64,000 nucleotides of DNA from an uncultured Pelagibacteraceae bacterium. Lineage in GTDB: Bacteria > Pseudomonadota > Alphaproteobacteria > Pelagibacterales > Pelagibacteraceae. A program made the translations under genes and the position numbers. Shown piece by piece: positions 1 to 64,000 of the stretch; the stretch's first letter is position 1, and every line of letters starts with the position of its first letter. The notes under the pieces were generated by a model that saw only the letters and a list, made by a program, of their open reading frames with translations, did not search any database and was not told the DNA's origin. The DNA lies in the NCBI GenBank assembly GCA_902613065.1, contig CACMFU010000002.1, forward strand, positions 1 through 64,000. Direction: 5' to 3'.

Positions 1-1
1 T

Positions 2-82
2 CACCCATCTTCAACAAATAGAATTAATAATATTACAAATTGGATAAACGAAATTATTATTAAATATCCGCCTATTGCTTAA
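2..82 (+). CDS. 3' end of a CDS truncated by window start (possible M48-type peptidase C-terminus)
   Basis: Frame 2 open from window start to TAA at 80-82: HPSSTNRINNITNWINEIIIKYPPIA*; HPS..RI pattern resembles M48 peptidase C-termini. Confidence 0.4.
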   Translation, partial: HPSSTNRINNITNWINEIIIKYPPIA

Positions 83-83
83 G

Positions 84-159
<76 letters not shown>

Positions 160-209
160 CCAAGAAGCGTTTTTATATTGATTTTTTTTTATTAATCAAT
201 GTTAAAAAT

Positions 210-1322
210 TTACAATTTCTTGATGTACTTATCGTGAAATTCATCAAAAGTACCATGTTTTATATTGTCTCTGATATTTCTCATTAAATCTTGATAAAAG
301 TTGATGTTATTAAGGGTCAGAATCATTGAGGCCAACATTTCGTTGGTATTAAATAAATGATTTAAATAATTCTTAGAATATTTATTTAAATTGAACTTTG
401 TGACACTTCTATCCAGTGGAGTATTATCATTTTTATATTTTGAGTTTCTAATTTGAATTTGTCCTTCCCATGTAAAAGCCAAGCCAGTTCTCCCCGATCT
501 CGTTGGCATTACACAGTCAAACATATCAACACCTCTCTTAACTGCACCGAGTATATCAGATGGAGTACCAACACCCATTAAATATCTTGGTTTTTCTTTA
601 GGCATATGATCTTTTATTCCATCAAGAACATCAAACATTTCATCTTGTGTTTCCCCTACTGCCAATCCTCCTAGAGCATATCCATTAAATCCAATATCGA
701 TAAGATTGTTTAAAGATTTGATTCTTAGATCATTAAATAATCCACCTTGTACAATTCCAAATAAACCTTTGTGGTCATTTATTCCAAATGCATCTTTTGA
801 TCTTTTTGCCCACTCTGATGATAATTCCATTGATTTTTTAATTTTATCATAATCTTTTGTATTTTTAGGGCATTCATCCATAACCATTACTATGTCTGAG
901 TTCAAACCTTTTTGAATTCTTATGCTTTCTTCAGGGCTTAAAATAAAAGTTTTACCATCTATATGTGATTGAAAAATTGCACCTTTATCTCTATCGATTT
1001 TATTTAATTTTGACAGAGACATAACTTGAAAACCACCTGAGTCCGTTAAAATTGGTAAATCACAATTCATAAATTCATGAAGTCCTCCAACGCTTTCAAT
1101 TCTTTCAACACCAGGCCTTATCATTAAATGATATGTATTTGATAAAATTATCTCACTACCTGTTTTTTTTATATCTTCTAAAAATACACCTTTAACAGTT
1201 GCTTGTGTACCAACAGGCATAAATGCAGGAGTGTTTATATTGCCTCTATGGGTCTCTATAACTCCTACTCTTGCATAATTTTGAGTATGATGAACATTAA
1301 AATTGAAATCTTTTAATGACAT
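210..1322 (-). CDS. tgt: queuine tRNA-ribosyltransferase
   Basis: 370 aa; TDSGGFQVMSL, GGLAVGE, PRYLMGVGTP motifs. Confidence 0.97.
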   Translation of the reverse strand: MSLKDFNFNVHHTQNYARVGVIETHRGNINTPAFMPVGTQATVKGVFLEDIKKTGSEIILSNTYHLMIRPGVERIESVGGLHEFMNCDLPILTDSGGFQVMSLSKLNKIDRDKGAIFQSHIDGKTFILSPEESIRIQKGLNSDIVMVMDECPKNTKDYDKIKKSMELSSEWAKRSKDAFGINDHKGLFGIVQGGLFNDLRIKSLNNLIDIGFNGYALGGLAVGETQDEMFDVLDGIKDHMPKEKPRYLMGVGTPSDILGAVKRGVDMFDCVMPTRSGRTGLAFTWEGQIQIRNSKYKNDNTPLDRSVTKFNLNKYSKNYLNHLFNTNEMLASMILTLNNINFYQDLMRNIRDNIKHGTFDEFHDKYIKKL

Positions 1323-1333
1323 TCATTATTTAA

Positions 1334-1891
1334 TTATTGAGATTTAAAACTAATAATTTTATCTGGATTTGAAACTGCTCCGTTATCTCCATCACCTTTT
1401 GTAATCATATCAACAAATTCCATTCCTTCTATTACTTTTCCAAAAACAGTATATTGTCTATCTAGGAAAGGTGCTGGTTTAAAACAAATAAAAAATTGAC
1501 TATTGGCGCTATTAGGATCTGATGATCTTGCCATAGAAACAGTCCCTCTATCATGAGGAAGGTCATTAAATTCTTGATTTAAATCTGGTAAATCGGATCC
1601 ACCTATACCTGCCCTTCTTAAATCGAAATCTTTAGAAGATGAATTTCCAAATTTTACATCACCTGTTTGTGCCATAAACCCATCAATTACTCTGTGAAAA
1701 ACAACATTATCATATTGTCCTGAGTCTGCTAACTCTTGTATTCTTTTTACATGATTTGGTGCAACATCTGGGTACATTTCAATTTTTACATCACCATCTT
1801 TTAATTTTAAAATCATTATATTCTCCTTTGCTATTAAATTTGTTGATAAAAAAATAAAAAAAATAATTAAAATATTTAAAAATTTATTCAT
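1334..1891 (-). CDS. peptidylprolyl isomerase, cyclophilin type, with signal peptide
   Basis: 185 aa; VVFHRVIDGFMAQTGD, SANSQFFI motifs. Confidence 0.93.
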   Translation of the reverse strand: MNKFLNILIIFFIFLSTNLIAKENIMILKLKDGDVKIEMYPDVAPNHVKRIQELADSGQYDNVVFHRVIDGFMAQTGDVKFGNSSSKDFDLRRAGIGGSDLPDLNQEFNDLPHDRGTVSMARSSDPNSANSQFFICFKPAPFLDRQYTVFGKVIEGMEFVDMITKGDGDNGAVSNPDKIISFKSQ

Positions 1892-2378
1892 AAACCTCTT
1901 TCAATGATTTAATTGTACTTTTGGTCGTAAATTTTTTCAAATCACCATTATGCTGAGCGATTTCTTTAACAAACCTAGATGATATTATTTGATTTTCAAC
2001 ATCTGACATTAAAAAAATTGTCTCAACTTGATTATTAAGTTTTCTATTCATTCCAGCAAGTTGGAATTCGTACTCAAAATCAGAAACTGCTCTTAAGCCT
2101 CTTAAGATTATATTTGATTTATATTTTTTACAAAGGTCTGTTGTCAAAGTATTAAATTTTATAACATCAACTTTATTTTTTTTAAATTTCAGATCTTTGT
2201 AAAGAGCTCTTTTAACAATTTCTATTCTTTCATCTAATGAAAATAGGAAGTTTTTCTGATTTCCATCTGAAATACCTACAATTACTTTATCTACTATCTT
2301 AAGTGATTTTTTAATGACATCTATATGACCAAAAGTAATTGGATCAAAAGTTCCTGGATAGATAGCTATATTTTTCAT
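1884..2378 (-). CDS. coaD: phosphopantetheine adenylyltransferase
   Basis: 164 aa; YPGTFDPITFGHIDVI and LRGLRAVSDFEYE motifs. Confidence 0.96.
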   Translation of the reverse strand: MKNIAIYPGTFDPITFGHIDVIKKSLKIVDKVIVGISDGNQKNFLFSLDERIEIVKRALYKDLKFKKNKVDVIKFNTLTTDLCKKYKSNIILRGLRAVSDFEYEFQLAGMNRKLNNQVETIFLMSDVENQIISSRFVKEIAQHNGDLKKFTTKSTIKSLKEVYE

Positions 2379-4951
2379 TAAATAAGATTATCATCTAATT
2401 TAATAGCAGAAACTACTTTTTCATCCCCAGTCAGTTTAATTATTCTAACACCTTGCGTATTACGACCAGCTATTCTTATTTCTTTAACAGCTGTTCTTAT
2501 TACTCTACCTTTATTTGTTGAAATTAATATTTGATCTCCTTCAAAAACAGGAAAAGATGAAGAAACATTCCCGTTTCTTTGTGAATTGACAATACCAATA
2601 ATTCCCTTTCCTCCTCTATTTGTAACTCTATAATCATAGTGAGATGTTCTCTTACCATAACCATTTTCTGTAATAGACAGAATGAACTTTTCTTTAGCTT
2701 TAATTTCTGATTTTTGGTCTTTATTTTTTGCTTTCTTATTTGAATCATGATCAATAATAGACAAAGATACGATAGTATCATTTTCTGCTAAATTGATACC
2801 TCTTATACCTTTTGATGATCTACCTTTGAAAACTCTAAGTTTTTTTGATTCAAACCTAATGCATTTTCCTAATTTAGTACTTAAAATTATATCCTGATCA
2901 TCTCTACAAATTTTAACACCAATAATTTTATCATTACCGTCAAGTTTCATTGCAATTTTACCTGAAGCATTAATTGAGGTAAAATCTTCAAGATTATTCT
3001 TTCTGATTTTACCTTCACTTGTTGCAAAAATGATATGCATGTCTTTTGTATCAACATCACTATCTGGAAACGGCATAATTGAACTAATTGATTGATGATT
3101 TTTTAAAGGAAGAATATTAAATAAAGACTTACCTTTTGATGCGGCTGACCCTTCTGGAATTTTCCAAGCTTTAACTTTGTATGCTAATCCTTCTGTAGAG
3201 AAAAATAGAACAGATGTGTGAGTATTTACTGATAATGTTTGTACTACAGAGTCTTCATCCCTTGTCTTAATGCCTGTTTTACCCTTTCCGCCTCTTTTCT
3301 GTTGTTTAACATTACTTAATGCACCTCTTTTAATGTATCCTTGTAAAGTAATTGTAATTATTACAGACTCTTTTTGAATAGTTTCTTCAATATTATAGTT
3401 TAAAACAGCATCTATAATCTGTGTTCTTCTCGGAGATGAAAATTTCTCTTTAATTTGAGATAACTCATTACTAATTACTTTTAATAGTTCGCTTTTTGAA
3501 TTTATTATTTTTTTATACTTTGTAATCAATTCAGATAATTTTTTTATTTCTTCTTCAATTTCGTTAATTCCAAGAGCTGTTAATTTTTGTAATCTAAGTT
3601 CTAATATTGATGTAACCTGAGTTTCAGATAAATTATATGAACCTTTATAATTTTTACTATCAACTAATTTAATTAATTTTGCAGATTTTGCAATTTTCCA
3701 TTTAGTTTTTATAAGAGTATTTTTTGCTTCCTCTGGATTTTTTGAAGATCTAATAATTTTTATTACTTTATCAATATTTTCTACACTAACAGATAAACCA
3801 AGTAATACATGAACACGGTCTTCGGCTTTTTTTAAATCATATTTAGTTTTTTTAATGACTACATCTTCTCTAAATTTTAAAAAGTTCTCTAAAAAATCTT
3901 TTAGTGAACATGTTTTAGGTTTGTTATCAACAATGGCTAATGAATTAAAACCGAATGAAGTTTCAATGGATGTATATTTATAAAGTTGTCTTTTTATTGT
4001 CTCGGGCTCAACGCTTCTTCTTAGATCGATAGCAACTCTTATACCTTCTCTATTGGATTCATCTCTAATGTCACTTATACCCTCAATCTTTTTATCTCTA
4101 ACTAATTCTGCAATTTTTTCATTTAAGTTAGATTTGTTTACTTGATAAGGTATTGAAGTAATTACTAATCTATCTTTACCATTTTTAAGATTTTCTACAT
4201 TTATTTCACCCCTAATTTTAAAAGAACCTCTGCCTGTTTTGTATCCTTCTCGAATAATATCTTTACCGATAATAACTCCTCCTGTTGGAAAATCAGGGCC
4301 AGGTATATGCTTCATTAACTCTTTAACTTTAATATCTTTATTTTTTATAAGCGCTAAAGTTCCATCAATAATTTCACCAAGATTATGTGGTGGTATACTA
4401 GTAGCCATACCAACAGCTATACCTCCAGCTCCATTTACTAAAAGATTAGGATATTGAGCTGGCAATACTGTAGGCTCTTGCTCAGTTTCGTCGTAATTAC
4501 TTTTAAATGAGACAGTATTTTTTTCTATATCATCAATCAAAAATTGAGAAATTTTTGCAAGTTTGGTTTCTGTATACCTCATTGCTGCAGGTGGATCACC
4601 ATCGATTGAACCAAAATTGCCCTGACCATCAATTAAAGGAACGCTCATTGAAAAATCTTGAACCATTCTAACCAAGGCATCATACACAGCTTGATCACCA
4701 TGCGGATGATATTTACCAATTACGTCTCCAACAATTCTTGCAGATTTTCTAAATTGTTTTGACCAATCAAAACCACCTTTGTGCATTGCATATAAAATTC
4801 TTCTGTGAACAGGTTTAAGTCCGTCTCTTATGTCGGGTAATGCCCTACTAATTATTACGCTCATGGCGTAAGATAAATATGATGAACTCATTTCATCATA
4901 CATTGAAATTGGTTTGATATTTAAATCTTTAGTTACTTCGTTTTTTTGCAT
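2378..4951 (-). CDS. gyrA: DNA gyrase subunit A
   Basis: 857 aa; [33 protein letters not shown], catalytic Tyr region AMRYTETKL, GyrA-box-like QKRGGKG. Confidence 0.98.
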
Positions 4952-4955
4952 TTAT

Positions 4956-5402
4956 TTAGAAAGGGATATCATCGTCTAACTCGTTTTGAGCCATAGAACT
5001 ATCATCAAAACTTTGTTTGTTATCTTGAGATGGAATTGAATTTTGATTTCCCCCACCTAACATTGTTAATGATGAATTGTATCCTTGAATTAAAATTTCA
5101 GTAGAATATTTATCCTGACCTGATTGTTCATCTTTCCATTTTCTAGTAGTGAGTTGTCCTTCAACGTATACTTGTGCTCCTTTTTTTAAATATTGTTGAA
5201 CTACATTTACTAGTCCTTCATTGAAAACAACTACTCTATGCCATTCTGTTTTTTCCTTTTTTTCACCGGTATTTTTATCTTTCCATGATTGACTGGTAGC
5301 TAGGCTTAATCTTGCTACACTTTTACCGTTAACCATTTGTTTAACTTCTGGATCTGCGCCTAATCGACCGATTAAAAGTACTTTATTTAAGCTTCCTGCC
5401 AT
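4956..5402 (-). CDS. ssb: single-stranded DNA-binding protein
   Basis: 148 aa; N-terminal OB fold, acidic C-terminus LDDDIPF. Confidence 0.97.
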
Positions 5403-5419
5403 AATATTTATATATTTGA

Positions 5420-5437
5420 AATGTTATTTATAACATT
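5420..5437. promoter_or_regulatory. 18-bp inverted repeat AATGTTAT-TT-ATAACATT in ssb/uvrA divergent intergenic region; candidate operator
   Basis: Perfect 8-bp arms read directly from sequence; lies in the presumptive shared promoter region. Confidence 0.5.
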
Positions 5438-5482
5438 AATAGGCTTGAATATTAATTTTATTAATCTAAAGCAACTAAAATT

Positions 5483-8359
5483 ATGCTTAAAAAGATACTT
5501 ATTAAGGGCGCAAAAGAGCACAATTTAAAGAATATTTCACTAGAGATTCCTAAAGACAAATTTGTTGTAATAACGGGTCTATCTGGGTCAGGAAAATCAT
5601 CATTAGCATTTGATACTGTCTATGCCGAAGGTCAAAGACGATATGTTGAAAGTTTATCTGCATATGCAAGACAGTTTTTAGACAAAATGAAAAAACCAAA
5701 TGTAGATTTAATCGAAGGTTTGAGTCCAGCAATTTCGATAGAACAAAAAAATACTTCGAAAAATCCAAGATCAACGGTTGCAACTGTAACCGAAATATAC
5801 GATTACATGAGAGTACTTTATGCAAGAGCTGGAATACCATACTCTCCATTCACTGGTAAACCAATTACTTCACAAACTATTAGTCAAATTGTTGATAAGA
5901 TTAAAGAATTACCAAAAAAATCTACAATATATTTATATGCTCCAGTCGTGCGAGGACGTAAGGGTGAATACAAAAAAGATATATTAGGATACAAAAAAAG
6001 AGGATTTAGAAAAATCAAAGTTGATGACCAATTGTATGATATTGAAAGTGTTCCAGAATTAAATAAAAAACTTAAACACGATATTTCAATCTTAGTTGAT
6101 AGAATTGTAATAAATTCCTCTTTAGGAAACAGATTAGCCGAAAGTGTTGAAACGGCAGTTAATTTAGCAAATGGATTACTTTTTGTAGAATATGAAAATG
6201 AAACACTTCCAAAAAAATACAGAAAAATTGAAAAACTAATTTTTTCTACCAAATTTGCTTGTCCTGAAAGTGGTTTCACTATTGAAGAAATTGAACCAAG
6301 ACTTTTTTCATTCAACAGTCCTTATGGAGCTTGTGAGGAATGTGAAGGTATTGGAATGAAACTAAATGTTGATCCAAATTTAGTTGTTCCAAATGAAAAA
6401 AAATCTATCGCAGATGGTGCAATCGAACCTTGGGCAAAATCTACATCAATGTATTACGCCCAAACATTGGCATCATTATCTAAACATTATGGTTTTTCAT
6501 TAGATGATAAATGGTCAAAATTACCAAAAAAAATTAAGGATGTAATTTTGTATGGATCTGATGATGAAGAAATTAAATTTACTTATGACGATGGCTATGA
6601 GAAGTATTCACATAAAAAAACCTTTGAAGGTGTTGTCAATAATCTAGAGAGAAGATATTTAGAAACAGATAGTGATTGGAAAAGAGAAGAAATTGCTCAA
6701 TATCAATCTGATACAAAATGTGAAAGATGCAATGGTTATCGATTAAAAGATGAAGCTCTGTGTGTTAAAATAAATGAATTAAACATAAGCCAAGTTACAG
6801 AAAAATCAATTTTTGATGCTAAGGAATGGTTTAGATCTTTAGAAGTTAAATTAGACAAAAGACAAATTAAAATTGCTCAACATATATTAAAAGAAATTAA
6901 TGAACGTTTAGATTTTCTTTTAAATGTTGGTCTTGATTATTTAACTTTATCTAGAGAGTCTGGAACATTATCTGGCGGAGAAGCACAAAGGATTAGACTG
7001 GCTTCACAAATTGGATCAGGTTTAACTGGAGTTCTATACGTTTTAGATGAACCATCAATTGGTTTACATCAAAAAGATAATGTTAAGCTTATAGATGCAT
7101 TAAAAAGATTAAGGGACTTAGGTAATACTGTTATTGTTGTTGAGCACGATACAGAAACAATGGAGAATGCAGATCATATAATAGATTTAGGACCTGAAGC
7201 TGGAAATAAAGGTGGAGAAATTGTTGCTGAAGGTACATATGAGCAAATTTTAAAAAATGATAAAAGTATTACTGGAAGATATTTATCAAATAAGAGTTTC
7301 ATACCTATTCCAAAAAACAGAAGACTTGCAAAAAATGGTAGATTTTTAGAAATCAATGGTGCATCAGGAAATAATTTAAATAACGTAAATTTAAAAATAC
7401 CTTTAGGTAATTTCACTTGTGTTACAGGTGTATCTGGAAGTGGTAAATCTACTTTGATACTACAAACTTTATACAATGCATTAAACCTTACTTTAAATAA
7501 TAATAAGTCTAGAAAAATTCCTCAGCCGTTTAGAGGATTTAAAGGAATAGAATTAATTGATAAAGTTATAGATATTGATCAATCACCTATTGGTAGAACT
7601 CCTAGATCAAATCCTGCTACATATACTGGAGCTTTTGGTCCTATCAGAGACTGGTTTACCAATTTACCTGAAGCAAAAAGTAGAGGCTATAAACCTGGAA
7701 GATTTTCTTTCAATGTAAAGGGTGGAAGATGTGAAGCATGTGAAGGAGATGGTGTAATTACTTACGAAATGCACTTTCTTCCTGATGTTTACATAACATG
7801 CGATGAATGCAAGGGCACTAGATACAACAGAGAAACATTAGAGATTAAATTCAAAGATAAGAGTATTGCAGATGTTTTAAATATGACTGTTGATGAAGGA
7901 TGTGAGTATTTTGAAAATATTTCAAACATCAAAACCAAACTTCTAACTTTAAAAAAAGTTGGTCTTGGCTACATAAAAATTGGTCAGCAAGCAACAACCC
8001 TATCTGGTGGAGAAGCTCAACGTATTAAACTTGCTAAAGAACTATCAAAAAGGTCTACAGGAAGAACAATGTATATATTAGACGAACCAACTACTGGATT
8101 GCATCAGCACGATATAAAAAAACTTTTGGAAATTTTACACACTTTTGTTGCAACGGGTAATTCAGTTGTAGTTATTGAGCATAATTTAGATGTTATTAAA
8201 ACTGCCGATTATATTGTAGATATGGGGCCCGAGGGTGGTGTTAAAGGAGGAAATATTATTGCTGAAGGCAAACCCGAGGAAGTTGCAAAAGTAAAAGATA
8301 GCTATACAGGTAAATTTTTAAAGCCTTTATTAGATACGAAATTTAAAAAAACCGCTTAA
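5483..8359 (+). CDS. uvrA: excinuclease ABC subunit A
   Basis: 958 aa; two ABC ATPase modules, zinc-finger CxxC motifs, LSGGEAQRI twice. Confidence 0.98.
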
Positions 8360-8394
8360 TCTTTATAGAAAAATAATATAAAATCACATTATAG

Positions 8395-8997
8395 ATGACT
8401 TCGATATTACAATCATTATCAAAAACTGTTCATTTGTCATTGGCTATTGCAATACTACTATTCATTGGTCTTTACATCGGCAATGGTGGATTTGATTTTG
8501 ATGTTTTATTTTGGAGCTGGTTATTAAGATATGTCCATGTCACTGTAAGTATTATGTGGATTGGTTTACTGTGGTATTTCAATTTTGTTCAAATTCCTAA
8601 CATGGCTAAAATTCCAGACGAACAAAAACCAGCTATAGGCAAAGTTATAGCCCCTGCAGCATTATTTTGGTTTAGATGGGCAGCATTATTTACAATCATA
8701 TCCGGATTACTATTAGCCTATTTTAATGGATACGTTCATCAAGCGATGACATTAGGAATTGGATCAGGTGGAGGAAAAAATACTGCAATAGGAATTGGAA
8801 TGTGGTTAGGGTTAATAATGGCATTCAATGTTTGGTTTGTTATCTGGCCAAATCAAAAAAGAGCTTTAGGCATGGTTGAGTGTGAACCTGAAGTTAAAGC
8901 TAAATCAGCAAAGACTGCAATGCTGTTTTCTAGAACAAATACACTTTTATCATTACCAATGTTGTTAACAATGGTAGCAGCACAAAATCTTTATTAA
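8395..8997 (+). CDS. urate hydroxylase PuuD-like membrane protein (membrane domain only)
   Basis: 200 aa, several TM segments; RYVHVTVSIMWIGLLWYFNFVQIP and WFVIWPNQKRALG resemble the PuuD N-terminal family. Confidence 0.65.
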   Translation: MTSILQSLSKTVHLSLAIAILLFIGLYIGNGGFDFDVLFWSWLLRYVHVTVSIMWIGLLWYFNFVQIPNMAKIPDEQKPAIGKVIAPAALFWFRWAALFTIISGLLLAYFNGYVHQAMTLGIGSGGGKNTAIGIGMWLGLIMAFNVWFVIWPNQKRALGMVECEPEVKAKSAKTAMLFSRTNTLLSLPMLLTMVAAQNLY

Positions 8998-9891
8998 TTA
9001 TTCTTTTTCTTCCTTAACAATTGTTCTTTGGCTAACTTTTAAAGAGACTAGTACTGGGTTTGCAATATAAATTGATGAGTAAGTTCCAAAAATTACTCCC
9101 AATATCATTGCTAAAGAAAATCCTTTTAATATTTCTCCGCCAAAAATAAATATAGATAAAAGTGCTAACAATGTAGTAACTGAAGTTATTATTGTTCGGG
9201 ATAAAGTTTCATTTATTGAGATATTTGTTAATTCAAATATTTTAACATCTGCATATTTGCGCAAATTTTCTCTAACTCTATCGAATATTACAACTGTATC
9301 ATTCATTGAATATCCAACTATTGTTAAAACAGCTGCTACGATAGAAAGATTGATTTCTAATGAAAATACAGAAAATACTCCCAATGTTATTATTACGTCA
9401 TGAAATAACGCTAAAATGGCTCCAAGACTAAATTGCCACTCAAATCTGATCCAAATATATAAAAGCATAGCTGCCAAAGATAAAGCAATCGCTATTACCC
9501 CTGATCTCAAAAGTTCTGCACTAACTTTAGGTCCAACATTTTCTACTCTTCTAAAATCAACTGAACCTATAGAATTTGATAGCTTAGTTTTTATCTCTTC
9601 TATAAATTGTGGGTCATTTGAATTTTGTTTTTCAAACTTAATTACAAAATCAGTTTCATTTCCGAAGTTTTTCACAGAGACATCTCCAAGATTCATTTGA
9701 TTAAAACTATCTCTTATTTTTGTAATATTAGCAGATGATTTGTCAGTCCTTAGCTCTATTAAAGTACCCCCTTTAAAATCAACACCAAAATTCAATCCTT
9801 TAAAAATTAAGAAAACTAAGGAAGCAATAATTAATATACCTGAAAGTATATTAAAACTTTTATAAAACTTGTTAAAATAGATTGTTTTCAT
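8998..9891 (-). CDS. secF: protein translocase subunit SecF
   Basis: 297 aa; GVDFKGGTLIE, YSMNDTVVIFDRVREN motifs; adjacent to secD. Confidence 0.97.
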   Translation of the reverse strand: MKTIYFNKFYKSFNILSGILIIASLVFLIFKGLNFGVDFKGGTLIELRTDKSSANITKIRDSFNQMNLGDVSVKNFGNETDFVIKFEKQNSNDPQFIEEIKTKLSNSIGSVDFRRVENVGPKVSAELLRSGVIAIALSLAAMLLYIWIRFEWQFSLGAILALFHDVIITLGVFSVFSLEINLSIVAAVLTIVGYSMNDTVVIFDRVRENLRKYADVKIFELTNISINETLSRTIITSVTTLLALLSIFIFGGEILKGFSLAMILGVIFGTYSSIYIANPVLVSLKVSQRTIVKEEKE

Positions 9892-11444
9892 TATATAAGT
9901 TTTTCCTTATGTTTATTTTTGATGACATAGTAAGCAGTAATCAAACGAGCAATGAAATATACTGAAAATAGTGTTGTAAGTATTCCAACTCCAAGAGTTA
10001 TAGAAAATCCTTTAATTGGACCTGAACCCATGAAAAAAAGGATTACTGCAGCGATTAAAGTTGTAATATTGGCATCTAAAATTGTTGTTCGTGATTTTGT
10101 ATAACCAGAATCAAAAGCTACAATTGAATTATTTTCATTTTTTAATTCTTCTTTAATTCTCTCAAAAATTAAAACATTTGCATCAACAGCCATACCTACT
10201 GTTAAAATAATACCTGCAATTCCAGGAAGTGTAAGAGTTGCCTCAAATAATGTTAGAATACCGACTAATAAAAATAAATTAGAAATTAAGGCTAAGTTAG
10301 CAATTAAGCCAAAAAATCTATATTTATAAAACATAAAGGCAACGACTAAGATAAATCCTATTATCAATGACATAATTCCTGCATTAATTGAGTCTTTTCC
10401 AAGGTCAGGACCTACAGTTCTTTCTTCGATAATATTAAGTGGAGCCGGCAAAGCACCTGATCTTAAAAGTAAAGCTAAATCTGTTGCTGATTGAAAGGTG
10501 AAATTACCAGATATCTGTCCATTTCCTCCAATAATTGGTTCTCTGACTTCAGGAGCACTAATAATTTTTCCATCCAAAACAATTGCTAACCTTTTTCCAA
10601 CACCATTTGAAGTCGCTTTACCAAACTTTTTTGCTCCTACCCTATCTAAACTAAATGAAACAACTGTCTCATTAGTTTGATTATTCATAGTTGGCTTGGC
10701 ATCCATAAGATTATCACCACTTAAAACAATTCGTTTACTAACAATGGCCTCACTAGAGCCATCCTCAAAAGAAAGTTTTTCTGTTCCAAATGATTCTTCA
10801 GAACTACTGGATATAAATTGGAATGTTAGGTTTGCTGTTTTACCTAATAAAGATTTAATTCTACCAGGATCGTCTAATCCTGGCAACTCAACAAGAATTC
10901 TATCATTACCTCTTTTTAAAATATTTGGCTCATTAGTTCCTACTTCATCAACTCTTCTTCTTACAATTTCAATTGCTTGATCTAATGAGGAATTTTTTAA
11001 CAATACTAATCCATAGTCAGAAAATTCTAACTTGAATGAGGTATCCATGTTTTCAAAGTTAAATTGATGTGATTTATATTGTTGAAAATAAGGATTTATC
11101 TCACTTTTATCATCATCTAAAAGAGATTTAACATCTTCAATCTTAGAATTTTCAACATCGAATATAATTGACTTATCCTCAATTACAAAATTTCTAACCT
11201 TAATATCTTTATCTTTGAAAAATTTTTTAAACTCTAATACTTTACTTTGCAATCTTTGAGTAATGACTGGTTCGTTATCTATCTCTAACAATAAATAAGA
11301 ACCACCTTGTAAATCTAATCCTAATTTTATATTTTTTGAGAAAAATTCATCATCAACTTTTGTAAAGTTGGAAATAGTAAAATATGAAATAATAAGTGTA
11401 AAAATTAAAACACTAAAAACTCTTAATTTAGAAAAATATAACAC
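9891..11444 (-). CDS. secD: protein translocase subunit SecD
   Basis: 517 aa; LGLDLQGGSYLLLE, GMAVDANVLIFERIKEE motifs. Confidence 0.97.
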   Translation of the reverse strand: MLYFSKLRVFSVLIFTLIISYFTISNFTKVDDEFFSKNIKLGLDLQGGSYLLLEIDNEPVITQRLQSKVLEFKKFFKDKDIKVRNFVIEDKSIIFDVENSKIEDVKSLLDDDKSEINPYFQQYKSHQFNFENMDTSFKLEFSDYGLVLLKNSSLDQAIEIVRRRVDEVGTNEPNILKRGNDRILVELPGLDDPGRIKSLLGKTANLTFQFISSSSEESFGTEKLSFEDGSSEAIVSKRIVLSGDNLMDAKPTMNNQTNETVVSFSLDRVGAKKFGKATSNGVGKRLAIVLDGKIISAPEVREPIIGGNGQISGNFTFQSATDLALLLRSGALPAPLNIIEERTVGPDLGKDSINAGIMSLIIGFILVVAFMFYKYRFFGLIANLALISNLFLLVGILTLFEATLTLPGIAGIILTVGMAVDANVLIFERIKEELKNENNSIVAFDSGYTKSRTTILDANITTLIAAVILFFMGSGPIKGFSITLGVGILTTLFSVYFIARLITAYYVIKNKHKEKLI

Positions 11445-11456
11445 TTTAGGAAGTTA

Positions 11457-11741
11457 TTATTTTTTTGGTTCAGCGTTAGTAACTAGTCCTTGTATTCCTG
11501 TAGCTCGAACAATTTCAACTTTAACATTATCAGCTATCATAACTTCTACTTTTTCATTATCGATAACTCGTTCTACAGTGCCAACGATACCGCCAGACGT
11601 AATAACTTTATCTCCACGCTTTAAAGCTTCAACCATAGCCTTGTGTTCTTTAACTTTCTTTTGCTGGGGTCTAATTAAGAAAAAGTAAAATATTACGAAT
11701 ATTAAAATTAGGGGTATAAATTGTCCAATTCCTGCGTCCAT
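11457..11741 (-). CDS. yajC: preprotein translocase subunit YajC
   Basis: 94 aa; FYFFLIRPQQKKVKEH, GDKVITSGGIVGTV; upstream of secD. Confidence 0.95.
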   Translation of the reverse strand: MDAGIGQFIPLILIFVIFYFFLIRPQQKKVKEHKAMVEALKRGDKVITSGGIVGTVERVIDNEKVEVMIADNVKVEIVRATGIQGLVTNAEPKK

Positions 11742-11798
11742 GTTAAGTCCTTAAAAAGTTAACGATTATTTATACCATATACTTTTAGAAGACAACTC

Positions 11799-13058
11799 TT
11801 AATTGATACCTATTTTCTCCATATTGTTCATATATGGTCTTAGTTTTTCAGGAATAATTATTGAACCATCCTCAGTTTGATAATTTTCTAATATCGCAAT
11901 TAAAGTTCTACCAACGGCAAGTCCGCTCCCATTTAAAGTACCAACAAATTCATTTTCGTTATTATTATTTTTATATCTAGCTTTCATTCTTTTAGCCTGA
12001 AATGTTCCACATGAAGAACAGCTTGATATTTCTCTATATTTATTTTCAGATGGAAGCCAAACCTCTATGTCATAAGTTTTTTCTGCACTAAAACCCATAT
12101 CACCAGTGCTTAAAATAATTTTCCTGTAAGGTAATTGTAAATCATCTAAAATTTTAGTTGCACAATTAGTCATTCTCTCTAGTTCCTCAATACATTTGTT
12201 ATTTTCTACAATACTGACTAATTCAACTTTATAAAATTGATGTTGTCTAATCATGCCCTTGGTATCTTTACCATAACTTCCTGCTTCTTTTCTAAAACAA
12301 GGTGTTGATGCAACTAATCTCATTGGCAAAGATTTTAGATTTAATATCTGATTTTTAACCATATTAGTTAATATTACTTCTGCAGTAGGGATTAAAAACT
12401 TTCTATCATTTTTATCATCAAACTTAATTTCGAATTGATCATTTTCAAATTTGGGCAATTGACCAGTTCCAAACATAGTGTTGTCTGTAGCCATTAAAGG
12501 TGGAGAGATTTCAGTGTAGCCATTATTATTGACATGTGTATCAATCATAAAATTAGAAATTGCTCTTTCTAATGATGCTAATTTGTCTTTAACAAAAACA
12601 AATCTTGATCCAGTTGTTTTTGTTGCTAAATCAAAATCTAACATATTTAGTTTTTCACCAATTTCATAATGAGATTTTGGTTTAAAATTCATTTCTTTAA
12701 TTTCACCAGATTTTACAACCTCTTTATTGCTATTTTCATCCTTACCTACGGGGACATCATTCAATGGTAAATTAGGAATATTACTTAATATCTGATCAAG
12801 TTGGTCTTTAACATTTTTTTGATTTTTACTTAAATCATCTATTTTATTTGAAATTTCTTTTGACTTTTCAAAAAGGGTTTCATCTTTAGATTTAGAAATA
12901 GATTTTTTTTCCATTTCTAATTTTTCTTTTTCTTGAATTAATTTTCTATTTTCTTCATCAAGATTTAATATTTGGTCAAAGTCTACATCAACGTTTCGAT
13001 TTTTAATTGTATTTTTAAAATTATCGATATCTTTTCTAATATCCTTAATATTGTGCAT
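11799..13058 (-). CDS. serS: seryl-tRNA synthetase
   Basis: 419 aa; class II motifs, CFRKEAGSYGKDTKGMIRQHQF. Confidence 0.97.
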   Translation of the reverse strand: MHNIKDIRKDIDNFKNTIKNRNVDVDFDQILNLDEENRKLIQEKEKLEMEKKSISKSKDETLFEKSKEISNKIDDLSKNQKNVKDQLDQILSNIPNLPLNDVPVGKDENSNKEVVKSGEIKEMNFKPKSHYEIGEKLNMLDFDLATKTTGSRFVFVKDKLASLERAISNFMIDTHVNNNGYTEISPPLMATDNTMFGTGQLPKFENDQFEIKFDDKNDRKFLIPTAEVILTNMVKNQILNLKSLPMRLVASTPCFRKEAGSYGKDTKGMIRQHQFYKVELVSIVENNKCIEELERMTNCATKILDDLQLPYRKIILSTGDMGFSAEKTYDIEVWLPSENKYREISSCSSCGTFQAKRMKARYKNNNNENEFVGTLNGSGLAVGRTLIAILENYQTEDGSIIIPEKLRPYMNNMEKIGIN

Positions 13059-13818
13059 TTCTCTCTTGAGCTTTCTTTTCGATAATATTTACAGAAAAAA
13101 TTGATAATTCATATAAAATTAACAAAGGTATTGCTAAACCTATTTGCGTAATTGGATCTGGTGGAGTTAATATTGCAGCAGCAGCAAATATTATTACAAC
13201 AAAATATTTTCTTCTTTCTCTTAAATAAGTTGAATTTACAACTCCTATTCTTGCAAGCAAACTTAATACAACTGGTAGCTGAAAACTTAATCCAAATGCA
13301 AAAATTAACTTCATCACAAGAGATAAGTATTCATTTACTTTAGCTTCTAACTGAATCGGTAAGCTAGTCCCAAGTCCCGCACTTTCAAATGATAAAAAGA
13401 ATTTAAATGCTAGTGGCATAATTAGATAATAAACAAGCATACCTCCTAGTAAAAAAAGTATTGGTGTAATTACTAAGTAAGGCATAATTGCTTTCTTTTC
13501 ATGTGTGTATAATCCTGGTGCAATAAATTTCCAAATTTGAATAAGGATATATGGACTGGTCACAAAGAAAGCAGCAAAAAAAGAAACTTTAAGATATGTT
13601 AAAAATGTTTCTTGAAGTGCGGTAAAGATTAATCTTCTATCAACATTATCATTCTTGACAGCATTAGCGTAAGGTTCAACTAAAAATCCATATATGTATT
13701 CAGAAAAATAGTAACAAACTACAAATAATACTGCTAAGAAGATAAATGAATGTATTAGTCTTTGTCTTAATTCGGTAAGATGACTTATAAAACCTGTTTC
13801 TTTTTTTTTAGCTGTCAT
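13045..13818 (-). CDS. tatC: Sec-independent translocase TatC
   Basis: 257 aa; SHLTELRQRLIHS, multi-TM, LTPPDPITQI. Confidence 0.97.
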   Translation of the reverse strand: MTAKKKETGFISHLTELRQRLIHSFIFLAVLFVVCYYFSEYIYGFLVEPYANAVKNDNVDRRLIFTALQETFLTYLKVSFFAAFFVTSPYILIQIWKFIAPGLYTHEKKAIMPYLVITPILFLLGGMLVYYLIMPLAFKFFLSFESAGLGTSLPIQLEAKVNEYLSLVMKLIFAFGLSFQLPVVLSLLARIGVVNSTYLRERRKYFVVIIFAAAAILTPPDPITQIGLAIPLLILYELSIFSVNIIEKKAQERNAQY

Positions 13819-14044
13819 CTTTAGGCTTGTCCTCTTTCATAATTTCAGTGTTTTTTTTTAATTCTTCTTTAATTGAAACATCCGTTATTTCTGTAACTTG
13901 ATTTTGAACATCTGAAAAATATCTCTTAGCAGAACCTATCCATGATCCAACTTTTTTTAACATTACAGGAAAGTCTTTTGGTCCTACAACTATTATTGCA
14001 ATAGATACTATTATTAATATTTCAAACCAGCCGATCTGTGGCAT
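13808..14044 (-). CDS. tatB: Sec-independent translocase TatB
   Basis: 78 aa; IGWFEILIIVSIAIIVVGPKDFP; between tatA and tatC. Confidence 0.92.
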   Translation of the reverse strand: MPQIGWFEILIIVSIAIIVVGPKDFPVMLKKVGSWIGSAKRYFSDVQNQVTEITDVSIKEELKKNTEIMKEDKPKDDS

Positions 14045-14047
14045 TGA

Positions 14048-14245
14048 TTACTCTTTTTTGTCTGAGTCTTGATTTTCAGATATATTTTTTGGTTGGCTAT
14101 CTTCTGTAGCATCTGTAGCCATACCCTTTTTAAAACTTTTAATTCCTTTAGCAACATCACCCATTAAACTAGAGATTTTACCTCTACCAAAAAGTAATAC
14201 TACTAAAATTACTACAATTGCAATTTGCCAAAATCCTATACTCAT
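14048..14245 (-). CDS. tatA: Sec-independent translocase TatA
   Basis: 65 aa; single TM + [26 protein letters not shown]. Confidence 0.95.
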
Positions 14246-14287
14246 AATTACTTATAACCTTATAATTTTAGTTTTAAAACTATTTTT

Positions 14288-14980
14288 TTATTTATCGTTA
14301 TCGGTATTAAGAGTGCTATTAAGCATCTCATCTATATCAGAGTATATATTTTCCTTTTTATCCTCTTGTTTTTCTTTATAGAATTTGCCTGTTCCAAATA
14401 TAGACGCATCTACACTAGATGTATCAATAAGACCTGCGGTTCCTAATTCATCAACGGTTGGAAGATCTGACAATTTTTGGAGATTGAAATGACTTAAAAA
14501 GTCATCTGTTGTTCCATATTGAATAGGTTTACCAGGGGCATCTTTTCGACCTTGAGGTCTAACCCAGTTCAATTCCATCAATATCTCAAGTGTATTATTT
14601 CCAAACGCAACTCCACGAATTTCTTCTATTTCAGCTCTAGTGACTGGTTGATGATAAACAATAATTGCAAGTGTTTCTATCGCAGCCTTTGATAATTTTT
14701 TTTCAACAGTTTTTTGTTGAGACATTAATGAGGATAAATTTGGTGAAGTTCTAAAAGACCATTTATTGGATATACATACTAAATTTATTCCACGATCAGA
14801 ATAAAAATTCTGAAGTTTTAGTAAAGATTTTTCAACATCTGTCTTTTTTGAAATTTTATTTTCAATAGTTTCAATATTTAAAGGCTCTGCTGCTGCAAAA
14901 ACAATAGCTTCTATTTCTTTATCAACATCACTTAATTTAGATGGAAATGATACAACATTATTTTTTTTTAATTTATTCAT
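14288..14980 (-). CDS. scpB: segregation and condensation protein B
   Basis: 230 aa; ALETLAIIVYHQPVTRAEIEEIRGV motif; adjacent to scpA. Confidence 0.95.
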   Translation of the reverse strand: MNKLKKNNVVSFPSKLSDVDKEIEAIVFAAAEPLNIETIENKISKKTDVEKSLLKLQNFYSDRGINLVCISNKWSFRTSPNLSSLMSQQKTVEKKLSKAAIETLAIIVYHQPVTRAEIEEIRGVAFGNNTLEILMELNWVRPQGRKDAPGKPIQYGTTDDFLSHFNLQKLSDLPTVDELGTAGLIDTSSVDASIFGTGKFYKEKQEDKKENIYSDIDEMLNSTLNTDNDK

Positions 14981-15711
14981 TAGATTTTTTTAATATATAT
15001 ATCCTCAAATAAATTATCTTGTTTAATAGATATATTGCCTTCTTTTGCAAGCTCTAAAGATCCAGCAAAAATTCCTGCATTACCTGTCTTACTTAAAGTT
15101 TTAGAATTTCTAAAATTTTTTGGTATTAGATCAGTCATATTTTTCCAATCATTTAAATTATTGTAAAACTCTTTTATGACTTTAATACCCTCTTCAGTAG
15201 TAAATACTGGTAGTTTTGGAATATTCATTCTCTGAAAATCTTTTGTCATTACGATATTTGAATACGTTTTTAATAATTCAAACAATGTTAATGAATATTG
15301 AGAATTATAAATTGATCTCATTCCACTTTTTGAACCTCTCATAAAAATATCTTTGCCTAATCTTTTTCTGCTCAACATCTGAGAAGACAATAATCTTATT
15401 AATTCTAGTTTTTTAAGTTGGAGCTTTAATTTCTCTGCTACTTCAAGAGCTTTAAATTCCTCTTCTTCTGTTTCTGGTAATAGTAGTTTAGATTTAAGAT
15501 AAGTTAACCAAGTAGCCATTAGCAAATATTCTGAGGCTAATTCTAAATTTAAATTTTCAGTTTTTGTTATAAAATCATGAAATTGATCTGCTAATTTTGT
15601 GATTGATATATTTTCCAAATCAACTTTTTGTGATTTTGCCAAATCTAAAAGTATTTCTAATGATCCAGAGTAATTACTAAGATCAACATTAAATTCTAAA
15701 GAATCACTCAT
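14980..15711 (-). CDS. scpA: segregation and condensation protein A
   Basis: 243 aa; YSGSLEILLDLAKSQKVDLENISI, EYLLMATWLTYLKSKLLLP. Confidence 0.95.
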   Translation of the reverse strand: MSDSLEFNVDLSNYSGSLEILLDLAKSQKVDLENISITKLADQFHDFITKTENLNLELASEYLLMATWLTYLKSKLLLPETEEEEFKALEVAEKLKLQLKKLELIRLLSSQMLSRKRLGKDIFMRGSKSGMRSIYNSQYSLTLFELLKTYSNIVMTKDFQRMNIPKLPVFTTEEGIKVIKEFYNNLNDWKNMTDLIPKNFRNSKTLSKTGNAGIFAGSLELAKEGNISIKQDNLFEDIYIKKI

Positions 15712-15721
15712 GGATTTAAAT

Positions 15722-16672
15722 TTAACTTATTATTTGAATTAATTTAGAAGTTTTTTTTACAATAAAATCATCGATATAAGGTGAATTTTGACCTACCACA
15801 TTCATTTCGCTCATTTTTCCATTGCAATGAAGCACCAAATTACAACCTGCACGAAAAGATTTAATAACGTTATTTTTTAAATTACCTTTAAGAGCACCCA
15901 TTGAAATATCATCTGACATTAATATTCCCTTGAATGATATTTCTCTTCTAATCATTTTTATGATTTTTTTAGAATGTGATACGTTATTTATCGGATCAAG
16001 TTTCTTAAACAACAAGTGACCGGTCATACCTAAAACAGATTTTTTTGTGGTAAATGGAAAAAAATCATATTTTTTAAGATACTTTAGATCTTTGTCTATA
16101 ACTGGTAATTTATAATGACTATCAACTTTAGCTAAACCATGACCTGGAAGATGTTTAATTACTGTACCAACCCTATTTTCGTGAAATTTTTCGATAGATA
16201 TATCGCCAATTTTAGACAGAGTTTTTTTATCATTTGAATAGGATCGATCACCTATAATTTTATGAGACTTATTTCGTCTTAAATCCAATACGGGAACTGT
16301 ATTAATATTAATACCAATAAGTCTTAACAAATAGGATATTTGCTTAACATAAACATTGAAATAAATATCAAATTTTTTTCTATCTTTTGAATATAAATCA
16401 CCAAAATATTTTGCACTAAAAATGGAATTATCTATGAATTTTCTTAATCTACTTACTCTTCCACCTTCTTCATCAATTAGAATTGGATAATTAGAGTTTT
16501 TAAATATTTTTTTAATCGAACCAGTTAATTTTTGAACTTGATTGATTGTTTTTATATTTCTTGAAAAAAGGATTATTCCCCATGGCTTATATTTTTTTAA
16601 AAAACTTACTTCACTTTTTTTTAAATTATGTCCACTAATGCCACATATAAAAGCTCTAGTTCTTTTAATCAT
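15722..16672 (-). CDS. nagZ: beta-N-acetylhexosaminidase (GH3)
   Basis: 316 aa; LIDEEGGRVSRL, KHLPGHGLAKVDSH, MSDDISMGAL. Confidence 0.93.
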   Translation of the reverse strand: MIKRTRAFICGISGHNLKKSEVSFLKKYKPWGIILFSRNIKTINQVQKLTGSIKKIFKNSNYPILIDEEGGRVSRLRKFIDNSIFSAKYFGDLYSKDRKKFDIYFNVYVKQISYLLRLIGININTVPVLDLRRNKSHKIIGDRSYSNDKKTLSKIGDISIEKFHENRVGTVIKHLPGHGLAKVDSHYKLPVIDKDLKYLKKYDFFPFTTKKSVLGMTGHLLFKKLDPINNVSHSKKIIKMIRREISFKGILMSDDISMGALKGNLKNNVIKSFRAGCNLVLHCNGKMSEMNVVGQNSPYIDDFIVKKTSKLIQIIS

Positions 16673-16922
16673 TATATAACAATTCCCAAAAAGAATATTT
16701 TTTTGTGTTTTTATTTTTGTATTCTACATATTCAATAATGTTGTCCGTGTCATTTTTAAGAATAAATAGATTATTTTCGTTAGATGATATTTTTTCATCA
16801 ATACTTGAAACTGCTCTATATGATTTTTTATAATTATCGTCTGAAAAATAATATCTTAGAGTAAAAAATAGAAAGAAAAATATAATTATTAAATAAAATA
16901 GATATTTGAGCTCTTTTAGCAT
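16665..16922 (-). CDS. hypothetical single-TM protein at the usual SPOR-protein position between argS and nagZ
   Basis: 85 aa, N-terminal TM; overlaps both neighbours; no SPOR domain visible. Confidence 0.7.
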   Translation of the reverse strand: MLKELKYLFYLIIIFFFLFFTLRYYFSDDNYKKSYRAVSSIDEKISSNENNLFILKNDTDNIIEYVEYKNKNTKKYSFWELLYND

Positions 16923-18652
16923 TACATTTTTTCAGGTGTATCAACACCTATAATATCCATTCCAGTTTTAATTGTTTTTGCAATAGATTTTAAAAATATT
17001 AGTTTTTCTATATTTATTGTTTTATCATCATTGATAAATCTTTTTTCAACATCATCTTTTCCCATATTCCAATAGGAATGAAACTGAGATGATAACTCAT
17101 ATAAATATACAGGGATTCTATGAGGTTCTAGTTTTTTAGTGGAAATTTCTACACATTTAGGCCATTCAGATATTTTTTTAAAAATTTCAATTTCTTCATT
17201 ATTAAATTGCATATTATTATTTTCATTATCAATCTTGTCATCAATATTTTTATTTATATTTCTAAAAACCGATGAAATTCTAGCATAACAATATTGAACA
17301 TAATAAAGCGGATTGTCTTTAGATTTTTCTTTTACTTTTGTAAAATCAAAATCTAATTCAGCATCATTACTTCTACTTAGCATAATAAATCTTGTTGCAT
17401 CTTTTCCAACCTCAGAAATTAAATCTTCAACGGTAATGTAATCACCTTTTCTTTTAGACATTTTAAAAGGTTTGCCATCTTTTATTAACTTAACAAGTTG
17501 GCTTACTTTACAAATTAATTTATTTTTTTCTCCAGATAATGCTTCAACAACAGATGTAATTCTTTTTATATAACCCGCGTGATCCGCTCCTAAAATATTT
17601 ATTAATTTATCAAAGTTTCTGTTTAGTTTTGTATTATGATACGCAACATCTCCAGCAAAATAAGTCCATGTGTTGTCAGATTTTTGTAATGCCCTATCCT
17701 TATCATCCCCAAAATCTGTTGATCTAAAAAGTAATTGATCTCTTTCTACCCAATTAGTTGTGTCTTCTCCTTCGGGAGCTTTGATTTTTCCTATATATAC
17801 AAATTTATCTTTTTTAAGTTTCTCAATAACCTTATCAACCTCTTTATTTTCAACTATTTCAGTCTCACTCGTAAAATTATCATGAATAATTCCCAAATTA
17901 TTTAAATTAGTCTTAATGAGTTTAAGTGACTCTGTAATTGCTAATTTAGTAAGTGTTAACTTTATTTTTTCATAATCATCAAATTGTAAATCTTTATTAT
18001 TATCTATAATATGTTGGGCTATATCTTTGATGTATTCTCCTGGATATAAATCATCCTCATTTACTGGAAACGTTTGATTATCTAATTTTTCTTTTATTCT
18101 CAAATATACAGATCTAGTAAAATGTAAAATTTGATTACCATGATCATTTACATAATATTCTTTTACAACTTCTTGATTGTTAAATTTTAACAAATTAGAG
18201 ATAACATCACCTAGAATAGCACCTCTACAATGACCAACGTGTAATGGTCCAGTAGGATTTGCAGACACGAATTCAATTAAATGCTTCTTTTTAGAGCCAT
18301 TAAGAGCTGCACCAAAATTATTAAGGTTATTTATATTTAAGAGAAATGAAGTCCAAAACTCTTTTTTTAAAATAATATTTATAAATCCAGGCTTTGCTAT
18401 TTCTATCTTCTCAATATTATTATCGTCTTTAAAAATAATATCTTTTAATTTTTCAGCAATTTTAATTGGTGGTTCATTATTTGTTTTAGATAAAACCATT
18501 GCAACATTAGTTGACAGATCGCACTTAAATTTTTTAGGAGGTATGTCTACGTTTATACCAGATAAACTTTCAGGTAATAAAATTAGCTTTTCTTCACTTG
18601 CTAATTTAATTTTATCTAAAATTTTATTTAGGTATTCCTCAAATATATTCAT
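16922..18652 (-). CDS. argS: arginyl-tRNA synthetase
   Basis: 576 aa; EFVSANPTGPLHVGHCRGAILGD, KMSKRKGD-like motif. Confidence 0.97.
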   Translation of the reverse strand: MNIFEEYLNKILDKIKLASEEKLILLPESLSGINVDIPPKKFKCDLSTNVAMVLSKTNNEPPIKIAEKLKDIIFKDDNNIEKIEIAKPGFINIILKKEFWTSFLLNINNLNNFGAALNGSKKKHLIEFVSANPTGPLHVGHCRGAILGDVISNLLKFNNQEVVKEYYVNDHGNQILHFTRSVYLRIKEKLDNQTFPVNEDDLYPGEYIKDIAQHIIDNNKDLQFDDYEKIKLTLTKLAITESLKLIKTNLNNLGIIHDNFTSETEIVENKEVDKVIEKLKKDKFVYIGKIKAPEGEDTTNWVERDQLLFRSTDFGDDKDRALQKSDNTWTYFAGDVAYHNTKLNRNFDKLINILGADHAGYIKRITSVVEALSGEKNKLICKVSQLVKLIKDGKPFKMSKRKGDYITVEDLISEVGKDATRFIMLSRSNDAELDFDFTKVKEKSKDNPLYYVQYCYARISSVFRNINKNIDDKIDNENNNMQFNNEEIEIFKKISEWPKCVEISTKKLEPHRIPVYLYELSSQFHSYWNMGKDDVEKRFINDDKTINIEKLIFLKSIAKTIKTGMDIIGVDTPEKM

Positions 18653-19767
18653 TTTGATGCTCTATATAATTGTATGGCGTACCTATCAGTCATACCAGAA
18701 ATATAATCAGATATAGCTCTTTCTTTGTTAGTTTTTAAATATTTAGTTTTAATGTACTTTTTTGGTTTTTTGTTAATTACATTAAAAAGCTTTTTAATTA
18801 TCTTTTTTCCTTCGTTATTTTTTTTTAGCACATCTTTATTATTGTACATAGTTATTCTAAGGAAATCTCTAATCTCATTTATAGTTATTTTTAATTTGTT
18901 GGAAAAATCAACAATTTGATTTTTTTTATTTGATACATCTTTTTTTGTAGATATTTTATTCACTAAAATGTTTCTTGTCGTTGTTTTTATTAAGTCTTGA
19001 ACCATTAAATTTATAGAGTCTCTTATAGTTTGATATACAAGAATATCATTATTTTCACTCTTTAATTTATTTTTATATGATTTTAAAATTTCATCAAAAA
19101 AAGAGATTTGTTTAAGATCGTTTAACTTAAACAATTTAGCTTTTATTCCATCTTGAATATCATGGTTATTGTATGCAACGTCATCGGATATAGATGCAAT
19201 TTGAGCCTCCAGTGAGGAGTTTTTTGAAAAATTAATTTTATTTTTTAAATTTTTCAAACCAATTAAATTATTGATTTTGACTAGCTTTGTTACCGGACCA
19301 TTATGTTTAATAAGTCCATCTAATGTTTCTAATGTTAAATTAAGACCTTCAAATTTGAAATATTTATTTTCAATGAACATTACTATCCTAAGTGTTTGAA
19401 GGTTGTGGTCAAATCCCCCATATTCATACATACATTCATTTAGGGACTCTTCTCCCGCATGACCAAAAGGGGTATGACCTAAATCATGAGCTAAACTTAA
19501 TGTTTCAGCTAAATCATCATTTAAACCTAAGTATTTAGCAATTGTTCTAGCAATTTGTGAAACTTCAATGGAATGCGTGATTCTGGTTCTATAATGATCT
19601 CCTTCAGTATTCACAAATACCTGAGTTTTGTGCTTCAATCTTCTAAAAGAGGTAGAATGAATTATTCTATCTCTATCTCTTTGAAAAGGTGATCTGAAAT
19701 GATTGCTCGCTTCTTTGAACAGTCTACCTTTTGAAGCAAATGTTCCTAATTTTGAGTAATTTTTCAT
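18649..19767 (-). CDS. dgt: deoxyguanosinetriphosphate triphosphohydrolase-like protein (HD domain)
   Basis: 372 aa; RTRITHSIEVSQIARTIA, HDLGHTPFGHAGE. Confidence 0.93.
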   Translation of the reverse strand: MKNYSKLGTFASKGRLFKEASNHFRSPFQRDRDRIIHSTSFRRLKHKTQVFVNTEGDHYRTRITHSIEVSQIARTIAKYLGLNDDLAETLSLAHDLGHTPFGHAGEESLNECMYEYGGFDHNLQTLRIVMFIENKYFKFEGLNLTLETLDGLIKHNGPVTKLVKINNLIGLKNLKNKINFSKNSSLEAQIASISDDVAYNNHDIQDGIKAKLFKLNDLKQISFFDEILKSYKNKLKSENNDILVYQTIRDSINLMVQDLIKTTTRNILVNKISTKKDVSNKKNQIVDFSNKLKITINEIRDFLRITMYNNKDVLKKNNEGKKIIKKLFNVINKKPKKYIKTKYLKTNKERAISDYISGMTDRYAIQLYRASK

Positions 19768-19817
19768 TCTTTAAAAATGGCAAAATATTATTATATTGTT
19801 TTTATCAATGTTTAATT

Positions 19818-20135
19818 ATGATTAAAGAAATTAAATTTACAGATAATGCTATAAAGCAGATAAACCATCTTCTATCATCAAAAGATAAAGGGTCATTTTT
19901 TAGAATCGCCATTAAAGGTGGTGGATGCTCTGGATTTCAATATGATTTCTCATTTGATAACTCTGCTAATGATGATGATCTACAACAAGACAATATTCTT
20001 ATCGACAAAACATCGGCTGATTTACTAAAAGGATCTGAAGTTGATTTTGTAAAAGAATTGATCGGAGATTCTTTTAAAATAAACAACCCACAAAGTAAAT
20101 CTTCTTGTGGTTGTGGCGTATCTTTCTCGCTTTAA
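19818..20135 (+). CDS. erpA: iron-sulfur cluster insertion protein ErpA/HesB family
   Basis: Start chosen at 19818 (MIKEIKFTDNA); conserved GGGCSGFQYDF and SCGCGVSF cysteines. Confidence 0.92.
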   Translation: MIKEIKFTDNAIKQINHLLSSKDKGSFFRIAIKGGGCSGFQYDFSFDNSANDDDLQQDNILIDKTSADLLKGSEVDFVKELIGDSFKINNPQSKSSCGCGVSFSL

Positions 20136-20911
20136 TGATAATTAGTTCCTGGAATGTTAACTCTGTAAGAGCAAGAATTGAAAATATTAAAGAGTATCTA
20201 AAAAAATATTCACCAGATATTTTAATGATGCAAGAGATCAAAGCTCAAGATGAAAACTATCCTTACGAAGACTTTGAAAAATCAAATTACCAAAATTATG
20301 TATTTGGTCAAAAATCATATAATGGGGTTGCAATAATTTCTAAAAAAAAATTAGACAAAATTGAAAAAGATATTTTTAAAGATAAAAATAAACAATCAAG
20401 AATTATTACAGCAGATATAAAACATAAATCAAAAACAATTAAATTAATAAATATATACACACCCAATGGAAATCCAGTTGATACGGAAAAATATACTTAC
20501 AAATTATATTGGCTAGAAAATTTAATTAAGAAATTAAAAGCTTATTTAAAAAAAAAAGAGAATATAATTATTGGTGGTGATTTTAATATAATTCCTTCAG
20601 CTGAAGATGTTCATAATCCTAAAGGATATGAAAATGATGCATTGTTTAGACTAGAGATAAGAAAAAAATTAAGGGAATTATTAAGTTTAGGTTTTCATGA
20701 TGCATATAGATATGTTCATCCTGACAAAGAAGGATATACGTTTTGGGATTATACAAGCGCTGCATGGCAAAAAAATAATGGCATGAGAATTGATCATTTC
20801 TTAGTTTCAAACTCAATTATAAATCTTGTGAAAGATGTAAAAATTAATAAATTTCCTCGTGGCAGACAAAAACCTTCGGATCACACACCAATTGAAATTG
20901 AATTAACTTAA
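20135..20911 (+). CDS. xthA: exodeoxyribonuclease III
   Basis: Start chosen at 20135 (MIISSWNVNSVRARIEN); MMQEIKAQD, GGDFNI, SDHTPIE; TAATG overlap with erpA stop. Confidence 0.94.
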   Translation: MIISSWNVNSVRARIENIKEYLKKYSPDILMMQEIKAQDENYPYEDFEKSNYQNYVFGQKSYNGVAIISKKKLDKIEKDIFKDKNKQSRIITADIKHKSKTIKLINIYTPNGNPVDTEKYTYKLYWLENLIKKLKAYLKKKENIIIGGDFNIIPSAEDVHNPKGYENDALFRLEIRKKLRELLSLGFHDAYRYVHPDKEGYTFWDYTSAAWQKNNGMRIDHFLVSNSIINLVKDVKINKFPRGRQKPSDHTPIEIELT

Positions 20912-21901
20912 AGATTTTATTTTATTAACAAGTTCCTCATTAATATTTCTAGGTCCAGTATCTAATCTGTTTTTGTGACGTCTTTCACCTGGTAATCTAA
21001 CCTCTCCCATTGATTTCATTTTCTCAAAGAATTTATTTGAATGACTATCCCAATTAGAATTTGATAATTTGTCAGGAGATATAGCTAAAATAAACTCTCC
21101 ACCACTTGGTGGTCCACCATCATTTGTATCCTTCTCAGCCGTCTCATAACTAAAATTATCACCTACTAAGGCTCCAGCAAGTAATTCAACCATCATTGCT
21201 ATTCCTGAGCCTTTATAGCCGCCAAATGGCAACAAAACTCCACCATCTGCTATTTCACCAGGATCTGTTGTTTCTTTTCCATCTTTATTTAAACCGGTTC
21301 CAATTGGAACCTTGTGCCCTTCCCTTTTTGCAACTTGAACTTCTCCCATTGCCATTGATGCAGTAGCCATATCATAAACTACAGGTGGTTTATTTTTTCT
21401 TGGCCAAGCAAATGAAATTGGGTTTGTTCCAAATAAAGGTTTAATTGCTCCTGCTGGTGCAACTGCTGGCTTGTATGATGTACAGGCAAAAGCAACAAGT
21501 CCTTGCTCTGCTATTGCTTCAGTCTCAGGCCACATAGCAGCCATATGATGAGAATTAGTAATTGCTAAAACCGCTACTCCATTTTCTTTTGCAGCTTTTA
21601 CGAGTTCTGGTATTCCATATTTTAAAACCATTGGGGCAAGACTATTTTTTCCATCTGCTTTAACAACACTTGGGGTTAATTTTGAAATCACTGGTCTAGC
21701 CTTACCATTAATTTTTCCGCTTTTTAAACCAGATACATAAGCGGGTAATCTAAATAGACCATGAGATAATGATCCATCTCTTTCAGCATTTTTGATTAAA
21801 GTAGATAAAGTATCTGCTGTTTCTTCATCGCATCCGTTAGCTATTAATGTTTTTTTAGCTAAATGAAAAATTTCTTCTAAACTTAAAGGAACGGTTGCCA
21901 T
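20903..21901 (-). CDS. malate/L-lactate dehydrogenase family oxidoreductase (Ldh2-type)
   Basis: 332 aa; SHGLFRLPAYV, NSHHMAAMWPETE, GTNPISFAWPR, LPFGGYKGSGIAMMVELLAG. Confidence 0.92.
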   Translation of the reverse strand: MATVPLSLEEIFHLAKKTLIANGCDEETADTLSTLIKNAERDGSLSHGLFRLPAYVSGLKSGKINGKARPVISKLTPSVVKADGKNSLAPMVLKYGIPELVKAAKENGVAVLAITNSHHMAAMWPETEAIAEQGLVAFACTSYKPAVAPAGAIKPLFGTNPISFAWPRKNKPPVVYDMATASMAMGEVQVAKREGHKVPIGTGLNKDGKETTDPGEIADGGVLLPFGGYKGSGIAMMVELLAGALVGDNFSYETAEKDTNDGGPPSGGEFILAISPDKLSNSNWDSHSNKFFEKMKSMGEVRLPGERRHKNRLDTGPRNINEELVNKIKSLS

Positions 21902-21944
21902 AAATAATATTAGATATTATTTACGGCAAAAGTTCAATTTTTAA

Positions 21945-23087
21945 TTAACAACCTTTAAAAGATTTAGACATATTTCTGATTAAATCAAAATATAAGTCTT
22001 TTCCAGGATCCAAAGTAGCTCCTAATGGGTCTACAACACCAGTTTTAATATTCATATCTTTTGCTACAGCTTTAATGATATTTGGATTAAACTGTGGTTC
22101 AGAAAATACACAAGCTACTTTATCATGCTCAATTATTTCTCTGATTTCAGCCAATTGTTCTGCTCCTGGCATTACATCTGTATTAACTGTAAAAGCACCC
22201 AATATATTAACATTAAATCTTTTCTCAAAATATTGGTAAGCATCATGGAAAACAATTGATGCAACACTCTGATTTAATTCAGAAGAGACGTCACTAACAA
22301 GTTTATCAATATCTTTTAGTGCTTTCTTTAAATTGCTTTTATATTTTGATGCGTTCTTAGCATCATTTTCAATTAAATGCTCTGCCATTTCATTTAATAT
22401 AACTTTAGCATTCATTGGATCTAACCAAATATGTGGGTCATGCTCACCGTGGTGGTGACCTTCATGTCCTGCATGATCATCGTGGTCATCATGGTCATCT
22501 TTCTTTTTATGTCCATGGTCATCATGATCGTCATGCCCATCTTTCTTTTTATGGTCATGATCATCGTGGTCGTCTTCTTTATGACCGTCTTTTTTTTTGT
22601 GGTCGTGATCATCGTGGTCGTCATGTCCATCTTTCTTTTTATGGTCATGATCATCGTGATCATCTTCTTTATGGCCATCTTCTTTATGTCCGTGATCGTC
22701 ATGATCATCATGATCACCAAAAATATTTCGTTCTCTGAATTTTAATTTATTAAGACCTTTAATTTCCATTAATTCAATTTTTTCAGCTTTTTTTGCAATT
22801 GAATCTAATGGTTTTTCCATGAAGTTTTCTAGATCTTCACCTACCCAAAAAATAAGATCAGCTTCTTGTAACATCTTTGCATGAGATGGTTTTAACGGAA
22901 ATCCATGTGGTGAAGAATATCCATCGACTATTAGGTCTGGTTTAGCAACTCCATCCATCAGATAGCTAGCTAAAGAGTGTATAGGCTTAATTGAAGCTAC
23001 AACTTTTATTTCTGCTTTTGCTGATGTAAAAAGAGCTAAAAAAGATAATATTGTAATTATTAATGTTGATTTTTTTAAGTTTTTCAT
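21945..23087 (-). CDS. znuA: zinc ABC transporter substrate-binding protein with long His-rich loop
   Basis: 380 aa; signal peptide, VVASIKPIHSLASYLMDGV, HDPHIWLDPMNAK; expanded HDDHDD/HKKKD region. Confidence 0.95.
   Translation of the reverse strand: MKNLKKSTLIITILSFLALFTSAKAEIKVVASIKPIHSLASYLMDGVAKPDLIVDGYSSPHGFPLKPSHAKMLQEADLIFWVGEDLENFMEKPLDSIAKKAEKIELMEIKGLNKLKFRERNIFGDHDDHDDHGHKEDGHKEDDHDDHDHKKKDGHDDHDDHDHKKKDGHKEDDHDDHDHKKKDGHDDHDDHGHKKKDDHDDHDDHAGHEGHHHGEHDPHIWLDPMNAKVILNEMAEHLIENDAKNASKYKSNLKKALKDIDKLVSDVSSELNQSVASIVFHDAYQYFEKRFNVNILGAFTVNTDVMPGAEQLAEIREIIEHDKVACVFSEPQFNPNIIKAVAKDMNIKTGVVDPLGATLDPGKDLYFDLIRNMSKSFKGC
22440..22720. repeat. Low-complexity internal repeat of znuA including two ~90-bp units encoding DGHKEDDHDDHDHKKKDGHDDHDDH(D/G)HKKK
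   Basis: Two 30-aa units differing at one residue, read from the ORF translation and DNA. Confidence 0.85.
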
Positions 23088-23107
23088 AATTTAATTTAGT
23101 GTTAATT

Positions 23108-23120
23108 GTTATAATATAAC
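23108..23120. promoter_or_regulatory. Zur-box-like palindrome GTTATAATATAAC
   Basis: Palindrome around a central W in znuA/znuC divergent intergenic region; matches the GTTATAWTATAAC core described for proteobacterial Zur sites. Confidence 0.8.
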
Positions 23121-23125
23121 ATTGT

Positions 23126-23138
23126 GTAATAATATAAC
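23126..23138. promoter_or_regulatory. second Zur-box-like site GTAATAATATAAC
   Basis: One mismatch to the first box; start-to-start distance 18 bp. Confidence 0.65.
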
Positions 23139-23159
23139 ATTAATAAGTCAAGGTAATAA

Positions 23160-23906
23160 ATGACAATTGAGAACAATGTATTAGTAAAATTAACTGAAGT
23201 TGGATTAAAACAACGGAATAAATGGCTTGTAAAAGGCGTTTCTTTAATTGTTGAAAGAAGAAAGATAGTAACATTAATTGGGCCAAATGGTTCTGGCAAA
23301 AGCACAACTGCAAAAATTGCGATAGGACTTCATAAGAATATAGAAGGCAATGTAGAAAAATTTACTGATAAAATTGGATATGTTCCTCAAAAGATTTCAA
23401 TTGACTGGACATTGCCACTTAAAGTGAGTGATTTTATGGTTTTAACAGATGAACTCGATGAAGAAAAAATAAATGAAGCTTTAAAATTAACGGGTGCAGA
23501 TCATCTTAAAAACCAGAATTTAGGAAATTTATCTGGTGGAGAATTTCAAAGAGTGCTTCTTGCAAGAGCAGTTTCAAAAAAACCTGATCTTTTAGTATTG
23601 GATGAGCCGGTTCAAGGAGTTGATTTTACTGGGGAGATTGCATTGTATAAATTAATAAAAGAAATAGCAGATAAATTAAATTGTGGAATTTTATTAATTT
23701 CTCATGATTTGCATACTGTTATGACAGCAACAGATCATGTTATTTGTTTAAATGGCCACGTGTGTTGTTCAGGAACACCAAAAGACGTTGCAATGAATAA
23801 TGAGTATAAACTGTTATTTGGCGAACAAGCTTCACAAACTCTTTCTATATATGAACATAAGCATGATCATGTTCATTCAAATGATGGGGATATAAAAAAA
23901 AATTAA
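23160..23906 (+). CDS. znuC: zinc ABC transporter ATP-binding protein
   Basis: 248 aa; GPNGSGKST, LSGGEFQRVLLARA, LVLDEP; His-rich C-terminus. Confidence 0.94.
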   Translation: MTIENNVLVKLTEVGLKQRNKWLVKGVSLIVERRKIVTLIGPNGSGKSTTAKIAIGLHKNIEGNVEKFTDKIGYVPQKISIDWTLPLKVSDFMVLTDELDEEKINEALKLTGADHLKNQNLGNLSGGEFQRVLLARAVSKKPDLLVLDEPVQGVDFTGEIALYKLIKEIADKLNCGILLISHDLHTVMTATDHVICLNGHVCCSGTPKDVAMNNEYKLLFGEQASQTLSIYEHKHDHVHSNDGDIKKN

Positions 23907-24710
23907 ATGTTTGATGATTTTTTTATAAGAGCTTTAATTGCTGGTATAGGTGTTGCTTTTGTAACAGGTCCTTTGGGCTGCTTTGTAGTTTGGAGAAGAT
24001 TATCTTATTTCGGAGATACATTAGCACATTCAGCATTACTTGGTGTTACAATGGCATTGGCATTCGAAATTAATATAGCAATTTCGATATTTATCATTTC
24101 ATCAGTAATAGCAATCATATTAGTTAAACTTGAAAAAAATACTAATTTGCCCGGTGATGCTTTACTTGGTCTTTTAGCTCACTCAGCATTAGCAGTTGGC
24201 TTAGTGGTAATTGGTTTTCTCTCATTTATAAGATTTGATGTCATGGGACTATTATTTGGAGACATATTAGCTGTTAATGTTGATGATTTGATAATTATAT
24301 GGGGAGGAGGAGCAATAATTTTAATTGTATTAAAAATAATTTGGAAACCTTTATTTGCTTCAACAGTAAATTATGAACTTGCAGAAGCAGAAGGATTAAA
24401 TCCTGATAGAGCAAAAGCAATATTTACTATTTTAATGGCAGCAATAATTGCAATTTCTATAAAAATTGTAGGACTTTTATTAATAACTGGGATGTTAATT
24501 ATACCAACGGCTATGGCTCGTAACATATCAGATACTCCCAAAAAGATGGTAATTTTTTCTATATGTGGAGGATTATTATCAGTAATCATGGGTTTATTTT
24601 CTTCATTGCAATTCAATACTCCTTCGGGTCCATCTATCATTGCTGCAGCGTTATTATTATTTGTAATATCTCTATTTAAAATTAAACAGACGATACAATT
24701 GAAAAACTAA
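23907..24710 (+). CDS. znuB: zinc ABC transporter permease
   Basis: 267 aa; ABC-3 permease, FVVWRRLSYFGDTLAHSALLGV. Confidence 0.94.
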   Translation: MFDDFFIRALIAGIGVAFVTGPLGCFVVWRRLSYFGDTLAHSALLGVTMALAFEINIAISIFIISSVIAIILVKLEKNTNLPGDALLGLLAHSALAVGLVVIGFLSFIRFDVMGLLFGDILAVNVDDLIIIWGGGAIILIVLKIIWKPLFASTVNYELAEAEGLNPDRAKAIFTILMAAIIAISIKIVGLLLITGMLIIPTAMARNISDTPKKMVIFSICGGLLSVIMGLFSSLQFNTPSGPSIIAAALLLFVISLFKIKQTIQLKN

Positions 24711-24734
24711 TGGGAAATTGATAAAAGAAAAACT

Positions 24735-25133
24735 ATGCTTAAACAGGAAACACTATCAAAAAATCAACAAATAGTTCTTGATTACATTGAAAAAGTAAAT
24801 GAGCCCATAAAAGCTTATTCAATTTTACATAATGTGCAAAAAAAAGGTATTAAAGCCCCTCTTCAAGTTTATAGAGCGCTTGATAAATTGGTTGAAATTG
24901 GAAAAATTCACAAAATTGAAAGTAGAAATGCTTTCGTTGCATGTAAAAATTCAAATTGTCAGATTTCAAAGGCAACAGCATTTTCAATATGTGAAAGCTG
25001 TGAAGAAGTAAGTGAAATTAGTGACAGCAAACTTTCAAAATATTTAAAAAATTTTCAAGACAAAGCGGGTATGAAATTCAATAAATATAATCTTGAATTC
25101 TTTGGGCTTTGTAAAAAATGCTCTATCAAATGA
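24735..25133 (+). CDS. zur: Fur-family transcriptional regulator, probable Zur
   Basis: 132 aa; Fur winged-helix pattern, CESCEEV and GLCKKC motifs; follows znuCB. Confidence 0.9.
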   Translation: MLKQETLSKNQQIVLDYIEKVNEPIKAYSILHNVQKKGIKAPLQVYRALDKLVEIGKIHKIESRNAFVACKNSNCQISKATAFSICESCEEVSEISDSKLSKYLKNFQDKAGMKFNKYNLEFFGLCKKCSIK

Positions 25134-25669
25134 AGATCTCCAAAGGAGATAAAATAGAAGAAATTACACTTCCAAGAGATGACGGGTCTACATTTAATTT
25201 ATCAGAAACACATGGAAAGAAAGTTCTTTTAACTTTTTACAGAATAGCTGGATGTAGTTTTTGCAATCTTAGATTAAACGAAATTAATAAAAGATTTAAT
25301 GAGTTAGGAAATAATTTTACACATGTTGCAATATTTCACTCGCCGGTTGATAATTTAAGGTCATATATGAAAAAACATAACAATTTACCTTTTACTGTAC
25401 TGGCCGATGAAGATTTTAAATATTTTCAAAAATATGAAATTGAAAGATCAATTATGAAAACATTATCTGCAATGCTATTTAAATCTCATAAAATAATACC
25501 TGCAATGTTAAAGGGATATATTCCTTTAAAAATTAAAGGTCATTTTGATATAGCTGTTACAGATGTTTTGATAAACGAACAAGGCACAGTTGATGAAGTA
25601 TACTACGCTAAGAAAGATATAGCCGATCACTTCAGTTTTGAGAAAATTAAAGAATTTGCAACAAGCTAA
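25130..25669 (+). CDS. AhpC/TSA-family peroxiredoxin-like protein
   Basis: Start chosen at 25130 (ATGA overlap with zur stop); KVLLTFYRIAGCSFCNLRLNEI thioredoxin-fold pattern. Confidence 0.82.
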   Translation: MKISKGDKIEEITLPRDDGSTFNLSETHGKKVLLTFYRIAGCSFCNLRLNEINKRFNELGNNFTHVAIFHSPVDNLRSYMKKHNNLPFTVLADEDFKYFQKYEIERSIMKTLSAMLFKSHKIIPAMLKGYIPLKIKGHFDIAVTDVLINEQGTVDEVYYAKKDIADHFSFEKIKEFATS

Positions 25670-25675
25670 AAACAG

Positions 25676-26014
25676 ATGTTATTTTTTATTTTTAAAGTTG
25701 TAGCAGCAGGTTTAATTGTTGCTTTTTCAAGTTGGTTGGCTGGTCAAAATCCTAAGCTCGCTGGATTTATTATTGCATTACCGTTGGTATCACTAATAGC
25801 GATACTATTTTCGTATTATGAGCACAATGATACAGAGAAAACAGTAATGTTTACAAAAAGTATATTTATTGCAGTACCAGCAAGTTATTTATTTTTTGTA
25901 CCCTTCTTTTTTGCAAAATCATTGAATATGAATTTTTTCATAATTTATATCGCAGGTTTAATATTGCTAATCGGAGGATATTTTATCCATAGATACATAA
26001 TCAATTTAATATAA
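25676..26014 (+). CDS. small membrane protein, DUF3147-like
   Basis: 112 aa, four predicted TM segments. Confidence 0.6.
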   Translation: MLFFIFKVVAAGLIVAFSSWLAGQNPKLAGFIIALPLVSLIAILFSYYEHNDTEKTVMFTKSIFIAVPASYLFFVPFFFAKSLNMNFFIIYIAGLILLIGGYFIHRYIINLI

Positions 26015-26033
26015 AATAATAATTTTAATAAAT

Positions 26034-26051
26034 CTTTAACATAACTGTCAT
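26034..26051 (+). promoter_or_regulatory. Pho-box-like direct repeat CTTTAAC-ataa-CTGTCAT (possible third repeat TTTTAAT at 26023)
   Basis: 11-bp-phased repeats; second half-site is exact CTGTCAT. Confidence 0.5.
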
Positions 26052-26072
26052 AAGTATAGAGAAAGGAGTTTT

Positions 26073-26294
26073 ATGTTTTTAAAAAAATATCTCAAATGGA
26101 TAAGTACGTTTTTAGTCTTAACCGGAATATTGCTTACAAATTTAAATATATATCCAATTAATATATATTTTCATGGTCTTGGTGTAGTTGGATGGACAAT
26201 ATCGGGTTTTTTATTAAAAGATAAGGCCATATTAACTAATTTTGGATTACAAATTCCATTATTTGTAATTGGTATTTATAAAATTATTTTTTAA
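26073..26294 (+). CDS. small membrane protein of unknown function
   Basis: 73 aa, AAAGGAG ribosome-binding site, two to three TM segments; stop overlaps arsC start. Confidence 0.7.
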   Translation: MFLKKYLKWISTFLVLTGILLTNLNIYPINIYFHGLGVVGWTISGFLLKDKAILTNFGLQIPLFVIGIYKIIF

Positions 26295-26725
26295 TGAAAA
26301 ATATTTTATTTGTATGCACAGGAAATTCAGCGAGAAGCATTATTGCTGAGAGTATTATTAATAACGAATACTCAAATAAATTTAATGCTTTCAGTGCTGG
26401 TAGTAATCCATCTGGAAAAATCAATGAAGATGTTAAAAGTTTTTTAGAGAAAAATAAAAGTTATGATCTAACTAATTATAGTTCTAAAAACTTTGAAGAA
26501 TTTATTAATAAAGAATTAAAAATGGATCATGTAATAACAGTATGCAACAACGCAAATAATGAGGTATGTCCTATTTGGCCTGATAAAAATCAAATTATAC
26601 ACTGGGATATAGAAGATCCGGTAGCTAAACTTCAAAATGTAAATGACGAAGAAAAGCAAATAATCATTAGAAAAACTTTCAATATTATAAGTAATAAAAT
26701 TAAAGATTGGATAGATGAAAAATAA
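26294..26725 (+). CDS. arsC: arsenate reductase, low-molecular-weight phosphatase family
   Basis: 143 aa; P-loop FVCTGNSARS, VITVCNNANNEVCPIWP cysteines. Confidence 0.88.
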   Translation: MKNILFVCTGNSARSIIAESIINNEYSNKFNAFSAGSNPSGKINEDVKSFLEKNKSYDLTNYSSKNFEEFINKELKMDHVITVCNNANNEVCPIWPDKNQIIHWDIEDPVAKLQNVNDEEKQIIIRKTFNIISNKIKDWIDEK

Positions 26726-27374
26726 AAATAGATATTTTCTTTCAGAGTTTATTGGAAGTTGCTTTCTGGTCATGATCATAGTTGGATCAGGTTTAATGGC
26801 AGAAAATCTAACTAATGATATAGCAGTAATGCTAATAGCCAACACATTGGCAACAGGAGCTGGATTGTTTGTGCTAATAACAGTATTTGCTGATGTATCT
26901 GGGGCTCATTTCAATCCATTTGTAAGTATTGCTATGACAATTACAGGAAAGTTAAAAAAAAACCTTTTACCCTTTTATATTTCTGCTCAGATACTTGGAT
27001 GTTTACTAGGTGTAGCATTAGCTAATTTCTTTTTTGAACATCAGGTTTTTGAATTATCAACAAAGTCAAGGAATGGGATTTATATTTTTACTTCTGAAAT
27101 AGTTGCTACGTTAGGTCTTATTTTAATTATTTTTGGTTCAATGAAATCAGGTAAATTAGCTGTTGCTGGATCAGTAGGCTTATATATCACTGCTGGTTAT
27201 TGGTTTACCTCTTCAACTTCTTTTGCAAATCCTGCTGTAGCAATAGCAAGAACATTTACAGAGTCGTTTACCGGTATAAGTTATTTAAACACTCCTTTTT
27301 ATATAATTGCAGAATTAATTGGTATGTTAATTGCTGTTTATATCGCAAAAAAATTATTCTTAGAAAAAGATTGA
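26715..27374 (+). CDS. aquaporin / major intrinsic protein, AqpS-like by context
   Basis: 219 aa; two half-helix motifs HFNPFVS and FANPAVAIAR; overlaps arsC. Confidence 0.85.
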   Translation: MKNKNRYFLSEFIGSCFLVMIIVGSGLMAENLTNDIAVMLIANTLATGAGLFVLITVFADVSGAHFNPFVSIAMTITGKLKKNLLPFYISAQILGCLLGVALANFFFEHQVFELSTKSRNGIYIFTSEIVATLGLILIIFGSMKSGKLAVAGSVGLYITAGYWFTSSTSFANPAVAIARTFTESFTGISYLNTPFYIIAELIGMLIAVYIAKKLFLEKD

Positions 27375-27859
27375 AAAATTTAAAACTAACAAACAATATT
27401 AAATTAATTAATAAAAAATTTAAAAAAAATGAATTTTATCATTTTTTAAAAACCTCAAACCTTTCAATCGTAATACCCAAAATTAAGAACAAGTATATTT
27501 TGGTTTCACAAAAAAGAATTCCTATAAATCAAATTAATTTTGAGTTTCCATCTGGTATAATTGAAAAACATGAAACAGCTTTAATATCTGCTAAAAAAGA
27601 ATTAATTGAAGAAACAGGATATAAATCAAGAAATAAATTGAGAAAAATTACTTCATTTTATTCTGAACCAGGTCGACTCACCACTAAAATTACTGGTTTT
27701 TTTTGTAATAATCTTATTAAAATTTCAAAGCCTGAAAAAGGAATAAAAATCCACATAGTTTCAGATCATCAAATAATTAAATTAATTAAGAATGGTAAAT
27801 TTAATAACGCCTCTCATATTGGTATGTTTTTGTTTTATAAAAAGAAATACGCTCAATAA
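27371..27859 (+). CDS. NUDIX hydrolase
   Basis: Probable TTG start at 27371 overlapping aquaporin stop; Nudix box GIIEKHETALISAKKELIEETGY. Confidence 0.82.
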   Translation: MKNLKLTNNIKLINKKFKKNEFYHFLKTSNLSIVIPKIKNKYILVSQKRIPINQINFEFPSGIIEKHETALISAKKELIEETGYKSRNKLRKITSFYSEPGRLTTKITGFFCNNLIKISKPEKGIKIHIVSDHQIIKLIKNGKFNNASHIGMFLFYKKKYAQ

Positions 27860-27876
27860 TAATACCGAGCGTATTT
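27845..27876 (-). terminator. Hairpin AAATACGCTC...GAGCGTATTT, probable minus-strand terminator for ppk-ppx
   Basis: 10-bp stem; on the minus strand followed by CTTTTT; overlaps the NUDIX stop codon. Confidence 0.6.
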
Positions 27877-28009
27877 CAGGGGTTTAATGTTTACAATTTA
27901 ATCAAAGAAGAATATTACATTTGGATTAAAGATATGTTTCAATAAAATTAAAAATATATTAAAGAAGAAAAATCACTAACCTGTAAGTTGTAATAAATTA
28001 AATTATATA

Positions 28010-29521
28010 TTAATTATTTGAATAAATTACTCTTGGTTCTAAAAATAATTCTCTCGCCAGAGCTTTAAATCTTTTTGTGGCTTGTTTAGAAATTATTTCT
28101 TGGTGTTGTGCTGGAATTTTTAAAAATACAGAGTTACCTCTTTTATACAATTTAAATTCCTCTAAGAAGATAGTTGAAATAGATGTAAGTGAATGTGCAA
28201 ATCTTAAGGCTGCACCAACTTGTTTACTAGAAAAAATTTCATTATTATTTAAAAAAGTTAAATATTCTATTTTAGGGTTGTATTTAATGCTGCAGTACCT
28301 CCAATAACATGAAAGAGCTATTTGAATTCTTTCTTTATGTGAAAGTCTCAATAATGGAGTATTTAATGTTTCTTGAAAAACTAATTCTGCTTTTTGAAAA
28401 GCACCAAGTCCCCAATCCATATGACTTAAAACACAAGCTAAATTAAGCAATTTTTCATCAAAATGTTCATTACCATCAAATACAGGTTTGATAAATTCAT
28501 GATACTTTTTGTAGGTTAATCCCAAATCACCTCTCTTCTTCGAAATATATTCTAATGATTTTTCAAAAACTTGAGAGTTATCAATATTTTTAAAGTAATC
28601 TTTTGCTAGAGATCCCTCTCTAATACCGCTTATGGAACATATTATGTTTTTTGGATTTGTTGCTCTCATGATCTCATCTAAAATTATAGAGCTATATGGT
28701 AGATAAGGTGTTCTAGATTTAGATATATATTCAACTGTTTTTAGTTTTGCTTTATTGAACGATGCTATTTTTTCTATAAATGTTGATAAAGTTTCATAAT
28801 TTACTGAATACTGATGGATTATGTGGACAGGGTGTTTATTTTGAAAAAGATGAAGTTTAAATAAAGCTCTCCATGTTCCGCCAACTAAATAAAGATTTTC
28901 AAATTTTTTTTTAGATAACCATTTTTCATCTCTCAAAAGTTTTTTTATATATTTAGAAAGGTTTCTCTTTTTTACAATTGGATTATTAATTAATCTTAAA
29001 ACACCTAAGGGTAAAGATGTTTTATTAGTGATCAAACCATTTTCAACTCGAGCTAATTCTAAACTACCTCCACCAAGATCAGCAACTAACCCATCTACAT
29101 TATCAAATCCAATTTTTACACCTTCTGCTGAACAAATTGCTTCTTCCTCTCCACTTAAGATTTCTATTTTTTTCTTAAAAAGATTTTCTACGTATTCAAC
29201 AAATGGTTTTGCATCAGTTGCTTCTCTTAAAACTGCAGTTGCTATTATTTTTAAATTAGAAATTTTAGAAACATTTAAAATCTCTGAAAATCTCTTCAAT
29301 ACTTTTTGAGCATAATCAACACCAGACTTATGAAGTTTTCTTGACTTATCTAAATTTTTACCAAGTTCACAAACAGCTTTTTCATTGAAAAAAGGCACAC
29401 GAGAAGAGCTAAAATCTTCATAAATTAGCATCCTAATAGAATTAGAGCCTATATCAATAACTGCTAATTTAGCAGGTTTTAATTTTAAATTTTGTTTATT
29501 TTTAAAAACTTTAATTTCCAC
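28010..29521 (-). CDS. ppx: exopolyphosphatase (Ppx/GppA family)
   Basis: 503 aa; AVIDIGSNSIRMLIYE, VADLGGGSLELARV. Confidence 0.93.
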   Translation of the reverse strand: MEIKVFKNKQNLKLKPAKLAVIDIGSNSIRMLIYEDFSSSRVPFFNEKAVCELGKNLDKSRKLHKSGVDYAQKVLKRFSEILNVSKISNLKIIATAVLREATDAKPFVEYVENLFKKKIEILSGEEEAICSAEGVKIGFDNVDGLVADLGGGSLELARVENGLITNKTSLPLGVLRLINNPIVKKRNLSKYIKKLLRDEKWLSKKKFENLYLVGGTWRALFKLHLFQNKHPVHIIHQYSVNYETLSTFIEKIASFNKAKLKTVEYISKSRTPYLPYSSIILDEIMRATNPKNIICSISGIREGSLAKDYFKNIDNSQVFEKSLEYISKKRGDLGLTYKKYHEFIKPVFDGNEHFDEKLLNLACVLSHMDWGLGAFQKAELVFQETLNTPLLRLSHKERIQIALSCYWRYCSIKYNPKIEYLTFLNNNEIFSSKQVGAALRFAHSLTSISTIFLEEFKLYKRGNSVFLKIPAQHQEIISKQATKRFKALARELFLEPRVIYSNN

Positions 29522-31661
29522 TTTTAATAAGTCTTAAGTTTAATTTTTTCGGTTTCATTTTTAATTTAGCTTTACCTCTTCCAGATAAACTAGGATTATT
29601 CATAAAATAATCATGGGCTGAAAAAGAATCATTTTCACTATATTTAATTTTTGTATAATTTCCACTAGCATCAAGTTCCCAACTTTGTTTTTTATCTAAA
29701 TAATTAGCTAACATAATTTGATCAAGAACTTGTTCGTGGACTGTTTGGTTTTCAATTGGAACTAGAAGTTCTACTCTTCGATTTAAATTTCTTGGCATTA
29801 AATCTGCTGATGAAATAAAAACTTTTGCATCTCTACTAGGCATTGTTTTTCCATTTGCAAAACAATAAATTCTTGAGTGTTCCAAAAATCTTCCAATCAT
29901 GCTTTTAACTATTATATTTTCAGATTTATCTTTAACTCCAGGTCTTAAACAACAAACACCTCTTACAAATAAAAATATCTTTACTCCAGCATTTGAAGCT
30001 TCGTAAAATTTATCAATTATCGCTGGGTCTACTAAGGAATTCATTTTGGCCCATATTTCACCTTTTTTACCTTTTTTGACATTTGTTATCTCGTTAGCAA
30101 TACATTTGTTCAAGGTTTCCCTAAGATTAATTGGTGATATAGATATTTTACTAAGATTTCGTGGTTTTGAATAACCAGTTACATAATTAAAAAATTTTTC
30201 CACATCAGTTGCTATTTTTTTATCAGAGCTAAATAAAGATAAGTCAGTATAAATTTTTGCATTAACTGGGTGATAATTACCAGTTCCCAGATGTATATAA
30301 GTTTGAATTTTTCCCTGCTCTTTTCTTAATATTAAAGATGATTTTGCATGTGTTTTATATTTTGCAAAACCATAAACTATTTGAATTCCTGCATTTTCTA
30401 AACTTCTTGAAAGTTGAATGTTTGCTTCTTCATCAAATCTTGCTTTGATCTCTATTAAAGCGGTTACTGTCTTTCCATTTTCAGCTGCTGTTATTAAGGC
30501 TTTAACAATTGGAGAATCTAGCGTTGTTCTGTATAGAGTTTGTTTAATTGCTATAACTTTTTTATCATATGCAGCTTGATTTAAAAACTCAACGACAGCA
30601 TCAAATGTTTCAAAAGGGTGATGAACTATTAAATCTTTTTTTCTTATAGTATCAAAAAAATTATTATTAAACTCCTTTAATCTCTCAACCTCCCTGGGAT
30701 TAAAATTTTTAAATCTTAATTTAGAATTTTTAATTTTACAAACTTGGTCTATATCTTGAATTCCAACAATGCCTTCAATTTCATAGATGTATTCAGATTT
30801 TACGTTTAACTTATTGGTTATAAACTTAATTAAGTCATTATTACTATTTTTCAAAATTTCTAAACGTACTATGTCACCTGTTCTTCTTCTTTTTAATGCC
30901 AATTCAAAAGATCTTACTAAATCTTCGGCCTCCTCTTGAATTTCTACATCGCTATCTCTTATAACTCTAAATAACATTTTTTTATCTAAATCATGATCAG
31001 GAAATATTTCAGAAGCAAAAAAACTTATAACATCATCTATAATTAAAAATTTTTTAAAACTTTTATTTCCATCTATTTCAATAAATCTTGATAAAGCTTT
31101 TGGAATTACTATTATTGCATTTAAAGTCCTTTTTTTATTTTTCTTATTTAATCTCATAACTAATGCTCTTCCTTGATTTGCAATAAATGGAAAGGGATGA
31201 GCTGGGTCTATTGCTGATGGGGTTAGCAGAGGGTAAATTTCTTCATTAAAAATTTTAAATAATTTTTTTTGTTCAGTTTTACTTAAATTTTCAGGTTTAA
31301 CTATACTTATATTTGCTTTTTTTAATTGAAGAATTAAATCTCTAAATATTTTATTTTGTTTATTAAGAAGATTATTTGTTTCCAAAATAACTTCACTCAT
31401 TTGTTCATCAGGAGTAAGACCATCAGAACTAAGTGAATCTACATCTTGTTTGATTTGACTATATAAACCTGCAACACGAACCATGAAAAATTCATCTAAA
31501 TTTGATCCAGCTATAGATAAAAATTTAATTCTTTCATAAAGAGGATTTTCAAAATTTTGGGCCTCAAGAAGAACTCTGTCGTTGAATTTTAGCCAAGACA
31601 GCTCTCTATTTATGTATTTAGATTTTAGTGTTTCTTTATCTTGTTTTTTTAATGCAGTCAT
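29511..31661 (-). CDS. ppk: polyphosphate kinase 1
   Basis: 716 aa; YINRELSWLKFNDRVLLEA, HHPFETFDAVVEFLNQAA, KTHAKSSLI, HLGTGNYHP. Confidence 0.97.
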   Translation of the reverse strand: MTALKKQDKETLKSKYINRELSWLKFNDRVLLEAQNFENPLYERIKFLSIAGSNLDEFFMVRVAGLYSQIKQDVDSLSSDGLTPDEQMSEVILETNNLLNKQNKIFRDLILQLKKANISIVKPENLSKTEQKKLFKIFNEEIYPLLTPSAIDPAHPFPFIANQGRALVMRLNKKNKKRTLNAIIVIPKALSRFIEIDGNKSFKKFLIIDDVISFFASEIFPDHDLDKKMLFRVIRDSDVEIQEEAEDLVRSFELALKRRRTGDIVRLEILKNSNNDLIKFITNKLNVKSEYIYEIEGIVGIQDIDQVCKIKNSKLRFKNFNPREVERLKEFNNNFFDTIRKKDLIVHHPFETFDAVVEFLNQAAYDKKVIAIKQTLYRTTLDSPIVKALITAAENGKTVTALIEIKARFDEEANIQLSRSLENAGIQIVYGFAKYKTHAKSSLILRKEQGKIQTYIHLGTGNYHPVNAKIYTDLSLFSSDKKIATDVEKFFNYVTGYSKPRNLSKISISPINLRETLNKCIANEITNVKKGKKGEIWAKMNSLVDPAIIDKFYEASNAGVKIFLFVRGVCCLRPGVKDKSENIIVKSMIGRFLEHSRIYCFANGKTMPSRDAKVFISSADLMPRNLNRRVELLVPIENQTVHEQVLDQIMLANYLDKKQSWELDASGNYTKIKYSENDSFSAHDYFMNNPSLSGRGKAKLKMKPKKLNLRLIKSGN

Positions 31662-31674
31662 ATATTTAAAATTT

Positions 31675-32199
31675 ATGCTTAAATTATACGTTATGCGTCA
31701 TGCAAAATCTAGCTGGGACCACCCAAATCTTGATGATCATGAAAGACCATTAAGTAAGCGTGGCGAGAAAAATGCAAAAAAGATTTGTGAATTTTTTGTT
31801 AAAAACAATTATAAGTTTGATTACATATTACTTTCATCATCAAAAAGAACAAAGAAAACCCTAAAAATTTTATTAAAAAAAATAGATAAACCAAAAAAAA
31901 TTATTTCTTCAAAAAAATTATACTTATCAAGTGAAGATAAAATTATAGATATAATAAAAAAAATACCAAAAAAATATAAATCAGTGCTTTTAATTAACCA
32001 TGAACCTACTGTTAGAAATCTAATACGATCACTGACAAAAAATCACAACAACAACCATTTTAAATTATTAAACTACAAATTTCCGACATCGGCATTTGCA
32101 AAAATTTATTTTGATTTTAATGAATGGAATAAATTAGATGGAAATGGTTTAATTAAAGAATTTACTAGACCTAAAGACCTTCAAGATTCTAAAGAATAA
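31675..32199 (+). CDS. sixA: SixA-type histidine phosphatase
   Basis: Start chosen at 31675 (MLKLYVMRHAKSSWDHPNLDDHERPLSKRGEKNA); RHA/RHG motif. Confidence 0.88.
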   Translation: MLKLYVMRHAKSSWDHPNLDDHERPLSKRGEKNAKKICEFFVKNNYKFDYILLSSSKRTKKTLKILLKKIDKPKKIISSKKLYLSSEDKIIDIIKKIPKKYKSVLLINHEPTVRNLIRSLTKNHNNNHFKLLNYKFPTSAFAKIYFDFNEWNKLDGNGLIKEFTRPKDLQDSKE

Positions 32200-32864
32200 C
32201 CTGCTGATCTTACAGTTCTAATTAAAGGCTTAGTATTATCTATATTAATAGCCTGTCTTAATCTTCTGATATGCACATCGACAGTTCTAGTTTCAACGTA
32301 AATATTTTCTCCCCAAACATTGTTTAAGAGTTGTTCTCTTGAATATACCCTTTTTGGATTTTTGATAAAAAAATCTAATAATTTAAATTCTGTAGGTCCT
32401 AGAGATATTTCAATGTTATTTCTATAAACTCTTTTTGTTATTCTATCTATTTTTAGATCTGTAAACTCAACAACATCAAAGGTGGATTGTGGTTTTGATC
32501 TTCTGAGTAAAGATTTAATTCTTGCATTAAGTTCTTTTTGACTAAATGGTTTTGTTACATAATCATCTGCACCTGTATCAAAAGCTCTTAATTTGTCCTC
32601 CTCCTCGCCTTTTGCTGTTAACATTATTACTGGTATGTCATTATGCTTTTTGTCTTTTTTTAAATTTTTACATATTTCAACGCCTGACAAATCGGGCAAC
32701 ATCCAATCCATTAATATTAAGTCAGGAAGCTTATCTTTAATTTGTTTAAGCGCATCTTCACCATTTTCACAGAAACTTACTTTGTAACCTTCTTTTTCAA
32801 GGTTATACTTTAGTAGAGTTATTATAGCAGCCTCGTCCTCAGCTATAAAAATGTGAGCCGACAT
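32181..32864 (-). CDS. phoB: phosphate regulon response regulator PhoB
   Basis: 227 aa; receiver + winged helix; ends beside phoU-pstBACS. Confidence 0.94.
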   Translation of the reverse strand: MSAHIFIAEDEAAIITLLKYNLEKEGYKVSFCENGEDALKQIKDKLPDLILMDWMLPDLSGVEICKNLKKDKKHNDIPVIMLTAKGEEEDKLRAFDTGADDYVTKPFSQKELNARIKSLLRRSKPQSTFDVVEFTDLKIDRITKRVYRNNIEISLGPTEFKLLDFFIKNPKRVYSREQLLNNVWGENIYVETRTVDVHIRRLRQAINIDNTKPLIRTVRSAGYSLES

Positions 32865-32867
32865 ATT

Positions 32868-33575
32868 TTACTTTTCTCCAGTAACAATAGGTTCTGTGCC
32901 TTTTGGTCGATCACCCTCTAGATATTCTCCCTTAACTAAATAATATACTTGCTCAGCAATGTTGGTTGTATGATCACCTATTCTCTCTATATTTTTAGTT
33001 ACAAATAATAAGTGGGTTCCATCACTTAAGTTATTTTCGTTATCTTTTAAATATCTAATCACTTCTTGCATGCATAAATTTGTTAAATCATCAATTTGTT
33101 CGTCGCTTTCCCATACATTAATTGCCATACTCGAAGATCTTTCTAAATATGCATCTAATATTGATTTCAATTGTTTTTGAGCATCCGAAGATACTCTTAT
33201 AATAGCATCTACTAAATTTTTTGGTAAATTTTCATTTAACAAAAGAGTTCTTTTAGAAATATTTTTTGCTAAATCACCTATTCTCTCAAGGTCAGAAGAT
33301 ATCTTTAAAGCAGTGACTGTTTCTCTAAGATCTATGGCCATAGGTTGTCTTAAAGCAATTAAATTTACTACTTGCTGTTCAATTAAAGTCTCAAATTTAT
33401 CAATTTTTTCATCATCTTTAATTACTGCCTCAGCATTATCACTATTTCTTGTAGTAATTGCTTGAATAGCTTTACCCAAAGCTTCTTCACAAAATCCGCC
33501 CATTTTAATTATATTGCTATTTAAATTTTTAAGTTCTTCTTCGTAAGACTTTACTGTATGTGGTGCTTCGGTCAT
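32868..33575 (-). CDS. phoU: phosphate signalling protein PhoU
   Basis: 235 aa; PhoU repeats, ISSDLERIGDLAKNI and KNIERIGDHTTNIAE. Confidence 0.96.
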   Translation of the reverse strand: MTEAPHTVKSYEEELKNLNSNIIKMGGFCEEALGKAIQAITTRNSDNAEAVIKDDEKIDKFETLIEQQVVNLIALRQPMAIDLRETVTALKISSDLERIGDLAKNISKRTLLLNENLPKNLVDAIIRVSSDAQKQLKSILDAYLERSSSMAINVWESDEQIDDLTNLCMQEVIRYLKDNENNLSDGTHLLFVTKNIERIGDHTTNIAEQVYYLVKGEYLEGDRPKGTEPIVTGEK

Positions 33576-34330
33576 TATCCAAACCTCCCTGTGATATAAT
33601 CCTGAGTTTTTTTGTTTTCTGGATTCTTAAATATTTTATCAGTAGAACCATGTTCTATCAATTCTCCAAGGTGAAAAAAACCTGTATTTTGAGAAACTCT
33701 TGCAGCTTGTGCCATTGAGTGAGTGACTATTATAATAGTATGGTCTTTTTTTAACTCATCAATTAGTTCTTCTATTTGAGCTGTAGCAATAGGATCTAAA
33801 GCAGAACAAGGCTCGTCCATTAGAATAACTTCAGGTTTAACTGAAATTGCCCTTGCTATACATAATCTTTGTTGTTGACCACCAGACAAACCAGTACCTG
33901 GTTCATGAAGTCTATCTTTCACCTCTTCCCATAATGCTGCCTTTTTTAAGCTAGTTTCAACTATTTCATCCATTTCATTCTTTGATTGAGCCATACCATG
34001 AATTGTTGGACCATAAGAAATATTTTCATAAATAGTTTTAGGAAAAGGATTTGGTTTTTGAAAAACCATACCAATTTTTTCTCTTAATCTAACAACATCA
34101 CAACTTTTATCATTGATATCAAAATCATTAATTATAATCTGCCCTTTTACTCTACATATATCAATAACGTCATTCATTCGGTTTAGACATCTTAAATAAG
34201 TAGATTTACCACAACCTGAAGGACCAATTAATGCAGTAACTTGATTTTCTTCAATATCTAAATTTATATTGAATAGAGCTTGTTTTTTTCCATAGTAAAC
34301 ATCTACATTTTTTGAATTTATCTTTATCAT
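33575..34330 (-). CDS. pstB: phosphate ABC transporter ATP-binding protein
   Basis: Start chosen at 34330 ([19 protein letters not shown]); [30 protein letters not shown]. Confidence 0.96.
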
Positions 34331-34331
34331 C

Positions 34332-35600
34332 TTAACTCCATTTTTTTTCAAATTTATGTCTAATTATTTGTGCAAATAAGTTCATTATAATTAAAAATCC
34401 TAATAGAACCATAATACAAGCAGAAACTTTCTCGACAAAACCTCTTTCAGCGCTCTCTGCCCAAATATAAATTTGCACTGGCAAACTTGCAGCTGGATCT
34501 AAAGGAGATCCTGGTATTGTATTTACAAAAGCCACCATGCCAATCAATATCAAAGGTGCGGTTTCGCCTAAAGCTTGGGCCAAACCAATTATTGTACCGG
34601 ATAAAGTCCCTGGCATAGATAACGGAACTGTATGATGCATTGTAGTTTGCATTTTACTAGCACCCATTGCAAGTGCTGCCTCTCTTATACTTGGAGGAAC
34701 TGCTTTTAAAGATGCTCTACAAGCAATAATAATTGTTGGTAAAGTCATCAACGATAAAGTTATTCCACCGACTAGAGGTGTTGACCTAGGTAATTGAAAT
34801 ACAGCAAGTAAAATACCCAGTCCTAAAAGACCAAAAACAATTGAAGGTACTGCTGCTAAATTATTTATATTTACCTCAATAAAATCAGTAAATCTGTTTT
34901 TAGGAGCAAATTCCTCTAAATAAATAGCTGCTAGAACTGCTACAGGAAAAGCTATCATTAAACAAACAAGTATAGAAAATATTGATCCCATAAATGAACT
35001 TGCTATACCAGCTAATTCAGCTTCTCTTGAATCAGGATATGTAAAAAAACTTAAATTGAATTTACTTTCAACTTTTCCTAGTTCTACAAGTTGATCAAAA
35101 ATCTTTAATTGATAATCCGTAACTCTTCTTTGATCTTCAGGTAAATCTCTTGGATAATTGCCTTTAAATACTTGATCTAAATCATCTGAGGCAGTTAAAT
35201 AAACATCTTTAGTTTTTCCAATTAATGAAGGGTCGTTTAAAAGTTCCCTTTTAATCTCTCTTTCGAAAAAGTAAGAGACCATTCTCTTCAGCTCATTTTC
35301 TTGATCCTCATTAGCATTTGGATCCAAATCAGCCATTGATTTTAATGCTATATCGTAATAATCAGCATCTTTTAAATCCTCTTTAGAAGGATTTTGCTCT
35401 AACATCATTAATTCAGCATCAAAAGTAACTGGAACAATAAGCCAAGTTTTTTGAAAGGCTGAATAGCCTGTCGAAAAAATTTTAAAAATAAAGATTGTTA
35501 AAAATAAAAGTGCCATAAAAATTGCACTTTGACCGTATAATCGAAATCTCTTTTCAGCTTTATATCTTTTATTTAATAATTGTTCTTTATTTTTATTCAT
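34332..35600 (-). CDS. pstA: phosphate ABC transporter permease PstA
   Basis: 422 aa; [26 protein letters not shown]. Confidence 0.95.
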
Positions 35601-36978
35601 ATTTTTCTCTATATTTTTTAACTACTCTTAAGGCCACAATATTCAAACAGAGCGTTACTAAAAATAATGACATACCTAAAGCAAATGCAGCTTGCGTTTT
35701 TGGGTCGCCAAAAGCTTGATCTCCAATTAATATTACAACAATTTGCGCTGTAATTGTTGAAGTAGATTCTAATGGATTTAAAGTTAAATTAGCAGCTAAA
35801 CCAGAGGCCATAACAACTATCATTGTTTCTCCAATTGCTCTTGAAACACCAAGCAAAATAGATCCAACTATACCAGGCAATGCTGCAGGAAAAATAACTT
35901 TTTTTATTGTTTCTGATTTGGTTGCTCCCATGGCATAACTTCCATCTCTTAAACTTTGAGGTACACTTGTAATCACATCGTCACTTAAACTTGAAATGAA
36001 TGGTATAATCATAATGCCCATTACTCCGCCTGCCGCTAAAGCGCTTTCAGCTGAAACGTCTAAACCCATGCTATTACCTATTTCCTTTAAAAAAGGTCCA
36101 ACTGTTAGAGCAGCAAAAAATCCATAAACAACTGTTGGTATACCAGCTAAAATTTCAATTAAAGGTTTTGCGTATTGTCTAACTTTAACTGATGCATACT
36201 CAGCCAAATAAATTCCACTCATTAGTCCAATAGGAATAGCAACACACATAGCTATGAAAGCAATAAAAAAGGTACCAGCAAAAATAGGGACTGCTCCAAA
36301 AGTATCGGAGTACATTGTCGGATCTAAAGCCTCTGAAGAATCTCTAACAAAAGCTTTTGCAGGATACCAATGAGTTCCAAAGACAAAATCAAATAATGGA
36401 ATTACTTTAAAAAAATCTATAGTTTGAAATATAAGTGAAAATACTATTCCAACAGTAGTTAATATTGCAGCTAAAGAAGCTGTAAATAAAACTGCTTTCA
36501 AAAATTTTTCAACTGGTTCCCTTGTTCTAGAATTAGATGAAATTTTTTTATAAGCGTAAGCAACAGAGGCAATAATTATAGATAATACTATAACAGCTTT
36601 TGAACTTTGAGCTATTGATCGAAGACTTAAATATTTTTCAGCTGAAGCCTCAATAAAAGGTGTAATTTCTCCGGTAAATTGTCCTCGAGACAATGCTTTT
36701 GTTTTTTCGTAAATTAAATTTAATTCATCATCAAGATAGCCTTGATTTGAATAATCACTTAAGATTAATAATTTTACAATTGTGGGCTCAAAAATTGCCC
36801 ATAAAGAAAAAATTATAAAAGCTGGTATTGCACACCAAATTGCAAGATAATAACCATAAAATTGTGGTAATGCAGTTAATCTTTTATTTGTAGATTGAAT
36901 TGTATAAGCTTTTCTACGTCCAAAATAATAACTTGTGAAACCCAGAAGAACAATAAATGTAAACAATATTAAGTTCAA
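35593..36978 (-). CDS. pstC: phosphate ABC transporter permease PstC
   Basis: 461 aa; RDGSYAMGATKSETIKKVIFPAALPGI. Confidence 0.95.
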   Translation of the reverse strand: MNLILFTFIVLLGFTSYYFGRRKAYTIQSTNKRLTALPQFYGYYLAIWCAIPAFIIFSLWAIFEPTIVKLLILSDYSNQGYLDDELNLIYEKTKALSRGQFTGEITPFIEASAEKYLSLRSIAQSSKAVIVLSIIIASVAYAYKKISSNSRTREPVEKFLKAVLFTASLAAILTTVGIVFSLIFQTIDFFKVIPLFDFVFGTHWYPAKAFVRDSSEALDPTMYSDTFGAVPIFAGTFFIAFIAMCVAIPIGLMSGIYLAEYASVKVRQYAKPLIEILAGIPTVVYGFFAALTVGPFLKEIGNSMGLDVSAESALAAGGVMGIMIIPFISSLSDDVITSVPQSLRDGSYAMGATKSETIKKVIFPAALPGIVGSILLGVSRAIGETMIVVMASGLAANLTLNPLESTSTITAQIVVILIGDQAFGDPKTQAAFALGMSLFLVTLCLNIVALRVVKKYREKYE

Positions 36979-37016
36979 AGAATCTCCTTTATTGAGGACT
37001 TTACTCTTATTTCAAA

Positions 37017-37046
37017 AAAAAGGGGTCTAAAAAGACCCCTTTTTTA
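37017..37046 (-). terminator. Intrinsic terminator/attenuator between pstS and pstC
   Basis: GGGGTCT-AAAA-AGACCCC stem flanked by A/T runs; minus strand has an 8-T tract after the stem. Confidence 0.88.
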
Positions 37047-37069
37047 ATTATTTGTTAACAGAGTAATAA

Positions 37070-38101
37070 TTAATTACCCATAGCAACTAGCTTCGTAGCA
37101 TTAGTTCTAGTTGTTTTATACAATTTAGAGTCTAATGGAACTAAACCAATATCTGCTAAGTAACCACCTTTTCCAATAGCTTTCTTAGTTGTGAATTCTT
37201 TCACAAACTCATGTAATCCTGGGATTACTCCAACGTGAGCTTTTTTCACATAGAAAAATAATGGTCTTGCAACTGCATAACTGTAGTCTTGAATACTCGC
37301 TAGAGAGGGTTGTCCACCATCTATGCTAGCAGCTTGTAATTTATCTTTAGCAGCTAAGAAATAGCTGAAACCAAAGAAACCAAACATATCTTTATCTTGA
37401 GTTAACTTTTGGATGATTAAACTATCGTTTTCTCCTACTTCAATAGCAGCTCCATCTTCTCTGTAAAGTTTTTGTGGTTTTTTGTATTTTTTATTTCCAG
37501 CCTCATAACCAGCTTTATAAAGAGCTTTAGCTTCTTTAGTCATACCTTTTTTCATTACTAAAGAATTCCAAGCATCTCTAGTTCCTGATGTTCCTGGTGG
37601 GATCATTACTGAAATTTTTTGTTTTGGTAAGCTAGGGTCAATTTGGTCCCAAGTTTTATAAATATTTGGAACTAACTTACCATCAACTACTGTATGAGCA
37701 GCTAATGCTAAATATAATTGTTCTTTAGTAAAGTTTACTGGTTTTGCATCTTTGCTGTAAGCTAATGTAATACCATCGTTACCAATTACGATCTCAACAA
37801 TATCATTTACACCATTTTTCTTACATAGGGCTTTCTCTTTGTCTTTCATAGCTCTTGATGCATTTGTAATATCTGGATGTTGCTCACCAACACCAGCACA
37901 GAATAGTTTAGCTCCTCCACCAGTACCAGTCGACTCGATTACAGGAGTTTTGAATCCTGAACCACCAAATCTTTCAGCAACAACAGTCGCGTAAGGGAAT
38001 ACTGTAGACGAACCAACTATCTTAATTTGATCTCTTGCTTGAGCAACAGTTGCTATTGATAGAGCAACTAAAGAAGCAATCACTATAGTTAGTTTTTTCA
38101 T
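37070..38101 (-). CDS. pstS: phosphate-binding protein PstS
   Basis: 343 aa; signal peptide, IKIVGSSTVFPYATVVAE, ESTGTGGG. Confidence 0.96.
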   Translation of the reverse strand: MKKLTIVIASLVALSIATVAQARDQIKIVGSSTVFPYATVVAERFGGSGFKTPVIESTGTGGGAKLFCAGVGEQHPDITNASRAMKDKEKALCKKNGVNDIVEIVIGNDGITLAYSKDAKPVNFTKEQLYLALAAHTVVDGKLVPNIYKTWDQIDPSLPKQKISVMIPPGTSGTRDAWNSLVMKKGMTKEAKALYKAGYEAGNKKYKKPQKLYREDGAAIEVGENDSLIIQKLTQDKDMFGFFGFSYFLAAKDKLQAASIDGGQPSLASIQDYSYAVARPLFFYVKKAHVGVIPGLHEFVKEFTTKKAIGKGGYLADIGLVPLDSKLYKTTRTNATKLVAMGN

Positions 38102-38171
38102 TATCTTTAATCCTTTCGTTATTTATTAATTAAAAGATGCCTGACTCGTATAAATTTATTGAATCTTTAAT

Positions 38172-38189
38172 ATTACAGAATTATTACAG
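38172..38189 (-). promoter_or_regulatory. Pho box CTGTAAT-aatt-CTGTAAT upstream of pstS
   Basis: Two identical 7-mers at 11-bp spacing on the minus strand; weaker third repeat TTTTAAC at 38194-38200. Confidence 0.85.
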
Positions 38190-38210
38190 TTTTGTTAAAA
38201 ACCTAACTTT

Positions 38211-38819
38211 TTAGTTGTATTTCATTGAGACAATAATCTCACTATTTTCAGTTTCTAGACCACCTTTGCATGAAACTGGATTTACGTTATCCTTAAAAGC
38301 AAGATCTGGGGTTGGTCTTAAGACAACTTCCAGTTTTACCAAATTAACTAATTCCTCAAGAACACTTTGGTCATAACGCCATTTTGGCCAACTAGTAGGA
38401 GTAGAAAAAATAGATGTTAAATAGCTTGTCGCCATAGTAAACCTATAATTACTCATATTTTCATTTCTCAGTAAATGATCTCTAACAGAATTAAATATGT
38501 TTCGACATCTCAATGAATCTGACATGTAGTTCTCTTTTTTTAAATTTTCATTTACTGGAATTGAAACAATTAAATCTACTGTATTTCTCCAATAGGAACT
38601 GAGAACATCTATATATATATCTTCGTATGGTACATCTTTATGTTTTTTTATTTCAGGATATGCACTTTTTAAGTCTTCCTGTAATCTAAAGATACCAATA
38701 TCAAAAACAGTTAATTGCTGGTTTCTTAAAATTGTAGAAATATCAGATGCATTACTTTTAGTAATGATCGACATTAAAAAAAAAATAATAATTAAAATAC
38801 TATGTAATATCTTAATCAT
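38211..38819 (-). CDS. secreted protein of unknown function between phoR and pstS
   Basis: 202 aa; signal peptide MIKILHSILIIIFFLMSIITKSNASD; no family recognised. Confidence 0.75.
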   Translation of the reverse strand: MIKILHSILIIIFFLMSIITKSNASDISTILRNQQLTVFDIGIFRLQEDLKSAYPEIKKHKDVPYEDIYIDVLSSYWRNTVDLIVSIPVNENLKKENYMSDSLRCRNIFNSVRDHLLRNENMSNYRFTMATSYLTSIFSTPTSWPKWRYDQSVLEELVNLVKLEVVLRPTPDLAFKDNVNPVSCKGGLETENSEIIVSMKYN

Positions 38820-38913
38820 AAACTAATTTTAAATAAACTAAGATACGAATCAACAAAAGATTTGTTAAATCTTGGTTGAATGAGAGTTAATTTTAAACAA
38901 TTTTTTAAATTAA

Positions 38914-40062
38914 TTATTTTGTTGGAAGATATATCTTAATTTCAGTACCTTCATTAACTTTACTGAGAATCTCATAGTCACCTCTGTGTTGAGATATAAT
39001 ATGTTTCATTATAGCTAAACCTAAACCTGTACCACCAACCTTTTTACTTTTTTCTGTATCTACTCTAAAAAATCTCTCAGTTATTCTTGGAATTAGCTGG
39101 TGAGGTATTCCGACACCTTCATCTTTAATGCTAATGGCAATATTTTTATCAATTAATTTACCTTCACTATTTTGACTTTTTACGTATATATTTTTTCCAT
39201 CTTGTGAATATTTAATTGAATTATCAATTAAATTTGAAAATACAGTTAACAATTTATCATTATCACCAAAAACTAAGGTTGGTTCCATAAGTTCAATATG
39301 TAAATTGATTTTCTTTTTTTTAAGAATTAATTCAAAGTTACTTTTAATATTTGTAAAAAGATCATTTAAGCTCACAATTTTATTAGGCTTGATATGTTCT
39401 TCCAATTCAATTCTACTTAAAATCAATAAATCATTGATTAGGTTTTCCATTCTTAATACTTGATCAGACATGATAGACATAAATTTTTTTTGCGCCTCTT
39501 GGTCTTTTGAAGCTGGTCCAAGAATAGTTTCTAAAGAACCTTTAATCGAAACTAAAGGTGTTCTTAATTCATGACTCACATTTGCAACAAAATCAGTTTT
39601 TAGTTTTTGTGCTTTTGTTATTTCTGTAAAATCTTTTAGAAACAATACGACAGAGTTTATTTCTGGAAACAAATAGGTCGGACCAGGAATAACATAGATT
39701 TTGTAAAGTTGATAAGATGGTAAATTTATTTCTACATTGACATTTTTTGTAGTTTGATCTTTGATAGCCTCTTCAATCGTTTCTAATAATTTTGTATCTC
39801 TTATTACACTTGAAATATTTTTATCAATTAAGTTTTCTCCAAAACGTTGTTTTGCACTTTTGTTTAGATATTTGATTAAATTATATTTATCTAAAGCAAA
39901 GAATTGATCTTCTAATTCTTCAATAATTACTCTTTTTCCTAAATCATCCTTATTGGTCTTATTTACAACTGGAGCTGTATTTTCTGGCTTAATATTTTTT
40001 TTAAATAAAAAATATAATAAAATAATTATTACAACTATGAGTATCAACTCTGTCCAAAACAT
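38914..40062 (-). CDS. phoR: phosphate regulon sensor histidine kinase PhoR
   Basis: 382 aa; TM anchor, PAS-like region, VANVSHELRTPLVSIKGSLETI, GGTGLGLAIMKHI; pho gene context. Confidence 0.92.
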   Translation of the reverse strand: MFWTELILIVVIIILLYFLFKKNIKPENTAPVVNKTNKDDLGKRVIIEELEDQFFALDKYNLIKYLNKSAKQRFGENLIDKNISSVIRDTKLLETIEEAIKDQTTKNVNVEINLPSYQLYKIYVIPGPTYLFPEINSVVLFLKDFTEITKAQKLKTDFVANVSHELRTPLVSIKGSLETILGPASKDQEAQKKFMSIMSDQVLRMENLINDLLILSRIELEEHIKPNKIVSLNDLFTNIKSNFELILKKKKINLHIELMEPTLVFGDNDKLLTVFSNLIDNSIKYSQDGKNIYVKSQNSEGKLIDKNIAISIKDEGVGIPHQLIPRITERFFRVDTEKSKKVGGTGLGLAIMKHIISQHRGDYEILSKVNEGTEIKIYLPTK

Positions 40063-40096
40063 GGATATGTTTTAACAAATGTAATGAATATTGTCT

Positions 40097-41104
40097 TTAA
40101 TAATTAGGTGAAATATTTTCAAAAAATATTTTTGCTGTTTCTTCCCATGAATATTTTTTTGCAAAATCAAGACAATCTTGGCGACTTACCTTCAAAGCTT
40201 TTAAAGCAGAAGCCTTCAAATCATCATCTAAAGTATCAATATTAGTACCCCCTAATATATCTTTAGGTCCCGGCACAGGGTAAGCTGCAACTGGTGTACC
40301 ACAATTTAATGATTCCAAAACAACAATACCAAATGTATCAGTTTTACTAGGAAAAACAAAAACGTCTGATGATGCAAAATGAGATGCTAATTCTCCATTA
40401 GTCTTTTCACCTAAAAAAATATCATTTGGATATTTTTTTTTCAAATTGTTTAGGTCTGGACCTTTTCCAATAATAACTTTAGTACCTTCAAGATCGAGAT
40501 CTAAAAATGCTTTAATATTTTTTTCAACTGCAATCCTACCAACATATATCCATATAGGTCTTTTATAAGGTAAGTCTCTCTTAATGGGGTTTTTAAACGC
40601 GCCATGATTACCTCCCCTGGTCCATGTAACCATTTTATTGTTATCAATACCTAAAGAAATTAACTCTTCACGCATGGATTCTGTTGTCACTAAAATTCTT
40701 TCAGCTTTATTATGAAAATTGCATAAAAATTTTTCTGACCATTTAGCTGGAATGATAGGCATATAAAGTTTCATGTATTTATCAAATCTTGTGTGAAAAC
40801 TTGTGGTAAATTTTAAGCCATTTTTAATGCAATGTCTTCGTGCCATAAACCCTAAGGGTCCTTCTGTTGCAATATGTATTGCATCAGGTTTAATTGAATT
40901 AATTAAATTACTTACACGGGGCCAAACATTTAAGGACAATCTAATTTCATTATATTTTGGCATTGGCACGGTAAGAAATTGTTGAGGAGTAATATATTCA
41001 ATAGTTTGACCTTGTGACTTAAGAATTTCACCAGTTTCGTGGAGAGTTCTTACAACACCATTAACTTGAGGGTAATAAGCATCGGTAACAATTAATATTT
41101 TCAT
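40097..41104 (-). CDS. glycosyltransferase family 4, probable diacylglycerol glycosyltransferase (Agt-like)
   Basis: 335 aa; DAYYPQVNGVVRTLHETG, PSKTDTFGIVVLESLNCGTPV; adjacent to PlcP-like gene. Confidence 0.82.
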   Translation of the reverse strand: MKILIVTDAYYPQVNGVVRTLHETGEILKSQGQTIEYITPQQFLTVPMPKYNEIRLSLNVWPRVSNLINSIKPDAIHIATEGPLGFMARRHCIKNGLKFTTSFHTRFDKYMKLYMPIIPAKWSEKFLCNFHNKAERILVTTESMREELISLGIDNNKMVTWTRGGNHGAFKNPIKRDLPYKRPIWIYVGRIAVEKNIKAFLDLDLEGTKVIIGKGPDLNNLKKKYPNDIFLGEKTNGELASHFASSDVFVFPSKTDTFGIVVLESLNCGTPVAAYPVPGPKDILGGTNIDTLDDDLKASALKALKVSRQDCLDFAKKYSWEETAKIFFENISPNY

Positions 41105-41107
41105 TCT

Positions 41108-41914
41108 TTAAGATGCTTTTTTGAATGAACCGATCCTGTTATTATCAATATTTTCTGAAATATATTCGTTTCTTTTTTTATCCCAATAAATTATCTCAAA
41201 AGTTCCATCATATTTTTCTGCCAAGGCTGTACATGACTCAACCCAATCGCCACAATTTAAATAATTAACACCATCAAGATTTAAATTTTCAGCATGATGT
41301 ATGTGTCCACAAATTATTCCATCAAATTTTTTCCTTTTTGCATATGAAGAAAGTGTGTTTTCATATTCACCTATAAATTTTACAGCATTTTTTACCTTAT
41401 ATTTTAAAAATTTTGCTAATGACCAATAGTCTTTACCTCTCAATTTTCTAAAAAAATTTATAATAACATTAATTTTAAGTAATAATTCATAGGCAATGGC
41501 TCCTAATTTAGAAAGCCATTTAGCATATTTCATTACTCCATCCCAAGCATCACCATGAACAACTAAATATTTTTTTCCTAACTGCGTTTCATGAATAACT
41601 CTATTTACTATTTTAATATCACCTAAATGCATTGGAATAAATTTTCTAAATATCTCATCATGATTTCCAATTATGTAAAATACTTTTGTCCCGTGCCTGG
41701 CTTTTCTCAATATTTTTTGTATGACATCATTATGCTCTTGAGGCCAATAGAAATTCTTTTGCATTGCCCAAACATCGATTATATCTCCAACTAAATAAAG
41801 GTTCTCGGATCTTGAATTCTTAAAAAATTCTAAAAGCTTGTTAGCTTGACAACCTTTGGTACCAAGATGCACATCAGATATAAATATACTCTTATATTTT
41901 AATAACGGAGGCAT
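41108..41914 (-). CDS. plcP: metallophosphoesterase, PlcP-type phospholipase C candidate
   Basis: 268 aa; ISDVHLGTKGCQA, VGDIIDVWAM, GNHDE, VHGDAWD, CGHIHHAE, NCGDWVESC. Confidence 0.8.
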   Translation of the reverse strand: MPPLLKYKSIFISDVHLGTKGCQANKLLEFFKNSRSENLYLVGDIIDVWAMQKNFYWPQEHNDVIQKILRKARHGTKVFYIIGNHDEIFRKFIPMHLGDIKIVNRVIHETQLGKKYLVVHGDAWDGVMKYAKWLSKLGAIAYELLLKINVIINFFRKLRGKDYWSLAKFLKYKVKNAVKFIGEYENTLSSYAKRKKFDGIICGHIHHAENLNLDGVNYLNCGDWVESCTALAEKYDGTFEIIYWDKKRNEYISENIDNNRIGSFKKAS

Positions 41915-41929
41915 TAAAAAAACCTATTT

Positions 41930-41946
41930 TGTAACACAACTGTAAC
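41930..41946 (+). promoter_or_regulatory. Pho-box-like direct repeat TGTAAC-acaac-TGTAAC
   Basis: Exact 11-bp repeat in plcP/DAG-kinase divergent intergenic region. Confidence 0.6.
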
Positions 41947-41965
41947 TCGAATCATTTAATTCTTA

Positions 41966-41982
41966 TGTCATTGAAATGTTAA
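41966..41982 (+). promoter_or_regulatory. Pho-box-like direct repeat TGTCAT-tgaaa-TGTTAA
   Basis: 11-bp phased half-sites 32 bp upstream of the 42014 ATG. Confidence 0.6.
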
Positions 41983-42013
41983 AGATTTATTAAAAATTAG
42001 TTACGAAAAAATT

Positions 42014-42898
42014 ATGCATTATTGTTTGATTTATAACCTTAATTCTTCAACAGGGAAAAAAATAAAATTTGTAAATAAGATTTATGAAAAATTAAAAATT
42101 AACAACTCTGTAGATTATTTCAAAACTAAATCTGAAAAAGAGGCGAAAGAAATATTTTTGGAATTTAAAAATAAAAATTATGATAGATTGATAGTTGCTG
42201 GTGGAGATGGATCAGTATCATTTGCAATCAATGAATTGATAAAAAATGACTTTGATTTTAATGATAAATTTGCAATTGGGTATATACCAGCTGGAACAGC
42301 CAATTTACTTCAAGCAGAGTTATCGATAAATAAAAAAGTAGATGATATTTGTAATATTTTAACATCAAATAACTATAAACAATCTAATCTTATAAAAATA
42401 AATAAAAATTATTTTTTTTTAATGGCTGGTATTGGTTGGGATGCTAAAATTGTTCACTCTATTGATACACGTATAAAAAAAATACTTGGTAAGATAATAT
42501 TTGGTTTAAAAGGGTTTCAGCATTTTTTATTTATGAAAAATAATAAACTTGATGTTTTCTTTGATGGTCAAAAACATCAAGCTGATTGGATATTAAGTTC
42601 TAATACCAAATATTATGCTGGTCATCATAAGATAAATAAGTCAAACATTTTTGATGATAGATTAATAACTTATGTCTTTAAAGATTTAAGTAGGCTAAAA
42701 CTAATGTATTATATTATTTTGATAATTATTTATGGAGATTTATCAAGAAACAAATCTGTTATAACTACCTATTCAAAAAGTATCCAAATTAATTGCAATA
42801 ATTTTGAAATTCCCGTTCAGGTTGATGGAGATAATTTTGGATGTCACAATAAGATTGATATTGAATTTTCAAAAAAAAAAGTAAATTTTTTACTATAA
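42014..42898 (+). CDS. diacylglycerol kinase family lipid kinase
   Basis: 294 aa; IVAGGDGSVSFAINEL, GYIPAGTANLLQAEL, QVDGDNFG. Confidence 0.85.
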   Translation: MHYCLIYNLNSSTGKKIKFVNKIYEKLKINNSVDYFKTKSEKEAKEIFLEFKNKNYDRLIVAGGDGSVSFAINELIKNDFDFNDKFAIGYIPAGTANLLQAELSINKKVDDICNILTSNNYKQSNLIKINKNYFFLMAGIGWDAKIVHSIDTRIKKILGKIIFGLKGFQHFLFMKNNKLDVFFDGQKHQADWILSSNTKYYAGHHKINKSNIFDDRLITYVFKDLSRLKLMYYIILIIIYGDLSRNKSVITTYSKSIQINCNNFEIPVQVDGDNFGCHNKIDIEFSKKKVNFLL

Positions 42899-42982
42899 TT
42901 TAAATAACAAAATTTTAGACAAATTATTTTACTTATAAATTTAAATTAAATATAATAATTTAAATTTTCATAGGAGGTGATG

Positions 42983-43192
42983 ATGGGTAAGAAGTTAAAG
43001 AAAAATGAAAGAAGAAAAAAAAAGTTTATCAAATCAATAGATAAACTTAAAAATAAAATTAATTTAAAGGAAAAAAAACTAGCTAAAATTAATATAAAAA
43101 TCGCAGGTATTGAAAAAAAAGTTGCCGAAAAAAAAGCAAAAAAATTAGCTAAAAAGAAAACCAGTGAGAGTCCTGCGTCTGTAAATAATTAA
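42983..43192 (+). CDS. Lys-rich small protein of unknown function
   Basis: About 69 aa from the ATG at 42983; strong Shine-Dalgarno AGGAGGTGAT; ~35% Lys, helical pattern. Confidence 0.8.
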   Translation: MGKKLKKNERRKKKFIKSIDKLKNKINLKEKKLAKINIKIAGIEKKVAEKKAKKLAKKKTSESPASVNN

Positions 43193-43358
43193 TATATAAA
43201 AATTGTCCCTCCCCTTTTTTATAACAAAAAGGGGAAGGTAGTTAATCAACAAAATCTTAAACAAAGAGGAAATGAAGATGTTTTATTATTTAAGATTTCT
43301 GTTAGTCATTTTTAGTAAACTTTAATGACAAAAATATTTATAGATTGTTACAATTTAA

Positions 43359-44198
43359 TTAAAATAATTTAATCCCAATCACACCTATTAAAATAAATAA
43401 AATTGATATGATTTTTTTTAAATTGATACTTTCTTTTAATAAAAAATATCCAATAAATATTGATAATAAAATACTTGTTTCTCTTAAGGATGTAACAACA
43501 GGTATTGGAGCTTTTGTAAATGCCCATACAGCCAAGGCATAACTAGCATATGATAATGTTACACCATAAAAAAATATCATCTTACCGTCTCTATAAACCT
43601 TTTTAATAATATCCTTTTGACCTCTTAAACTAAGAATAAATGGGAAAATCATAGCATTTAATATGAAAGACCAACTGACAAAAGATATTGCAGAATTACT
43701 TATTCTTGCTCCATATCCATCTACAAGTGAGTATGATCCAATAAACAAACCTGTAATTATCGAAAATTTAATAACATTTAAGCTACTGTTTTTATAATCG
43801 GAAATACCAAGAAAAAAAATACCAAAACATATTAAGAAAATAGAGATCAGTATTAATTTATTTAACACTACTCCTAACAATAAAATTGAAATTACAGTTA
43901 CAAATAAAGGTCCCGTCCCTCTTGCTATGGGATAGACTTTTGTCAAATCTCCAATTTCATATGATTTAAGCAAGAACCATTGATAGCCGATGTGAACAAC
44001 AATACTTGCGAAGATATAAGGTATACTTTCTATTGAGGGTGCGGGTAACAAGATGATTGCAACAATTGAAAAAGGTATATGACCTAAAATTATACCTGCT
44101 AGAGCAACTGCTTTATCCGAGTGTTTTTTGACCATGCCATTCCAAGTGGCATGAAGTAGTGCTGCCAATAAAACGACAGAAAATACTAATGTATCCAT
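43359..44198 (-). CDS. EamA/DMT-family transporter
   Basis: 279 aa, about ten TM segments; IARGTGPLFVTVISILLLGV, SLRETSILLSIFIGY. Confidence 0.88.
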   Translation of the reverse strand: MDTLVFSVVLLAALLHATWNGMVKKHSDKAVALAGIILGHIPFSIVAIILLPAPSIESIPYIFASIVVHIGYQWFLLKSYEIGDLTKVYPIARGTGPLFVTVISILLLGVVLNKLILISIFLICFGIFFLGISDYKNSSLNVIKFSIITGLFIGSYSLVDGYGARISNSAISFVSWSFILNAMIFPFILSLRGQKDIIKKVYRDGKMIFFYGVTLSYASYALAVWAFTKAPIPVVTSLRETSILLSIFIGYFLLKESINLKKIISILFILIGVIGIKLF

Positions 44199-44206
44199 AA
44201 AGAGTA

Positions 44207-45412
44207 TTAATTCACTCTACCGTAAATATCTTGATATCTAACTATATCTGTCTCTTTTAAAATAGGTCCAGTTTGTATTTCGAAAATTTTTACTTTTTTT
44301 TTAAATTTATTTTCTATTCTATGAATTGCTTCTCTTGGGATAAATATTTTTTCTCCTGGTTTTTTAAAGAAATTTTTCTTGTTTAATGTAATTAGAGGTT
44401 TTCCATCAGTAATGGTCCAATATTCAGATCGATGAAAATGCTTTTGTAAGCTTAATTTAGACTTAGAATTGACCACTAATTCTTTTACCAAAAAGTTTTT
44501 ACCCTCGTATAGGTTTGTATATCTTCCCCATGGTCTATGAAAAACATTTTTTTTCTTAAAATATTTATTTTTATTTTTTTTATATATTTTTGATATTTCA
44601 AACCAATTTCCAAGGTCTGACCATTGAATACTAAGCTTTATTGCATTTATATTCTTTGATTTTTCAAGAATTGCATAATCAAAAGAAATTTCCTTACATT
44701 TATCAAAGAATTTTTTACTCAAAAAATATGTATTATTTCTAATCTTCGATTTTTCTAAAGATTTTAGACATGCTTTATAAATATTAGGCTGATATTTTTT
44801 AAAGTTATTAATTATTGATGATTTTTTTAAGTAAAACATACCAGAGTTCCAATAACCTCCAGATTTAATTATCTTTTTGGCTTTTTGCTCTGTTGGTTTT
44901 TCAATAAATTTAGTAACTTTATTTAACTTATTTTTGCTTTTTGTTTTAAGATATCCGTACTCATTGGATGGTCTAGTTGGTTTAATCCCAAATATAAATA
45001 TATTTTCATCACTTAAATTTTTAACATTAGTTTTTAAAGATCTTGTTAAAATACTTGGATTTTCAATTAAATGATCTGAAGTAAAAAACATTATTGGCTG
45101 ATCATATGGAATTTCTTTAATTAAAGCACTTACTAAAATTGCTGGTGCTGTGTTTTTTTTTGCTGGTTCTAATATTATTTTATATTTTTTTATTTTAGAT
45201 TTTTTCAATGTTTTCTTAACATCTTTTAAATACTTCAGATTTGTGCTGATAATTGGAAAATCGTAAGAGTTATTATTTATTCTTTCAAAAGCTTTTTGTA
45301 ATAAAGTCCAACCACCAAAATCAATAAATTGTTTTGCTTGAGTATTTTTTAAATTGGGCCAAAGTCGTGTTCCTGCACCACCACAAAGTATTACAGGTCT
45401 AATTTTCATCAA
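44207..45412 (-). CDS. manC: mannose-1-phosphate guanylyltransferase / mannose-6-phosphate isomerase-like
   Basis: 401 aa; [21 protein letters not shown]-terminal cupin [11 protein letters not shown]. Confidence 0.88.
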
Positions 45413-47127
45413 ATATCTGCGTAAGTTTTAACCTCGTTTTTACCACCTGGATGAGTAGGTGCACCTAAATAAGCTGGACCTACTGTTTGAGCATATTTCC
45501 AAAGAGTTCCGTTTCCAAAGTTCATTTTTCTTTGTTTCCATTTCTTTTTTCTCAAACTAAGCTCTTTTTTACTTAATCTAACGTTAATAGTCCCCTTCTT
45601 TGCATCTATATCAATAATGTCTCCATTCTTTAAAAGGGCTATTGGACCGCCTATAGAGGCCTCAGGACCCACATGACCTATACAGAAGCCTCTGGTAGCC
45701 CCAGAGAACCTACCGTCTGTGATAAGGGCTACTTTCTCTCCTTTTCCTTGTCCATAAATTGCAGCTGTTGTCTGCAACATTTCTCTCATTCCTGGACCAC
45801 CCTTTGGACCTTCGTATCTAATTATAATTATATCACCATCTTTGTATTTTCTTTCTTTTACAGCTTTGTAAGCTTTTTCCTCAGAGTCAAAACATCTTGC
45901 TCTTCCTGTAAATTGTAATTTTTTCAAACCTGCAATTTTAACAATTCCACCTTCTGGAGCTAAATTACCTCTTAATCCAACAACACCACCAGTTGGCGTG
46001 ATTGGATTTTTATAACTTCTCATAACTTTTTGTTTTGGATTAAATTTCACATTTTTTAAATTTTCTTTCATTGTCTTTCCTGTAACGGTCATACAATCTC
46101 CATGAATATATCCACCATCGTAAAGTGTTTTTAAAAGCATTGGAACACCACCTGCTTCCCACATATCTTTTGCAACATATTTTCCACCAGGTTTTAAATC
46201 GGCAAGATAAGGAGTTCTTTTAAAAATTTTTGCAACATCCATTAAATCAAATTTAATTCCAATTTCATTTGCAATAGCTGGTAAGTGCAAACCTGCATTA
46301 GTAGATCCGCCTGTTGCAGCAACAACTGTAGCAGCATTTTCTAATGCTTTTCTTGTAACAATATCTCTTGGTCTGATATTTTTTTCTAAAAGTTTCATTA
46401 CAGCTTTGCCGCTATTAATGGCATACTTATGTCTTTCTTTATAAGGAGCAGGAGTTCCTGCTGAATATGGTAGGGCTAATCCAATTGCTTCTGAAACACA
46501 TGCCATCGTGTTTGCAGTAAATTGACCTCCGCAAGCACCTGCACTTGGGCAAGCTTTTAATTCTAATTTTCTAAGAGCATGAGCTGTCATTTTTTTTGAT
46601 GTATATTTTCCAACACCTTCAAAAACATCAACAACAGTTACATCTTTACCTTCAAATCTACCTGGAAGTATTGATCCACCATAAATAAATACACTAGGAA
46701 TATTTAATCTCACCATAGACATCATAAGACCTGGTAAAGATTTATCGCATCCTGCTAAACCAACTAAAGCATCATAACAATGGCCTCTTACAGTTAATTC
46801 AGTAGAGTCTGCAATTACATCTCTTGAAATCAATGAAGATTTCATACCTTCATGACCCATAGCAATACCATCAGTAACAGTTATTGTACAAAATTCTCTA
46901 GGTGTTCCTCCTGATGAATTTACACCTTGTTTTACAAATTGAGCTTGTTTCATTAAATTAATGTTACATGGTGCAGCCTCATTCCATGTTGATACAACAC
47001 CAACAAAAGGTTTTGCTACATCTTTTTCGGTTAAATCCATTGCATAATAAAAGGATCTTTGTGGTGCTCTATCAGCACCTACAGTTGTATATCTGCTTGG
47101 TAGTTTTTTTTTATTAAATTTCCGCAT
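45409..47127 (-). CDS. ilvD: dihydroxy-acid dehydratase
   Basis: 572 aa; [47 protein letters not shown]. Confidence 0.97.
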
Positions 47128-49754
47128 TATAGACTTTCTAAAGTATAATTTAATTTATTAACATCTTTTTTTAAATTAATAAAGTTAGACTTTTCTTGCT
47201 CAACAATATAATTTGGAGCTCTTTCAATAAAACTTTTATTATTTAGCCTTGTATTAATTTTTTCCATCTCTTTCTCAATTTTATTCTTTTTATTTAATAA
47301 TGTTTCTTTAATTTTTGACAAATCTACATCTTCATCAAAGTAAATTTTAAATATTTCACCTTTAATGACCAAGTTTGCTGAAGGTTTTTTAATATCTTCA
47401 GTTACAAATTCATTAATTCTGCCAATTTTTTTTAATGTATTAGAGTTATTTTCAATAAATTTCTTAATTTCAGGATTTATTTTATTCACTAGTATTTTAA
47501 CAAATGATCCAGGGCTTATTTCTATTTCATTTTTAAAAGACCTTATAGATGAAACAAATTCAATTATTTCATTTACTTCATCAGAGTCTTTATCTTTATT
47601 AGAAATGGCTTCAGACCAGTTTTTTAACATTAGAAAGTCTTTTCCATCTTTATCCAATTTATTTTTCAACCATATTTCCTCGGTTAGAAAAGGTATGAAT
47701 GGGTGTAAAATAACTAGAATTTGAGTAAATATGAAGCTAGCTACATTTCTTGTTTCTTCGATATTTTCATTATTTTCTGAATAAAAAACAGTTTTAGATA
47801 ATTCTAAGTACCAATCGCAGAACGAATGCCATACAAATTGATATGCAATTCTTGCAGCCTCATCAAATCGATAACTATCTATTGATTTTTTGATCTTTGC
47901 ATTAGTGTTAGTGAATTCAACAAAAATCCATTTATTAATATTTAGTTTTAAATCATTAGGCGTTTCTATATTTTCAAATTTACAATCATTTTGAATTAGA
48001 AAATTGTTAGCGTTCCATATTTTATTTAAAAAATTTCTATAACCTTTAACTCTATCCTCTGATAATTTTACATCTCGTCCAGGGGATGCCATTGACAAAA
48101 GTGTAAATCTTAAAGCATCAGCACTATATTTTTCTATTAATTCTAATGGATCAATAACATTACCTTTAGACTTAGACATTTTTTGACCTTTTTCATCTCT
48201 AACTAATGCATGAACATAAATATTTTTAAAAGGTTCTTTGTTTTGAAATTCCATTCCAAACATAATCATTCTTGCAACCCAAAAGAAAATAATATCAAAT
48301 CCTGTTACCAATACTGAAGTTGGATAAAATTTATCTAAATATTCATTTTTTTCTGGCCATCCTAGAGTTGCAAAAGGCCATAGGCCTGATGAAAACCATG
48401 TATCAAGAACGTCTGGATCTCTAATTAATTCAACATCTTTTTTATAGTGTTCTTTAGCTAATTTATTTGCACCTTCTTCTGTTTCATCTACAAATATTTC
48501 ACCATCAGGTCCATACCATGCAGGTATTTGATGTCCCCACCAAAGCTGCCTAGAAATACACCAAGGCTCTATATTATCCATCCATTGAAAATATGTTTTT
48601 GTCCAATTAACAGGAAAAAAATTAGTTGTTTTATTATTTACTATTTCTTTTGCTTTTATTGAAAGTTTCTTAGCATCTGCAAACCATTGCTCCGTTAAAT
48701 AGGGTTCAATTATAGAATTAGATCTATCGCCATAAGGAACTTTATTTTTAATTTTCTCATCTTTAACAAATAAGTTTTTATCAGTTAGTTCATTTAAAAT
48801 TCTTTTTCTAGCTTCAAATCTATCAAGTCCAACATAATTATCAGGAGCATTTTCATTAATTTTACCATCTGGTGTAAAAACATTTATGATTTCTAAATTG
48901 TTTCTCTCCCCTACTTCATAATCATTGAAATCATGTGCTGGAGTAATTTTAACAGCTCCAGTACCTTGTTCAGGATCTGCATAATCATCTTCTATAATTT
49001 TTATTTTTCTATCAACTATTGGAACTATTACATTTTTATTTACTAATGATTTATATCTTTCATCTGATGGATTAACTGCAACAGCTGTATCTCCTAACAT
49101 GGTTTCTGGTCTAGTAGTTGCAATAGTTATAAATTTATCTGTTCCTTCGATTGGATATTTGATGTGATATAGTTTTGAATTAACTTCTCTTTGATCTACT
49201 TCTAAATCTGATATAGCTGTTTTTAAAACAGTGTCCCAATTTACTAATTTTTTTGATTTATAAATTAATCCATTTTTGTACATTTCAACAAAAACTTTTA
49301 ATACAGATTTTGATAGATTTTCGTCCATGGTGAAGGCATTTCTAGACCAATCACACGAACAGCCTAATTTTTTTAATTGATTAATAATAATATCACCATA
49401 CTGACCTTTCCATTCCCAAACTTTTTCTATGAATTTTTCTCTACCTAAATCATTTTTATCGATACCTTCAGATTTAAGCTTTTTCTCTACTAATGCTTGT
49501 GTAGCAATACCCGCATGGTCGGTTCCAGGTTGCCATAAAGTTTCAAAATTATTCATTCGATGGTAACGAGTTAATAAGTCTTGAATAGAATTATTTAATG
49601 CATGACCCATATGAAGACTACCAGTTACATTTGGTGGCGGGATAACTATAGAAAATTGTTTTTTGTTAGATTTTGGTTTAAATAATTTTTTTTCTTCCCA
49701 ATAAGAATAAATCTTATTTTCAACATTTTCGTGAATATATTTGTCTGAACTCAT
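47127..49754 (-). CDS. valS: valyl-tRNA synthetase
   Basis: 875 aa; [44 protein letters not shown]. Confidence 0.98.
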
Positions 49755-49869
49755 GGATAATTATTTTATAAATTAATCATATCAATAAACAACAATGAAA
49801 TTATCCGTTAAATTTATAGACTAAATTATAAAATTAATTATATATGTCCTCATTGAATATTTAATTCAT

Positions 49870-49943
49870 GGCAACGTGGCGGAATGGTTACGCAGAGGAT
49901 TGCAAATCCTTGTATCCCGGTTCGATTCCGGGCGTTGCCTCCA
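49870..49943 (+). tRNA. tRNA-Cys(GCA)
   Basis: GGCAACG...TTGCAAA loop...CGTTGCC-T-CCA; canonical stems. Confidence 0.96.
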
Positions 49944-49996
49944 CAATTTATTTTTGTTGAGATAATATAAAAAAAAAGTAAGTTGTGATTTTACAT

Positions 49997-50072
49997 TCCT
50001 CGGTAGCTCAGTTGGTAGAGCAGTTGACTGTTAATCAATTGGTCGCAGGTTCGAGTCCTGCCCGAGGAGCCA
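49997..50072 (+). tRNA. tRNA-Asn(GTT)
   Basis: TCCTCGGTAGCTCAGTTGGTAGAGCAGTTGACTGTTAATCAATTGGTCGCAGGTTCGAGTCCTGCCCGAGGAGCCA. Confidence 0.97.
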
Positions 50073-50084
50073 ATTAAAATTAAT

Positions 50085-50459
50085 TTATCCTGTTTTAGAA
50101 ATATTTACCTGGTTGATTTGTATGTTTTTAGCAAACTTAATTTTTTGATCTTGAGTAAGTTCAGAATAAACTTTCACTAAAAAATTATAGTTTACGTTCA
50201 TGTGACCTTCTTTAGATTTTTCTAAATTTATTAAGTATTCTGAAAAATCCTCAAAAAAATAGTTTATTGGCACTTTAAGATAATTAGATAGTTGTAGTAA
50301 TCTAATAGAACTTACACCATTTGTTCCTTTTTCATATTTTTGAATTTGTTGAAATGTTACATTTATTGCTTTTGCGACTTTAGTTTGAGTTAAACCTAAA
50401 GCCAAACGTCTAAGTTTTAATTTATTACCTAGATGTTTATTGAAATTTTCTTCCATCAA
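50085..50459 (-). CDS. XRE-family helix-turn-helix regulator
   Basis: 124 aa; LGNKLKLRRLALGLTQTKVAKAINVTFQQIQKYEKGTNGVSSIRLLQLSNYL. Confidence 0.92.
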   Translation of the reverse strand: MMEENFNKHLGNKLKLRRLALGLTQTKVAKAINVTFQQIQKYEKGTNGVSSIRLLQLSNYLKVPINYFFEDFSEYLINLEKSKEGHMNVNYNFLVKVYSELTQDQKIKFAKNIQINQVNISKTG

Positions 50460-50601
50460 AGACCCCTCTTTAATTAAAAATAATAAGTTGAGTTAATAGA
50501 AATCAAAAAGTTATTTCAAGTAAAATAATTTTAAAAAGAATAATAATTTTTAGGATTTTATAAACCTGTCAAGCGACTTTTTAGCAATTTAGTTATAATT
50601 T

Positions 50602-51336
50602 TTATAATATTTGGCTCAAAAAAAGCTTTGTTCTATCGCTTTTTGGGTTAGCAAAAAACTCTTTTGTTTCTGCTTGTTCTACAATCATGCCTTCATCCAT
50701 AAAAATAACTTCATCTGCAACTTCTTTTGCAAACCCCATTTCGTGTGTTACAACAATCATAGTCATACCAGCCTTAGCTAAATTAACCATTGCATCTAAA
50801 ACTTCTTTAATCATTTCAGGATCTAGTGCTGATGTTGGTTCATCAAAAAGCATTATTTTTGGCTCCATACATAATGCTCTAGCTATTGCACATCTTTGTT
50901 GTTGACCACCAGAAAGTTGGCCTGGGTATTTATATGCTTGATCAGCAATCTGAACTTTTTCTAAATGCTTTAAAGCTAATGCTTCAGCATCTTTTTTAGG
51001 CATTTTTTTTACCCAAATAGGAGCAAGAGTACAATTATCTAATATTGATAAATGAGGAAATAAATTAAATTGTTGAAATACCATTCCAACCTCAGCTCTA
51101 ATTTGCTCTATATTTTTTGTTTCTTCAGTTAATTCAGTTCCATCAACTATTATTGATCCTTCTTGATGTTCCTCTAGTCTATTAATACATCTAATTAATG
51201 TTGATTTACCTGAACCTGAGGGACCACAAACAACAATTTTTTTATTCTTTTCAACATCTAAATTAATGTTTTTTAAGACTTGGAAATCTCCAAACCATTT
51301 ATTCATTTCTTTAATTTGAATTATTTTATCCGACAT
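50602..51336 (-). CDS. aapP: general L-amino acid ABC transporter ATP-binding protein
   Basis: 244 aa; [33 protein letters not shown]; aap operon context. Confidence 0.9.
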
Positions 51337-52778
51337 TATCTCTCAGTTTTATATTTTTGCTCTAAATTATAACTATATTTACTCATTGCATAGCAAATAA
51401 TAAAAAATACTATTGATGCAAACACATACCCTTCCATTGCAAAACCTAACCATTCAGGATTTGTTTTTGCTAAATTAAGCATTCCTACAATCTCCAGAAG
51501 ACCTACAACAAAAATTAGAGGTGTATCTTTGACAAGAGCTAAGAATGTATTTGCTATACCTGGTATGACTAATTTAAGAGCTTGAGGTAAAATAACAAAT
51601 ATATGCATTTTCCAGTAACCCATTCCTAAAGATTTTGCAGCATCATATTGTCCTCTTGGTAAAGCCTGTAAACCCCCTCGTATTACCTCAGCTACATAAG
51701 CAGCTTCAAACAATGATATAGCAATTATAACTCTTACTAGTTTATCAATAAACATGTCCTCTGGTAGAAACATTGGAAACATAACAGACGACATAAATAA
51801 AACGGTGATTAACGGTACACCTCTCCAAAATTCTATAAATCCAATAGAAATGTATTTAATTATTGGTAAATCAGATCTTCTTCCTAAAGATAAGAATAAT
51901 CCAACTGGAAAACAGAATATTAAACAGAAAAATGAAACTATAAAAGTTAGTGATAATCCGCCCCAAGCTCCTGTTTCGACCCATTCGAAAGCTTGTATCT
52001 TACCTAATTCAATTAGTTCTTCGTAAAAAAACACATACTTTAATAATATATAAATTGTGATCGGTATTATTAGAAAATAATACATCTTAAATTTTGAGGG
52101 TATAAAAAAACCTATTACAATCGATATAACAGCAGCAATAATTCCATATGAAAAATCAAAAAATATTGGACCACCTGAAATAAAAAAGAATATAAATAAA
52201 AAGGCAATTACTGGATAAACAACAACATAATACAGTGTTAAATATTTTTTAAATTTTTCGGTTGCAAAAAAACCTACTCCGCCAAGAAAAGCAAGAGCTA
52301 TAAATGATAAATTTATTCTCCACTGTTCTGCATTTGGATACATTCCATACATAAATCTATTAAACCAAGTTTTTATATAGGCCCAGCATGCTCCAGATCC
52401 AGAACATGCATCTTTTGAATCGCCAGCAAAATTTGCATCAATTATGAACCAACTTAACAATGGTGGTAACGATTTGATAACAGCAAATATAATTAATAAT
52501 GATAAAAGAGCATTAAAGTTATTTGTATTAATATTTTTGTTAACAATGTCTAAAAATTTTATACCTGAATATTCAATTCTAATTAAATGCAAAGCAATAA
52601 AACCAATTATTAGAGGCAAAAAGTAACTTATTGTTCCTGGTAGAAAGCTAGTCAAATCTAAACTAAAAAAAGAGTTTAAGAATACAATTAAAATACTTAT
52701 AGAAAATAAACTAATACCTGAATACAAATATGCATAAAGATTATTTTTGTCTGGTGATAAAAAATTTAATTTATTCAT
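51336..52778 (-). CDS. aapM: general L-amino acid ABC transporter permease, extended N-terminus
   Basis: 480 aa; [52 protein letters not shown]. Confidence 0.9.
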
Positions 52779-53923
52779 TATTTTTCTTTAATAGCTATTT
52801 TTTTATTATACCAATTCATAAATATTGAGATTGTTATGCTTAAAGTTAAATAAGTTAACATTGTAATTGAAACAATTTCAATTGCTCTTCCTGTTTGCAT
52901 CAAAGCAGTTCCTGCAAAAACAAGTACTAAATCTGGGTATGCAATCGCAGCAGCAAGTGAGGAATTTTTTGTTAAATTTAAATATTGATTAGTTGTTGGA
53001 GGAATTATAATTCTCAATGCTTGAGGCATAACGACTAATTTAAGAACTTGATTAGGTGTTAAACCAATTGAAGCTGCAGCTTCTTTTTGACCTTTGCTAA
53101 CACCCTGAACACCAGCTCTTACACATTCAGCTATAAAAGTTGCAGTATATAAAGATAAAGCTAATGCTAATGAAATTAATTCTGGAGGTAATTTAAGACC
53201 TCCTTTATAAGTAAACGATGTTTTTGATAGTTGTTCAATAACTGGTATTTCAATTGATGCATCAACCCCGCCTAGTAAAAAACTTAATAATGGTAAGATA
53301 ATTAAAAGGCCAATTGATATTAATAAAACGGGAGTTTGAGTTCCTTGATTTTCTTGCTTTTTTTTAGCGTATGCTCTTACAAAAAATATTGCAATTATTG
53401 CTGCAATTACTGAATAAATAAAAATATCTAGATTATTCCAAATAAAAGCTGGAATAAAAAAACCTTTAATTGTTAAAAAGAAAACTCCAAACATGGGTTC
53501 TGCTTTTTCTGGTAAAGGTAATGCTCTTAAAGCAGCAAAATACCAAAAAAATATTTGTAGTAATAAAGGAATGTTTCTAAAAAATTCCACATATATTGCT
53601 GCAGTTCGTTCAATAAGATAATTGCTTGATAATCTGGCTATTCCAACAACAACTCCAATAATTGTAGCAAATATAATTCCAATAACAGAAACTAGAATAG
53701 TATTTAATAATCCAACTAAATAAGCTCTAAAATAGGAATGCGACCCATCATATTCTATTAACGAAAACTGAACATCAAATGAAGATTCTTGAGTTAAAAA
53801 ACCATAACCAAACGTAATACCCCTATTTTCCATATTAACTTGGGCGTTATAAGAAAAGAAACCAAATACTAGTATAACAACTACTAGCGTAAGTAACTGG
53901 GGTAATATTTTCTTAAAATTCAC
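52778..53923 (-). CDS. aapQ: general L-amino acid ABC transporter permease
   Basis: 381 aa; VEFFRNIPLLLQIFFWYFA, ECVRAGVQGVSKGQKEAAASIGL. Confidence 0.92.
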   Translation of the reverse strand: MNFKKILPQLLTLVVVILVFGFFSYNAQVNMENRGITFGYGFLTQESSFDVQFSLIEYDGSHSYFRAYLVGLLNTILVSVIGIIFATIIGVVVGIARLSSNYLIERTAAIYVEFFRNIPLLLQIFFWYFAALRALPLPEKAEPMFGVFFLTIKGFFIPAFIWNNLDIFIYSVIAAIIAIFFVRAYAKKKQENQGTQTPVLLISIGLLIILPLLSFLLGGVDASIEIPVIEQLSKTSFTYKGGLKLPPELISLALALSLYTATFIAECVRAGVQGVSKGQKEAAASIGLTPNQVLKLVVMPQALRIIIPPTTNQYLNLTKNSSLAAAIAYPDLVLVFAGTALMQTGRAIEIVSITMLTYLTLSITISIFMNWYNKKIAIKEK

Positions 53924-53946
53924 TGTTATTAAGGTTTATAAAAAAA

Positions 53947-53968
53947 AGGGCTAGAAAAATCTAGCCCT
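53947..53968 (-). terminator. Intrinsic terminator/attenuator between aapJ and aapQ
   Basis: AGGGCTAGA-AAAA-TCTAGCCCT stem; minus strand continues into a T7 tract. Confidence 0.88.
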
Positions 53969-53991
53969 CTTTATATTCTTTTTAAAAAGAA

Positions 53992-55032
53992 TTATCTTGC
54001 TGGTGGTACGTAAAGTATTCCACCTTTAGTCCATAACTCATTTGGACCTCTATCAGGTAGAATTCCTGTGTCAGCTATATTTCTTTTATAGCTTTCACCG
54101 TAATTTCCAACTTGCTTGATTATTCTTAAACTCCACTCATTATCTAAACCTAAAGCGGCTCCTAATTCACCTTCAGCTCCAACTAGTCTTTTTACAGCTG
54201 GATTATCTGAAGTTTTCATCATGTCAGCATTTGCTGATGTTACGCCATACTCTTCAGCTTCGATCATAGTATTTAGTGACCATCTTACGATATCTTCCCA
54301 AACAGAATCACCTTGTCTAACAACTGGGCCTAATGGCTCTTTTGAAATTGTTTCAGGTAATACCATATGATCATCTGGATTGCTCAATTTAATTCTTTGA
54401 GCGGCTAGACCAGATTTATCTGTAGTATATGTATCACATCTTCCGGCATCATATGCGGCCACAACTTCGTCAGCTTTTTCAAAAGTAACTGGCTCATATT
54501 TGATTCCTTTTGAATTAAAGAAATCTCTCATATTAAGCTCTGTTGTAGTTCCAAGGTTAGTACATGCAGAAACACCAGCTTTGAAATCATTAACCGATGA
54601 AATTCCTGAATTTTTTCTAACCATAAAACCTTGACCATCATAGAAGTTTACTCCTACGAAAGTAAGACCGATATCCGCATCCCTTGAAAGAGTCCAAGTA
54701 GTATTTCTAGATAGAATATCTATCTCGTTAGAAGTTAATGCAGTAAATCTTTCTTTAGCACTTAGTGGAGTAAATTTAACTTTACTCGAGTCACCTAAAA
54801 CAGCAGCGGCTACTGCTCTACATACATCAACGTCAACACCAGTCCAGTTTCCTGCGGCATCAGCATTAGAAAATCCTGGTAAACCTTGTGAAACACCACA
54901 TCTCACAAAACCTTTTTTCTGAGTGTTTTTAAGAGTTTTTGACTTTTTTGCAGCCATTGTTTCTGTTGTAAAAGTAAATAAAACAGCAAACATTGCAACA
55001 AATGAAGTCAATCGTTTTACTAATTTAAACAT
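53992..55032 (-). CDS. aapJ: general L-amino acid ABC transporter substrate-binding protein
   Basis: 346 aa; GFVRCGVSQGLPGFSNADAAGNWTGVDVDVCRAVAAAVLGD. Confidence 0.94.
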   Translation of the reverse strand: MFKLVKRLTSFVAMFAVLFTFTTETMAAKKSKTLKNTQKKGFVRCGVSQGLPGFSNADAAGNWTGVDVDVCRAVAAAVLGDSSKVKFTPLSAKERFTALTSNEIDILSRNTTWTLSRDADIGLTFVGVNFYDGQGFMVRKNSGISSVNDFKAGVSACTNLGTTTELNMRDFFNSKGIKYEPVTFEKADEVVAAYDAGRCDTYTTDKSGLAAQRIKLSNPDDHMVLPETISKEPLGPVVRQGDSVWEDIVRWSLNTMIEAEEYGVTSANADMMKTSDNPAVKRLVGAEGELGAALGLDNEWSLRIIKQVGNYGESYKRNIADTGILPDRGPNELWTKGGILYVPPAR

Positions 55033-55052
55033 TATTTATTCCTCTTGTTTAT

Positions 55053-55070
55053 TTATTTGTTAACAAATAA
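55053..55070. promoter_or_regulatory. 18-bp perfect palindrome TTATTTGTTAACAAATAA upstream of aapJ
   Basis: Read directly; ends 20 bp before the aapJ ATG on the minus strand. Confidence 0.5.
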
Positions 55071-55163
55071 TTCAAATTAATTTTTGAATTGACCAAGTAA
55101 AGCAGAAAGTATGAAACGCATCAATATTAAATTAATCGCAAAATTTATACCTTATTTGGTATT

Positions 55164-55240
55164 TGGCGCGCTCTGAAGGATTCGAACCTTCGACCTACGG
55201 TTTAGAAAACCGTTGCTCTATCCAGCTGAGCTAAGAGCGC
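55164..55240 (-). tRNA. tRNA-Arg(TCT)
   Basis: Reverse complement GCGCTCTTAGCTCAGCTGGATAGAGCAACGGTTTTCTAAACCG...AGAGCGCGCCA; anticodon TCT. Confidence 0.96.
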
Positions 55241-55264
55241 ACATTATTTATTTATAATACTAAT

Positions 55265-56674
55265 TTAATTTTTGAAAAGAAATTTTTTTAATAAAATAAT
55301 AACTGATAATAGTTCAATTCGTCCAATAATCATAAATATAATTAATGAAATTTTACCAAATATACTAAAGTTATAAAAATTCATGTTGGCCAAATCATAC
55401 ATTTCAGAGTTAACAGTGTTCATTATTGTTAAGATACCTAGTTTAAAAGACGATTCAAAATCTAAATTAGAAACTGTTAAAAGAATTGATATTGAAAATA
55501 AAGAAATAATAAAAATTATAATTGCAAAAAAATATTTATTTATATCATGGATATTCACACTCATTTTATTTAAAGATAGTTTATTAGAATAAACTTGATT
55601 AGGTTTTGAATGAGATAACAAATTATTTATTGAGAATTTTATTAAAGTTAAAACTTTTATTACTCTTAAACCTGAACTAGTTGAAAAAAAAGATCCACCA
55701 AGTATAACAAGAATAAGAAATACAAATACGAGATTTTTAGGAACTTGTTCAAATGAAATTCCAATATTTGAAACGCTACTTGATATAGAAACTAATACAT
55801 TTAAAAAATTATTATCATAATTAAAAAATATAAATGATAATACAATTACAATTAAAAGATAAATTAAAATATTAAAATCTTCACTTAAATAATTAATATT
55901 TTTTTTTTTAAAAAAAATTAAATTAAAAATAAAAAAAAGACTAAAGTATGCAAATAACATTGATATAGATAAAATAATTTTACTTATGTCTGTACTAAAA
56001 GTGTTATCAAAATTATCATTCGGTAAAAAACCTCCAGATGATATTATTGTTAGAGCATAATTATAAGAGTCATATGATCGTAAATTTACTAATTTTAACA
56101 TTATAAAAATAAGAATTGTCATAAATAAATAGATAATTATTATTTTAAAGTATTGTTTAAATATTTCAGAAGAATTTAATGAAATATAATTTGTCAAAGA
56201 TCTTTTTAAATTTTCATCAAATAAATCTATAAGCAATAAAATTGAAAATAGAAAATACAAACCACCTATCCATTGAGAGCTGGATCGCCACAAAATTAAA
56301 GTTTGATCTAATTGATCCAAATTATTAAAAATTGTAAATCCTGTAGATGTAAAGCCCGAAATAGCTTCAAAATAACAGTTAATTATTTCGATATTATCAA
56401 TACTAAGATAATAAGGAATTGATATTGCCACAGGCAAAATTAGATAACCAATTAAAACAATTATAATTCTCTCAAATAAATTAATTTTTTCAAATCTATA
56501 TTTTTTGAATATTAATAAAAAAAGTCCAATAATAAGAGTAATAACAAATGTAAAAATATAATTACCAAGATTATTTAAAAGATTAAAATAATATGTGTAA
56601 ATAATATTAAAGAATGAAAAAAAACTTATAACTAAAAAAAAAATACCAAAGTATTTTAGGGCAAATATATTCAT
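55265..56674 (-). CDS. trkH: Trk/Ktr-type potassium uptake membrane protein
   Basis: 469 aa, multi-TM; FEAISGFTSTGFTIF, LWRSSSQWIGGLYFL; adjacent to trkA. Confidence 0.9.
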   Translation of the reverse strand: MNIFALKYFGIFFLVISFFSFFNIIYTYYFNLLNNLGNYIFTFVITLIIGLFLLIFKKYRFEKINLFERIIIVLIGYLILPVAISIPYYLSIDNIEIINCYFEAISGFTSTGFTIFNNLDQLDQTLILWRSSSQWIGGLYFLFSILLLIDLFDENLKRSLTNYISLNSSEIFKQYFKIIIIYLFMTILIFIMLKLVNLRSYDSYNYALTIISSGGFLPNDNFDNTFSTDISKIILSISMLFAYFSLFFIFNLIFFKKKNINYLSEDFNILIYLLIVIVLSFIFFNYDNNFLNVLVSISSSVSNIGISFEQVPKNLVFVFLILVILGGSFFSTSSGLRVIKVLTLIKFSINNLLSHSKPNQVYSNKLSLNKMSVNIHDINKYFFAIIIFIISLFSISILLTVSNLDFESSFKLGILTIMNTVNSEMYDLANMNFYNFSIFGKISLIIFMIIGRIELLSVIILLKKFLFKN

Positions 56675-56677
56675 TAA

Positions 56678-58051
56678 TTAGATTGAGCTTATTCTAAATA
56701 AATTTTCTACCAGGGGTAATTGATCTCTTTTTGCTAACAATACTACGGTATCATTTTTTTGAAATATATATTTTGATGAAGGCAGAATAAATTTATTATT
56801 CCTTAAAATTGCTCCCACACGAATTTCATCTGGTAAATCAGCATTTTTTAATTCTTTATTAACTAATTCTGAAGTTTCTAAAATATCAGCTTCTATAACT
56901 TCATACTCACCATTCAAAATTGTATAAGCATTCTCAATTGTGCCTTTATGAACATGTTTTAATATACTCGATACTGTACTCATTCTAGGATCGATTAAAT
57001 CGTCAATTTTTAAAGATGATTGCAGTAATGAATAATTAGGTTTATTCACCAAAGCCATAGTTCTTTTATCTTTTGAAAACTTTTCTACAAGAACACTAAC
57101 CATTAAATTATCTTCATCATCATTTGTTAAAGCTAATACAGTTTCTACTTCATCTAAATTAGCTTCATTTAGCACGTCTTCATCTAAACCATTTCCATTA
57201 ATTACAATGGTGTCATTTAAATAATTTGCAATAAATTCAGCTCTATTTTTATCTTTTTCAATAATTTTAACTCTTGCCTCGTCAAAATTATTTTCTATGT
57301 TAGTTGCTAAATTAAATCCAATATTGCCTCCACCTATTATGAGTATTTTGCTTGAAATTTTTTCATTGTGTCCAAAAACTTTTAGCGTTTCTTCCATTTG
57401 ATTTGAATTAACAATTACATATGCTTTGTCATTATGTTTAAGTTTATCATCTTTTTTTAATATCTTAAAATTTTCTTCTCGAATAACACCTAAAATATAA
57501 GCATTTAAATTCGGAAATTTGTTTGTTAATTCTTTTAATTTTATTTCATGAATAGGGCATTTTTCATCAATTAAAATTTCAAGTAATCTAAGTTTATTCT
57601 CTGCAAAAGGAACATTATCCAGGGCTCCTGGTGCCTCTAATTTTCTTTGCAATGATTTTGCAATTTCTAGTTCTGGTGAAATAACATAGTCAATTGGTAA
57701 ATTTTCTTTATTAAAAAGTGTTGAAAATTTTGGATCTAAATATTCTTGGGATCTAATTCTTGCAATTTTTTTGGGTACTTTAAATAGTGAATATGCAATT
57801 TGACAAATAAGCATATTAATTTCGTCATTTCTCGTAACAGCTATTAACATATCTGCTTCTGCAGTATTAGCACGATCTAAAATTTCAGGAGATGTGGCTT
57901 TACCAACAATTGCTTTTACATCAAGAGACTCGTTAATTTTTTGAATATCTTCACTTGATTGATCAATAACAGTTATAGAGTGGTTTTGCTCTGTAAGTAA
58001 TTTGGCTATTGTGAAACCTACTCTACCTGCACCACATATTAATATATTCAT
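56678..58051 (-). CDS. trkA: Trk potassium transporter regulatory subunit
   Basis: 457 aa; two Rossmann TrkA-N domains (MNILICGAGRVGFTIA, KILIIGGGNIGFNLA). Confidence 0.95.
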   Translation of the reverse strand: MNILICGAGRVGFTIAKLLTEQNHSITVIDQSSEDIQKINESLDVKAIVGKATSPEILDRANTAEADMLIAVTRNDEINMLICQIAYSLFKVPKKIARIRSQEYLDPKFSTLFNKENLPIDYVISPELEIAKSLQRKLEAPGALDNVPFAENKLRLLEILIDEKCPIHEIKLKELTNKFPNLNAYILGVIREENFKILKKDDKLKHNDKAYVIVNSNQMEETLKVFGHNEKISSKILIIGGGNIGFNLATNIENNFDEARVKIIEKDKNRAEFIANYLNDTIVINGNGLDEDVLNEANLDEVETVLALTNDDEDNLMVSVLVEKFSKDKRTMALVNKPNYSLLQSSLKIDDLIDPRMSTVSSILKHVHKGTIENAYTILNGEYEVIEADILETSELVNKELKNADLPDEIRVGAILRNNKFILPSSKYIFQKNDTVVLLAKRDQLPLVENLFRISSI

Positions 58052-59406
58052 TAATTTAGATCCTTAACACCTAATAATTTTAATTTCCTGTGAAGAGCAG
58101 ATCTTTCCATACCAACAAATTTCGCAGTTTTTGAAATATTTCCTCCAAATTTTTTAATTTGAGAAATTAAATATTCTTTCTCAAAATTTTCTCTCGCTTC
58201 TCTCAATGGTATTGACAAATTTTCTGCAACTGAAAAAGTTTCAATTGCAGATTTTGATAATGTTTCTTTAATAATTTCCAATATTTTTTCATCGTCATTG
58301 CCTGGGGATAGTATAGCTATTCTTTCAATAAGATTACGTAATTCTCGCACATTACCTGGCCAATCATAATTTAAAAGGTAATTATAATCTTTAATTTTAA
58401 ATATTCTATAATTGTAAGTATTACAGATATTTTCTATAAAATATTCTACTAGCAATGGAATATCTTCTATTCTTTTATTTAAAGGTTCAATTTCAATATT
58501 AAAGACATTTAATCTGTGAAATAAATCTTCTCTAAAATTTCCATTTCTTATCTCGTTACTAATATTTTTACTAGATGCACAAATAATTCTAACATCAACT
58601 TCTATGTCATGATTACTATTAATTCTCTTAAATTTTTGATCTATAACAACTCTTAATATTTTAGACTGTGTTTCGAGAGGAATTTCTGTAACCTCATCAA
58701 TCAATAAAACACCACCAGATGCTTTTTCTAAAGCACCATAAACTATTGATCCATCTTTTTTTTCCTCACCGAACAATTCTAACTCATATTTTTTTGAGTC
58801 TAACAATGCGCCATTTATAATTATAAACGGTCCTTTTGATCGTTTAGAATTTTTATAAATTTTTCTGGAAATCAATTCTTTTCCTGATCCGGTTGGACCA
58901 CTAACAAAGACTCTACTTTCGGATTGAGATAATTTTTGGATCTGATCTTTTATAGAAGTAATATTTGAGCTTTTGCCTATTATTTCAAATGAATGGAATA
59001 ATTTATTTGATAAAGATTTATTTTCTTTTTTTAAATTAAAATTTTCTACAGCTCTCTTAACAAAATTGAGCAATCTTTCTTTATCAAAAGGCTTTTGGAT
59101 AAATTCAAAAGCTCCAGATCTTAACGAATTTATTGCCATCTCAATATTGGCATGTCCAGAAATAATTATTACTGGTATATCTGTATTTTTAGTTTTAATA
59201 TGTTCAAGAAGTTGAATTCCATCATTATCACCTTTATCTAATTTAACATCGATAATAGCTACGTTGGGTAATTTTTTATCTATTTCTGTTAGTCCTTGAT
59301 TAAAATTTGCTGCCAATCTTGTTTTATAACCAGCATCTTGAATAAGTTCATCAAGAATATTTCTAATATCTGCGTTGTCATCTATTATTAATATTTCTGT
59401 TGCCAT
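58051..59406 (-). CDS. ntrX: NtrX-like response regulator (receiver + AAA+ + Fis-type HTH)
   Basis: 451 aa; VIDVKLDKGDNDG receiver, GPTGSGKELISRKIY, ISKTAKFVGMERSALHRKLKLLGV. Confidence 0.92.
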   Translation of the reverse strand: MATEILIIDDNADIRNILDELIQDAGYKTRLAANFNQGLTEIDKKLPNVAIIDVKLDKGDNDGIQLLEHIKTKNTDIPVIIISGHANIEMAINSLRSGAFEFIQKPFDKERLLNFVKRAVENFNLKKENKSLSNKLFHSFEIIGKSSNITSIKDQIQKLSQSESRVFVSGPTGSGKELISRKIYKNSKRSKGPFIIINGALLDSKKYELELFGEEKKDGSIVYGALEKASGGVLLIDEVTEIPLETQSKILRVVIDQKFKRINSNHDIEVDVRIICASSKNISNEIRNGNFREDLFHRLNVFNIEIEPLNKRIEDIPLLVEYFIENICNTYNYRIFKIKDYNYLLNYDWPGNVRELRNLIERIAILSPGNDDEKILEIIKETLSKSAIETFSVAENLSIPLREARENFEKEYLISQIKKFGGNISKTAKFVGMERSALHRKLKLLGVKDLN

Positions 59407-59409
59407 AAA

Positions 59410-61182
59410 TTACTTTGGAATTATGATTTGAACTCTAGCACCATTATTTGTATTTAAAAATTTAATTGATCCATTATGGTCATTTATGATTTTATCTACT
59501 ATTGATAATCCTAAGCCAGTCCCTTTTTCTTTGGTTGTATAATATGGTTTAATAATATCTTTGGTCTTTTTATCTTTAAAACCTTCACCTGTATCAATTA
59601 AATTAACTGTTATATAGTCTCTTCTTTGATTGATTTCTATATCAATATTTTTCAATGAATTTGTGGTTTTTTTTACTTTTTCCGTAATACTCTCAATAGA
59701 GTTTTTAATTAAATTAAAAAATAACCTATTGAATTGTTCATTATCAAAATTAATAATAACTTTTTTTCCTGTTTTGTTAATAATTTTAAAATTTATAGAA
59801 CTATCAATTTTTTTTAAAAGTTCTACATTTTCATTCAAAACTTTAATCAAATCATTATTTTTAAAATGAGGTTTTGGCATTCTTGCAAAATTAGAAAATT
59901 CATTTACTAAATTTTCAATTTGTTTTATTTGCTTTAAAATAGTTTTTAAATTATTTTGATATTTGAGTTTTTTTTCATCATTTAAATTAGGTAAATATTT
60001 AGAGTTAAGATTATCTATTGTTAATTGTATTGGAGTTAATGGATTTTTAATTTCATGAGCCATTTTTCTAGCAACTGTTTCCCATGCTTCGTGCCTTTCA
60101 TTTGAAAGAAGTTTGTCTTGCTGATTTTTTAGTTTTTCTATCATCGAATTAAAGTTTTTGTTTAATAACTCCATTTCTCTGTCTGCTTTTAATTCAGGAA
60201 CTTTGGCATCCAAATTTCCTTTTCCAATTTTTTCAGATGCGGTAATGAGATTATTGATTGAGATAAAAAATCTTGAGGAAAATCTGATTGCTATTGATAT
60301 TGATAAGAATAACAAAAGTGTAACTAAAGATATATATATAATAGCAAAAGAAATTCTTATTCCTAAACTTTGATTCTCAACAGTATAATAAAAATTTAAT
60401 GCCTCTTCCGACTCAATTAGATAATTAGATATATTCTTATCGAGACTTTTCACAACATATAAAAAAGTATCTTCAAAATTTTGTAATCTTATTACAGCTG
60501 CAGATCTATTTTCAGGAGCATTTATAATTTTTAATGGTCTATCATCAGATTTTACCATATTAATAGCTTGATCCTCAATTTTAATATAACTAGAATCATT
60601 TGCTGAAATAATTAATTCGCCTTCTGAATTAATCAAATAAAGTTGATCAATATCTCTAATTAAGTTTTGAGTATTTAAGAAGGCTTTAAATCTATCTGGA
60701 TCAGTTTTGTAAATATTAAAATACTTGTTTAGATCAAATGCAATTAAAACTATTTCAGACTGAATTTTATTTCTTTTTTCATCAACATAATTTTTAGCAA
60801 TTTCATAAGAATTATTAACAGCAGTTGTAATTTTTTTATCAAAATATTTCTCAAGAGCGAAAGAAAAAATAAATAGAGAAAATATTGCAATTAGTGATGA
60901 TGGAATTAGAGTAAAAAGTCCAAAAGATATTATATATTTTTTATTTGCAACAGAACCTCTGGTGTTTATATTATTTTTAATTGAATTCTTAATATCAACA
61001 AAAATTAAAATAAAAAATAATACCAAAAAAACAATGTTAATAATTAAAACTAACTGTAGGTTTTGTTCGTTCAATTCGATAAAACTTCTATCAATAAATG
61101 TTAAAAATGTAATAAAAGATAGAAATAAGGTTAGAAGAAATATTATTATAATAAATAAATTTCTTTTTATGAATGTTAGCAT
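59410..61182 (-). CDS. ntrY: NtrY-like membrane sensor histidine kinase
   Basis: 590 aa; N-terminal TMs, HAMP, MAHEIKNPLTPIQLTIDNL, GTGLGLSIVDKI. Confidence 0.92.
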   Translation of the reverse strand: MLTFIKRNLFIIIIFLLTLFLSFITFLTFIDRSFIELNEQNLQLVLIINIVFLVLFFILIFVDIKNSIKNNINTRGSVANKKYIISFGLFTLIPSSLIAIFSLFIFSFALEKYFDKKITTAVNNSYEIAKNYVDEKRNKIQSEIVLIAFDLNKYFNIYKTDPDRFKAFLNTQNLIRDIDQLYLINSEGELIISANDSSYIKIEDQAINMVKSDDRPLKIINAPENRSAAVIRLQNFEDTFLYVVKSLDKNISNYLIESEEALNFYYTVENQSLGIRISFAIIYISLVTLLLFLSISIAIRFSSRFFISINNLITASEKIGKGNLDAKVPELKADREMELLNKNFNSMIEKLKNQQDKLLSNERHEAWETVARKMAHEIKNPLTPIQLTIDNLNSKYLPNLNDEKKLKYQNNLKTILKQIKQIENLVNEFSNFARMPKPHFKNNDLIKVLNENVELLKKIDSSINFKIINKTGKKVIINFDNEQFNRLFFNLIKNSIESITEKVKKTTNSLKNIDIEINQRRDYITVNLIDTGEGFKDKKTKDIIKPYYTTKEKGTGLGLSIVDKIINDHNGSIKFLNTNNGARVQIIIPK

Positions 61183-61219
61183 AAACTATGAATATATATA
61201 AAAATTTATAAATAAATAC

Positions 61220-62311
61220 ATGAGTGATTGTTTTATATTATTAAGTGCAGGAAAAAGTAAGAGATTTAAATCAAAATTAAATAAGCAATTTATAACCTAT
61301 AAAAATAAGCCTTTATTTGAACATTCATTGAAAACTGCCTTAAACTCAAAACTGTTTAAAAAAATTTTAATAGTTTCAAATAAGAAAATTATTTATAAAA
61401 ATATAAGTGTAATAAAAGGTGGAAAAGAAAGACATAATTCAACCCAGAATGCTCTTAATTTTTTAAAAAATAAAAAAATTAAAAATGTATTTATTCATGA
61501 TGCAGCAAGACCAAATTTATCAATTAATTTACTAAAAAAATTAAAAAAAGAATTAAAATATAATAATGCAGTTGTTCCCTTTTTAAAATCTGAAAATTCA
61601 GTAAAGTATAAAATTAAAAATAAAATCTATAATTTGGATCGTAATAAAGTTTTGCTGACACAAACACCACAGTGTTTTAATTTTCAAGAACTTTTCAACT
61701 TATACAAAGCGAATAAAGAAAAAATTACAGATGAAGCTAGTTTGTACCTAAAAAATAATAGAAAAATTAAATTTATTCCTGGAGATAAAAGAAACTTTAA
61801 GATTACAACAATAGATGATTTAAATTATCTAGAATCAGAAACATATTTTGGTATAGGTTTCGATGTTCATAGATTAATTAAAAATAAAAAACTTTTTCTA
61901 GGGGGTGTAAAAATTCCTTTTCACTCAGGTCTCAAAGGTCATTCAGATGGTGACGTTGTTTTGCATGCAATTATAGATGCATTTTTAGGGGCAATGAGAA
62001 AAAGTGATATTGGCACACTGTTCCCAAGTAATTCAAGCAAATTTAAAAATATTAGGTCTAAGAATATGCTCTCACCAGTTCTTAAATTTTTAAATGATAA
62101 TAATTTTTCAATAAACAATATAGATATTAATTTAATATGTGAAAATCCAAAAGTTACAAAAATTAGAAACAAAATAATTAAGTCATTATCAAATTTACTA
62201 TCTATAAATAGAAATTTAATAAATTTAAAAGGCAAAACAGTTGAAAAATTAGGTATAATTGGAAAAGAACAAGCTATTGCATGTGAGGTTGTTTGCTCAT
62301 TATCAAAATGA
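61220..62311 (+). CDS. ispDF: bifunctional IspD/IspF isoprenoid biosynthesis enzyme
   Basis: 363 aa; IspD half (HDAARP) fused to IspF half (GIGFDVHRLI, GHSDGDVVLHAIIDA). Confidence 0.95.
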   Translation: MSDCFILLSAGKSKRFKSKLNKQFITYKNKPLFEHSLKTALNSKLFKKILIVSNKKIIYKNISVIKGGKERHNSTQNALNFLKNKKIKNVFIHDAARPNLSINLLKKLKKELKYNNAVVPFLKSENSVKYKIKNKIYNLDRNKVLLTQTPQCFNFQELFNLYKANKEKITDEASLYLKNNRKIKFIPGDKRNFKITTIDDLNYLESETYFGIGFDVHRLIKNKKLFLGGVKIPFHSGLKGHSDGDVVLHAIIDAFLGAMRKSDIGTLFPSNSSKFKNIRSKNMLSPVLKFLNDNNFSINNIDINLICENPKVTKIRNKIIKSLSNLLSINRNLINLKGKTVEKLGIIGKEQAIACEVVCSLSK

Positions 62312-62799
62312 AAAAAATAAATGTATTAATTTCAACTTTTTTTGGAAATGGATATATTTCCAAAATTCCTGGCACATTTACATCTCTAAGCACGTTAATA
62401 ATCCTTTATATATTCTTTGAGGTATTACACTTTAATAATCTAAATTATATTTTGATATTATATTCTATAATATTTTTTTATTCTTTTTATGCTGTAATGG
62501 ATTCTGAAACGGAATTTGACAATAAAGATCCTAGACAAATTGTCATTGATGAAGTTTTAGGTCAAGCAATGCCACTAATACTTTTAGTATATTTATCATC
62601 TAAAAATTTAATTAATATTCCAATTGAAATATATTATTTGTTATCTTTTATTCTTTTTAGATTTTTTGATATAGTTAAACCTTTTCCAGTAAGTTATTTT
62701 GATAAACAACATAAAAATTTTTTTGGTATTATTATGGACGATATAGTTGCTGGATTGTATACAATGTTAATAATATATCTTGTTTCATTTAAATTTTAA
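62308..62799 (+). CDS. pgpA: phosphatidylglycerophosphatase A
   Basis: Start chosen at 62308 (ATGA overlap); GNGYISKIPGTFTSL, IVIDEVLGQAMPL, RFFDIVKPFPVSYFD. Confidence 0.92.
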   Translation: MKKINVLISTFFGNGYISKIPGTFTSLSTLIILYIFFEVLHFNNLNYILILYSIIFFYSFYAVMDSETEFDNKDPRQIVIDEVLGQAMPLILLVYLSSKNLINIPIEIYYLLSFILFRFFDIVKPFPVSYFDKQHKNFFGIIMDDIVAGLYTMLIIYLVSFKF

Positions 62800-63263
62800 T
62801 GAGTATCGATAAATTACACAAAAAGTTAATTAAAAAAAAAACTACTATATCTGTAGCTGAATCTTGTACCGGTGGTTTGCTATCAAGCAAATTAACTAAA
62901 TTAAGTGGCTCTTCAAAGTATTTTAAAATGGGATTAATTACATATTCCAATAATGCTAAAATAAATATTCTCAAAGTTAAGAAAAGTATAATTGATAAAT
63001 ATGGAGCAGTAAGCCAAGAATGTTGTAAATCTATGGTAGAAAATTTATCAAAATTATCAAAAAGTAAAATCAACTTATCAATTACAGGTGTTGCGGGTCC
63101 CAAAGGTGGTACAAAAAATAAACCTGTAGGTCTTGTATTTATTGGTATTAAAAAGAGAAATAAAATTCTTATTATAAAAAATTTATTTGGTAAAAAGAAA
63201 AGATCAATAATACAAAATAATACAGTTGAAAAATGTATTAATTTATTAATAAAAATTATTTAG
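62799..63263 (+). CDS. CinA C-terminal domain / nicotinamide-nucleotide amidase
   Basis: 154 aa; ISVAESCTGGLLSSKLT, GAVSQECCKSMVE, ITGVAGPKGGT.NKPVGLVFIG. Confidence 0.94.
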   Translation: MSIDKLHKKLIKKKTTISVAESCTGGLLSSKLTKLSGSSKYFKMGLITYSNNAKINILKVKKSIIDKYGAVSQECCKSMVENLSKLSKSKINLSITGVAGPKGGTKNKPVGLVFIGIKKRNKILIIKNLFGKKKRSIIQNNTVEKCINLLIKII

Positions 63264-63270
63264 TTATTTA

Positions 63271-63708
63271 TTACAAATTTTCAGCTCTTTTTTGAAAAGC
63301 GTCGGCTATTTTATTAAGTCCATATTGAAAAGATTTTGACATTATAATATTAAGAAATTTATTCTTAATTTCAAAATCGACGTCAAAATGAACTTCGGTA
63401 AAATTATCTTTCTCCACAAACCTCCAATTATTTTCTAAATAATTCAACGGACCATCAATATTAGTCACATGAATGTGATCATTTTTTTTATCATACCTGA
63501 CATCACTTTTATAAGTGTCTGTAAAAGGTTTTTTACCTATAGTTAAATCTGCAATTATATTTATAGAATCTTCTACTTCTTTTTTTTCATAAACCTTAGA
63601 ATTTATACAAAAAGGAATAAATTCAGGATATTTTTCAATATCTAAAACAAAATTAATAAGTGTTTTTTTATCGCGTTCTATTAATCGCGTTACAGATGCT
63701 TTTGGCAT
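63271..63708 (-). CDS. Coq10/RatA-type START-like ubiquinone-binding protein
   Basis: 145 aa; VLDIEKYPEFIPFC, GPLNYLENNWRF, F.IKNKFLNIIM. Confidence 0.88.
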   Translation of the reverse strand: MPKASVTRLIERDKKTLINFVLDIEKYPEFIPFCINSKVYEKKEVEDSINIIADLTIGKKPFTDTYKSDVRYDKKNDHIHVTNIDGPLNYLENNWRFVEKDNFTEVHFDVDFEIKNKFLNIIMSKSFQYGLNKIADAFQKRAENL

Positions 63709-63712
63709 TGAA

Positions 63713-64000
63713 TTAATTGTGTCTATTTTGTTTTAATTTGGCAAAATCTTCATCAGCATGATACGAAGATCTAGTCAATGGAGAAGATGAAACTAATAAA
63801 AAACCCTTTGACTTTGCAATTATTTCTAAATCTTTAAATTCATCAGGATGATAATATCTATCTAAAGGATGGTGTTTTACTGTTGGTTGAAGGTATTGAC
63901 CAATTGTTAAAAAATCAACATCTGCAGATCTCAAATCATCCATTACTTGGATCACCTCATCTTTTTCCTCACCCAGACCAACCATTATACCTGACTTAGT
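63713..64000 (-). CDS. lipA: lipoyl synthase, C-terminal portion truncated by window end
   Basis: [11 protein letters not shown] continues to the window edge; [35 protein letters not shown]. Confidence 0.95.

Follow-up and report, generated by a model that had tools for sequence, protein, structure and literature searches.

The marine SAR11 bacteria have two exchangeable high-affinity pst cassettes, one of which, the A-type (phoR-X-pstSCAB-phoU-phoB), always includes a gene for a probably secreted protein whose family is uncharacterised. We use X as a working name for this 202-aa protein, which is encoded at 38211-38819 of the window, the 64,000-nucleotide stretch of DNA analysed here. What is new is that X is tied to one of the two pst cassettes and is lost in a natural swap between them. 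Since the A-type cassette always carries X beside pstS, the A-type importer probably has a part so far undescribed. SAR11 bacteria are the most abundant heterotrophs of the surface ocean, and they are phosphate-limited over large regions. If the importer normally works with a further periplasmic protein, affinities and specificities measured on isolated PstS could be misleading, and the difference between A- and B-type cassettes becomes a testable trait.

The initial annotation had set a 202-aa protein between phoR and pstS without giving its strand. The ORF is indeed there, begins with ATG and lies on the minus strand, with phoR upstream and pstS downstream on that same strand. X is a real gene under purifying selection: in the mature region, dN is below dS in comparisons of the window's X with orthologues that are 66-99% identical to it, with a wide margin in every pair except the closest (0.044 against 0.67 for locus L058). 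Moreover, orthologues were found in 136 of 297 Pelagibacterales genomes, with intact copies in more than 100. Hydropathy and alignments agree with the signal peptide and two cysteines claimed for X at the outset. The N-terminus is hydrophobic (KD19 maximum of 2.5 at residue 1, and at most 0.93 everywhere after residue 25), no TM helix or other hydrophobic segment follows, and all relatives share the same signal-peptide-like N-terminal design. We place the signal peptide at about residues 1-25 (38745-38819, minus strand), with a cleavage site that was set by eye and whose exact position is an estimate. X has exactly two cysteines, Cys105 (codon 38505-38507, minus strand) and Cys184 (38268-38270, minus strand), which are invariant in alignments A3 and A6 and probably pair in a disulfide. 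The window's own genome has a match to the DsbA family, but since this family also takes in other oxidoreductases, we gave the match no weight as evidence. Across phosphate-linked members, the pI of the mature protein ranges from 5.5 to 9.5. In one locus (L125), X matches its counterparts in L082 and L132 almost perfectly over the first ~50 residues but at only about 60% identity thereafter, which suggests a recombination junction within the gene.

X lies in a SAR11 operon that runs on the minus strand in the order plcP-agt-phoR-X-pstSCAB-phoU-phoB. The first genes encode a PlcP-like metallophosphoesterase (41108-41914; Metallophos), a glycosyltransferase of the lipid-remodelling type, Agt (40097-41104; Glyco_transf_4 and Glycos_transf_1), and the histidine kinase PhoR (38914-40062; HisKA and HATPase_c), which, by hydropathy, is anchored by a single N-terminal TM helix and lacks a periplasmic domain. 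Downstream of X is pstS (37070-38101), whose product is assigned to the A-type phosphate-binding proteins and is related to PDB 9JWY (E 1.4e-186). It is followed by pstC (35593-36978), pstA (34332-35600) and pstB (33575-34351), identified from their ORFs and context, and by two ORFs (32868-33575 and 32181-32864) that we take, by recognition and from their position, to be phoU and phoB. A diacylglycerol-kinase-like gene (42014-42898, plus strand; DAGK_cat) diverges from plcP. In three related loci (L128, L129 and L130), two opposite-strand genes of about 275 and 245 aa, which look like lipid-synthesis acyltransferases, sit between agt and phoR.

The Pho box that had been noticed just past the X stop codon is also present. 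It begins 22 nt beyond the stop, at 38188 on the minus strand (CTGTAATAATTCTGTAAT), occupies 38172-38188 upstream of pstS (TGTAATAATTCTGTAAT) and shows conservation across the pst loci compared from three genera. Matches to TGTAAY-N5-TGTAAY number 2 in the 64-kb window against 0.0 expected from 30 first-order Markov randomisations. The second match (41930-41946, plus strand) lies between plcP and the divergent diacylglycerol-kinase-like gene and points toward the latter; the same sequence is found again in many related loci. Relative to X, one box thus comes after the gene and one lies far upstream, and none stands clearly before it. The 94-bp gap between phoR and X holds a stretch that is similar among close relatives and no clear Pho box. 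With X ahead of the pstS Pho box, the layout makes co-transcription with phoR, or a start of its own in this gap, the likelier arrangement.

As first reported, X belongs to no recognisable family: profile searches of Pfam, NCBIfam and PDB with X, its relatives and profiles built from them returned none. This holds for solute-binding proteins (PstS- or PBP-like) and for periplasmic phosphatases (PhoA, PhoX, PhoD and acid phosphatases). Single-member profiles gave weak matches to AvrM (PDB), Bud32, RC1041, LlsX, CUT and SH3_17 (E 0.005-0.5), which we dismissed as chance. Eight residues are invariant across the remote members (L31, D40, G42, C105, F138, A174, C184 and L188), and their alignment shows no invariant His and no metal-site pattern. 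Structure prediction, one of the checks proposed for X, produced two AlphaFold2 models with mean pLDDT of 41.0 (27 full-length rows) and 40.4 (20 mature rows), from input rows that are all at least 81% identical; this confidence is too low to yield a usable structure. Searches of viral contigs and phages found no relatives of X, and we rejected viral origin or carriage.

Within this SAR11 family, the association of X with its neighbours is strict. pstS immediately follows X in 80 of 80 loci, and phoR precedes it in all 78 whose contig extends far enough, so the phoR-X-pstS order that was to be checked is conserved in this SAR11 family. A PstS was found in 205 of the 297 Pelagibacterales genomes. 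In the window's family these proteins fall into two groups by identity to the window's PstS, A (about 77-100%) and B (about 56-68%), and A-type PstS forms a single clade (support 100/100). X occurs in every one of the 125 genomes with A-type PstS versus 2 of the 49 with B-type (Fisher p about 1e-40, a figure that ignores relatedness). In the window's genus none of 34 B-type genomes has X, and in other genera 2 of 15 do. One of these exceptions (G061) has an X-pstS pair with phoR absent there; in the other (G131), X shares a 14-nt overlap with phoR, no pst gene comes directly downstream, and the pst genes are found at another place. A further genome (G306) has X as a fragment at a contig end and no PstS match. 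In locus L132, a second phoR-like gene (11181-12275), 40% identical to the window's PhoR, lies upstream of the A-type cassette and probably survives from a B-type cassette that was replaced.

Two genomes of one genus, G246 and G196, record a natural swap. Their plcP and agt genes are 99.6% and 99.4% identical, respectively, and residues 1-43 of PhoR are identical, with identity of only 60% over the whole of PhoR and 67% for PstS. X is present in G196 and absent from G246. Where G196 (locus L123) has an A-type phoR-X-pst block, a B-type phoR-pst block has taken its place in G246 (locus L145), joining within phoR after residue 43. As plcP and agt were kept at ~99% identity while the rest of phoR and pst were exchanged and X disappeared, X goes with the cytosolic part of phoR and pstSCAB rather than with the lipid-remodelling genes. 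The co-occurrence with PstS type and this swap together indicate that X follows the importer. The sole stretch of PhoR within reach of a periplasmic protein is the same in both genomes, with and without X. Over 14 loci, the pairwise identity of X correlates with that of PstC (r 0.92), PstS (0.91), PhoR (0.80), PlcP (0.80) and Agt (0.73), values that partly reflect the shared ancestry of the loci. Recombination disrupts the tracking in places, as between the window and L084, where PstS is 99%, X 82% and PhoR 67% identical.

Beyond SAR11, X profiles reach the Azospirillaceae (32 of 79 genomes, Azospirillum included) and, more thinly scattered, further members of the Alphaproteobacteria (13 of 385 genomes from this class); a single weak match (G827) falls outside the class. 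Most remote relatives adjoin no phosphate genes. In Azospirillaceae the neighbours are presumably a YheT-like hydrolase gene with hemB, or ksgA, and G346 carries two diverged X-family genes in tandem (L201, 5615-6732). Outside this SAR11 family most homologues have no phosphate genes nearby, so phosphate-specificity is not a property of the whole X family. Three further lineages have an X relative inside a Liv-type ABC, Yej-type ABC or TRAP cluster with solute-binding proteins (L197, L199, L207 and L208). In f2 Pelagibacterales, X stands directly before an ABC ATPase gene, and the cluster also encodes two periplasmic binding proteins (the one tested is a Peripla_BP_6 protein). In G424 it abuts a permease gene on one side and an ATPase gene on the other, with an SBP_bac_5 protein encoded upstream, and in G448 three DctP genes are followed after a few nt by X. 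With pst counted, the binding proteins in X-linked clusters belong to four different families, and such clusters account for 4 of about 13 distinct contexts (binomial 0.03-0.12, with baselines of 10-15% assumed). Most remote relatives, in about 9 of the 13 contexts, adjoin unrelated genes, so this recurrence may serve as a lead and is only suggestive.

That X is exported, cassette-bound and importer-linked is, in our judgement, quite probable. As to its action, the reading we prefer, at a probability of roughly 45%, is that X would assist a binding-protein-dependent importer, here the A-type Pst, from within the periplasm. Sec would export X to that compartment, where it would be soluble, about 21 kDa in size and probably stabilised by the one Cys105-Cys184 disulfide. 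There it could aid PstS in capturing or handing over ligand, or in docking on or gating PstCA, presumably in contact with PstS or PstCA; any effect on Pi signalling would be indirect, through PstSCAB-PhoU-PhoR. The initial annotation had suggested a periplasmic phosphate-scavenging or signalling factor. Secretion and pho/pst synteny agree with that suggestion, but X bears no sign of an enzyme and direct signalling to PhoR is unlikely; "part of the phosphate importer" fits X better than either term. Counting for a helper are the contrast of 125/125 with 2/49 genomes, the G246/G196 swap, the tracking of PstS and PstC, the A-type clade, the X-pstS pair of G061, the signal peptide with its two cysteines and the relatives in transporter clusters. 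Counting against it are the AlphaFold pLDDT of 40-41, the unrelated genes beside most remote relatives, the B-type cassettes without X and the position of X before the pstS Pho box. The fast evolution of X (82% identity where PstS has 99%, window versus L084) and its pI range are not what a tight, conserved contact surface would usually show.

X could instead regulate the PhoR kinase from the periplasm, binding the sensor or its signal and tuning the Pho response. phoR adjoins X in 78 of 78 testable loci, overlaps it in G131 with no pst gene directly downstream, and in several loci is cut off from agt by the two opposite-strand genes, leaving phoR-X as a pair of its own. However, PhoR, with its single N-terminal TM helix, exposes only a few residues outside the membrane and lacks a periplasmic domain, and its N-terminus is identical in cassettes with and without X, which makes direct signalling unlikely. 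X also tracks PstS and PstC better than PhoR, it lies beside pstS in G061 where phoR is not found, and B-type cassettes have PhoR without X. We therefore consider a PhoR regulator unlikely. Alternatively, X might play no role in transport and be a general envelope protein that the A-type cassette picked up and now carries along, which would suit the many non-phosphate, non-transport contexts of the remote relatives (hydrolase/hemB, ksgA, the tandem pair). Such a passenger seems doubtful to us given its tight linkage across several genera in streamlined genomes, the purifying selection on it, its loss exactly upon the pst swap and its relatives in three other binding-protein transporter clusters.

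It is very unlikely that X is a periplasmic enzyme or organic-phosphorus binding protein feeding phosphate to PstS. X resembles no phosphatase or phosphoesterase family, its eight invariant residues include no His and form no metal-site pattern, and its relatives adjoin transporters of other families. Its location in a P-starvation cluster is consistent with such a role, as are the enlarged cavity and weak glycerol-3-phosphate binding described for the A-type PstS of HTCC7211 in PMC12421899. The same paper, though, describes the cavity residues as relatively conserved across further SAR11 PstS proteins, which means that the cavity is no mark of the A-type. Returning to the helper of the importer, we offer as a tentative and speculative extension that X founds an undescribed family of disulfide-bonded periplasmic accessory proteins for Pst, Liv-type and Yej-type ABC and TRAP importers in Alphaproteobacteria, and would be the missing fifth phosphate-importer component in a large share of SAR11 cells.

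The cultured strain HTCC7211 very probably carries X. The PstS of G067 is 100% identical to the PDB 9JWY chain, which is the HTCC7211 protein, the lengths of its pstS and pstC equal those given for HTCC7211 within one base (PMC3030594), and this genome has X at C1:997487-998101 (L125). The pst locus tags of PMC3030594 gave no route to X, and literature searches turned up no record of its expression in HTCC7211. Because the strain is in culture, proteomic and transcriptomic study of X is feasible now.

ZinT is an auxiliary periplasmic protein of the ABC importer ZnuABC, and X would resemble it in its proposed role, that of a small secreted helper beside an importer dependent on a solute-binding protein. 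This is an analogy of role only, since X shows no sequence relation to it (Pfam and PDB searches were empty) and no metal-site pattern. The SAR11 island with pstSCAB-phoU and phoB-phoR is the same operon as ours, and two divergent versions of the pst cluster, with <60% amino acid identity, had been noted at one genomic position (PMC7318151, in the text available). CpPstS of HTCC7211 (PDB 9JWY), the same A-type PstS as here, was purified and crystallised alone (PMC12421899, in the text available). The accessible parts of these two papers make no mention of X, its strict tie to one cassette version or its loss in swaps. In HIMB59, another streamlined marine alphaproteobacterial order, phosphate-related flexible islands likewise combine exchangeable pst/phoBR genes with extra genes, as in SAR11, and the extra genes include hypothetical proteins (PMC10734472).
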